From Bacteroidales bacterium (GTDB taxonomy: Bacteria; Bacteroidota; Bacteroidia; Bacteroidales; UBA7960), in the NCBI GenBank assembly GCA_003559855.1, contig PWJZ01000087.1:1-42487 (forward strand): a DNA stretch of 42,487 nucleotides, given 5' to 3'. Below the pieces are notes generated by a model. The model was not told the DNA's origin and searched no databases. It saw only the letters and a list, made by a program, of their open reading frames with translations. Positions 1-42,487 of the stretch are shown here, in pieces; position 1 is the stretch's first letter, and every line of letters begins with the position of its first letter. Position numbers and translations under genes: made by a program.

Positions 1-2
1 GA

Positions 3-383
3 GAAACACTTATTCATGTTGAAGATTGGTACAGAGGTTCTGATAATACTAAGGAACAAGCCATGAAAATTTTTGGAGCAACAAACGAACCATTTGATAT
101 AACTGTTAAAATACCTAAAGGATTTGAGCACACTGGTTATGTTCATAAATCAGTAGGTGATTACGCTCCTCCTATTTTCATTGAATCAACAGCAGATTAT
201 GTAAAATATCAAATATTATTTACTGAAGGTAATTACGGATTCGGTGCTGTTGTAATGCAAAGAACACAGGTTATTGATCATACCAGTATATTTAGAATAC
301 AGCTATTTCATAATACAGAAAGATCTTGGTCGTGGATATATTTGAAATCTTTAGAAAACCAATTAAAAACTCTTTTTAGATAA
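3..383 (+). CDS. Hypothetical protein, 5' end cut by window edge
   Basis: The reading frame is open from the first complete codon of the window through the methionine at position 63 to the stop at 383, so the gene very probably begins upstream and only its last ~127 codons are visible. I do not recognise the family. The visible part is mixed polar and aromatic, with no membrane segment and no cysteine cluster. It ends two bases before the next ATG, so it is probably co-transcribed with the secreted protein that follows. Its place next to an Rhs tip makes a toxin tail or immunity protein possible, but nothing in the sequence proves that. An independent start at 63 cannot be excluded. Confidence 0.6.
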   Translation, partial: ETLIHVEDWYRGSDNTKEQAMKIFGATNEPFDITVKIPKGFEHTGYVHKSVGDYAPPIFIESTADYVKYQILFTEGNYGFGAVVMQRTQVIDHTSIFRIQLFHNTERSWSWIYLKSLENQLKTLFR

Positions 384-385
384 AT

Positions 386-1429
386 ATGAATAAGATATTT
401 CAAAACATAAATTTGTGTGCAATAATTGTTTTTTTTGTTTTTATTAATAACTCAATATTAAAAAGCGATACAATACCATCTGTTCACAAAACAATAACCA
501 TTAATGATAATACTGACTCTTTGATGTATTTTGTAACGGGTAAACTCTATAATGATGAAATAGAGTGGAGTAATATTACTGACACAATATATTATACAAT
601 TAACAGAAAGAATGTGTATTTCTATTCAAATGGAAAATACCATCCATTTTCTTTAAAAATAAGACCTTATGGATATTTTATTTTCAGTGATATAAAATTT
701 GGATTTTCTCATAAGGAAGATGAGGGTGATTATATATATGAATTCGGTTTCGACCCGCCACCTAATGCATTAATAATCAGTAATGGAAGAATATATAATT
801 ATATAGAAGAAATTGATACTATTTATAGCTATTTTTCCAGACATATAAATAATAGTCAAGAAGTTGATACTTTTTATCTAGCAAAGGAACTAGAGTATTC
901 ATATTTACTTAGGAAAATCAATCATAAACCTTTATTAAAAACAGGCAATAATAAAGAATTAAGAATAATATATGCAAATAAATGTGGTATGTATGCCGAA
1001 GAATTGCATCTTATGAGAGTTATGTTTCGGGGGGATTCAGCAAAAATATTTTTTTCTAAAATTAATACGGAAAAGGCTCAGAATATTGAAATAACCGATA
1101 TCGACAGTGCATGGTTGAGCAAGCGTAATTTAGAAACGTTAAGAGAAAGAATGAGCAATGTTGATTTTAAAAATATAAATCATTTGAATAACAATCATTG
1201 TCCTGAATTGTACAGACACGGTGTACGCAGATTTGAATATTTGATAGAATATAATTATGATAATAATTATTATTTTGCTATATTATGTGATCACTGGGGC
1301 AACATTTACCACGAAAAAAAGGAATTAAGAACAGATCTTTTAGAATTGAAATCAATATTTCATATTTTGCATAGGATATACTTCCGCACTCCATGGTGGA
1401 AAAGGTTATGGGAAAGTATTTTCGGATAG
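386..1429 (+). CDS. Secreted hypothetical protein, 347 aa
   Basis: Unrecognised protein with an N-terminal hydrophobic stretch (about residues 10-24) that looks like a signal peptide, so it is probably periplasmic or surface exposed. There is no lipobox and no further membrane helix. The mature part is rich in Asn, Tyr and Ile, with a tryptophan-rich C-terminus (motif TPWWKRLWES). The start follows the previous stop by two bases, which argues for one transcript. Codon use is very AT-rich, like the other island genes and unlike the core genes after 5.8 kb. It could be an immunity or cargo protein of the Rhs locus; that is inference from position only. Confidence 0.7.
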   Translation: MNKIFQNINLCAIIVFFVFINNSILKSDTIPSVHKTITINDNTDSLMYFVTGKLYNDEIEWSNITDTIYYTINRKNVYFYSNGKYHPFSLKIRPYGYFIFSDIKFGFSHKEDEGDYIYEFGFDPPPNALIISNGRIYNYIEEIDTIYSYFSRHINNSQEVDTFYLAKELEYSYLLRKINHKPLLKTGNNKELRIIYANKCGMYAEELHLMRVMFRGDSAKIFFSKINTEKAQNIEITDIDSAWLSKRNLETLRERMSNVDFKNINHLNNNHCPELYRHGVRRFEYLIEYNYDNNYYFAILCDHWGNIYHEKKELRTDLLELKSIFHILHRIYFRTPWWKRLWESIFG

Positions 1430-1457
1430 GGTTTAATAATTCAATACATCTTTACTT

Positions 1458-1943
1458 ATGAAAAAAACTTCAATTATTACCGTTTTGCTGTTGTCATGTT
1501 TGTCGTTTTCATTCAGCCAGGCTCCTTCGGATTCGATTACAGTTAAAAAAAGGTTTGGTGGTTACGTTTTTTATCAAGACGACAAGATGCTGAACATGAG
1601 GCAACTTATTAAAATAATGGAACCAAACGAATTAGCCTATAAAGAGATTAAGTCGGCACGATCAGCCAATACGATTGCCATGATTTTTAGTTACACTGGC
1701 GGGTTTTTAATTGGTTATCCGCTCGGAACAATGCTGGGTGGTGAAGAGCCTAACTGGACAATAGCTGGAATTGGTGCAGGATTAGTTGCTATTGCTATTC
1801 CGTTTGGCATAAAATCTAATAACCATGCCAAAAATGCTGTTGATTTTTACAACCGTGGATTAGAAACAGGCTCATTCCAGGATAATTATGAGTTTAACCT
1901 GGTGTTAACGGGAAATGGTATAGGAATAACTCTATTATTTTAG
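1458..1943 (+). CDS. Secreted/membrane protein of a small repeated Bacteroidota family, 161 aa
   Basis: Residues 1-20 form a typical signal peptide ending near SFSQA. The mature protein has a KKRFGGYVFYQDDKMLNMRQL segment, then two glycine-rich hydrophobic stretches (about residues 75-95 and 100-118) and a short C-terminus ending GIGITLLF. Proteins with this layout are common, often multi-copy, hypothetical proteins in Bacteroidota (recalled, not searched); no function is known to me. It lies 28 bp behind the previous gene. The last eight codons and the following intergenic sequence recur at 4822-4874, the only remains of a deleted paralogue, so the gene was once part of a tandem array. Confidence 0.75.
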   Translation: MKKTSIITVLLLSCLSFSFSQAPSDSITVKKRFGGYVFYQDDKMLNMRQLIKIMEPNELAYKEIKSARSANTIAMIFSYTGGFLIGYPLGTMLGGEEPNWTIAGIGAGLVAIAIPFGIKSNNHAKNAVDFYNRGLETGSFQDNYEFNLVLTGNGIGITLLF

Positions 1944-2503
1944 AAATATTCAGGTAAAATAAGAGACGTGCCATAAAGCACGTCTTTACATAACGCACTG
2001 AGCTTTGAATGCAGCGGTGCGCCAGCCAGCCCAAACAGCGGGCCGCGAGGGAGTGAATTAAAAAATGGCTGGAAATACGGCAAAGGCGATTGAAAATCGT
2101 TTGGTTAAAAACAAAGCTGACCACAAAACATAAATCAAAAATATAAAGTTCAAATAGCTTTGTTTTTAACCACTACTTTGCCAGTATTTCCGCCATTTTT
2201 TAAGAGCGGGCGGACGCATTGTTTGGGCTTGATTTTTTGTTACTTTTTCATCAAGGAAAAAGTAAAAACTTTTATCTTTACCATAATCATTTACGTTCTT
2301 TGACAACCATAGAAAACCCTGACAGTGAAATTATCAGGGAGTTCAGCGGAGTTTATCCCGACGACAGCCAGCGATTTTTCAACTTCTATTTATTTTAGTT
2401 TTTCTATTTAGTGTCTGTCTATAATGTCAAACTTTTTTGATTAACGAATATTGATTAACCCCGTAGAAAAATTTTCAACGGGGTAAACGATTTTTGATTT
2501 TAG
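1944..2503. other. Gene-free stretch built of repeat blocks
   Basis: No convincing gene. Block a (about 1923-2042) and block b (2053-2132) recur at 4825-4991 and 4729-4808, in the reverse order. Around 2237-2268 is a short inverted repeat (TTACTTTTT/AAAAAGTAA) of terminator type. An open stretch ending at a stop at 2396-2398 reads like the tail of a protein (…REFSGVYPDDSQRFF…) but has no start and may be a gene relic. From 2411 the sequence matches 42181-42242. Confidence 0.6.
1964..1985. repeat. Perfect 8-bp inverted repeat AGACGTGC/GCACGTCT
   Basis: AGACGTGC at 1964-1971 and GCACGTCT at 1978-1985 form a hairpin with a six-base loop just after the 161-aa gene. The same hairpin occurs at 4913-4934. 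It may act as a weak terminator for the upstream genes, but there is no T-run beyond TTT. Similar AGACGTGC palindromes are dispersed repeats in many environmental genomes (general knowledge, not checked). Confidence 0.6.
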
Positions 2504-2506
2504 AAG
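2411..2506. repeat. Repeat copy A (matches 42181-42242) interrupted by a hairpin
   Basis: The stretch starting TGTCTGTCTATAATGTCAAA and ending ATTTTTGATTTTAGAAGT matches the copy after the T9SS gene at 42181-42242. This copy carries about 30 extra bases: a near-perfect inverted repeat (ACCCCGT…ACGGGGT, 2457-2485). The Rhs core sequence begins directly after the repeat, so the repeat marks the recombination junction of the orphan tip. Confidence 0.65.
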
Positions 2507-3699
2507 TTGAGAGAAAATCCTGCTACATGGCAATCGTATGAGGGAGCTCTGCCTCCTGCCGTTTACGACAGAGGCTTTACAGGACATGAGCACCTTTACG
2601 GGTTTAATTTGATCAACATGGGTGGCAGGGTTTATGATCCCATCGTAAGCCGTTTCCTGAGCCCCGACCCGGCACTTGTCCCGCCCTTTGCGGGATTCAG
2701 GCACCCGGCTTCTCGCAGAGCTTTAACCGGTATGCGTACGTATGGAATAATCCGATGAAGTATGTTGATCCGGATGGGGAGTGGGTACACTTGGTTATTG
2801 GTGCAGTTGTAGGAGGTGTTGTTAATTGGATTGCGCATGGGGCAGAATTTACATGGGAAGGTCTTGGATATTTTGGAATTGGTGCTGTAGCTGGCGCAGT
2901 AGGAGGAATTGCAGGTCAAGCTGTTGCTGGAGCGGTCGGAGCTGCTGGCTTTGCTGGAGGGGCTTTAACTGGAGGAGCTGCAGGATTCTCTGGTGGTTTT
3001 GTTACAGGTGCTGGAAATGCTTGGATAGGGGGAGCTAGCTTTGGTGATGGATTAGTCTCTGGGTTGCAAGCAGGTGCGATTGGTGGATTGACTGGTGGAA
3101 TTATTGGTGGTGTAGCAGGAGGGATTAATGCAGTAAAACATGGTGGTGATTTTTGGACTGGAGATGGGGCTACTTTTGATGTATATGATATAGAAAGAAC
3201 TAGCAATAGAATTAAAACAGGTGAAGGTATGGAGTATTCGCAAGAATACGCTGAATATAAATCAGGAAAATGGTTTAAGGAACATGAAAAGCACGTAAAT
3301 AAATTATATTCTGATGGGTCCATTCCTCCAGGTTATACAAAAGATGGAGATATTGTATATAATACTGATATGTTGCCGGTTAGAGGATCAGCTGTATATA
3401 AATCTAGTCAAAGAGCAACAGATGTCTATTTATACAAAGCAGCATTTACTTCAAAAGAACAACTTTATTTTACTATGGGACATGAATATCTCCATGCAGC
3501 TTATTTTGCAACAGGACTACGGTGTACAAAAACTCACCGTGCAAATATTCGTCATTGGGAATATCATCAAGCTCTTGATTGGAATTGGCGAGTAGATTAT
3601 TATGGAGGAAGGTATTTTGATTATGAAAAATTTTATAACCCCAAGTATCATTATAATACTGTAGGATTTTATACTCTTATGTTTAGACCTTGGCTTTAA
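2504..3699 (+). pseudogene. Orphan, frameshifted Rhs C-terminal tip with HExxH metallopeptidase-like toxin domain
   Basis: Rhs/YD-repeat proteins carry a conserved core followed by a variable toxin tip. Here only the end of the core remains: from codon 2507 (TTG, right after a TAG at 2501) comes NPATWQSYEG, DRGFTGHEHLYGFNLINMGG and VSRFLSPDP. At 2711-2714 one base is missing: restoring a T gives SQSFNRYAYVWNNP and joins the frame to PMKYVDPDGEW at 2755. Beyond the core is a glycine-rich hydrophobic pretoxin region (about codons 8-125 of the second frame). It is followed by a ~185-residue tip with MGHEYLHAAYF, an HExxH motif (His243, Glu244, His247 counted from 2755), and a downstream HWEYHQ that could supply a third zinc ligand. 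The N-terminal thousands of residues expected of a full Rhs protein are absent. The tip itself is intact and could serve as donor cassette, or be translated from the ATG at 2755. Confidence 0.8.
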
Positions 3700-3824
3700 T
3701 AATTAAAAAAATAAAACTCTCATACACTAAAGTTCTAAAAAGAATACGTATTAATGATGAGATTTACATTGATTTGGAAAATAAAAAGCAAAAATTGACA
3801 AATATATATTTCGATAAAAATTAA
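3690..3824 (+). CDS. Possible 44-codon ORF between toxin tip and candidate immunity gene
   Basis: A TTG-started frame overlaps the last codons of the Rhs tip and runs 44 codons to TAA at 3822. The predicted peptide is basic and then acidic (…RIRINDEIYIDLENKKQ…). No ATG start and no clear ribosome site are visible; it may be the tail of a displaced gene rather than an active gene. Confidence 0.2.
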   Translation: MALIIKKIKLSYTKVLKRIRINDEIYIDLENKKQKLTNIYFDKN

Positions 3825-3847
3825 AACCTTAAAATGAATTTTACACT

Positions 3848-4558
3848 ATGAAACCACTATTTTTTATAAAATTATTAATTTATCTGTTTTTTTTAACAAA
3901 TATGGAAAATACTAAGAATAGATTTCTGAATTACGAAAATTACACTGAAAATCAGGTTTATTTGCCGTATGAATTGGAGCCTGTTGAAAGTAAAAACATT
4001 GTTAAAGATAGTGTTTTGGTGAGTATTCAAACCATGCTAAACTTTAAAGATGAGATGCAAATTAAAAATGATATGTTTAACATGTTGTTGAATCAAGGTG
4101 TTATTAACGGTTTGAACCAATATAATTATTTCAATAGGACCCCTCATGGATATAAAAATCTAAAAGAGTATATAGAAGATCGAAAACAAGCACTTAAACT
4201 ATATTACTTAGGCAGCTTGAAGATAAGTAAAAATTTTGATAGTCATTTAATCTTAGTTGTAAATTATAGAATTGAAGACATGTATACTACACTCAGACGT
4301 GTTATTCTTATGAATACACAAAATACACAATTGATGTCATTAACAGAAATATCTTCTTATTCTTGTTTTGATGGGGAAGCTAAACATAGTTATACAAATA
4401 TTTTACCTGATGGCACCTTTAATTTAATGGATAAAACTGTAAGCACAAATGTAATAATTATAGATGAAACAGGAGAAATAATAGACATAAAAGATGAGAG
4501 ATTATGGGTAGAGTTTTTGTTTGATAACCAAGGATATCTTTTAAAGGTACAAGAATAG
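3848..4558 (+). CDS. Secreted hypothetical protein, candidate immunity protein of the Rhs tip
   Basis: The 236-aa product starts with a hydrophobic signal-like segment (about residues 4-17) followed by a polar, Asn/Tyr-rich mature part without further membrane helices, so export to the periplasm or outer surface is likely. I recognise no family. Polymorphic-toxin loci place the immunity gene directly downstream of the toxin tip (established for Rhs/CDI systems), and this is the first full gene after the HExxH tip, same strand, 148 bp away. An exported immunity protein would fit a protease acting in the envelope. Base composition matches the tip. An unrelated cargo gene remains possible. Confidence 0.6.
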   Translation: MKPLFFIKLLIYLFFLTNMENTKNRFLNYENYTENQVYLPYELEPVESKNIVKDSVLVSIQTMLNFKDEMQIKNDMFNMLLNQGVINGLNQYNYFNRTPHGYKNLKEYIEDRKQALKLYYLGSLKISKNFDSHLILVVNYRIEDMYTTLRRVILMNTQNTQLMSLTEISSYSCFDGEAKHSYTNILPDGTFNLMDKTVSTNVIIIDETGEIIDIKDERLWVEFLFDNQGYLLKVQE

Positions 4559-4728
4559 CAATCCTATAAGATGTTTTAGCCCCTAAATATCCGGACAAAA
4601 GCATAGTAAAAACTCTGTACTTCTTTGTCAGATGACAAGAAACATAAAATATAGTAAATTTTACATTCTTAATTCTATAAAAAACAAAAGGGGTTGCCAG
4701 CCAGCCAAAATAGGCAACCGGCGAAGGC

Positions 4729-4808
4729 GTGAATTAAAAAATGTTTGGAAATACGGCATAGGCGATTAAAAACCGTTTGGTTTAAAACAAAGCTGAATAC
4801 AAAACATA
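4729..4808. repeat. Intergenic repeat block b, second copy
   Basis: GTGAATTAAAAAATG…ACAAAACATA at 4729-4808 is a diverged copy of 2053-2132. Here it precedes block a, whereas in the first copy it follows block a. This order is expected if the array was gene-a-b-gene-a-b and the second gene was deleted. Confidence 0.65.
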
Positions 4809-4821
4809 TTTTAATAGAAAT

Positions 4822-4845
4822 ATTGGAATAACTCTGTTATTTTAG
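4822..4845 (+). pseudogene. Relic: last codons of a deleted paralogue of the 161-aa protein
   Basis: ATT GGA ATA ACT CTG TTA TTT TAG encodes IGITLLF-stop, matching the C-terminus (GIGITLLF) of the 1458-1943 gene with a synonymous CTA to CTG change. The match continues through the stop into the 3' flank. Everything upstream of these codons has been replaced by repeat block b, so only the tail of the paralogue survives. Confidence 0.6.
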
Positions 4846-4991
4846 AAATATTCAGGTAAAATAAGAGACGTGCCGGAAAGGTCTGTACAGGAATTATGAA
4901 TATATAGGATAGAGACGTGCCATAAAGCACGTCTTTACATAACGCACTGAGTTTTGAATGCAGCGGTGCGCCAGCCAGCCCAAACAGCGGG
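4825..4991. repeat. Intergenic repeat block a, second copy with insertion
   Basis: 4825-4874 matches 1923-1973, and 4911-4991 matches 1962-2042, including the AGACGTGC hairpin (4913-4934). About 37 bp with a partial duplication of GAGACGTGCC separate the two parts. Confidence 0.65.
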
Positions 4992-5079
4992 CTGTCCCGA
5001 CTTTTTGCCGGGATGAATGCGATAAGGCTTAGAATTGCGCCCGAAGGGGATTATCCATCTTTGGCTGTGATTTTAGCAC

Positions 5080-5113
5080 AGACCCTTAGGATTTTTGGAA
5101 ATCCTAAGGGTCT
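5080..5113. repeat. 15-bp perfect palindrome (REP-like)
   Basis: AGACCCTTAGGATTT at 5080-5094 and AAATCCTAAGGGTCT at 5099-5113 pair perfectly around a four-base loop. No T-run follows on either strand, so it is more likely a dispersed palindromic repeat than a terminator. Confidence 0.65.
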
Positions 5114-5204
5114 CAGAATGGTTTGGGCTTAATTTTTTTATCCCGCATTTGCGGTAGAAAAAGTAAAAATTGAAAATATGAAATAAAATTCTTTAATTAA
5201 ATAT

Positions 5205-5428
5205 CACTACTGTCCGGTTAAAATCTTTTGAAACTCATGAATATCAATATTGATAACAATTTCATTAAAATTGACTATTTAGATGGTAATATTTATATTT
5301 CTTTTATGCCACTAAGACTCGAAGACACTAAGATACACTAAGAACCTGAGAATCAATACTATCAGCTTTGTGTTTCTTAGTGTCTTGGTGCCTTGGTGGC
5401 TATAATTAATTTTAATCGGACAGTATTG
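5205..5428. mobile_element. MITE-like element, 224 bp, with 20-bp terminal inverted repeats and 9-bp target duplication
   Basis: The left end CACTACTGTCCGGTTAAAAT and the reverse complement of the right end, CAATACTGTCCGATTAAAAT, agree at 18 of 20 positions. The element is flanked on both sides by ATTAAATAT (5196-5204 and 5429-5437), a clean 9-bp target-site duplication. There is no transposase; the longest frame inside is 34 codons from an ATG near 5238. The interior contains a further palindrome (5309-5402). It is a non-autonomous element that must be mobilised in trans by an insertion sequence with the same ends; the family is not determined here. Confidence 0.7.
5309..5402. repeat. Imperfect long palindrome of the GCCACCAAGG…CTTGGTGGC type
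   Basis: GCCACTAAGACTCGAAGACA-type left arm and CTTAGTGTCTTGGTGCCTTG-type right arm pair imperfectly and form a long hairpin inside the MITE-like element. Similar palindromes recur in many environmental genomes (recalled, not searched). Confidence 0.5.
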
Positions 5429-5440
5429 ATTAAATATATA

Positions 5441-5494
5441 TAAAAAAACCCTGAAAGATTGAACTTTACAATTTTCGTTTTCAATCTTTCAGGG
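5441..5494 (-). terminator. Rho-independent terminator of tRNA-Phe
   Basis: Read on the minus strand, CCCTGAAAGATTGA (5494-5481) pairs perfectly with TCAATCTTTCAGGG (5462-5449) and is followed by a run of seven T. It lies eight bases behind the tRNA-Phe gene. Confidence 0.85.
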
Positions 5495-5501
5495 CTGGTA
5501 G

Positions 5502-5574
<73 letters not shown>

Positions 5575-5811
5575 TTATTATTCTCTTTTTGAGCGGCACA
5601 AAATTAATCAAATATTTCTAATTTGCCAATCCATGTATTATTTTTTTAAAAAAACTTTCAGGCAACATACAACACTGAATTTATTCCTGTTCTCTAACGT
5701 TAGAAATAATATTTTAAAATTGCCAGTTTTAGTAAAAATAAAATAATTTCGCTGACAGCCCCTTAATTAGTATTTCATTCATTTTTATTCCTGTAATTCA
5801 ATATCCTTTAT

Positions 5812-5819
5812 TAATTTTG
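5812..5819 (+). promoter_or_regulatory. Candidate promoter for the coaX cluster
   Basis: TAATTTTG fits the Bacteroidota -7 consensus TAnnTTTG and ends 26 bases before the coaX start. A clear TTTG at -33 is missing. Confidence 0.4.
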
Positions 5820-5845
5820 AAAAAATTATAAACTATAAATCAACA

Positions 5846-6577
5846 ATGACCAGCCTGGTTATAGATATTGGAAACTCCTTAGTTAAAACAGCTTTTTTCG
5901 ACAACAACAAGATCCTTGATTCAAATGTCTTTGAATGTTTTACTGAAGAAATTGTAACCCAATTTTTGGATTCATATCAGGTTGATGCTGCTATTCTGTG
6001 TTCGGTAAAAGAATATAACCAGGATGCGGCTTTAAAACTGGAAGATAAATGCTTTTTTATCGAGCTTAACCATAACACTCCTTTACCTGTTAAAAATCAT
6101 TATTTAACTCCTGAAACATTGGGTATGGACAGGTTGGCAGCGGTTGCGGGGGCTTCGGTATTATATCCTGGCAAAGATGTACTTGTAGTGGATGCGGGAA
6201 CATGTATAACCTACGACATGATCACCTCAGATAAAGAGTATCTCGGCGGAAGCATATCACCCGGGCTGAAAATGCGCCTGAAAGCCCTGCATAATTTTAC
6301 AGGTAAACTACCGTTACTTGATATGACAGAAATTGATTCAATTTGGGGAAAAACCACTGAAGAATCAATTTTAACCGGTGTGATAAACGGTGTATTAGCC
6401 GAAACCGAAGGAATTATCAATAATTATCGCAGGATTTTCCCGGAACTGATAGTGGTTTTTTGCGGAGGCGACATCTTTTTCTTTGATAAAAAACTAAAAA
6501 ATAGGATATTTGCAAACGCAAAAATTGTTTTGTACGGATTGAATGAAATTTTAAATTATAATGTCCATCTGCATTAA
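5846..6577 (+). CDS. coaX: Type III pantothenate kinase
   Basis: Phosphorylates pantothenate with ATP, the first committed step of coenzyme A synthesis, in the cytoplasm. At 243 aa it has the normal CoaX length. Visible motifs of this ASKHA-fold family are the N-terminal phosphate-binding DIGNSLVK (Asp7), GMDRLAAVAGA (93-103), VVDAGTCITYD with the catalytic-type Asp116, and YLGGSISPGL. Start chosen at the ATG behind the candidate promoter; the protein begins directly with the nucleotide-binding strand as in relatives. It overlaps the next gene by 17 bp, pointing to translational coupling with the envelope cluster, an arrangement I recall from Bacteroidales. Confidence 0.95.
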   Translation: MTSLVIDIGNSLVKTAFFDNNKILDSNVFECFTEEIVTQFLDSYQVDAAILCSVKEYNQDAALKLEDKCFFIELNHNTPLPVKNHYLTPETLGMDRLAAVAGASVLYPGKDVLVVDAGTCITYDMITSDKEYLGGSISPGLKMRLKALHNFTGKLPLLDMTEIDSIWGKTTEESILTGVINGVLAETEGIINNYRRIFPELIVVFCGGDIFFFDKKLKNRIFANAKIVLYGLNEILNYNVHLH

Positions 6578-7847
6578 AATAAAAGGAAAACTATTTAGTC
6601 TTACCTTAACCATAATATTTCTTTGCATCGGGCTGAATACTTTTTCACAAACACGGATCATATCACCATACTCAAAATATGGTATAGGTGAAATAAACAA
6701 CCACAGGTTTTCCCGCAATCTTGGTATGGCAGGCATAGGATACGGCTATCGCAGCAACCTTTCGGTCAACTATTTAAACCCGGCATCTTATACTGCCGTC
6801 GACACAACTTCATTTGTTTTTGAAGTAGTCGGCTGTTCGCATTTTTACAAGCAGGAAACGCGTACCCAAGACCAATTATCAAATTATTCATCGCTTGGAA
6901 ATATTGCATTCGGTTTTCCGTTAAGAAAAAAATTCGCTGTAGGAGCAGGCCTCAAACCATACAGCCTTGTAGGATATAAAATACTTGACAAGGAAATTGA
7001 TGAGAACATAGGAACTATAAACTATCTTTATGATGGTTCGGGAGGAATAAATGAAGTTTTTATGGGAACTGCTTACCGGGTGTTTGATGAACTGTCAATA
7101 GGAGTTAACGCATCATATCTTTTCGGAAGCATAGAAGACAGGGTTACCATTTCTTCCGAAGATCAGACGGGGTTTTTTCGCAAACATAAAACAGAAGCAG
7201 ACAATATTAAAGGATTTTTGTTTGGTTTCGGATTGCAATATGACAAAAAGTTAAAGGAAAATCGCAGATTGATCGTTGGGCTGACATACGGTCATGACAC
7301 CGAATTGAGTGTCAGGCGCTCAAAATTAATTCAAAAAGACCTCCCCGGATCAACCACTCTTGATACACTGCTTTACCAGGAAAAAGGTAAAGGCGATATG
7401 CTTTTACCGAAAAACGTCGGCTTTGGTTCATGGTTAAGGTACAATAAAAACTGGGGCGGAGGAATTGATGTTAATTGGCAAAACTGGGATGACTTTCATC
7501 GTTTTGGCAATGCTGATGAATTGCAAAACAGCTATAACGTCGCTTTAGGTATCAAATATTCTCCCACCGTCGACACTTACACAGGCATTTTCAGCCGGGC
7601 AAGCTATATGGCAGGAGCACGCTATGGGCAGTCACATTTGAATGTCAATGAATATTCTTTTGACGAATTTGGCATAAGCTTTGGTGTTTATTTACCGGTA
7701 AGAAGAACCCGTAACGGGATTAATATCGGCTTTGAATATGCTCAACGTGGTACTACAGACCATGAATTGATAAAAGAAGATTTTTACCGTATCAATATTG
7801 GAGTAAATATATATGAACGCTGGTTTATAAGAAGAAAATTCTTTTAA
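6561..7847 (+). CDS. Outer-membrane beta-barrel protein (FadL/OmpP1-like)
   Basis: The 428-aa protein has a signal peptide (about residues 1-29, ending near NTFSQ). The segment YGIGEINNHRFSRNLGMAGIGYGYRSNLSVNYLNPASYTAVDTTSF resembles the N-terminal plug/barrel entry of FadL/OmpP1-type outer-membrane proteins, which often carry NPA motifs. The rest alternates polar and aromatic residues with many glycines, typical of barrel strands, and the C-terminus ends in phenylalanine (RRKFF), as for barrel insertion. The start overlaps the end of coaX by 17 bp. Substrate unknown. Its place beside the LptC and PpiD-like genes suggests a housekeeping envelope role. Confidence 0.8.
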   Translation: MSICIKIKGKLFSLTLTIIFLCIGLNTFSQTRIISPYSKYGIGEINNHRFSRNLGMAGIGYGYRSNLSVNYLNPASYTAVDTTSFVFEVVGCSHFYKQETRTQDQLSNYSSLGNIAFGFPLRKKFAVGAGLKPYSLVGYKILDKEIDENIGTINYLYDGSGGINEVFMGTAYRVFDELSIGVNASYLFGSIEDRVTISSEDQTGFFRKHKTEADNIKGFLFGFGLQYDKKLKENRRLIVGLTYGHDTELSVRRSKLIQKDLPGSTTLDTLLYQEKGKGDMLLPKNVGFGSWLRYNKNWGGGIDVNWQNWDDFHRFGNADELQNSYNVALGIKYSPTVDTYTGIFSRASYMAGARYGQSHLNVNEYSFDEFGISFGVYLPVRRTRNGINIGFEYAQRGTTDHELIKEDFYRINIGVNIYERWFIRRKFF

Positions 7848-7892
7848 AGAACAACTATAAATAATAACTATAAAAATAACAACTTATAAAAA

Positions 7893-9347
7893 ATGAATAT
7901 CCTATCATCTATAATGACTTTAATACTTGTAATGGCATTTACCGGATGTTTTGCCACACATAACCCTGTTAATACTTTAGAGCCGGGATATATCACAGCC
8001 GACAGTAAAATAACGGCAAGCTCCGGCAATAATGCTTTAAATACAAACAATCTTGGTAAATCATCAAATATAAATGATCCGCCGGGCAGGTATGGAGATA
8101 CCCCTGAAGACAGTATATTATGTGTAAGAAACCTCTCTTTATATACGGAGTTTTACAGGCAAAGAAATTTCAAAAATGCTTACCAACCATGGCAAAAAGC
8201 GCTTGAAATTTGTCCCAGAGCATCACAAAACCTTTACATCCATGGAGCAAGTCTTTTAAAACACCGTTATAATGAAGAAACGAATCCTATCAAAAGGGAT
8301 GTACTCATAGATTCGCTTATGTGGTTGTATGATCAACGCATAGAATATTTTGGAAGAGAAGGTTTTGTGCTTGGACGCAAAGGTGTTGACATGTTTTTGT
8401 TTCGCCCCGAAAAAGTAGAAAAAATTTTTAATTTAACTGATCGCTCTATTGAGCTGGAGGGGCATCAATCGCAAGCCGATGTAGTAGTTATTAACATGCA
8501 AACAGCTATATCACTGGCTCAGGCAGGTATTAAAGATGAAATTGAAATTTTTAATGTTTATGAAAGGGCAATAGATATAATGGATTATAACCTTGAACAC
8601 GACCCTGAAAGAGCAGAAATTTACGAAAGATCAAAAGAACAGGTTGAATCACTATTCCGTCCATATTTTAAATGTGAAATACTTGTAAAAGTTTTTGAAC
8701 CCCGGTTTGAAGAAAAGCCTGAGTGCCCTGATTTGCTTACACAGATAACTACTATGTTGGACGAAGCCGATGGTACAGACAGAGAGCTGTTTTATAAAGC
8801 AACACGCAACCTTCACGACATCAAACCAACGGCATCTTCCGCATTTTTGATGGGTCGCCTTGAAAGCAATCAGAAAAACCATCGCAAAGCAGTGGAATAT
8901 TTCAGTGAAGCCATTGAACTATACAAGCAGAAAGAAGACACCGATCTGGAGCTATACAGGTCATATATGTTGAAAGCCGAGCTGCAGTACAGGCAATTGC
9001 GCAGGTATGTCCAGGCAAGAAACAGTGCACTTGGAGCGGCAAAAATCAAACCCAATGACGGAAGACCATATATACTTATTGGAGAAATGTATGCAACGAC
9101 AGCAGAGGATTGCGGCGACGACGACTTTACCGAAAGAGTAGCCTACTGGGCTGCCGTTGATATGTTCATAAAAGCTCGCAATGTTGATTCAAACCCCGTC
9201 GTAATTGAACGGGCAAATCAACTCATTGAAGCTTACTTACAATATTTCCCCGACAAAGAAACGATATTTTTCCATGGGTATGAAGAAGGTGATCCATACA
9301 GGGTAGAATGCTGGATAAACGAATCCACATATGTCAGAGCAAGGTGA
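7893..9347 (+). CDS. TPR-repeat lipoprotein
   Basis: The 484-aa product begins with a hydrophobic signal and a lipobox-like AFTGC (Cys19), so it is probably a lipoprotein. The body is helical and contains TPR-like repeats, clearest at about residues 305-400 (SSAFLMGRLESNQKNHRKAVEYFSEAIELY, then ARNSALGAAKIKPNDGRPYILIGEMY). TPR proteins act as binding scaffolds; the partner here is unknown. It follows the barrel protein by 45 bp and its 3' end lies next to or overlaps lptC, so it probably belongs to the same transcript. Confidence 0.8.
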   Translation: MNILSSIMTLILVMAFTGCFATHNPVNTLEPGYITADSKITASSGNNALNTNNLGKSSNINDPPGRYGDTPEDSILCVRNLSLYTEFYRQRNFKNAYQPWQKALEICPRASQNLYIHGASLLKHRYNEETNPIKRDVLIDSLMWLYDQRIEYFGREGFVLGRKGVDMFLFRPEKVEKIFNLTDRSIELEGHQSQADVVVINMQTAISLAQAGIKDEIEIFNVYERAIDIMDYNLEHDPERAEIYERSKEQVESLFRPYFKCEILVKVFEPRFEEKPECPDLLTQITTMLDEADGTDRELFYKATRNLHDIKPTASSAFLMGRLESNQKNHRKAVEYFSEAIELYKQKEDTDLELYRSYMLKAELQYRQLRRYVQARNSALGAAKIKPNDGRPYILIGEMYATTAEDCGDDDFTERVAYWAAVDMFIKARNVDSNPVVIERANQLIEAYLQYFPDKETIFFHGYEEGDPYRVECWINESTYVRAR

Positions 9348-9352
9348 AAAAC

Positions 9353-9919
9353 ATGGGTTTTAAAAACTTGTTTCTGAAAATATCTGTCAAAAACCTGGCT
9401 ATAATTACAGGGATGTTGATATTTGCATATTGCCAACCCGACCTGGAAAAAATAGAAACAATTACGGCGGAATATGACGAACCGGTTGAATCCCTCTTTG
9501 ATGTGGAAATCGTACAAAGTTCATACGCAAAAACACAGGCAATAATAAAATCACCTAGAATTGACCGTTATGATAATGACCAACCTTACCTGGAACTTCC
9601 CGAAGGCCTGGAAGTGGTATTTTATGATACGCTTATGAACCCTACATCAAGACTAAAAGCCAATTATGCAATAAGCTATGATATTAAAAAAATTATTGAA
9701 GCTAAAAACGATGTAGTGGTTGTTAATGAATTCAACGAAAAACTCAACACCGAACATCTGATATGGGACCAAAAACAGGAGATCATATATTCCGATAAAT
9801 TTGTAAAAATAACTACTGAAACTGAAGTTCTCTACGGTGACGGATTTGAGTCAGATGAAAGATTTGAAAAATGGAAAATCTTACACCCAAGGGGTACATT
9901 TAAAATTGAAGAACCGTAA
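9353..9919 (+). CDS. lptC: LPS export protein LptC
   Basis: LptC is the inner-membrane-anchored periplasmic part of the LptBFGC exporter that passes lipopolysaccharide to LptA. The 188-aa product has one N-terminal hydrophobic segment (about residues 14-26) ending in Cys27, possibly lipidated as in several Bacteroidota. It is followed by the typical LptC beta-jellyroll pattern: SPRIDRYDNDQPYLELPEGLEVVFYD, SRLKANYAISY, NDVVVVNEFNEKLNTEHLIWDQKQEIIYSDKFVKITT, GDGFESDERFEKWKI. The ATG at 9353 was chosen because an upstream candidate at 9308 would add 15 hydrophilic residues and overlap the TPR gene; AAGG lies 12 bases ahead of it. Confidence 0.88.
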   Translation: MGFKNLFLKISVKNLAIITGMLIFAYCQPDLEKIETITAEYDEPVESLFDVEIVQSSYAKTQAIIKSPRIDRYDNDQPYLELPEGLEVVFYDTLMNPTSRLKANYAISYDIKKIIEAKNDVVVVNEFNEKLNTEHLIWDQKQEIIYSDKFVKITTETEVLYGDGFESDERFEKWKILHPRGTFKIEEP

Positions 9920-9975
9920 ACCTTAATTAAACAATTTCTTAAATCAGAAAAAACAAAACTTTAAACAATTATTCT

Positions 9976-9983
9976 TATTTTTG
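9976..9983 (+). promoter_or_regulatory. Weak candidate promoter before the CNNM/CorC gene
   Basis: TATTTTTG fits the -7 consensus TAnnTTTG, 25 bases before the GTG start, but no -33 TTTG is visible. Confidence 0.3.
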
Positions 9984-10007
9984 TTATAAGAAAAAATCTG
10001 TTAGTAC

Positions 10008-11273
10008 GTGGACATATACCCCATAATTTTACTGCTCATTATCAGCCTGATATTTTCCGCATTTTTTTCGGGTATGGAGATAGCTTTTGTATCTGCAAAC
10101 AAATTAAAGGTTGAAGTTGACAAAAAAAGCGGGGCATTCCCAGCAAAATTATTATCACATTTTACCAAAGATGAGTCAAGGTTTATTTCCACAATGCTTG
10201 TAGGCAACAATATTGCCCTTGTAATATATGGTATTGCCTTTTCACACCTTGTTCTGACACTCTTTCCCGGCGGCCTTTATTCCGAATGGATTACATTGAT
10301 AATCCAGACGGTGATCTCATCAATAATTATCCTGGTCTTTGCCGAATTTATGCCAAAAGCGCTAATACGTATAAACCCTAACAACACTCTTAACCTTTTT
10401 GCTATACCCGTGCAGCTTTTCTATTATATGTTTTATCCTGTGATTTTCATAACCTTAAAAACAGGAGAATTCATTCTCAGAAAATTATTTAAAGTACACC
10501 TTTCGAAAGAAAGAAAAGTTTTTGATATCATTGATATCGATAATTACATCAAGGAGTTTGGTGATTTTAACACACCGCATCATCAACCAAGCATGGAGAT
10601 GCAAATATTTCGCAATGCCATCGAATTTCCTACAACCAAATTGCGAGAATGTATGATACCACGTACAGATATAATAGCCGTTGATGAAAATGAAAATGTT
10701 GAAACAGTCAGAACAAGGTTATATGAAACAGGGTTGTCGAAAATAATAACATACAAAGAAAATATCGATAACATTACGGGATATGTTCATGCTTTTGACT
10801 TTTTCAAAAACCCGAAAAAACTGAACTCTATAATAAGACCCATTATGCTGGCACCCGAAACAATGCATGCCAACAAACTGTTAAAGAGCTTTATACAGCA
10901 GAGAAAAAGTATTGCTGTAGTTGTTGACGAGTTTGGCGGCACCAGTGGCATGATAACCATAGAAGATGTGATAGAAGAAATTTTCGGTGAAATAGATGAT
11001 GAACATGATATTGACGATACGATAGAAAAAGTTCTTTCAAACAAGGAGTTTGTTTTTTCGGCACGACTGGAAATTGACTATCTTAATGAAACTTACAAAC
11101 TCAATCTGCCCGAATCAGAAGATTATGAAACATTGGGAGGTTTAATTGTCAACCACTACGAAAGCATACCCGAAAAAAACCAGGAAATAGAAATTGACGG
11201 ATTTACCTTTAAAGTGCTTCAGGTATCCGAAACACGTGTTGAGCAAGTTCTTTTGAAATTAAATGAAAGCTGA
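10008..11273 (+). CDS. CNNM/CorC (hemolysin-type) membrane transport-associated protein
   Basis: The 421-aa protein has the three-part layout of the HlyC/CorC/CNNM family. Residues 1-~185 form the CNNM transmembrane domain (MDIYPIILLLIISLIFSAFF, FSGMEIAFVSANK and further helices). Residues ~205-330 are a CBS pair (CMIPRTDIIAVDENENVETVR… and AVVVDEFGGTSGMITIEDVIEEIFGEI). Residues ~340-418 are a CorC/HlyC C-terminal domain (YETLGGLIVNHYESIPEKNQEIEIDGFTFKVLQV). Relatives are linked to Mg2+/Co2+ export; haemolysis is a historic name. The start is GTG, since the frame closes upstream and MDIYPI opens the first helix. In Bacteroidales this gene commonly sits between lptC and ppiD, as here. Confidence 0.92.
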   Translation: MDIYPIILLLIISLIFSAFFSGMEIAFVSANKLKVEVDKKSGAFPAKLLSHFTKDESRFISTMLVGNNIALVIYGIAFSHLVLTLFPGGLYSEWITLIIQTVISSIIILVFAEFMPKALIRINPNNTLNLFAIPVQLFYYMFYPVIFITLKTGEFILRKLFKVHLSKERKVFDIIDIDNYIKEFGDFNTPHHQPSMEMQIFRNAIEFPTTKLRECMIPRTDIIAVDENENVETVRTRLYETGLSKIITYKENIDNITGYVHAFDFFKNPKKLNSIIRPIMLAPETMHANKLLKSFIQQRKSIAVVVDEFGGTSGMITIEDVIEEIFGEIDDEHDIDDTIEKVLSNKEFVFSARLEIDYLNETYKLNLPESEDYETLGGLIVNHYESIPEKNQEIEIDGFTFKVLQVSETRVEQVLLKLNES

Positions 11274-11410
11274 TTAAAGGCAAAACAAAATTTCAGGTTC
11301 AACCGGAGAAACTTTTGAGGTAATTGATAAATTTTTGCATTTTTTTGCCGTTTTTATACAACAATATTAAAGGTATTTAATACTGCGGCATTTTTTTTGC
11401 AATATCTAAT

Positions 11411-11442
11411 ATTGATTGGCTTACATATTTTTTGTACTTTTG
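11411..11442 (+). promoter_or_regulatory. Promoter of the PpiD-like foldase gene
   Basis: ATTG (11411-11414) and TACTTTTG (11435-11442), spaced by 20 bp, fit the -33/-7 consensus of Bacteroidota and lie 31 bp before the ATG. Confidence 0.6.
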
Positions 11443-11473
11443 CAAACTAATTTCTAAATACGAATAAATTATT

Positions 11474-13609
11474 ATGGCAGTAATAGGAAAAATAAGGAGT
11501 TATTCAGGGTTATTGATTGCGATAGTAGGTTTTGGCCTCGCAGCATTTGTTCTCGGCGATCTGTTTCAATACGGTCCACAAAGAGGTATACGTCATGGAA
11601 TGGAAATAGGAAAGGTTAGCAACACACCCATTTCATTTCCTGAGTTTGATGAGCGTTTTAATCAACATCTGGAGAGCTGGAAACAGCAAACCGGTGAGTC
11701 TTCACCCGACAGCCGTCAACTGTTTAGGATAAGACAACGGGTTTGGGACGAATTGATTTCGGAAATATTGCTTGAAAAAGAGCTCGAAAAAATTGGCATT
11801 GATGTTACGGCCGATGAATTATTTGATCTTGTCGCAGGCTCAGACCCCCACCCTTTTATTGTTCAAAGCTTTACTGACCCGCAAACCGGGCAGTTCGAAC
11901 CGCAGGATGTCCGTAACTTCATTCAAAACATCGATATGATGGATCCAAGCACAAGGAACCAGTGGTTAATGTTAGAACAATACATAAAGAACGAACGTAA
12001 GGAAGAAAAATACCATAACCTGATCAAGAAATCCTTGTTTGTTCCCGGCATACTTGCTGAATTAGACTATAAAAACAAAAATACGTTTGCGGATTTTCGA
12101 TTTATTGCCAAGAGGTACAATACCATTTCTGATGAAGATGTGAAGTTGAGCAGTGCGGATATACAAAATGCTTATAATAAAAACAAACATCTTTTTCGCC
12201 AGGAACATACTCGTGACCTGGATTACGTTGTTGTGCCGGTTCTTCCCACCGAGGAAGACCGCCATGAAATAAAAACCGCAATACTGCAATTGAAGGAAGA
12301 ATTGCCGACTGCCGGAGATGTGGAGAGATTTATTAATGCGGTGTCAGATGAACGTTTTGACAGCCGTTATTACAGCCGGGGCAACTTGCCTGACAGAATA
12401 GACTCTTTGATGTTTAACTCACCTGCGGGCACCATTTACGGACCTTACGAACAAGACAATGCCTTTATAGTAGCCATGCTCAGCGATATCCAGTTCAGAC
12501 CCGATTCAATGCGTGCCAGCCATATTTTGATATCATACGCAGGTTCCATGGCTGACCAGCAACAACAGATAACCCGCCATCGTCAGCAAGCAGAGCAAAA
12601 AGCTGATTCATTGCTTAATGTGGTTAAAGAGAATCCTGATAAATTCCCTCAACTGGCCTCGCAATTATCAGACGACCCTTCGGCGCCTTTCAACCAGGGC
12701 GACCTTGAATGGTTCCAGGACGGAGATATGGTACCTGAGTTTAACGAAGCCGTTGCCGGAGGTAATGTCGGTGATATCATTAATGTCGAAACCCAATACG
12801 GATATCATATAATACACATTACTGACCATTCACCCGCTGAGAAAAAAGTACAGGTCGCCAAAATAAAACGAAATATCCAACCCAGCAGCCAGACTTACCG
12901 AAAGGTATTTGCCGAAGTAAGTGAATTCGCTGCACTGGTTAGAAAGAAAAATGATCTGGAAAGTGCCACAAAAGAAAAAGGATACTCCTTCAGACAAGCA
13001 ACGCATGTGGGCAAAATGGACAACTCACTGCCCGGAGTCGAAAAAGCAAGGGAAATAATAAGATGGGCTTATGACGAAAATACCAACGAAGGTTCAACAT
13101 CACAAATATTTGATCTCGAAGATAAATTCGTCCTGGCAAAAGTCAAAAAAATCAGGCAGGAGGGAATCCCGCCACTGGATGATATAGAAGACCAAATAAA
13201 AGAAATAGCCATAAAAGATAAAAAATTTGAACTCATCGCAAACAAATTAAATGAAGCAATTATTGAAAATAAATCCCTTGATAAAACTGCTGAAAAACTT
13301 GATCTTGAAATGCATTCAGCCGATAATATAAACTTCCTTACAACCAATCTTCCCGATTTTGGAAGAGAACCGGAAGTGATAGGCAAAGCCACTAAGCTTG
13401 AAAAAAATTTAATATCAAACCCGATAAAAGGAAATAACGCGGTGTTTGTAATTGAAGTTATAAGCAGAACAGAAACAATAGTGCCCGACGATCTGACTGA
13501 TGCAAAAAGACAACTGCAAAACAACCTTATTAACAGGGTTACAAGAGAAACTATCGAAGCACTCAAAAAAAATGCCGACATTAAGGATAACAGAACAATG
13601 TTTTATTAA
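11474..13609 (+). CDS. ppiD: PpiD/SurA-like peptidyl-prolyl isomerase, membrane-anchored foldase
   Basis: The 711-aa protein matches the PpiD layout: a single N-terminal membrane anchor (residues ~13-32, GLLIAIVGFGLAAFVLGDLF), a SurA_N-like chaperone region (~40-200), a parvulin PPIC domain (~345-450, with RASHILISYAG, DPSAPFNQGDLEWF and TQYGYHIIHI) and a C-terminal helical chaperone part. It assists folding of exported proteins on the periplasmic side of the inner membrane. It has its own promoter, so the transcript is separate from or additional to the coaX operon. Length is close to Bacteroidota homologues and somewhat above E. coli PpiD. Confidence 0.92.
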   Translation: MAVIGKIRSYSGLLIAIVGFGLAAFVLGDLFQYGPQRGIRHGMEIGKVSNTPISFPEFDERFNQHLESWKQQTGESSPDSRQLFRIRQRVWDELISEILLEKELEKIGIDVTADELFDLVAGSDPHPFIVQSFTDPQTGQFEPQDVRNFIQNIDMMDPSTRNQWLMLEQYIKNERKEEKYHNLIKKSLFVPGILAELDYKNKNTFADFRFIAKRYNTISDEDVKLSSADIQNAYNKNKHLFRQEHTRDLDYVVVPVLPTEEDRHEIKTAILQLKEELPTAGDVERFINAVSDERFDSRYYSRGNLPDRIDSLMFNSPAGTIYGPYEQDNAFIVAMLSDIQFRPDSMRASHILISYAGSMADQQQQITRHRQQAEQKADSLLNVVKENPDKFPQLASQLSDDPSAPFNQGDLEWFQDGDMVPEFNEAVAGGNVGDIINVETQYGYHIIHITDHSPAEKKVQVAKIKRNIQPSSQTYRKVFAEVSEFAALVRKKNDLESATKEKGYSFRQATHVGKMDNSLPGVEKAREIIRWAYDENTNEGSTSQIFDLEDKFVLAKVKKIRQEGIPPLDDIEDQIKEIAIKDKKFELIANKLNEAIIENKSLDKTAEKLDLEMHSADNINFLTTNLPDFGREPEVIGKATKLEKNLISNPIKGNNAVFVIEVISRTETIVPDDLTDAKRQLQNNLINRVTRETIEALKKNADIKDNRTMFY

Positions 13610-14128
13610 ACAGATTCTTTTCAATACCACGAATTGCAGCTTATTGATCATTTTAAGAACCTTTACCTTGTTTGTTAAACCAACTGACAAGTTAAAGGTC
13701 TTTTAATAACCGGCAATTAACAGGCCACTCTCCTCAATTGATGAACCGGCAATCAAATTTCATGTCCGGTATAAAGATCAAAATCAAGGCTAACCTTTTT
13801 ACCTGTCAGAGGCTTAATCAAATCCGTAAAACTTTCTGAAAATTTTACGCACATAAATGCAATAGCTTGAAAAAAAGAGTTAAGCAAAGAAGATTAAAAG
13901 ATCAAAATGGCTTTTGACAAGGTTTTAAAAATTTTTTCTTTTCCACCCTGTAACCTTTTTGGTTTTAAGATCGTCTCAGAATCAGAAATCATAAAATATA
14001 AAAACAGGTCATGCGCTCAAATTCAATTAAATTAAACAATGACGGAATGAACGAAGGAGTCTTTGGTTCAACCGCCGGAATGAAAAGATCAAATCTGAAG
14101 ATTTAAATTATCAAAAACATAATATATT
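13610..14128. other. 519-bp intergenic region, mostly featureless
   Basis: No conserved gene, RNA or clear promoter seen. A 31-codon ATG frame (14011-14106) ends 23 bases before the DUF2807 gene and could be a leader peptide, but it has no clear ribosome site. The rest is AT-rich with stops in all frames. Confidence 0.5.
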
Positions 14129-14860
14129 ATGAAAACAACAACAACAATTACGGCAATCCTGATTTTTGGCATGTCATTTATATATCAGGGATGCGGTATA
14201 AACGGGGTAAATACTTTAAGCGGTGATGGTAATGTTGAAACAAACCATTATGAAATTGACCGGTTTAAAACTTTAAAGCTTGTCGGCATGTTTAATGTGA
14301 TCCTGATCGAAGGCGAAAAAGAAAAACTTATTATCGAAACGGACTCAAATCTTTTTCAACATATCAATGTAGAAGTCAAGAACAATGTTTTAAGCATTTA
14401 TTCCGACCGTGATATTTTACTGCGACCAACAAAGCTCGACATTCACATAACTTATACCGATCTTGATGAAATCATTTCGTCAGGTGCCTGCAATTTAACT
14501 TTTGAATCAACTATTCGATCGGAAGCATTCAGGCTTAAAATAAGCGGTGCAGGTTCGGGTAAGATGAATATCGAAACCGAAAAACTGAAAACCGATATAT
14601 CAGGAGCTGCCAGCTTCATAATAACAGGTAGGGCAACCACTCATGAGGTGTGTTTAAGCGGGGCCGGCAATTTGAAAGCGGAATACCTGATTACCGAAAA
14701 TACTATTATTGACCTTAGCGGTGCGGGAGTAGCCGTAGTACATGCTACCAAAACACTGGACGCAAAACTTAGCGGCGTTGGATCTATCAAATATGCCGGC
14801 AAGCCGGATGTAAAACGTGCAAATGTAACCGGTATAGGAAGAATAAAAGACATTGAATGA
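14129..14860 (+). CDS. DUF2807 (head GIN domain) lipoprotein
   Basis: The 243-aa protein has a signal sequence with Cys22 in IYQGCG, so it is likely lipidated. The mature part is a right-handed beta-helix-like DUF2807 (putative auto-transporter adhesin, head GIN) domain: EIDRFKTLKLVGMFNVILIEGEK, then a ladder of ISGAGS, ISGAAS, LSGAGN, LSGAGV and LSGVGS repeats, each about 20 residues apart. Function of the family is unproven; surface adhesion or envelope-stress roles have been suggested. It is followed 31 bp later by a second DUF2807 gene, so this is a tandem pair made by duplication. Confidence 0.88.
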   Translation: MKTTTTITAILIFGMSFIYQGCGINGVNTLSGDGNVETNHYEIDRFKTLKLVGMFNVILIEGEKEKLIIETDSNLFQHINVEVKNNVLSIYSDRDILLRPTKLDIHITYTDLDEIISSGACNLTFESTIRSEAFRLKISGAGSGKMNIETEKLKTDISGAASFIITGRATTHEVCLSGAGNLKAEYLITENTIIDLSGAGVAVVHATKTLDAKLSGVGSIKYAGKPDVKRANVTGIGRIKDIE

Positions 14861-14918
14861 TTTTATAATTAAAAAGTGAATTAATGTAACCATGTTTAAC
14901 AACCTAAAACTTAAAAAA

Positions 14919-16418
14919 ATGAAAAAACTAGTGTTAATAATAAAGATCGCAATATTAATGTTTGCCATACCTGTTATGATAACAGGGCAAACAATAACAA
15001 AAGAATTTGAAACCGAACCTTTTAGTGGCGTTTCGGTTGGTGATGTTTTTACCGTTTACCTGTCGCAAGCCGATGATTTTTCGGTAAAAGCAGAAATAAG
15101 CGAAGAACAGGCTGACAGGATGTCAGTTTATGTAAGCGAAAATATGCTCAGACTGGACTATGACAGAAGATTCTTGAGGCGGGCAGAAAGAATAATAGTT
15201 TATGTTTCTGCTCCTGTTTACGAAAATATCATAGCCGGAGGTTCAGCTTCATTAAAGAGCGAAAACACTCTCACATCACAACAGCTTGAGCTTATAGCTT
15301 CAGGGGCATCAAACACAGACTTGCAGGTTAAAACAGGAAATCTCAAATCGACGGTTTCGGGAGCGGCTAACGTTACTTTAAAAGGTAGCGCAACTACTCA
15401 CGAAACAAGTGTCAGTGGTGCATCATCACTAAAAGCATATGAACTGCAAACCGAAAAGACCGTTGCTATGAGCTCCGGAGCTGCTTCATTGCAGATAAAT
15501 GCTTCCAAAGATCTACAGGCAAATGCTTCCGGAACATCATCTGTTAACTACCGGATAATACCTGAAAGTCACAGCTTCGAAACATCAGGTGCCGCAACCA
15601 TTAACTTCAAAGGAGATCCGGAAGATATTGAAGATACCACGCTGGAAGAAAAGGATCAAAAAGATACCGTAAGAGTTAAAATAGGCGAAAGAGACCTGCT
15701 GCTGATAAGCGATGAAGAAAGACGCAGAAAAAAAGTCGTCAAAAAAAAGCCCACACTCCGTAACAACTGGAGCGGTATTGAAATAGGAATGAATGGCTAT
15801 ATGACACCCGACCACTCCTTAAGCCTGGATGAAGAAGATTATTTCCTCGAACTCAACTATCCCAGGTCACTGTCTTTGAACTTCAACATTTACCAGCAAA
15901 ACTTCAATCTGATCAGAAATAATGTCGGAATCTTTACGGGTTTCGGATTTGGCTTCATCAACTACGCTTTCGATAATGATATCAGACTTATTCACCATAA
16001 AGACCGTATCGATTATATTGATGGGGATGACCTAAACGGTAATGATCCTGAAGATTATTTCCCTGATGGGTTTCGAAGAAACAGGCTTTCGCTGATCCAT
16101 TTCAATGTTCCCTTAATGCTTGAATATCAGACAGCAAGAACAAGAACCATAGAGCAGTTTCATCTGTCGGCAGGAGTTATAGGAAGCGCCAAATTAAGGT
16201 CCTACACAAAGCAAGTTTATGATTTTGACGGAGAAAGACAAAGAGACAAGCGCATCAAAAGCTACCACACCAGACCTTTTAATCTCGATGCCACGGTTAG
16301 GATAGGCTGGGGAAGGGTAAACCTGTTTGCAACATATTCACTATTTCCGCTGTTTCGCAGCGATAAAGGCCCCGAATTGCATCCCTTCAATGTGGGAATA
16401 AGTCTGGTTAACTGGTAA
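14919..16418 (+). CDS. DUF2807 domain fused to an outer-membrane barrel-like domain
   Basis: The start at 14919 gives a clean signal peptide (MKKLVLIIKIAILMFAIPVMITGQ); an upstream ATG at 14892 would add nine residues. Residues ~25-230 repeat the head GIN ladder (IASGASN, VSGAAN, VSGASS, MSSGAAS, NASGTSS, ETSGAAT). A charged linker (~240-275, with RRRKKVVKKK) leads to a ~230-residue C-terminal part. That part has IEIGMNGYMTPDHS, LSLNFNIYQQNFNLIRNNVGIFTGFGFGFINYAF and FATYSLFPLFRSDKGPELHPFNVGISLVNW, the pattern of a small PorT/OmpA-like beta-barrel. The fusion would display the GIN domain from the outer membrane. It is coupled to the lipoprotein version upstream. Confidence 0.85.
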   Translation: MKKLVLIIKIAILMFAIPVMITGQTITKEFETEPFSGVSVGDVFTVYLSQADDFSVKAEISEEQADRMSVYVSENMLRLDYDRRFLRRAERIIVYVSAPVYENIIAGGSASLKSENTLTSQQLELIASGASNTDLQVKTGNLKSTVSGAANVTLKGSATTHETSVSGASSLKAYELQTEKTVAMSSGAASLQINASKDLQANASGTSSVNYRIIPESHSFETSGAATINFKGDPEDIEDTTLEEKDQKDTVRVKIGERDLLLISDEERRRKKVVKKKPTLRNNWSGIEIGMNGYMTPDHSLSLDEEDYFLELNYPRSLSLNFNIYQQNFNLIRNNVGIFTGFGFGFINYAFDNDIRLIHHKDRIDYIDGDDLNGNDPEDYFPDGFRRNRLSLIHFNVPLMLEYQTARTRTIEQFHLSAGVIGSAKLRSYTKQVYDFDGERQRDKRIKSYHTRPFNLDATVRIGWGRVNLFATYSLFPLFRSDKGPELHPFNVGISLVNW

Positions 16419-16538
16419 TTGCCGTAACGGAATTATCCGGTAAACAACATAATGGCATGTTATTTAGCCTGCTGACTTGATGATAATTAAAACAGAATAA
16501 TTACAAAACAGTTTATTTAACCGGATTAAGGCTGCGGG

Positions 16539-16606
16539 ATCTCCATTCCTTTACAATAAAGTATGGAGATTCTGCATTATTTATAATGCGGTTTTTTTAT
16601 TTTTGT
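16539..16606 (+). terminator. Double-hairpin terminator after the DUF2807 pair
   Basis: ATCTCCAT/ATGGAGAT (16539-16570) and GCATTAT/ATAATGC (16574-16589) form two hairpins; the second is followed by GGTTTTTTTATTTTT. Confidence 0.7.
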
Positions 16607-16684
16607 ACCTGTTGATAGTGATGTCAGTTACTCTGTAAAATAATTTTATATCTTTTCAATAACCACAATTAAAAATTATGTTCC

Positions 16685-17425
16685 ATGTCAGGACACAGTA
16701 AATGGTCAACTATAAAGAGAAAAAAAGCTGCAATGGACGCCAAGCGTTCAAAGGTGTTCTCTACAGCTATAAAAGAAATTACAGTAGCCGTCAAGGAGGG
16801 TGGTTCTGATCCGGATGCAAATCCGCGCCTTCGTTTGGCAATAGCCAATGCCAAAGGTGTCAATTTGCCTAAGGACAATATTCAGAGGGCTATATCAAAA
16901 GCCGGCGAAAAAGATACTGCCAACTTCCAGGAAGTAACCTATGAAGGATATGCCCCTTTTGGTGTCGGAGTGTACATTGAATGTCTTACCGACAACATAC
17001 AGCGAACTGTTGCCGCAATACGTTCTTATCTGAATAAATACAACGGCAAACTCGAAACTCACGGAGCACTTAATTTTATCTTTGACAGAAAAGGCGTATT
17101 TACAGTACCTAAGAAAGACCTTGATGAGGAAGACTTTATAATGGAAGTGATAGATGCAGGTGCAGAAGATGTTGAAACCGAAGGTGATTACTTTACAATA
17201 TATACGGCCATGGAAGATTTCGGCTCTATGCAGAGAAAACTCGAACAAATGGGTCTCGAAGCCGAGAGTCAGGAACTGCAAAGAATACCTAAAACAACTG
17301 TAAACCTTAACAAAGAGCAGGCAAAACAAGTCCTCAAACTTATAGAAGCTCTTGAAGAAGATGACGACGTGCAAAACGTGTTTCACAACATGGAACTGAC
17401 CGATGAGATCATGGAGGAGATGTAG
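16685..17425 (+). CDS. yebC: YebC/TACO1-family protein
   Basis: The 246-aa cytoplasmic protein begins with the family signature MSGHSKWSTIKRKKAAMDAKRSKVFS and has AKGVNLPKDNIQRAISKA, TYEGYAPFGVGVYIE and GALNFIFDRKGVF. YebC proteins were first described as transcriptional regulators (PmpR); later work links them to relief of ribosome stalling during translation. Length is normal. It lies alone between a terminator and ssrA. Confidence 0.96.
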   Translation: MSGHSKWSTIKRKKAAMDAKRSKVFSTAIKEITVAVKEGGSDPDANPRLRLAIANAKGVNLPKDNIQRAISKAGEKDTANFQEVTYEGYAPFGVGVYIECLTDNIQRTVAAIRSYLNKYNGKLETHGALNFIFDRKGVFTVPKKDLDEEDFIMEVIDAGAEDVETEGDYFTIYTAMEDFGSMQRKLEQMGLEAESQELQRIPKTTVNLNKEQAKQVLKLIEALEEDDDVQNVFHNMELTDEIMEEM

Positions 17426-17445
17426 AAATGGGATAATATGCCAAC

Positions 17446-17503
17446 GTGATGATGGGATGATGGGATGATGTGGTGATGTAATGATGAGATAATAGGATGA
17501 TGA
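17446..17503. repeat. Degenerate GATGATG(G) tandem repeat
   Basis: About 58 bp of imperfect repeats of GATGATGG/GATGATGT units directly behind yebC. No coding frame; typical of a short slippage-prone microsatellite. Confidence 0.6.
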
Positions 17504-17684
17504 GTGGAAGAGGGGATTAGGTTGAGCCGTTTAGTTGTTGAGTTGTTAGATTATAATTTTTTTATCGGCGAAATCTGCGGGAAAAATATCTTTTGATTTG
17601 GAATTTTGCCAAAGTAGTTAGATTATAACAATAATTCAGGATAAATTCCAACTATAACACTTCAACAAGTAATTTTATCATAAT

Positions 17685-17715
17685 TTTGTAATTGGAATAA
17701 TTTTTGTTATCTTTG
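17685..17715 (+). promoter_or_regulatory. Promoter of ssrA
   Basis: TTTG (17685-17688) and TATCTTTG (17708-17715) with a 19-bp spacer match the Bacteroidota -33/-7 consensus; the mature tmRNA begins ten bases later. Confidence 0.75.
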
Positions 17716-17724
17716 CATATGCAT

Positions 17725-18096
17725 GGGGCTGATCCGGATTAGACAGCAAGTGTAGTTGGATTGTAAGCATGCCGAGCGTAGTGAATCTGGCTCGTAAAAC
17801 CCAGGCACAAAGCCTATAAATGGCAACGAACATGACTATGCGTTGGCAGCTTAATAAAAGTTATTAAGCGCCATCTGTTTCCCGGGAAGCTAAGCCCGGC
17901 TGCGTCCCCCAGGAAACATCAGAAAATGCCGGGATAAGCCGGCTGATGCTCCGCCAGCCGGTCGAAAATAACAGGAGCTAAGCTAAAGACAGGGCCGCCT
18001 ATTCCCGGTCTTTTGTCAAAAATCAACTAAAGGCTAAGCATGTAGAAAACAATTGGACTACTTGTTTGGACGAGGGTTCAAATCCCTCCAGCTCCA
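17725..18096 (+). ncRNA. ssrA: Transfer-messenger RNA
   Basis: tmRNA rescues stalled ribosomes. The 5' GGGGCTGA and 3' CAGCTCC-A pair as the tRNA-like acceptor stem, and the T-arm GAGGG-TTCAAAT-CCCTC sits near the end. The tag frame runs from GGC at 17822: GGC AAC GAA CAT GAC TAT GCG TTG GCA GCT TAA TAA, giving (A)GNEHDYALAA. The ALAA end is the usual degradation signal. Pseudoknot regions fill 17855-18040. CCA is not encoded. Length of about 372 nt is normal. Confidence 0.95.
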
Positions 18097-18104
18097 CAAA
18101 ATAA

Positions 18105-18165
18105 AGATCCGGTAAGCATTATTATTTTTTTTTGTAAATTTGATGCTTGCCGGATCTTTTGATTT
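18105..18165 (+). terminator. Terminator of ssrA
   Basis: AGATCCGGTAAGCAT (18105-18119) pairs with ATGCTTGCCGGATCT (18143-18157) with one G-T pair, followed by TTTTGATTTTT. Confidence 0.85.
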
Positions 18166-18344
18166 TTACCCGTTAAGTGATTGAAACAAAGCATGAAGTA
18201 ATGACATGTCTATATCCAAACACCATAACAAACAAATGATCTGTTTTATTTCACTAAAAACCGACAGATTGAAATACATATAATTTTTATATTCAGGCAG
18301 AAACATCTCAGCATGCTTTTTTATCATCAAATTACAAATAGACC

Positions 18345-19352
18345 ATGAGCAGCATTTATAATTCAAAAAACGCCTTATTACTGTTATTTGCTATTATTAT
18401 CATTTCTTGCGGCACACCGGAAAGGAATACACCTAACAGCCGAGCTCCTGAAAAAGAAAAACAAGTCAGAATTTCAGTTCCTCAATTCAATAGCGATTCG
18501 GCTTATTATTATGTTGAACGCCAGGTGGCTTTTGGTCCGAGGGTTCCCAATACGGAATCCCATCGTGAGTGTGCGGCTTTCCTGAGTAAAACTCTCGAAC
18601 GCTTTTCAGATACAATATATATACAGAAAACCACTGTCACGGCTTTTGATGGCACAAGGCTGGATATTCAAAACATAATAGGATCTTTCAATCCTGAAAA
18701 TAATAACCGTATTTTGCTGTCAGCACACTGGGACACCCGCCCCTTTGCCGATGAAGATCCTGACCCGGAAAATTTTTATACACCCATAGAAGGAGCCAAT
18801 GACGGAGCAAGCGGAGTGGCAGTACTGTTGGAAATAGCAAGGCTGCTGTCGAAAAATCCCATTGAAACCGGAGTAGATATAATATTGTTTGATGCCGAAG
18901 ATTATGGCGTTCCTTCATGGTACAATGATAATCAAGAGGATACATGGGCTCTGGGTTCTCAATACTGGTCACAAAATCCACATGTTCCCAATTATTTCGC
19001 CAGGTTTGGCATTTTACTGGATATGGTAGGAGCACCCGATGCTACATTCAAACATGAAGGATATTCAATGTATTTTGCTCCAAATATTGTCAGAAGAGTA
19101 TGGCAAACAGCACAACGCGCAGGATATGGGAATTACTTCCTGAACCAAAGAGCAGGATACATTATGGACGACCATTACTACATTAACAAAAACCGAAACA
19201 TACCAACCATAAACATCATACATCAGGTTGATTCAACACCGCATGGCTTTTTTGAACACTGGCACACTGTAAATGATGTTATCGATAATATTGACAAAAA
19301 CACATTAAAAGCTGTCGGCCAAACCGTACTATATGTTATTTTTGAAAACTGA
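18345..19352 (+). CDS. M28-family metallopeptidase lipoprotein (glutaminyl cyclase-like)
   Basis: The 335-aa protein has a lipoprotein signal (IIIISCG, Cys22). The catalytic domain shows the M28 zinc-binding series: SAHWDTRPFAD (His128, Asp130), GANDGASGV, FDAEDYG, ILLDMVGAPD and HGFFEHWHTVNDVID. The short FDAEDYG region and the TINIIHQ and HWHTVNDV motifs resemble the glutaminyl-peptide cyclotransferase subgroup, which forms pyroglutamate at N-termini; aminopeptidase activity is the alternative. Location is the periplasmic or outer membrane surface. Single gene between ssrA and tRNA-Ser. Confidence 0.85.
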   Translation: MSSIYNSKNALLLLFAIIIISCGTPERNTPNSRAPEKEKQVRISVPQFNSDSAYYYVERQVAFGPRVPNTESHRECAAFLSKTLERFSDTIYIQKTTVTAFDGTRLDIQNIIGSFNPENNNRILLSAHWDTRPFADEDPDPENFYTPIEGANDGASGVAVLLEIARLLSKNPIETGVDIILFDAEDYGVPSWYNDNQEDTWALGSQYWSQNPHVPNYFARFGILLDMVGAPDATFKHEGYSMYFAPNIVRRVWQTAQRAGYGNYFLNQRAGYIMDDHYYINKNRNIPTINIIHQVDSTPHGFFEHWHTVNDVIDNIDKNTLKAVGQTVLYVIFEN

Positions 19353-19593
19353 AAAATCCAAACACATTGTTTTTTAATATTATAATAAGGTTAAATGGTG
19401 TTAAAAAAACAATAATTTTTAAAAAAAATCATTGTAAAAAAAATGGTTTTTTGTTTAAGATATCAGGCAATTTATAAAATTGTTATATTTGGCTCTGATT
19501 TAAAAAATGAAAAATTAAAGACCTCTTGGTTATTTTCTTTAATCTCAATGATTTAAAATTTAACGTCTTTTTATGATTATTACATTTTTTTTG

Positions 19594-19601
19594 TAATTTA
19601 G
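19594..19601 (+). promoter_or_regulatory. Weak candidate promoter for tRNA-Ser
   Basis: TAATTTAG, one base off TAnnTTTG, lies 33 bases before the tRNA. A very similar TGTATCTTAGC stands before tonB (34171-34180). No good -33 box. TATATTTG at 19484-19491 is an alternative. Confidence 0.3.
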
Positions 19602-19634
19602 CACCTTGAATTAAGCTAATCAGGGATTAAAGTT

Positions 19635-19724
19635 GGAGAGGTGGCCGAGTGGTCTAAGGCGCACGCCTGGAAAGTGTGTATTCCGTCAGAAACGGGATCG
19701 AGGGTTCGAATCCCTCTCTCTCCG
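19635..19724 (+). tRNA. tRNA-Ser (GGA)
   Basis: 90-nt type II tRNA: acceptor GGAGAGG/TCTCTCC, anticodon stem CACGC/GTGTG with loop CTGGAAA (anticodon GGA), long variable arm (ATTCCGTC…GACGGGAT-like region), T-arm GAGGG-TTCGAAT-CCCTC, discriminator G as expected for serine. CCA is not encoded. Confidence 0.95.
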
Positions 19725-19797
19725 CTATAATCTGTAGAAGATTGATAGCGATTTTATTTAAAGTACTTTTTTTAACAAAAACCAATAAAATTAAACT

Positions 19798-20622
19798 ATG
19801 AAAAAATTATTTGTCTTTTTGACACTCGCAGGATTTCTTTCATTCGGTGTGGTAAATTTGGTGCAAGCTGACCAACATTCCAATCCCACTGCTGAAACAA
19901 CGGGAAATGATACAATCATTGATGAGCCGGATCCGGATCTGACTCCGGCCGAGATTATGGAATTGGAAGCCGAAGAAGAAGTGGAAGAAGATGTAACATT
20001 CCACTATGTATTGAAGGAGCAATTCATTGAGGGTGATGCAAGGTTTATGAGCATCATTCTTTTGTGTCTGATTGTAGGATTGGGTTTATCCCTTGAAAGG
20101 ATAATCTACCTTCATCTTGCAAGCACCAATACTAAAAAGCTTCTTAATAACGTTGAGGATGCAATAAAAGAAGGTGGAGTTGAAGCGGCAAAGAAATTGT
20201 GCCGGAACACGCGCGGACCTGTTGCAAGCATTTTCTATCAAGGTTTGGACCGCTACGAAGAAGGAATGGAAATAGTTGAAAAGTCGATCGTTTCGTATGG
20301 TAGTGTACAGATGGGTCGTTTGGAGATGAACCTTACATGGATATCACTATTTATAGCAATTGCACCAATGCTCGGATTTATGGGTACTGTTATAGGTATG
20401 ATAGGTGCATTTGATGCTATAGCCGCTGCCGGCGATATTTCGCCCACAATTGTTGCTGACGGTATTAAAGTGGCACTATTAACAACTGTTTTCGGTCTTA
20501 TTGTAGCCGTAATATTGCAAATCTTTTACAACTATGTTGTTGCAAAAATTGACGGAATTGTAAACAGTATGGAAGATGCTACAATCTCATTTATGGACAT
20601 TTTAATTAAACATAACAAATAA
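19798..20622 (+). CDS. exbB: ExbB/TolQ/MotA-family proton channel protein
   Basis: ExbB with ExbD uses the proton gradient to energise TonB. The 274-aa protein has a cleavable-looking signal (1-24), an acidic linker (residues ~40-65, DEPDPDLTPAEIMELEAEEEVEED), TM1 (~80-98), a cytoplasmic loop, and TM2 and TM3 with the family core WISLFIAIAPMLGFMGTVIGMIGAFDAI and ADGIKVALLTTVFGLIVAVILQIFYNY. The signal and acidic periplasmic extension are found in many Bacteroidota ExbB. It is first in a four-gene operon with two ExbD genes. Confidence 0.94.
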   Translation: MKKLFVFLTLAGFLSFGVVNLVQADQHSNPTAETTGNDTIIDEPDPDLTPAEIMELEAEEEVEEDVTFHYVLKEQFIEGDARFMSIILLCLIVGLGLSLERIIYLHLASTNTKKLLNNVEDAIKEGGVEAAKKLCRNTRGPVASIFYQGLDRYEEGMEIVEKSIVSYGSVQMGRLEMNLTWISLFIAIAPMLGFMGTVIGMIGAFDAIAAAGDISPTIVADGIKVALLTTVFGLIVAVILQIFYNYVVAKIDGIVNSMEDATISFMDILIKHNK

Positions 20623-20636
20623 AAACCCTTCGCCTT

Positions 20637-20951
20637 ATGAGTGAAAATTTGATAGATATAAGCATGTATGTCGCATATGGACTGTTAGCGTTAGCTGCAG
20701 TACTGGCAATAATATTCCCGATAGTTCATTTTATAAAAGATATCCGGAAGGCAAAGGGACCTTTAATTGGTTTAGCCATACTGGCAGGCGTTATATTAAT
20801 CGCCTTTCTAATATCAGCCGGTGAACCCCATGAAGATGTGACTGCCGCCGCTTCAAGATGGATAAGTGCGGGCATCACATCTGTCTTTTTCCTTGCCGGT
20901 TTGGCTATCATTGCAGCTATTTTTTCCGAAGTGGTAAAGCTGTTTAAATAA
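20637..20951 (+). CDS. Small three-helix membrane protein in the exb operon
   Basis: The 104-aa product consists almost entirely of three hydrophobic helices (about residues 10-31, 42-61 and 78-99) joined by short loops (FIKDIRKAKGP; SAGEPHEDVTAAASRW). It resembles small hypothetical proteins that sit between exbB and exbD in Bacteroidota. The 14-bp gap to exbB and 41-bp gap to exbD make co-transcription likely. An accessory subunit of the energy-transducing complex is a fair guess; no function is known to me. Confidence 0.8.
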   Translation: MSENLIDISMYVAYGLLALAAVLAIIFPIVHFIKDIRKAKGPLIGLAILAGVILIAFLISAGEPHEDVTAAASRWISAGITSVFFLAGLAIIAAIFSEVVKLFK

Positions 20952-20992
20952 CAATTATTATATAAACAAAAAATCAAAAGGAGACCTGTTTT

Positions 20993-21565
20993 ATGGCTCG
21001 AATGAGACCTGAAATAAATGCCGGCTCAATGGCTGACATCGCCTTTTTGCTTCTGATCTTCTTCCTGGTTACCACAACCATGGATGTAGATGTAGGAATT
21101 ACAAGGATGTTGCCACCACCTATTGACCCCAATGCACCGCCACCGCCACCGGTACGTGAAAGAAACGTGTTTGTGGTGCTGGTCGACAGGCATGACAGGC
21201 TTATGGTGGAAGGTCAAATAACTTCCATTGACCGGTTACGCGACGTGACCAAGGAATTTTTGTTAAACCCGTACGATGACCCCTCTAAGCCTGAAAAAAG
21301 AATCGAAGAAATCCCCCATCTCGGTGAGATAGAAGTATCAAGAGGGATCATTTCACTTCAGAATGACCGTGGCACATCTTATGAGATGTATATCTCAGTG
21401 CAAAATGAACTGGCAGCTGCTATCAACGAAATACGTGATGAAATGTCTAAAGAACATTTTGGCATGAAATTTTCTGATTTAAGAGACCAGGAACTCATTG
21501 ACGCAATAAGACACGCTGTGCCTATGGCAATATCTGAAGCTGAACCAAAAGATATAGGAGGCTAA
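20993..21565 (+). CDS. exbD: ExbD/TolR-family protein (first copy)
   Basis: The 190-aa protein has the ExbD layout: short cytoplasmic N-terminus, one transmembrane helix with the conserved aspartate (INAGSMADIAFLLLIFFLVTTTM), and a periplasmic domain. It has a proline run (PPPIDPNAPPPPPV) behind the helix and an insert of ~30 residues relative to the second copy. GGAG precedes the ATG at a good distance. Partner of ExbB in proton-driven energisation of TonB. Confidence 0.93.
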   Translation: MARMRPEINAGSMADIAFLLLIFFLVTTTMDVDVGITRMLPPPIDPNAPPPPPVRERNVFVVLVDRHDRLMVEGQITSIDRLRDVTKEFLLNPYDDPSKPEKRIEEIPHLGEIEVSRGIISLQNDRGTSYEMYISVQNELAAAINEIRDEMSKEHFGMKFSDLRDQELIDAIRHAVPMAISEAEPKDIGG

Positions 21566-21570
21566 TAACA

Positions 21571-22050
21571 ATGGCTAGATTCAAAAAAGACACAAAAAGC
21601 GGTACTCCCAAAATCAATACCGCTTCATTGCCCGACATTATATTCATGTTGCTGTTCTTCTTTATGGTAACAACAACATTAAGGGAAACTCAACTGTTCG
21701 TCAGAACACAACTCCCTTTTGCAACAGAAGTGCAAACACTGGAAAGAAAATCACTGGTGAGCCATATTTATATCGGACCACCATTCCAAACACGAATCTT
21801 TGGTACCGAACCCCGGATTCAACTCCAGGACCAGTTTGCAACTGTCGACGATATCGCCTCTTTCATATCTGCCGAAAGAGAAGCAAGGGCTGAAGCAGAA
21901 AGACCCCTGATGACTACCTCACTTAAGATAGACAGGGAAACAACAATGGGAATAGTTACCGACGTAAAACAAGAACTCAGACAGGTTAATGCTCTGAGAA
22001 TTAACTATTCCACCGCAAGAGGGGAAGTACCGGCAAGTCCCAGAAGATGA
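21571..22050 (+). CDS. exbD: ExbD/TolR-family protein (second copy)
   Basis: 159-aa second ExbD, five bases behind the first. It has INTASLPDIIFMLLFFFMVTTTLRE (transmembrane helix with the conserved Asp) and a shorter periplasmic domain ending near GEVPASPRR. The two copies differ strongly outside the helix, so they are old paralogues and probably form a hetero-oligomer, as in other Bacteroidota with paired exbD genes. Operon ends at the terminator that follows. Confidence 0.93.
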   Translation: MARFKKDTKSGTPKINTASLPDIIFMLLFFFMVTTTLRETQLFVRTQLPFATEVQTLERKSLVSHIYIGPPFQTRIFGTEPRIQLQDQFATVDDIASFISAEREARAEAERPLMTTSLKIDRETTMGIVTDVKQELRQVNALRINYSTARGEVPASPRR

Positions 22051-22078
22051 TTTTTATCATTAAAACATTGTAAGCAAA

Positions 22079-22106
22079 AGGCGTTTGTGTTCAAACGCCT
22101 TTTTTT
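22079..22106 (+). terminator. Terminator of the exb operon
   Basis: AGGCGTTTG/CAAACGCCT perfect stem with TGTT loop, followed by seven T. Confidence 0.92.
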
Positions 22107-22216
22107 GCTGTAAAAAAATTTTTTGTGATTAACAGGTTTTAATCCAATCAAATAATTAAAATAAGTTAACTGCTGTTAAATTATGTTAATGATGGTTTTT
22201 ATATGATAATTGACCA

Positions 22217-22224
22217 TAACTTTG
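22217..22224 (+). promoter_or_regulatory. Candidate promoter of the two-component operon
   Basis: TAACTTTG fits TAnnTTTG; the -33 region is only TGGTTTTT. It leaves a leader of about 100 bases. Confidence 0.4.
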
Positions 22225-22330
22225 TAATAACAACATATTTTTTCGAATTGTTTTTGCGTCAGAACCAGTTTGTTATGATCGGTTTTTCTTAACATAACGC
22301 TTCTTCAAATACCCAAAAAAACAGTGATAT

Positions 22331-23980
22331 ATGGTGAAAAAAAATATCATCATATTATTCATAATAATTTTAACGTTTTCTTTGACGGGATTGATCTACA
22401 TTCAACTTAACTGGATAAAGAACGCCCTGGCTGTTAAAGAAATTAATTTTGACAGGAGGGTTAGTGAAGCTATTAATTCAGCAGTATTTAAGTACAATAA
22501 AATAGAATTGGCAGCCAAATTATTCAGGCAAAGATCTCAAAACCAACAATTTAATTATATATTTAATATACTCGACTCGCTCAACCGATATCACTACAAC
22601 CAGATATTTTCAACAGACGAATACTTTACAGATCAATGCTTTGATAATAATAATGTGTACCAGGGAAAAAGATCAGCTATATATTTTGAAAAACCTTATC
22701 AAGAAAAAACATCTCACCCATATGACACCAGCGTTGTTTTACATACCGGATTTGACATTGCCAAAAACCAGGGGTTTATTCAAAGAAACGGCCTCAGGGA
22801 ATTTGAAGACGCATCATTCAGAACATTCAAAGGAAGAACAAAAATAATCAATGATCTTTTCGATGATCTTTTTTTTCAGGATTGCTTCACTTATAGCCTA
22901 AGCCATGATTTTAACAGATCAATGCTCGACTCTCTTATCAGATATGAATTATTAAACCATGGTATAAATACCGATTATGAGTTCGCAATATATAATCCTG
23001 TTTATAACAAATTTATATGTGAAAAAACAAGCCAACATGCCGAAAAACTCCTGAAAGAGGGTTATTTATTTAGTCTGTTTCCCAATTCTGTATTCAGCAA
23101 TCCCGAATATCTTTTATTATATTTCCCGGATCAAAAGAAATATTTGCTCTCACAATTGAATATTATGATGAGCACATCAACAGTTTTTATTTTTATTATC
23201 ATTTTCTCCTTTGTTTTTATTATCTTTACAATCATTCGACAAAAAAAACTTTCGGTAATGAAAACCGATTTTATTAACAATATGACTCACGAGCTTAAAA
23301 CGCCTATTTCCACTATTTCACTTGCTTGCCAGGCATTAAACGATAAAGATGTCAGGAAGACGGAAAAACTATATCAAAGTTACATCGAAATGATTGAAGA
23401 AGAAAACAAGAGACTGGGCATTATGACCGAAAAAGTGCTTCAAACAGCATTGATAGATAAAGGGAAATTTAAGCTCAATTTTTCCGTTACTGATATACAT
23501 GAAATCATTTCAAATGCAATTGATAAAATTTCCATTCAGATCAAAAGCCGCCACGGAGCAGTAATAACAAAATTAAATGCTGAATATTCCCATCTTAAAA
23601 CCGATAAGCTCCATATGGTAAACGTTATTTTTAATCTGATGGACAATGCCATTAAATACACAACCAAAACACCGGAAATCATAATAACAACAAGCAACAA
23701 CGATGAAGGCATCGTGATAACCATTGAAGATAATGGTGTAGGCATAAGTAAATCATACCATAAAAAAATATTTGACAACCTTTACAGGGTCTCAACCGGA
23801 AACATACACGATGTTAAAGGTTTTGGGCTAGGTTTAAGCTATGTTAAAAATATAATTGAACTTCACGGAGGCAATATATTTTTGGAAAGTGAACTACGAA
23901 AAGGTTCAAAATTTACTATTTTTCTGCCTAATGTATTCAATAATCAAAACAATAATGAAAATTATCAGAAATCTAATTAA
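22331..23980 (+). CDS. Sensor histidine kinase
   Basis: The 549-aa membrane kinase has TM1 (~7-27), a ~250-residue extracytoplasmic sensor region of a kind common in Bacteroidota but not otherwise recognisable, and TM2 (~281-303). Its HisKA domain has the phosphoacceptor in NNMTHELKTPIS (His320). The HATPase_c domain shows N box LMDNAIKYT, G1 IEDNGVGIS, F box and G2 KGFGLGLSYVK. It phosphorylates the response regulator encoded two bases downstream. The signal sensed cannot be read from the sequence. Confidence 0.93.
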   Translation: MVKKNIIILFIIILTFSLTGLIYIQLNWIKNALAVKEINFDRRVSEAINSAVFKYNKIELAAKLFRQRSQNQQFNYIFNILDSLNRYHYNQIFSTDEYFTDQCFDNNNVYQGKRSAIYFEKPYQEKTSHPYDTSVVLHTGFDIAKNQGFIQRNGLREFEDASFRTFKGRTKIINDLFDDLFFQDCFTYSLSHDFNRSMLDSLIRYELLNHGINTDYEFAIYNPVYNKFICEKTSQHAEKLLKEGYLFSLFPNSVFSNPEYLLLYFPDQKKYLLSQLNIMMSTSTVFIFIIIFSFVFIIFTIIRQKKLSVMKTDFINNMTHELKTPISTISLACQALNDKDVRKTEKLYQSYIEMIEEENKRLGIMTEKVLQTALIDKGKFKLNFSVTDIHEIISNAIDKISIQIKSRHGAVITKLNAEYSHLKTDKLHMVNVIFNLMDNAIKYTTKTPEIIITTSNNDEGIVITIEDNGVGISKSYHKKIFDNLYRVSTGNIHDVKGFGLGLSYVKNIIELHGGNIFLESELRKGSKFTIFLPNVFNNQNNNENYQKSN

Positions 23981-23982
23981 TT

Positions 23983-24705
23983 ATGAATAAACAAAAAATT
24001 AAAGTATTACTAGCTGAAGATGATCCCAATTTGGGAACTATCCTTAAAGCATATCTTGAAGCAAAAGGATTTCCTACAACATTATGTGTAGATGGTCAGG
24101 AAGCTTATGATCATTATCTTAAGGAGTCCTATGACTTTTGCATTCTTGATGTAATGATGCCAGTAAAGGACGGATTTACATTAGCAAAAGAGATCCGCAA
24201 GCTTGACCAGAAAATACCTATTCTCTTTCTGACGGCCAAAACGATGCAGGAAGACATTATCGAAGGTTTGAAGATAGGTGCTGATGACTACATAACCAAG
24301 CCATTCAGCATGGAAGAGCTACTTCTTCGGATAAATACAATTTACAAAAGATATTCCCCTGATCTGGATAAATCCATGCAAAAAACATATTTCCATATTG
24401 GCGAATACACTTTTGATTTTGCACGTCAGCTTCTCACAATAAATGACAAGCAGCAAAAGCTTACATCAAAGGAATCTCAGCTGTTGAAAATGCTTTGCGA
24501 CAATGCAAATGAAATCCTTAACCGTTCTGACGCACTGAAGCGTATTTGGTTCGATGATAATTATTTCAATGCCAGGAGCATGGACGTTTACATAGCCAAA
24601 CTGAGAAAATATCTTAAGGACGATCCTAACATTGAACTCGTAAACATACACGGTAAAGGATTTAAACTTGTTATAAACAAGAACAGAATAGCTAAAGCAG
24701 AGTAA
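23983..24705 (+). CDS. OmpR/PhoB-family response regulator
   Basis: The 240-aa protein pairs a receiver domain (acidic pair Asp13/Asp14, phosphoacceptor Asp56 in CILDVMMP, Thr in FLTAK, Lys106 in YITKPFS) with a winged-helix DNA-binding domain (~140-232, TSKESQLLKMLC, SMDVYIAKLRKYLKDDPNIELVNIHGKGF). The gap to the kinase gene is two bases, a cognate pair. Targets unknown. Confidence 0.95.
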   Translation: MNKQKIKVLLAEDDPNLGTILKAYLEAKGFPTTLCVDGQEAYDHYLKESYDFCILDVMMPVKDGFTLAKEIRKLDQKIPILFLTAKTMQEDIIEGLKIGADDYITKPFSMEELLLRINTIYKRYSPDLDKSMQKTYFHIGEYTFDFARQLLTINDKQQKLTSKESQLLKMLCDNANEILNRSDALKRIWFDDNYFNARSMDVYIAKLRKYLKDDPNIELVNIHGKGFKLVINKNRIAKAE

Positions 24706-24838
24706 AGCAGGGGTTGTTCTGCTGATATAACTTTTTTTTCAAAAATATTTGCATAACAGCGAATCCGGCAAAACGGATCATCTTGATCCAAACCAAAGGA
24801 TATAATATATTTGGTTTTAATTTTCAATTTGCGATTTT

Positions 24839-26221
24839 ATGCATGATGACAGGAGAATATTCTCTCTTCTTGAAATTACGCAAAGCCTGAGATCTGTCAT
24901 TGAGCGTAACTATACCGGCACTTATTGGATAAAAGCGGAGATTGCCAGGCTGAATTTTTATCCCCGAAGCGGACATTGTTATCCTGAATTGGTTGAGAAA
25001 GCAGGAAATATCATTAAAGCACAAATGCGTGCAAACATTTGGGCTAGCGACTACCAAAATATCAGCAATAATTTCCAAAACATAGTTGGCGAAGAATTAA
25101 AAGAAGGTATCAATATCCTTTTCAGGGCATCAATAACTTTTCATCCGGTCTACGGGCTTTCTCTCAACATTGTGGAGATAGAGCCGTCATTTACTTTGGG
25201 TGAAATGGCCCGTGAAAAACAACAAACCATAGAAAAACTAATAAGTGAAAAACTTTTCGATAAAAACAAAAGCACGCATCTTCCGCTTTTACCGTCGCAA
25301 ATTGCCGTAGTTTCGGTAGAAACAAGTAAAGGTTATCATGATTTCCGCAATATAATAAACAACCACCACCGACAATTTGCGATAAAATACAAATTGTTTC
25401 CCGCAATACTACAAGGCGACCGCGCAGTAGAAACTATTTCGGCGCAATTGAGGATAATAAGAAAAAATGCTGATGATTTTGATGCCGTTGCAATTATCAG
25501 GGGAGGCGGAGGAGACATAGGTCTGAATTGCTACGATAATTACCAAATGGCTAAAGAAGTCGCTCTTTGCCCGATACCCGTTATAACCGGTATCGGACAC
25601 TCTACAAACCAAACTATTGTCGAAACGATCGCATGGGAAAATAAGATAACACCAACTGACATAGCTTACTTTTTTATAAACAAATTTGAAACCTTCTTCA
25701 ACCGACTGGAAGACAACAGAAAAACACTGGTTAATAATGCCGGTAAGCTCATGAAACAGGAAAACTACAGAATCATGCATGTCTGGAACATGATAAAGGC
25801 TCACGGTAATAAAACACTTCAAAAACAAAACTATCTGATATTCAACCTTTCGAAATACCTGCACAAGGTATCCTCTAACCGTATCAAATACCAACAAGAC
25901 AAATTGTCAGACACAGCAGCGAAAATTGCTTACCTGCCTGAAAAGCACATATTTAAACTACAATCGCGATTAAAACTATTTATAAAAATATTCTCTGCGT
26001 TAACATCAAATCATATTAAAATCGAAAAAAACAAAATTTTATTACATGAAAACAAAGCAACCCTTTTAAACCCAAACAATACCCTGAAACGAGGATATTC
26101 CATAACACTTAAAAAAGGTGATCGCATAACTTCATCAAAATCAGCCGGTAAAGGTGATGAGATTGAAACTGTTTTAAGCATAGGAAAATTAATCAGTATT
26201 GTCAAACAACAAAAAGATTAA
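24839..26221 (+). CDS. xseA: Exodeoxyribonuclease VII large subunit
   Basis: Catalytic subunit of the single-strand-specific nuclease ExoVII, active in the cytoplasm with XseB. The 460-aa protein has the N-terminal OB-fold (ITQSLRSVIERNYTGTYWIKAEIARLN, then MRANIW) and the Exonuc_VII_L core with IAVVSVETSKGYHDF, LFPAILQGDRA, AVAIIRGGGGDIGLNCYDNY and PVITGIGHSTNQTIVE. A helical region and NPNNTLKRGYSIT close the protein. Usual length. Followed 54 bp later by xseB. Confidence 0.96.
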   Translation: MHDDRRIFSLLEITQSLRSVIERNYTGTYWIKAEIARLNFYPRSGHCYPELVEKAGNIIKAQMRANIWASDYQNISNNFQNIVGEELKEGINILFRASITFHPVYGLSLNIVEIEPSFTLGEMAREKQQTIEKLISEKLFDKNKSTHLPLLPSQIAVVSVETSKGYHDFRNIINNHHRQFAIKYKLFPAILQGDRAVETISAQLRIIRKNADDFDAVAIIRGGGGDIGLNCYDNYQMAKEVALCPIPVITGIGHSTNQTIVETIAWENKITPTDIAYFFINKFETFFNRLEDNRKTLVNNAGKLMKQENYRIMHVWNMIKAHGNKTLQKQNYLIFNLSKYLHKVSSNRIKYQQDKLSDTAAKIAYLPEKHIFKLQSRLKLFIKIFSALTSNHIKIEKNKILLHENKATLLNPNNTLKRGYSITLKKGDRITSSKSAGKGDEIETVLSIGKLISIVKQQKD

Positions 26222-26275
26222 TTTTGAAATATTCAAAACCTGCTCAAATAACTATTAACTAAAAAAGAAAATCTA

Positions 26276-26494
26276 ATGGCAGAATCATTAAAATATTCTG
26301 AAGCAATTGAAGAACTTGAAAACATCGTTAACGAAATAGAAGATGATCAAATTTCACTGGATGAATTGACCGTCAAACTTAAACGCGCATCCTATCTGAT
26401 AAAAAAATGCAAAAAGGCACTTTTTGAAACAGAGCAGGAAGTAAAAACCATTCTTGATGAAATGAAAGACCCTGAATCTGACTCTGACAAATAA
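26276..26494 (+). CDS. xseB: Exodeoxyribonuclease VII small subunit
   Basis: 72-aa helical protein with the XseB pattern: YSEAIEELENIVNEIEDDQISLDELTVKLKRASYLIKKCKKALFETE. It binds the XseA helical region. Co-transcribed with xseA. Confidence 0.93.
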   Translation: MAESLKYSEAIEELENIVNEIEDDQISLDELTVKLKRASYLIKKCKKALFETEQEVKTILDEMKDPESDSDK

Positions 26495-26522
26495 CTTTTT
26501 TAAATCTGCTCAATTTAAAACA

Positions 26523-26557
26523 CCGTTTCTATAAAAAACTAAGAACGGCCTTTTTTT
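26523..26557 (+). terminator. Terminator of xseAB
   Basis: CCGTTTCT pairs with AGAACGG (one bulged base) and is followed by CCTTTTTTT. Confidence 0.65.
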
Positions 26558-26609
26558 ATAACAGCAAACTTAAAACCTGAATCCAGGGCTATAAAATTAC
26601 CAAATAATC

Positions 26610-26643
26610 TTTGAGGTTCTTCTTTACTAAATGATTAACTTTG
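26610..26643 (+). promoter_or_regulatory. Promoter of the suf operon
   Basis: TTTG (26610-26613) and TAACTTTG (26636-26643) separated by 22 bp match the Bacteroidota consensus; leader of about 65 bases to sufB. Confidence 0.65.
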
Positions 26644-26715
26644 CACAATTATTTTGAGGGCCTCCAATGCGTGATTTTTTGACGGCTGCTTATATTATTC
26701 ACATTTTCTAATAAA

Positions 26716-28164
26716 ATGCAAAACAATAACAACAAACTAATAGATAAGTTTACCCGTGACGAGTACAAATACGGTTTTTATACTGATATTCAAACTGATA
26801 CGGCATCAAAAGGTTTATCGGAAGATACTGTTCGTTTTATATGGGCTAAGAAGAAGGAGCCTGATTTCATGCTTGATTTCAGGTTAAAAGCATTCAGGCA
26901 CTGGCAAAAGATGAAAGAGCCAACCTGGGCGCACATAAAATACAATCCTATAGATTACCAGGATATGATTTATTATGCTGCTCCCCGCAAAAAGCCACAA
27001 TACGAGAACCTGGACCAGGTTGACCCTGAATTGCTTGAAACTTTCAATAAGCTGGGCATACCTCTTGAAGAACAAAAACAATTGGCGGGCATTGCCGTTG
27101 ATGCTGTTATGGACAGCGTATCCATAACTACTACTTACAAGAAAAAGCTTGCTGAAAAAGGCATAATCTTTTCATCGTTTAGTGAAGCGTTGCAAAATCA
27201 TCCTGAATTGGTACGAGAACATATCGCTTCCGTTGTGCCTTATACCGATAATTTTTTTGCCGCTTTAAACTCTGCCGTGTTCAGTGATGGCTCTTTCGTT
27301 TATATACCCAAGGGTGTTAAATGTCCGATAGAGCTTTCTACCTATTTCAGGATAAATGCAGCTAATACGGGTCAATTTGAAAGGACGCTCATAGTTGCCG
27401 GGGAAGATAGTTATGTCAGCTATCTTGAAGGCTGTACAGCTCCTATGCGAAGCGAAAATCAGTTACATGCCGCCGTTGTTGAAATCATTGCTCAAAAAAA
27501 CGCCGAAGTTAAATATTCTACCGTGCAAAACTGGTGGCCGGGAGATAAAAAAGGCAAAGGTGGAGTATTTAATTTTGTTACCAAAAGAGGAATTTGTAAA
27601 GGTGATAATGCTAAAATCTCATGGACACAGGTAGAAACCGGTTCCGCCATTACATGGAAATATCCAAGCCTGATACTTAAAGGCAATAATACTACCGGCG
27701 AGTTTTTCTCGGTTGCAGTAACCAATAATATGCAACAAGCTGATACCGGAACCAAAATGATACATTTAGGTAAAAATTCGCGCAGCACAATCATCAGTAA
27801 GGGCATTTCTGCCGGAAACAGCAATAACAGCTATCGCGGACTTGTTAAAATGTCGAAAGAAGCTGCCAACTCAAGAAACTTTTCCCAGTGCGACTCTTTA
27901 CTGCTTGGTAACAGATCAGGAGCACATACATTCCCTTATATAGACGTTCAAAACAAATCGTCGGTCGCCGAGCATGAAGCTACCACCAGTAAAATTTCCG
28001 AAGACCAGCTTTTCTATTGCCTGCAAAGAGGCATAGATATGGAAAACGCAATAGGACTTATAGTTAACGGATATGCCAAAGATGTACTTAATAAACTGCC
28101 GATGGAGTTTGCCGTAGAAGCACAAAACTTACTGTCGGTTAGTTTGGAAGGAAGTGTCGGATAA
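26716..28164 (+). CDS. sufB: Fe-S cluster assembly scaffold SufB
   Basis: SufB with SufC and SufD forms the SufBC2D scaffold on which Fe-S clusters are built in the cytoplasm. The 482-aa protein has SufB hallmarks: [83 protein letters not shown] and the conserved C-terminal [26 protein letters not shown]. First gene of sufBCDS. The 175-bp gap to sufC carries a palindromic repeat. Confidence 0.97.
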
Positions 28165-28240
28165 AAAATCCGTGAATTTGAAATTAATTAAATAAAACCA
28201 TACAGAGACCTTTAAATGATAGAAATATAAAATATAAACA

Positions 28241-28319
28241 GAACACGGATTATACTGATTTGACTGATGATAGCAAATGAATATGCGTAAATCCGCCTAA
28301 TCTGTGTCATCTGTGTTCC
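28241..28319. repeat. Palindromic dispersed repeat between sufB and sufC
   Basis: GAACACGGATTATACTGATT (left) and ATCCGCCTAATCTGTGTCAT plus CTGTGTTC (right) form an imperfect long hairpin of the ACACGGAT…ATCCGTGT type seen scattered in many Bacteroidota genomes (recalled). It sits in the transcribed spacer of the operon. Confidence 0.55.
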
Positions 28320-28339
28320 AACAAAAAACATAACATAAT

Positions 28340-29089
28340 ATGTTATCAATAAAAAATTTAAAAGTATCGATTGAGGATAAGCTTATTCTTAAAGGCTTAA
28401 ACCTGGAGGTAAAAGAAGGTGAGATTCACGCAATTATGGGACCCAACGGCACCGGCAAAAGCACACTTGCCTGGGTCATTGCAGGGCGTAATGATTTCAC
28501 TGTCGAACAGGGAGAAGTAACTTATATGGGAAAAAACCTTTTGGATATACCCCCTGAAGCACGTTCAAAAGAAGGTATATTCCTTGGCTTTCAATACCCG
28601 GTTGAAATACCGGGTGTAAGTATGACAAATTTCATGAGAACAGCAATTAATGAAAAACGCAAGCACCTTGATCTTAAACCTTTATCGGGTGCAGAATTTC
28701 TTAAACTCATGGAAGAAAAAAAGAAACTTGTAAAAATCCAATCAAAACTTACAGACAGGTCGGTCAACGAAGGTTTTTCCGGCGGAGAAAAAAAGAAAAA
28801 TGAAATATTTCAAATGGCTTTGCTTGAACCAAAACTTGCAATTCTTGATGAAACCGACTCAGGGCTTGATATAGATGCACTTAAAGTTGTGGCAAACGGA
28901 GTAAACATGCTCCGCCGTAAAGATAATGCAACAATTATTATTACTCATTATCAGCGATTGCTCGACTATATTATCCCCGACTTCGTTCATGTGCTTTTTG
29001 ACGGTATGATTGTAAAAAGCGGAGGTAAAGAACTTGCTTTCGAACTTGAAGAAAAGGGCTATGAATGGATAAAAAATAAAAGTGAATAG
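28340..29089 (+). CDS. sufC: Fe-S assembly ATPase SufC
   Basis: The 249-aa ABC-type ATPase energises the SufBCD complex. It has Walker A GPNGTGKST, the Q-loop FLGFQYPVEIPG, the signature-like GFSGGEKKKNE, Walker B LAILDETDSGLD and the H-loop IITHYQ. All are normal for SufC; length is typical. Confidence 0.97.
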   Translation: MLSIKNLKVSIEDKLILKGLNLEVKEGEIHAIMGPNGTGKSTLAWVIAGRNDFTVEQGEVTYMGKNLLDIPPEARSKEGIFLGFQYPVEIPGVSMTNFMRTAINEKRKHLDLKPLSGAEFLKLMEEKKKLVKIQSKLTDRSVNEGFSGGEKKKNEIFQMALLEPKLAILDETDSGLDIDALKVVANGVNMLRRKDNATIIITHYQRLLDYIIPDFVHVLFDGMIVKSGGKELAFELEEKGYEWIKNKSE

Positions 29090-29131
29090 ATATTATTACA
29101 ATATTTGTCAATATGTCAAAATTTTGAACCG

Positions 29132-30547
29132 ATGATCGCAAATAACAACAGCTCATTAAAACCTCATGCTTTTAAAAAAGCTATGATAGCCCTGTTTGAG
29201 AATAAACATGATCAAATACCCGGTAATTCTTCCGATATAATTGACAAATTAAGACAAATAGCTTTTGAGCATTTCAAACAGTTAGAACTTCCCTCCAAAA
29301 CAATGGAAAGCTGGCGTTTTACAAACCCCGAGCCCTTATTCAGGGATGACTACATTATTGATTTTGAATCGAAGTTTCAAAAAATTGATGTCAGTAAAAT
29401 TTTCACCTGCGATGTTTATGATCTCGACACATATTGTGTTACGCTTATCAACGGTTGGTTTGCTTATAAAAACTCGCCGCTGAGCTGTCTTAAAGATGGT
29501 ACCATAATTGGGAGCCTGTACAAGGCCATGGAGATCTACCCCGATATTATCGAAAAGTATCTGGGCTCTGTTGCCAAAATCAGTGAACAAAGCCTGATAT
29601 CACTTAATACGGTATTCATGCAGGATGGGTTGTTCATTTATGTTCCTGACAATGTTAAAGTTGAAAAGCCGGTGCAGGTCATCAACATTGTAGACTCAGA
29701 TAAACCGGTATTCCTGCAACCCCGCAACCTGATCATAGCAGGCAAAAACAGTAAGCTGACACTTGTGCATTGTGATCATTCACTGACACATAACATCAGT
29801 TTTACCAATACCGTTTCGGAAGTTATACTGCACAAAAATGCATTTATTGATCATTATAAAGTTCAAAATAAAGGACGCAACTCAGCTCTGGTTACCTCTA
29901 TGTTTTTCCGCCAGGAACAAAACAGCACCCTTAATAACAATGTTATGACACTTAACGGAGGTCTTACCAGAAACCAGGTTGATCTTTCCATTAAGGGCGA
30001 AAACTGCACTGCCGAATTAAACGGATTATACCTTATGGACAAATACCAGCATATAGATAACAGCGTTTTTGCTGACCATGCAGCGCCCAACAGTCGATCA
30101 AACCAACTCTATAAAGGCATCCTTGACGACCAGGCAAGTGGCGTCTTTAGCGGAAAAGTGCTTGTAAGAAGGGGCTCTCAAAACACCATGGCTTTCCAAA
30201 ACAATAAAAACATATTATTGACCGATGAAGCTAAGATCAACACTCAACCATTCCTCGAAATTTATGCTGATGATGTGAAATGCAGCCATGGCGCAACTGT
30301 TGGACAATTAGACCCAAATGCAATGTTCTATATGAGATCGCGGGGAATATGCGAAAGAACCGCACGACAACTGCTTATGTATGCTTTCGCAAGTGAAGTT
30401 GTGAAAAAAATATCAATAGAACCATTAAAAGATAATATAAATAAACTCGTTGAAAAAAGACTTAAAGGTGAACTGTCAATATGTGACCAGTGCATATTGA
30501 ACTGCAGCAGTAAAGAACCCAGATTTGTTCAAAATATTCTGGATTGA
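29132..30547 (+). CDS. sufD: Fe-S assembly protein SufD
   Basis: Partner of SufB in the scaffold complex; 471 aa from the ATG at 29132. A TTG at 29105 would add nine residues but has no support. Typical segments are LPSKTMESWRFTNPEPLF (N-terminal), NTVFMQDGLFIYVPDNV, VFADHAAPNSRSNQLYKGILDDQASGVFSGKVLVRRGSQNT and AEIKCSHGATVGQLD-like DDVKCSHGATVGQLDPNAMFYMRSRGI. Begins 42 bp after sufC. Confidence 0.95.
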   Translation: MIANNNSSLKPHAFKKAMIALFENKHDQIPGNSSDIIDKLRQIAFEHFKQLELPSKTMESWRFTNPEPLFRDDYIIDFESKFQKIDVSKIFTCDVYDLDTYCVTLINGWFAYKNSPLSCLKDGTIIGSLYKAMEIYPDIIEKYLGSVAKISEQSLISLNTVFMQDGLFIYVPDNVKVEKPVQVINIVDSDKPVFLQPRNLIIAGKNSKLTLVHCDHSLTHNISFTNTVSEVILHKNAFIDHYKVQNKGRNSALVTSMFFRQEQNSTLNNNVMTLNGGLTRNQVDLSIKGENCTAELNGLYLMDKYQHIDNSVFADHAAPNSRSNQLYKGILDDQASGVFSGKVLVRRGSQNTMAFQNNKNILLTDEAKINTQPFLEIYADDVKCSHGATVGQLDPNAMFYMRSRGICERTARQLLMYAFASEVVKKISIEPLKDNINKLVEKRLKGELSICDQCILNCSSKEPRFVQNILD

Positions 30548-30600
30548 AATTATGATTGGTAAATTAAAGTACAACAGTACATGTAAAGATTTTGCTCTGG

Positions 30601-30675
30601 TGCAATCTCTGTTATACTCTGTGCAACTCTTTGATTATTTGTTTTATTATTTTTTTATTACAGAGATAGACAGAG
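30601..30675. repeat. Palindromic dispersed repeat between sufD and sufS
   Basis: CTCTGTTATACTCTGTG on the left and ACAGAGATAGACAGAGTG on the right pair imperfectly around an AT-rich loop. It belongs to the CTCTGTG…CACAGAG type of dispersed repeat. The 197-bp spacer holds no credible gene. Confidence 0.5.
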
Positions 30676-30744
30676 TGACCGCCAATCTGAAAAATATCCG
30701 TACAAATAATTTTTTTAAGGACTTTTATTAATCTGAATAATTAT

Positions 30745-31965
30745 ATGAGTTTTGATATTCAAAAATTACGAGAGGAATTCCCTGTATTACATCAACAAAT
30801 AAACAAAAAGCCCTTTGTTTATTTCGACAATGCAGCAACTACTCAAAAGCCCAGGGTTGTCATTGAAAGGTTAAATGATTACTATAGTAATGAAAATTGC
30901 AATATACACCGTGGTGATTATTATTTGAGCCGCAAGGCAACCGAAGCTTATGAAAACAGCCGTAAAACAACCCAATTGTTTATTAATGCTCAACGGCCAA
31001 GTGAAATTATTTTCACACGCGGGGCAACCGACGCCTTGAATTTAGTTGCATCCTCTTTTTCAAGGAAGTTTATCGGCAAAGGCGATGAAGTTCTTATATC
31101 GGCTATGGAACATCATTCCAATATAGTTCCATGGCAATTGGCTTGCCAGGAAAGGGGAGCCAAATTAAAAATAATACCCATTAACCAAAGCGGTGAACTT
31201 ATCATGGATAAGTACTATGATATGCTCAATGAAAAAACACGAATTGTGGCAATCACCCATGTAAGCAATACTTTGGGTACTATAAACCCTGTAAGACAGG
31301 TCATAAAAGCTGCCCGTCAGAAAAACATACCGGTGCTTTTAGACGGAGCTCAGGCTGTAGCACATATGAAAGTTGACGTCTCCCAGCTTGATTGTGATTT
31401 TTACTGCTTTTCCGGTCATAAAATGTACGGACCGATGGGTGTGGGGGTGCTGTACGGTAAAGAAGAGTGGCTGGAACAAATGCCCCCCTATCAAAGCGGA
31501 GGTGAAATGATCAGCAACGTCACCTTTGCCAAAACAACATTTAATGATTTGCCGTTTAAATTTGAAGCCGGAACACCAAATGTTGCAGATGTGCTTGCAC
31601 TCGAACAAGCCATATTATTTGTTCAATCTCTTAAATACGAAAATATTGAAAAACATGAAAACAATCTGCTGCAATACATTACACAAGAATTGCAGAAAAT
31701 TGACAAAATACGGCTCATAGGAACGGCAACCGAAAAAACCAGCGTAATATCATTCCTCTTTGAAGATATTCATCCATACGATACAGGTGTTATTTTGGAT
31801 AAATTGGGGATTGCTGTCAGAACGGGTCATCACTGTACAGAACCGCTAATGGATTTTTTCCAGATTCCCGGAACTGTCAGAGCCGCTTTGGCTGTCTATA
31901 ACAATAAAAAAGAGATAGACCTGTTTACAGAAGGGCTGAAGATGGTCAGAAAGATGCTGGTCTAA
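30745..31965 (+). CDS. sufS: Cysteine desulfurase SufS (group II)
   Basis: PLP enzyme that removes sulfur from cysteine and hands it to SufE/SufBCD. The 406-aa protein has the PLP lysine in CFSGHKMYGPMG (Lys226), the catalytic Cys364 in RTGHHCTEP, and AMEHHSNIVPWQ, ITHVSNTLGT and DGAQAVAHMKVDV. The short loop around the cysteine is the SufS type. Last of the compact sufBCDS group. Confidence 0.97.
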   Translation: MSFDIQKLREEFPVLHQQINKKPFVYFDNAATTQKPRVVIERLNDYYSNENCNIHRGDYYLSRKATEAYENSRKTTQLFINAQRPSEIIFTRGATDALNLVASSFSRKFIGKGDEVLISAMEHHSNIVPWQLACQERGAKLKIIPINQSGELIMDKYYDMLNEKTRIVAITHVSNTLGTINPVRQVIKAARQKNIPVLLDGAQAVAHMKVDVSQLDCDFYCFSGHKMYGPMGVGVLYGKEEWLEQMPPYQSGGEMISNVTFAKTTFNDLPFKFEAGTPNVADVLALEQAILFVQSLKYENIEKHENNLLQYITQELQKIDKIRLIGTATEKTSVISFLFEDIHPYDTGVILDKLGIAVRTGHHCTEPLMDFFQIPGTVRAALAVYNNKKEIDLFTEGLKMVRKMLV

Positions 31966-32007
31966 AGAATAAACGAAAACAATTATTTTAAAACCATTAT
32001 ACATTAT

Positions 32008-32496
32008 ATGTCTGATAAAAACAATTACAGAGCAAAAGTGCTGTTGAAATCCGTTATGAAAATATACGGAATAATCTTTATTGCGATAATTGTTTCTATC
32101 GTTATAGCCTCATTATATGTAAGTAATTCAGGCAGTATTCTTCAGGAAAAAAGCCCTGCCGCCTACTTTATGCAATGGATTGCAATAGCAGCAACAATAG
32201 GGATTTTGCCCGCAGGCTACATCTCATCCCAAAGGTCAATTAAAAAAATAAAGACATCAATTAGTCTTTCCGCAAAACTTCTGCCATACCGAAAAGCTAT
32301 GATCTTCAAATTCCTGTCAATACTTTCAGCTGCCGTATTGTCAAGTGCGTTCTTTTTGTTGACGGGTAATACAAACCTAATGCTTATACTGGCTATAATA
32401 ATTCTGTTCTATATAATCAGTAAACCTAACCCTTTTAAAATTGCAGACGACCTTAATCTTAACGAAGAAGAAAAACAAGAACTGATGACCAAATAA
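32008..32496 (+). CDS. Four-helix membrane protein of unknown function
   Basis: 162-aa protein with four predicted hydrophobic helices (about residues 18-40, 51-70, 96-117 and 121-137) and an acidic C-terminus (DDLNLNEEEKQELMTK). I recognise no family. It starts 43 bp behind sufS and ends at a terminator, so it is the last gene of the suf transcript. Small membrane proteins of this pattern occur widely in Bacteroidota without known role. Confidence 0.75.
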   Translation: MSDKNNYRAKVLLKSVMKIYGIIFIAIIVSIVIASLYVSNSGSILQEKSPAAYFMQWIAIAATIGILPAGYISSQRSIKKIKTSISLSAKLLPYRKAMIFKFLSILSAAVLSSAFFLLTGNTNLMLILAIIILFYIISKPNPFKIADDLNLNEEEKQELMTK

Positions 32497-32503
32497 ACTT
32501 GTT

Positions 32504-32533
32504 ACCCTATATGTATCATATAGGTCTTTTTTT
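32504..32533 (+). terminator. Terminator of the suf transcript
   Basis: CCTATATG/CATATAGG stem with TAT loop followed by TCTTTTTTTT. Confidence 0.85.
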
Positions 32534-32668
32534 TAAAAAATAATTAATTTTGTCTTGTAAAAATGTTATTTAACTGTTGCCGTATTTAAAAGCAGTTGCT
32601 TCTTGTTATGAACAGCAAAAACGATAATAAGCATCCGGCAACCCGGCAATCAACCAAAACAAAACCCT

Positions 32669-33094
32669 ATGAGCATAGAAGATATTGAATCGGAAGTAGT
32701 TTCGGAATTTGAAATGTTCGAAGACTGGACGGACAAATACAATTATCTTATTGAGCAGGGCAAATCAGTTAAGCCTTTAGAAGAAAAATACAAACAGCCG
32801 CAATACCTTATCAAAGGATGTCAGTCACAAGTCTGGCTTCATGCATCATACGAAAACGGAAAAATTAAATTCAGGGCCGACAGCGATGCCCTGATAACAA
32901 AAGGGATCATTGCATTTCTGCTTCGCGTTCTATCTGGCAGAACACCGGACGAAATAATAAATGCCAAACTCTCATTTATCGAAAAAACCGGGCTGAAAGA
33001 ACATCTCTCTCCCACCAGGGCTAATGGCCTTAACAATATGATAAAACAAATAAAATTATATGCAATGGCATTAAAAGCCAAAAACAAAAATTGA
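32669..33094 (+). CDS. sufE: Sulfur acceptor SufE
   Basis: The 141-aa protein takes persulfide sulfur from SufS. Cys51 in LIKGCQSQVWLHA is the acceptor, in the same position as in E. coli SufE. Other motifs are FEMFEDWTDKYNYLIEQGK and IAFLLRVLSGRTPDEI. It is separated from sufBCDS by a terminator and therefore probably transcribed on its own, though no clean promoter was found before it. Confidence 0.95.
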   Translation: MSIEDIESEVVSEFEMFEDWTDKYNYLIEQGKSVKPLEEKYKQPQYLIKGCQSQVWLHASYENGKIKFRADSDALITKGIIAFLLRVLSGRTPDEIINAKLSFIEKTGLKEHLSPTRANGLNNMIKQIKLYAMALKAKNKN

Positions 33095-33200
33095 TTTTAG
33101 TTTTTTATATTTGCACTTTAAAAAAGATTGTATTTTTGACACGGTAAAGAAATTATTCAAGTCTTGCGTTTTAAATTCAGTGTTATCTGTTTTTACAAAA

Positions 33201-33233
33201 TTTGTGTCAGGAAACCTTTAAAAGATATATTTG
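33201..33233 (+). promoter_or_regulatory. Promoter of gcvH
   Basis: TTTG (33201-33204) and TATATTTG (33226-33233) with a 21-bp spacer match the consensus. A second TATATTTG at 33106-33113 lacks a -33 box. Confidence 0.65.
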
Positions 33234-33309
33234 CCCTGGAAAAAATTTTTCAATAAATATTAATTAAAAGTTAAGCCATAGATTTAATAACAATTAAAAC
33301 ATCAAACAA

Positions 33310-33687
33310 ATGAAATATCCTGATAATATTAAGTACACTAAAGATCATGAGTGGGTTAAGATAAATGGTGATGAAGTATACGTTGGCATCACCGATTTTG
33401 CTCAAAACGAATTAGGCGACATTGTATTTATTGAAGTAGATACTGTCGGCGAAACACTGGATAAGGAGGAAGCATTCGGCACAATTGAAGCCGTAAAAAC
33501 TGTTTCAGACATGTTTATGCCTGTGTCGGGTGAAGTGCTTGAATTCAATGAAGAACTGGAAAATTCGCCCGATATTATAAATAAAGACCCTTACGGCGAA
33601 GGATGGATCATTAAAATAAAATTAACTGACAAAGCAGAATTGGACGAATTGCTTTCGGCTGAGGAGTACAAAAAATCGGTTGAATAA
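33310..33687 (+). CDS. gcvH: Glycine cleavage system H protein
   Basis: Lipoyl carrier of the glycine cleavage system, shuttling the aminomethyl group between P and T proteins. 125 aa with lipoyl-lysine Lys63 in [20 protein letters not shown], the N-terminal [31 protein letters not shown] and the C-terminal [11 protein letters not shown]. gcvT and gcvP are not in the window. It may also serve lipoate relay. Confidence 0.96.
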
Positions 33688-34138
33688 CATATTTATAAAA
33701 ATACCGGTGCAAAAGTCCCGCAAAGGTTTAATATTCATAGGGCATTTGTTGCCCGCAATCATCTGGGGAGTTGGTATTTTTATCGTTATAAGTATTCCGG
33801 AAAGCGCAATACCAAAGGTAAGGCTTCTTAATATCGAACATATTGATAAAGTAATCCATTTTGCTTTATTCTTTATTTTCAGCCTGCTATTGTGCTTTGG
33901 GTTTTTTAAACAAAATTTGTTCAGATCATTGCAAGGGCATTATATGGTTTACGCCATATCCATAAGCGTTATTTATGGTGGCTTTACCGAAGTTATTCAG
34001 GCAACATGGCTTATTTCGCGTAGTGGAAATGTTTGGGATTTTTTTGCCAATATTACGGGAGCTATAACAGGAGCGCTTATTTTTTACGGTCTCTTTAAAA
34101 ATAAATTGTTAAAAAATCTCAACAAAAATAAATTATAA
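33680..34138 (+). CDS. VanZ-like membrane protein
   Basis: The 152-aa protein has four membrane helices, with the VanZ-family pattern [20 protein letters not shown] and [36 protein letters not shown]. The start is a TTG that overlaps the end of gcvH by eight bases; no in-frame ATG exists before the second half of the protein, so translational coupling with gcvH is likely. Function of VanZ-like proteins outside teicoplanin resistance is unknown. A gcvH-VanZ order is familiar in Bacteroidota (recalled). Confidence 0.82.
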
Positions 34139-34233
34139 GAGCCACAACTTTATTAATTCGATTATTTTTTGTATCTTAGCTAAAAAGAAACCAGCAAAAA
34201 AGACGTTATTAAGAATATAAATAAAATAAAATC

Positions 34234-34908
34234 ATGGAACCCAAAAAATCAAAAAAAGCTGATCTTGAGAGCAAGAAGCACTTGTTTTTCCAGATAGGGG
34301 TAGTACTGGCTTTGGCAGCTGTACTTTGGGCTTTTAATATGAGGCAGTATGAGCGTCCGGAGTTTGATCTCGGAACACTGGAATTGGATATTATTGAAGA
34401 GGAAGATATTCCAATTACCCGCCCTGAGGAACCGCCACCTCCACCACCGCCAGAAGCGTCACAAGAGTTGATAATTGTTGACGATGATGTGGAAATAGAC
34501 GATGAGTTTATCATTGATGCAGAAGCCGATCTTTATGAGGAGATTCCCGAATATGAACCCATTATTGTTGAAGAAGAGGAGGTTGAGGAAGATTATGTAT
34601 TTACAATTGTAGAGGATCAACCTGAATTTCCCGGTGGTCATGAAGCATTGTATAAATTTTTAAGTGATAATATAAGGTATCCGACAATGGCACGGGAAGC
34701 CGGAATTCAGGGAACCGTATTTGTCACGTTTGTGGTTGAGCGCGATGGTTCGATCACCAATGTTGAAGTTATCAGGGGCATAGGCGGGGGGTGTGATGCC
34801 GAAGCAATCAGGGTAGTGAAAAACATGCCTCGCTGGAACCCCGGCAAGCAAAGAGGTCAGCCGGTAAGGGTACAGTTTAACCTGCCCGTAAGGTTTATGT
34901 TGAACTAA
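34234..34908 (+). CDS. tonB: TonB-family energy transducer
   Basis: Links ExbB/ExbD in the inner membrane to outer-membrane TonB-dependent transporters. The 224-aa protein has a short cytoplasmic N-terminus, a membrane anchor (~20-37), a linker that begins PEEPPPPPPPEA and then turns strongly acidic (~75-130), and a TonB_C domain (~138-222) with FPGGHEALYKFLSDNIRYPTMAREAGIQGTVFVTFVVERDGSITNVEVIRGIGGGCDAEAIRVVKNMPRWNPGKQRG. The acidic linker replaces the Lys-Pro linker of proteobacterial TonB. It stops 11 bp before the end of the convergent AsmA-like gene. Confidence 0.93.
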   Translation: MEPKKSKKADLESKKHLFFQIGVVLALAAVLWAFNMRQYERPEFDLGTLELDIIEEEDIPITRPEEPPPPPPPEASQELIIVDDDVEIDDEFIIDAEADLYEEIPEYEPIIVEEEEVEEDYVFTIVEDQPEFPGGHEALYKFLSDNIRYPTMAREAGIQGTVFVTFVVERDGSITNVEVIRGIGGGCDAEAIRVVKNMPRWNPGKQRGQPVRVQFNLPVRFMLN

Positions 34909-34919
34909 CGATCTTCTTT

Positions 34920-37766
34920 TTATTCTTTACCGGCTCGGATACGTTCTGCTCTTTCGTTTGCTTCATCAATGATCTTTTGAGCACTACGTTCGCCTTCTTT
35001 TTCAATTTGTTCTGCTTTTTTATCAGCTTCGCTGATAAGGCTTTGGCCTGTACGTCGTGCAGCGGCTTTAGCTATAGTCCCGCTTGCTTCTTTTTCAAGC
35101 TTTTCAGCCTGTTGCCGGGCCTCATCACGTACCCTTTGTGCAGCCCTTTTTGATTCCGAACGTACGCGGTCAGCATTACGCCTTGCTTCGCTTAAAACAT
35201 GCTGAACCCTCTTCTCCAGCTCCTCATGTACCTGCTCCTTTGTCTCATCAATTGCTTCTTTTACCTCCTCCCGGGCTTCCCTGATCAACTCCTCAGCCTT
35301 ATCCTTAATTTGTTCACGGACAGCATCCCTTGCAGTCCACATTTTATCAGACAGTTTAAAAGAAACTTCAGGATCAGCATAAGTCCCGGTAATACGTGCA
35401 TCTATTTTTACCTCATCACCCAGATCAACCCTGAATCCTACCGCTGAAGCCTGTGAAACCAACCCGTCCAGAACCTGATTTGCCTGGGCCCCGAATTCCT
35501 CACGAGGAATTCGAAACCTGATACCATAATCAATGGTCTTATCAAAATGTGTTTCGCCTTCAACAGTAGCACTGGATTTTCCGAAATTTATGTCGAAAGG
35601 GTCAAACATAATCTTACCTTCCTTAAAGGAAAAACTGGCCCTGAAGTCACGCAATTCCATTCTGTTCAGCTTATCCATCCTTAATCCGTCAGCCAGTTTT
35701 TGCATAGCCGGCGGGTCCTCTATTCTTATGCCCGGAGAGCTGATATTGCCGGCACCTTCAAGGGTTTCAATAACAGGCATCAATTCATGGTCAAAAACAG
35801 ACTTTAAGTTCAAACCCGCACTGAAATGGCCATGTGAATATCTGCCTATAGGAGCAAGCGTCTGAACCGTGTTGAAAGTTTTGAATGTTTGCTGTATATC
35901 AAAATTTTCGATTGCCAGCAGGAAGTTAACATCTGCAAAGTCAAGCCCGGAAGTCGCATATGAACCATTAAGATTCAAAGATCCTCCTAAAAGGTCCATC
36001 CTCAGGTTTTCCATTCGTGCCTGCCTGTCAACAACCCTTATTGTACCAATTATATTCGTAACATCAAGGTTGCCAAGCAAAATCTTGTCTATCTGTGATT
36101 TTAGTGTAAAATCAATGTTTTCAGGCACCTGAATTAACGACATTTTCACAGGTTCCGCTTCTTCGGGCTTGGGTTGTTCCGGAACCTCTGCCATAAACCG
36201 GTTAATGTCAATGTAGTTTGCACGGAAATCAAACATGCCACTTAACAACTGGTCACCAAATATATAACCGAAAATATTATGAATACGCCCGTTTGCAAGA
36301 ACATGAGTTTCTCCGAACCTGCAATCCATAGATGACAGCTCTATATAATGCGGCGAAAAATCAAAAACAACCTCATTCAACTCAATGATCTCATCAAGAT
36401 CAGAACTCGCATATTCAATGTTTTTAAATTCAAGTAAACCTTTTACCTCAAGTTCATCGTATCTTTGCTGCTCTAACAATGACAATTTTCCCCTGGCCAC
36501 GACATCACCTTTTACTGTTCCCTTTATTGATTCTTCAGGTGGCAAAGGGTAAATATCCTTAATTGCAAATAAATCAACATCACAGTTTAGAGCAATATCA
36601 AACTGCGGATCGGAAACGGGTGTCTTTAGGCTAAATCTCGCATATACGGGATTATCGGCCATATTTAAACTAAAGCGCGAAATATCAACGACTGTTTGGT
36701 CAATATCATGACCTTCATTAACCACTTGCGCAATTATATGCATATCTGTTACCGCACCGGGCCGATCGGGGTATGAGAATTCACCATCTTCAAGCAAGAT
36801 ATTCAATCCAAATCCCGGTATTATATCTTCACCCAAGGATCCCTTCAAATGCCCATTGAGAACAAAAACTCCGGAAGTTCTGATATTTTCAAAGTCTTTT
36901 GCATATATTGCAGGTATCATCGAGATCAACGATCTGATGTCGGTTCTTCTGGAATAGAATGTCAGGTCTATATCCATGTCACTGCCGGCAGGCATGGCAA
37001 AATATCCGTCAAAACCTATTGACAAATCATTCAGTGAAAGCTCGTTTTCGCGGAAAACAAAATGTTGCTGCGTAAAGTCAGCATCAATCAAAGCCCTGAA
37101 GTTAAAAACCGCCCGTAAAATAAAAGGAATACCTTCGAAACTGAAAGTTAAGGATTCAGCTGTTGTATAAAGAATATCAAGGATGGCAAAGTCGGCGGTA
37201 AAATCGCCTCTGAGCTTATGGTTAAGATTTATTATCTCCACATAAACATCCATTGCTGCATCATCATATATAATATCAGCCCTTCGTAATTCAAAGTTCT
37301 GCAATGCCATATTAAATTCAAAGGGTTCGGTATCCTTTTGTTCCTCCTTCACATCAGGTATTTCCTCCGGTGGAATCATAATATCCCAGTTGGCCGTACC
37401 ATCTTTCAAAACCCTGATATTCAAAGAAGGATCATCAATACGTATTGATCGTACTTTATAACTGTCGCCTTTAAAAATACTCATAATATCAACCGAAACA
37501 AATATCGAACCTGCATCGGCTAATTTAACGCCTTCAAACTTATCAACACCAGCTACTGAAAGACCAACAAGTCTTAATGAAACATTCGGAAAGTTACGTA
37601 ACAACGATATTCGTATTGTTTTAAAATCAACTTCAGCATTGACATTCCTGTTAATCTCTTCTTTTGCAATTTCCGTTATCTTGCCTTTGAAGCTAATAGG
37701 CAAAACGATCAGTAAAGCCAGCGAAACAACAATGATTATTCCGGCAATTTTCAGTCCTTTTTTCAT
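34920..37766 (-). CDS. AsmA-family protein with long C-terminal coiled coil
   Basis: AsmA-like proteins are long bridge-type periplasmic proteins tied to phospholipid transport and envelope integrity. The 948-aa product has an N-terminal inner-membrane anchor (~7-27), the AsmA N-terminal pattern (INRNVNAEVDFKTIRISLLRNFPNVSLRLVGLSVAG, then VRSIRIDDPSLNIRVLKDGTANWDI) and a long beta-strand-rich body. The conserved AsmA_2 C-terminal domain follows (TLEGAGNISSPGIRIEDPPAMQKLADGLRMDKLNRMELRDFRASFSFKEGKIMFDPFD). Residues ~812-948 are a charged Ala/Glu/Arg-rich helix with heptad character that extends beyond the AsmA domain. Minus strand, likely downstream of aroC. Confidence 0.88.
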   Translation of the reverse strand: MKKGLKIAGIIIVVSLALLIVLPISFKGKITEIAKEEINRNVNAEVDFKTIRISLLRNFPNVSLRLVGLSVAGVDKFEGVKLADAGSIFVSVDIMSIFKGDSYKVRSIRIDDPSLNIRVLKDGTANWDIMIPPEEIPDVKEEQKDTEPFEFNMALQNFELRRADIIYDDAAMDVYVEIINLNHKLRGDFTADFAILDILYTTAESLTFSFEGIPFILRAVFNFRALIDADFTQQHFVFRENELSLNDLSIGFDGYFAMPAGSDMDIDLTFYSRRTDIRSLISMIPAIYAKDFENIRTSGVFVLNGHLKGSLGEDIIPGFGLNILLEDGEFSYPDRPGAVTDMHIIAQVVNEGHDIDQTVVDISRFSLNMADNPVYARFSLKTPVSDPQFDIALNCDVDLFAIKDIYPLPPEESIKGTVKGDVVARGKLSLLEQQRYDELEVKGLLEFKNIEYASSDLDEIIELNEVVFDFSPHYIELSSMDCRFGETHVLANGRIHNIFGYIFGDQLLSGMFDFRANYIDINRFMAEVPEQPKPEEAEPVKMSLIQVPENIDFTLKSQIDKILLGNLDVTNIIGTIRVVDRQARMENLRMDLLGGSLNLNGSYATSGLDFADVNFLLAIENFDIQQTFKTFNTVQTLAPIGRYSHGHFSAGLNLKSVFDHELMPVIETLEGAGNISSPGIRIEDPPAMQKLADGLRMDKLNRMELRDFRASFSFKEGKIMFDPFDINFGKSSATVEGETHFDKTIDYGIRFRIPREEFGAQANQVLDGLVSQASAVGFRVDLGDEVKIDARITGTYADPEVSFKLSDKMWTARDAVREQIKDKAEELIREAREEVKEAIDETKEQVHEELEKRVQHVLSEARRNADRVRSESKRAAQRVRDEARQQAEKLEKEASGTIAKAAARRTGQSLISEADKKAEQIEKEGERSAQKIIDEANERAERIRAGKE

Positions 37767-37878
37767 GTACTTTAAATTTTGACTATTAATATAATAATCG
37801 GCTCAAAAGATTATTGTTTGACATTATGTTTATTTCACACAATTTTCATTCGGCGGAATTGGGCAAGAGCATCATTTT

Positions 37879-38943
37879 TCAGAGTCTTAAAAAATGATCC
37901 ATTATAATAAACGCCGCCATAGATTCAACTATTAGAACGGCTCTTGGTACGACACAGGGATCATGACGTCCCGGTGCTGTGAATTTACGGGTTTGTCCTT
38001 TTTTATCGACTGTTTTTTGTTCTTTTTTAATTGTTGGTGTGGGTTTAAAAGCAACCCTGAAATAAATATCCATACCATTGCTAATTCCGCCTTGTATGCC
38101 CCCTGAATTATTTGTGAGGGTAATAATTTTATTGTTTTTCAGACCGAACCGATCATTATGCTCCGATCCTTTCATTTTTGCGGCATCAAATCCTTTTCCA
38201 TAATCAAATCCTTTAGCTGCATTAATCGAAAGCATTGCCTTACCGAGATCTGCATGCAGTTTATCAAAAACCGGCTCGCCCAAACCCGCATCAACACCTT
38301 TGACTATACACTCAACAACTCCGCCGGTTGAATCGCCCTCTTCTATCATTTTCTCAATATAATTTATCATCTTTTTTGAAATTTCCGGGTCAGGGCATCT
38401 TACGGGGCTTTTTTCTATATTTTCGTGGTCGATCTCATCCGGGTGTTTTTGAGTTGATATTTTGCCTATACTTCTTACAAAAGCCGTTATTTGGATGTTT
38501 TTTTTGATTAGGAACTGTTTTGCGAGAGCGCCTGCCACCACTCTTGCGACGGTTTCACGTGCCGAAGCTCTGCCTCCGCCACGCTCATCACGAAAACCGT
38601 ATTTCATATCATATGTATAATCACTGTGCGATGGGCGATATATATCCTTCAGATCATCATAATCCGATGATCTTATGTCTTTGTTTTTTACTATAAAGGC
38701 TATTGGAGAACCCAGTGTTTTATTATTATAAATACCTGACAAAAACTCTACTTTATCTTCTTCTTCACGCTGACTGACCAGGTGTGATTGTCCGGGGCGC
38801 CGTTTTGAAAGCTCCGTTTGCAAATGGCTGTAATCAATACTGATCCCTGCCGGGTATCCATCAATGACACCACCAATACAAAGTCCATGCGACTCACCAA
38901 AAGTGGTCAGAACTAATCTCTTGCCTATACTGTTGCCGGACAT
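37879..38943 (-). CDS. aroC: Chorismate synthase
   Basis: Last step of the shikimate pathway: EPSP to chorismate, needing reduced FMN. The 354-aa protein has the family signatures: GESHG near the N-terminus (LTTFGESHGLCIGGVIDGYPAG), RPGQSHLVSQREEEDKVEFLSGI, YDMKYGFRDERGGGRASARETVARVVAGALAK and GISNGMDIYFRVAFKPTPTIKKEQ, with FTAPGRHDPCVVPRAV near the end. Lies 66 bp behind the M28 gene and 112 bp before the AsmA-like gene, same strand. Confidence 0.97.
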   Translation of the reverse strand: MSGNSIGKRLVLTTFGESHGLCIGGVIDGYPAGISIDYSHLQTELSKRRPGQSHLVSQREEEDKVEFLSGIYNNKTLGSPIAFIVKNKDIRSSDYDDLKDIYRPSHSDYTYDMKYGFRDERGGGRASARETVARVVAGALAKQFLIKKNIQITAFVRSIGKISTQKHPDEIDHENIEKSPVRCPDPEISKKMINYIEKMIEEGDSTGGVVECIVKGVDAGLGEPVFDKLHADLGKAMLSINAAKGFDYGKGFDAAKMKGSEHNDRFGLKNNKIITLTNNSGGIQGGISNGMDIYFRVAFKPTPTIKKEQKTVDKKGQTRKFTAPGRHDPCVVPRAVLIVESMAAFIIMDHFLRL

Positions 38944-39009
38944 GTCTTTATCTGATTAATAATTCTTTATACGAAATTACAATATTTATTTCATTAATTC
39001 TGAAAAGAA

Positions 39010-40545
39010 CTATTCTAACGGAAAGCGTTCCGGTTCGTTAGCAACTTTCGCAGCAATAGTAAAAACAACTTTGATAATATTTACGAGATTGTCGTAATTA
39101 ATTTTGTCGGGCGTATCTGATGGTCTGTGATAATCGGGATGCATTCCTGTATTAACATATGCAGCCGGCACTCCCTTACGTATAAAAGAATAATGATCCG
39201 ATCCAAGATAAGACATGATCGTACGTATCGAAGGTAACATGCGTTCAAGCCTGATATCATCAATCTGTCTGCCGGTATTGCGGAAAGCTCTCCATACCGG
39301 TCTTCTCAACCCCTGCATTGTCAATACAAAGCCATACCCCGGAACATCTTCAGGCTGATCAGAACGCCCCACCATATCAAGGTTAATTACCAGAACAGTA
39401 TTCTCAACCGGAAAAACAGGATTCTCTACATAATATAACGAACCGTTCAATCCACTTTCCTCAGCACCGAAAGCTATAAAAACTATACTTCTCCTGAAAT
39501 CCATACCACTATTTCGAGCCTGCATAAACATCCTCGCTAATTCCATCACCGCCGCAGTTCCCGAAGCATTATCATCCGCACCGTAAAATATCTTATCACC
39601 GCGCTTACCCAAATGATCATAATGTCCGCAAATAATTACAAACTCGTCCCTTAAATCAGCACCTTCAATATAACCAATTACGTTATCATCAAAAGTGGTA
39701 ATTTCTATCAATTGAAAGGTAGTCATAAAACTAAGAGTTGTTTCAACTGAATAAGGTAAAACCCCGTTTCTGAAGCTTTTTTCAGACAGACGGTGTTTTG
39801 TTCTCAACTGTTGACCAAACTGTTTTGAAAATAATTTTTCATCAAACAAAAACAGGCCAATATCTTTTCCGGTATAAGGCAAATAATCAAATAACCAATT
39901 ATCTGATCTGTCAGTTCTGAAATAACCGAAGGAATTTACGGGATACCTGTCAAGACTTAGTGATTGTTCATTTGATATAAAATTTGAGACTTCCCGTTTC
40001 TCACCGAATATTGAAAACCCAAAATATTTTGCACCGGTGGCACCGGCAAGATCTTTAAGTCTGAAATGTGCATCGGTTAAATCATGTGCAAGGAAAAAAA
40101 CAAGTGTATCTTCTCCTGTGCATCCAACCATTTCACCTGTAGAATATCCGACAAATTTTACCGGGATTGAAAGACTGTCATCCAATGCTTCGGTAGATGC
40201 AAAAGAAAAAGATTCACCGGATATATATTCAAAATCATTTTTATATATAATTGTTTTCCCCCTGTCAATATTTCGCACGGGTATTTTTTGGAAATAAGGC
40301 TCTTCACTATCATTGATCCCTTTCAACCCTGCTTTTTGAAATTGTGCTGCAATATATGATGCGGCTTTCTCTCTTCCCGGACAAGAAAACTTTCGCCCTT
40401 TCATGCTATCGGATGCCAACGTATAAACATCATTTATCACCCTTTCTTTTGAAACATATACTTCAACCTTTTTGTTGTCAATAGCATATGAACAAAAGCA
40501 AAAAACTGAAAAAAGAAACAATACTATTGTTAACCGTTTATTCAT
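39010..40545 (-). CDS. Secreted M28-family aminopeptidase-like protein
   Basis: The 511-aa protein carries a signal peptide (~1-21, VLFLFSVFCFCSYA), a long N-terminal region with a PA-type insertion (~95-280) and an M28 catalytic domain with the zinc series GHYDHLG, YGADDNASGTAAVMELAR, FGAEESGLNGSLYYV, INLDMVGRSD and SDHYSFIRKGVPAAYVNTGMHPDYHRPSDTPDKINY. Location is periplasm or outside. Upstream on the minus strand CGAAAGTA (40585-40592) reads TACTTTCG, one base off the -7 consensus. Likely first gene of a transcript with aroC and the AsmA-like gene. Confidence 0.9.
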   Translation of the reverse strand: MNKRLTIVLFLFSVFCFCSYAIDNKKVEVYVSKERVINDVYTLASDSMKGRKFSCPGREKAASYIAAQFQKAGLKGINDSEEPYFQKIPVRNIDRGKTIIYKNDFEYISGESFSFASTEALDDSLSIPVKFVGYSTGEMVGCTGEDTLVFFLAHDLTDAHFRLKDLAGATGAKYFGFSIFGEKREVSNFISNEQSLSLDRYPVNSFGYFRTDRSDNWLFDYLPYTGKDIGLFLFDEKLFSKQFGQQLRTKHRLSEKSFRNGVLPYSVETTLSFMTTFQLIEITTFDDNVIGYIEGADLRDEFVIICGHYDHLGKRGDKIFYGADDNASGTAAVMELARMFMQARNSGMDFRRSIVFIAFGAEESGLNGSLYYVENPVFPVENTVLVINLDMVGRSDQPEDVPGYGFVLTMQGLRRPVWRAFRNTGRQIDDIRLERMLPSIRTIMSYLGSDHYSFIRKGVPAAYVNTGMHPDYHRPSDTPDKINYDNLVNIIKVVFTIAAKVANEPERFPLE

Positions 40546-40850
40546 CTTTTAATATTTTATTATAACAGATTGAAATACCAATAACGAAAGTAAGAAATTG
40601 TACCATATAAAAAGTAAGAAGGATGAAATTTGTACCAAAAATTGTGTTAATTCTTTTTTTCGGAAATATTGCTTTGCATTTATATTTTTTTACAAAATAT
40701 TTAACATTATTTAACTTTATTTAATTTGTATTCTCTGTTTTTTTTTTTTTTATTTTTGTATATTATTAATTGCCAGCAAGTTAAACAGGCTTTATTATTT
40801 GATAAATTCCTTGTTAATCATTATTTTACTAAATTTTAAATCTAACAATT
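40546..40850. other. Divergent intergenic region
   Basis: 305 bp between the minus-strand M28 gene and the plus-strand T9SS gene. Very AT-rich with a 15-17-base T run around 40738-40753. It must hold both promoters, but only a near-consensus minus-strand box (40585-40592) can be pointed out. Confidence 0.45.
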
Positions 40851-42143
40851 ATGAAACAAAAAAATTATAAAAGGGTACATAAAATTTGTAACTATGTACC
40901 AAAAAAAGTTTTATTTCTAGCAGTATGTTGCTTACTGCTAGCACCAGTATTTGGTCAGATAAAAATGAATGAAAATGGTAATGTAAGTATTGGCAGCACA
41001 GAGCCTCAGGATAATATTGGTTTATATATTAGAAATATACCAATTACAAGTATCAATTTATGGGGTTCTTATAGTCATTTTTATAACATTCCAAGTGGGG
41101 TAAGTAGTATACGAGGTTTTTATGCAAATGCATCTAGTGCTAATCCTGTGGATTATGGTACAGCCATTGGTATAATTGGTCAAGCTCAAAATTATAGAAA
41201 TGGTTTTAATTATGGTGTATTTGGTCGTGTAACAGGTGAGCACAATGGTGCTGGAATATTAGGGACTCGCGACTGGGCAAATCCTAATGTTCCAGGTCAA
41301 TATGCAGGCTATTTTAGAGGAAACGTACACGTGACAGGTCAAATTTCAGGATGGGCGAATTCGATTGCAGGTGATGAACGGCTTTTTAAAGATAATATCA
41401 GCTCATTACAAAAAAGTGATATAGAAAAGCTTATGCTGTTAAATCCTGTGGTTTATCAATTCAAGCCCGAAAAACCGCAATTTTATAAATGTGATACAAC
41501 CACTGTAAAGCACAAAGTTGACCCTTCTCTGCTGAATAGAGACCACATTGGATTTATAGCACAGGAATTTGAAAAAGTATATCCTGATTTAGTTTATAAA
41601 AATGACCATGGCGTAATGAGTATTAATTATACCGGATTAATACCTGTATTGGTCGAAGCTTTTAAAGGACAGCAAATGCGTATGGATGAATTGTATTTAG
41701 AAGAAAAAAAGAAAAGCGAGAACAGTAGAAAAATTCAGGATTTGGAAGAACGGATTGCAATGCTTGAGGAAGAGATAAGACTTATAAAAACACAATGTTG
41801 TCAGGAAATTTATGGAATTGACAATGCTAAGAAAGGTGGGACTGGAGCAACAGTTGATAATGAAAAGATAGACCCGGGTCAAAAGCCCGTACTCTATCAA
41901 AACAACCCCAATCCCTTTAATCAAGCCACCACCATCAGCTTCACAATCCCGGAAAGCGCCGGCAAAGCTATGCTTTATATTTACGATATGCAGGGAGTGC
42001 AGATTAGAAGTTTTGGTATTAACGAGCGCGGACATTCGAGCATTAAAATCCAGGGAGCCGAGCTGCAGCCAGGAATGTACCTATATACGCTTATTGCCGA
42101 TGGACGGGAAGTGGATACAAAGAGGATGATATTGACCAAGTAG
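40851..42143 (+). CDS. T9SS-sorted protein with endosialidase-type chaperone (S74) domain
   Basis: The 430-aa protein has a signal peptide (cleavage near PVFGQ, residue ~36) and a beta-rich N-terminal part of tail-fibre type (NVSIGSTEPQDNIGLYIRN…). A Peptidase_S74/intramolecular chaperone domain follows (~174-265, GDERLFKDNISSLQKSDIEKLMLLNPVVYQFKPE and HIGFIAQEFEKVYPDLV). Then come a coiled coil (~270-310) and a type A T9SS sorting domain (~345-430, NNPNPFNQATTISFTIPESAG…LQPGMYLYTLIADG…TKRMILTK). It is exported through the inner membrane by Sec, then moved across the outer membrane by T9SS and anchored at the surface. The last ~250 bp are visibly more GC-rich than the rest. A repeat shared with the Rhs island follows the gene. 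Confidence 0.88.
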   Translation: MKQKNYKRVHKICNYVPKKVLFLAVCCLLLAPVFGQIKMNENGNVSIGSTEPQDNIGLYIRNIPITSINLWGSYSHFYNIPSGVSSIRGFYANASSANPVDYGTAIGIIGQAQNYRNGFNYGVFGRVTGEHNGAGILGTRDWANPNVPGQYAGYFRGNVHVTGQISGWANSIAGDERLFKDNISSLQKSDIEKLMLLNPVVYQFKPEKPQFYKCDTTTVKHKVDPSLLNRDHIGFIAQEFEKVYPDLVYKNDHGVMSINYTGLIPVLVEAFKGQQMRMDELYLEEKKKSENSRKIQDLEERIAMLEEEIRLIKTQCCQEIYGIDNAKKGGTGATVDNEKIDPGQKPVLYQNNPNPFNQATTISFTIPESAGKAMLYIYDMQGVQIRSFGINERGHSSIKIQGAELQPGMYLYTLIADGREVDTKRMILTK

Positions 42144-42180
42144 GTTGACTTTAAGAAGTGAAAATAGGTGCGTATTAATT

Positions 42181-42242
42181 AATGTCTGTTTATAATGTCA
42201 AAAATTTTTGAATAACTAATAACTATTTTTGATTTTAGAAGT
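42181..42242. repeat. Repeat copy B (matches 2411-2506)
   Basis: TGTCTGTTTATAATGTCAAA…ATTTTTGATTTTAGAAGT, the uninterrupted form of the repeat found directly in front of the orphan Rhs tip. Here it follows the T9SS gene by 37 bp. Confidence 0.65.
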
Positions 42243-42338
42243 GCTTAAATTAATTATCTCTCTGATGAACAACATTACAGGCAAACTATAATTAATCAGG
42301 ATAAATAAGTAAAAGTGACAATCAAAAACCATTAAGCT

Positions 42339-42487
42339 ATGAAAAAAACAGATAAAATTTCCTTATTAATGATTATCGTGTTGATTTTCATTGTGGCGGG
42401 CGGATGTGATAAAAATGACACAAAGATGCCTTATAGTTGCGATCCGCATGCCGTATGCGACAATATATCGAAAAATGAATGGAAGTA
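42339..42487 (+). CDS. Lipoprotein, 3' end cut by window edge
   Basis: An ATG at 42339 opens a frame to the window end. The first 49 residues show a signal sequence with lipobox-like VAGGC (Cys23), then a polar stretch with two further cysteines (PYSCDPHAVCDN). Family not recognisable from this piece. The repeat copy B lies in front of it. Confidence 0.65.
   Translation, partial: MKKTDKISLLMIIVLIFIVAGGCDKNDTKMPYSCDPHAVCDNISKNEWK

Follow-up and report, generated by a model that had tools for sequence, protein, structure and literature searches.

Introduction

Some described systems place a small gene between inverted DNA arms. RAYT genes, in the portion of PMC2817692 that describes their arrangement, are always flanked by two inverted REPs, and further REPs are scattered. 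The intervening sequences of 23S rRNA, as presented in the relevant section of PMC4990558, consist of a small S23 (four-helix-bundle) ORF between inverted-repeat arms. Among insertion sequences, the IS4Sa row of a table in PMC2266710 gives ends of the form CA------T, a size of 1150-1750 bp and a target duplication of 9 bp (8-10).

Here we describe a MITE located beside tRNA-Phe in a stretch of 42,487 nucleotides from a Bacteroidales bacterium (contig PWJZ01000087.1; hereafter the window), together with the periodic palindrome that it carries. The MITE itself is ordinary, being IS4-type and thus a known kind of element. Its hairpin leads to an idea on the nature of the palindromes of 'CACAAAG' type that many environmental bacteria carry, and on the role of the GxxExxY protein; our literature searches found no explanation of these palindromes or of GxxExxY function. 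In what follows G000 is the own genome, a draft, and G001, G002 and G003 are genomes of the same genus.

Results

Anatomy of the element and of its target site

The features of the locus are collected in Table 1. The initial annotation had described a MITE-like element with an intact 9-bp target duplication, 20-bp ends matching at 18 positions and no transposase. All of this was recovered: the same nonamer stands exactly on both sides, the ends agree as described, and ORFs of at least 80 aa that overlap with it are absent. The annotated span, 5196-5437, corresponds to a real feature that includes both duplications, the element proper being the interval between them. Pairs of 9-mers picked at random in the flanks coincided in 8 of 200,000 draws. 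As single-stranded DNA, the MITE is much more strongly folded than its 200 shuffles (z -9.6), and a periodic palindrome lies inside it at about 5304-5405. The insertion had further been called fairly recent; this recency is relative, since the closest of the copies detected in the assembly has 86% identity.

Table 1. Features of the MITE locus and its surroundings, numbered from the first letter of the window
Feature	Position	Strand	Remarks
ORF	2507-2758		possible RHS-repeat core fragment, judged by motif
Separate ORF, 314 aa	2755-3699		follows the ORF at 2507-2758
Hairpin AGACCCTTAGGATTTTTGGAAATCCTAAGGGTCT	5080-5113		about 90 bp ahead of the MITE
Left target-site duplication ATTAAATAT	5196-5204		exact match with 5429-5437
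MITE, 224 bp	5205-5428		no ORF of at least 80 aa; own genome has related copies
Left terminal inverted repeat CACTACTGTCCGGTTAAAAT	5205-5224	+	18/20 with right end; common to other copies, like IS4-type ends
Palindrome left arm, periodic, three inward CRC[AT]RAG units	5304-5343	+	34/40 with arm at G000:C48
Palindrome right arm, periodic, two inward units	5366-5405	-	
Right terminal inverted repeat CAATACTGTCCGATTAAAAT (reverse complement of 5409-5428)	5409-5428	-	18/20 with left end
Right target-site duplication ATTAAATAT	5429-5437		exact match with 5196-5204
15-bp perfect inverted repeat	5449-5494	-	between element and tRNA-Phe
tRNA-Phe	5501-5574	-	adjoins 15-bp inverted repeat

The 15-bp inverted repeat is separated from the MITE end by 20 bp. 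G001 and G002 have a similar repeat, which assigns it to the target site rather than to the MITE. It is probably the terminator of tRNA-Phe; a terminator scan detected none.

Empty site and copy family

The tRNA-Phe region was located in all three congeners. In G001, alignment across the site scored 127 without the element and one duplication, compared to 88 with the element, and required a single one-base gap. G001 thus carries the empty site that the initial annotation had proposed to look for in relatives. The element is also absent from G002 and G003, where the neighbouring sequence is too diverged to display the target itself.

The own genome gave 33 match rows to the element, some of which are both strands of one palindrome. 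The end pattern occurred 61 times when up to two mismatches were allowed, compared to 23 occurrences of the reversed control pattern, and at 23 places with at most one mismatch. Many copies lie at contig ends of this draft, as expected of repeats that break an assembly, so that some of them may be halves of one copy. Mechanical picking of end pairs at 26 loci yielded 18 end-like pairs, two of which are IS4 elements. Among these 18, the 9-bp duplication was exact in 8, matched at 8/9 positions in one and at 7/9 in two, and at 6 or fewer in seven; within the own genome, exact duplications accompanied 6 of 11 pairs. All eight exact duplications are of the form A-N7-T, and the elements that they flank range from 214 to 986 bp. 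The mean duplication identity was 6.47/9, compared to 4.12 with the right flanks shuffled (maximum 5.4 in 2000 shuffles), a test that used 15 of the 18 rows after three weaker-ended ones, two of them with exact duplications, had been dropped. The exact 28-base pattern of the MITE end gave 0 matches in GTDB genome contigs, a collection from which the own genome or very near records may be left out. The element combines the features that place it among MITEs: it is short and multi-copy, has inverted ends that it shares with an IS, and is accompanied by a duplication and an empty site.

One copy of 205 bp (G000:C94:52332, L097) has MITE-like ends, a duplication matching at 8/9 positions and another palindrome, ACGAGATTCTTCGCTACGCTCAGAATGACA.

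An IS4-type element with similar ends

A profile search of the own genome for DDE_Tnp_1 (PF01609), the sole transposase family covered, gave one match, located in an element of 1313 bp with the ends CATTAGTGTCCGATTAAT / CATTAGTGTTCGATAAAT. An IS with the kind of termini whose search the initial annotation had recommended is hence present in the same genome. Its DUF4372 and DDE_Tnp_1 domains sit on two separate ORFs, and it matches the NCBIfam model transpos_IS4_1 with 197.7 bits (cut-off 115). A YREK motif was found as YKYRLKVELFLKWIK in locus L103, and also in L105 and L119. With its ends CATTAGTGT and its length, this IS agrees with the CA------T ends and the 1150-1750 bp tabulated for the IS4Sa type. 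The own-genome copy (contig C85) is broken by an in-frame stop and a frame change, and no intact autonomous IS4 partner was seen in the own-genome draft. The 9-bp flanks around IS copies are identical at 2/9 positions in C85 and at 7/9 in G023; MITE copies duplicate 9 bp. An IS-like end is present at three contig ends, which is consistent with further, collapsed IS copies; an IS-like end on contig C44 had no match when compared with plasmids.

A relative of the transposase is encoded in 13 of the 39 genomes of the family, the own genome included, and several of these relatives have ends of the same type. In the sister genome G001, a copy on contig C230 joins the MITE left end to 48 bp that are 83% identical to the IS end, and it is bounded by an exact duplication. 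As judged from their sequences, the ends of the MITE match those of IS4-family elements (IS4Sa-like). This likeness, together with the chimeric copy of the sister genome, identifies the element as an IS4-type MITE, and the shared termini point to an IS4-type transposase as its probable mobiliser.

The palindrome inside the MITE and arms elsewhere

The own genome contains 21 matches to the palindrome arm with at most one mismatch. A MITE end lies within 350 bp of 18 of them (16/18 distinct places), compared to 9 of 292 control windows from relatives. The exceptions are a lone match on contig C27, for which no second arm was found within the 450 bases examined, and two arms on contig C48, which have no MITE end within 350 bp. 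In G047 (7 loci), G023 and G028, palindromes of this type were accompanied by MITE ends in 0 of 9 cases, those of G047 lying in other surroundings. The left arm of the window is closely similar to one of the C48 arms (Table 1), and the two C48 arms enclose most of an ORF of 150 aa in the own genome. The product of this ORF was recognised as GxxExxY (TIGR04256, 135.5 bits, cut-off 35) with a PDDEXK_3 match.

The suggestion that the palindrome travels with the element thus describes the own genome well, where arm matches cluster near MITE ends, and is not the whole account: the same-type palindromes of three other genomes lack MITE ends, and the C48 palindrome brackets a GxxExxY gene. As a full account, an origin of the palindrome as an intrinsic part of the MITE is rejected on the basis of the C48 arms and of these other genomes. 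The palindrome is best interpreted as a unit that the MITE captured and that stems from another system.

Further variation was seen among the arms. The arms of the first palindrome contain or adjoin a second one, CCCTGTTGGATA...TATCCAACAGGG, whose forms vary, which is partial in C65 and whose position differs by copy; it was found at G000:C71 (L084), C93 (L085), C75 (L083) and C65 (L010) and at G002:C13 (L033). At G000:C114 (L091), C103 (L099), C49 (L144) and C28 (L155), the periodicity of the arms is broken by a short unit, either CACTGAGCTTGTCGAAGTG or a variant.

GxxExxY genes and their periodic arms

GxxExxY is present in 28 of 59 genomes, the own genome included, with 78 match rows. Among the 30 GxxExxY loci listed from relatives, inverted flanks exceeded the 95% control level in 23 and the 99% level in 18 (402 control windows, maximum score 58); 15 of 20 further stretches, which had no control windows of their own, scored at least 28. 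A scan of GTDB contigs extended the comparison to the best 80 of at least 570 confirmed relatives, which are not a random sample. In these best 80, inverted flanks lay above the 95% level at 61 loci and above the 99% level at 53, compared to 144 and 25 of 3042 control windows (maximum 64); 19 loci have no inverted flanks above the 95% level. When 268 other ORFs of the same loci served as controls, 57 of the 80 GxxExxY genes were above the 95% level and 46 above the 99% level (3/268 controls). Two or more inward CRC[AT]RAG units on both sides were found at 48 of these best 80 loci and were missing at the other 32, compared to 0/268 other ORFs and 0/30 genes of the IVP type described below; outward-facing units on both sides occurred at 5/80.

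Contigs with arms above the 99% level are titled as members of the Bacteroidota, Ignavibacteria (L247), Anaerolineales and Anaerolineae (L236, L252), Roseiflexus (L281), Planctomycetota (L240), a cyanobacterium (L279), Alphaproteobacteria (L263) and Rhizobium (L257); those from outside the Bacteroidota are MAG contigs, the titles of which are possibly misassigned. In the parts of the literature on GxxExxY, PF13366, PDDEXK_3 and TIGR04256 that our search returned, nothing on hairpins was found, and a literature search with six oligonucleotides of the palindrome returned no paper.

Genes of the IVP type (four-helix bundle, 23S_rRNA_IVP), which are relatives of the ORFs in 23S rRNA intervening sequences (PMC4990558), were also found in relatives (L302-L331). 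Inverted arms exceeded the 95% level of 398 controls at 28 of these 30 loci, and the arms are inverted arrays of units of about 7 bp with a motif other than CRC[AT]RAG. As IVP genes have inverted periodic arms too, such arms are not unique to GxxExxY, and there may be a wider class of genes with periodic inverted arms. GxxExxY and IVP genes share the contigs G014:C71, G008:C47 and G046:C400.

The GxxExxY protein

Residues D62, E72, K74, Q86 and Y90 are invariant in all 28 aligned GxxExxY proteins. We assign D62, E72 and K74 to a putative PD-(D/E)XK active site on the basis of this alignment, and we take the Q-x3-Y spacing to resemble the RecB/Cas4 motif. The structure of the protein was predicted with confidence (pLDDT 94.8). 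The best structural match of this model was 4ic1 (SSO0001), presumably Cas4-like, with Z 10.4 over 97 residues at 3.1 Å, followed by 3ijm (Z 8.4) and the archaeal Hjc 1gef (Z 7.7), a Z below 8 being a value that may mean merely a common arrangement. The top Foldseek match, again 4ic1, had an E value of 4.5e-3, so that none reached 0.001, and a sequence search of the PDB with GxxExxY gave 0 matches at E up to 1. The predicted fold thus fits a PD-(D/E)XK enzyme, the nearest function within that group being not settled by the model.

Gene-less hairpins and a swap site

The hairpin pattern ACCRCARAGNNCRCARAG occurred in 11 of 18 genomes, with up to 33 occurrences per genome, and its reversed control in none. 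The exact pattern is absent from the other seven, namely the own genome, where the arms start with GCCAC, and G002, G003, G015, G047, G067 and G068. Hairpins of 61-130 nt are formed at 10 of 30 pattern loci listed (9 distinct places), and a search of these 10 loci revealed no GxxExxY gene. The remaining 20, which include one GxxExxY locus, have no hairpin within 300 bp.

The GxxExxY unit of the own genome, at G000:C48:1348-1889, has an ATPase gene on one side and a nuclease gene on the other, which look SbcC- and SbcD-like when their translations are read. Both neighbours are also present in G002 (C13) and G003 (C177), at 85-88% DNA identity. The unit found at that site in G002 and G003 is a different one: its protein is 38-40% identical over 113 residues, and its arms are of type ACGCAAAAACCGCAAAA instead of GCCACAAAGACTC. 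G001 gave a match of only 36 bases at this site. Inspection by eye of the surroundings of the GxxExxY units at the swap site showed no duplication, conserved boundary or movement. Replacement or independent insertion at one site, as these sequences suggest, is the strongest sign that GxxExxY units move.

Discussion

We consider it highly likely that the MITE of the window was mobilised in trans by a transposase of IS4 type, and that it carries as a passenger a hairpin of the class that in other places often brackets GxxExxY genes. An IS4-family (IS4Sa-like) DDE transposase would bind the ends CACTACTGTCCGATTAAAAT, excise the MITE and reinsert it by cutting an A-N7-T target with a 9-bp stagger, immediately past the inverted repeat that follows tRNA-Phe; an intact IS4-type partner would carry the ends CATTAGTGTCCGAT. 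The hairpin with inward CRC[AT]RAG units would have been captured by an ancestor of the MITE and would now be amplified by MITE transposition. For the hairpin class as a whole, the GxxExxY nuclease may be the agent of spread or exchange, a role analogous to the one proposed for RAYTs with REPs. The more general proposal, that GxxExxY, a small and putatively RecB/Cas4-like PD-(D/E)XK nuclease placed between inverted CRC[AT]RAG arrays, is the mobility enzyme of an undescribed, cross-phylum family of hairpins, spreading or swapping by means of them and leaving gene-less ones behind, one of which the MITE holds, is put forward tentatively, as a credible idea that falls a little short of being probable.

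Mobilisation by a non-IS4 transposase, for example of another family that duplicates 9 bp, would agree with an own-genome draft in which an intact IS4 copy was not seen and in which the transposase search covered one family, and is nevertheless very improbable given the similar termini, the chimeric G001:C230 copy with its 48 bp like the IS end, and ends and a duplication length that suit IS4Sa as tabulated in PMC2266710. The origin of the hairpin can also be conceived differently, the palindrome being simply the inner part of the MITE, as in a foldback element, with no link to GxxExxY and with an arm likeness due to chance or composition. The 18 of 21 own-genome arm matches near MITE ends would be explained in this way, as would the closeness of arm and end in several copies, where they are a few tens of bases apart at most. 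We nonetheless judge this improbable, as it must contend with the 34/40 identity to a C48 arm that has no MITE end within 350 bp, with the MITE ends found at 0/9 palindromes of three other genomes, and with the two-sided motif that marks the flanks of GxxExxY (48/80, best 80 of at least 570, vs 0/268); moreover, the G047 palindromes and the gene-less hairpins described above already suggest that the class exists where the MITE was never present.

A more substantial challenge concerns the nuclease. The arms of GxxExxY genes could be immobile regulatory or terminator hairpins whose spread is due to other transposases; the MITE itself shows that an unrelated transposase can spread a hairpin, and neither duplication nor excision of the GxxExxY unit was seen at the swap site. 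Such immobility sits poorly with hairpins that have no GxxExxY gene nearby at 9 distinct places, and with the presence, in sister genomes, of two distinct GxxExxY units at a single site, each having arms of its own, so that we regard it as unlikely, if less so than the two alternatives above. The reading that we prefer is a hairpin captured by an IS4-type MITE from a class that the GxxExxY nuclease may mobilise; hairpins of this kind may be part of an as yet undescribed mobile system.

The comparison with known systems is made with these systems as characterised in the pertinent sections of the sources cited. The window element resembles MITEs in general (PMC10969869) in being shorter than 500 bp and intergenic. 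The IS of the own genome is like IS4Sa (PMC2266710) in size, ends and YREK motif, and the MITE is like it in its 9-bp duplication. The MITE differs from both in carrying a periodic hairpin of a type also found outside MITEs. The BrickBuilt MITE of Porphyromonas gingivalis (PMC4596501) similarly contains an internal repeat array; by contrast, this array is a minisatellite of direct repeats and not an inverted periodic hairpin, and the end listed for it starts with CCGAAAGGTCTC. The 23S rRNA intervening sequences, as outlined in PMC4990558, share with GxxExxY units a small ORF within inverted arms. The GxxExxY unit of C48, however, lies between two protein-coding ORFs and not in 23S rRNA, and the motif class differs, the two-sided CRC[AT]RAG signature being found in none of the 30 IVP genes.

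The REP/RAYT system, to the extent that PMC2817692 sets out its arrangement, is alike in part: some of the GxxExxY genes stand between two inverted palindromic units, and more units are scattered (11/18 genomes). On the other hand, GxxExxY is a putative PD-(D/E)XK nuclease and not a tyrosine transposase of the IS200/IS605 type, its arms consist of periodically repeated CRC[AT]RAG units and lack the GT(A/G)G head, and its flanking is partial (48/80 by motif, among the best 80 of at least 570) whereas that of RAYTs is constant. The different enzyme and the partial flanking rule out that GxxExxY units are members of REP/RAYT. If it is true that the nuclease moves or swaps the hairpins, they would instead represent a system that is REP/RAYT-like in layout and has an enzyme of another fold.
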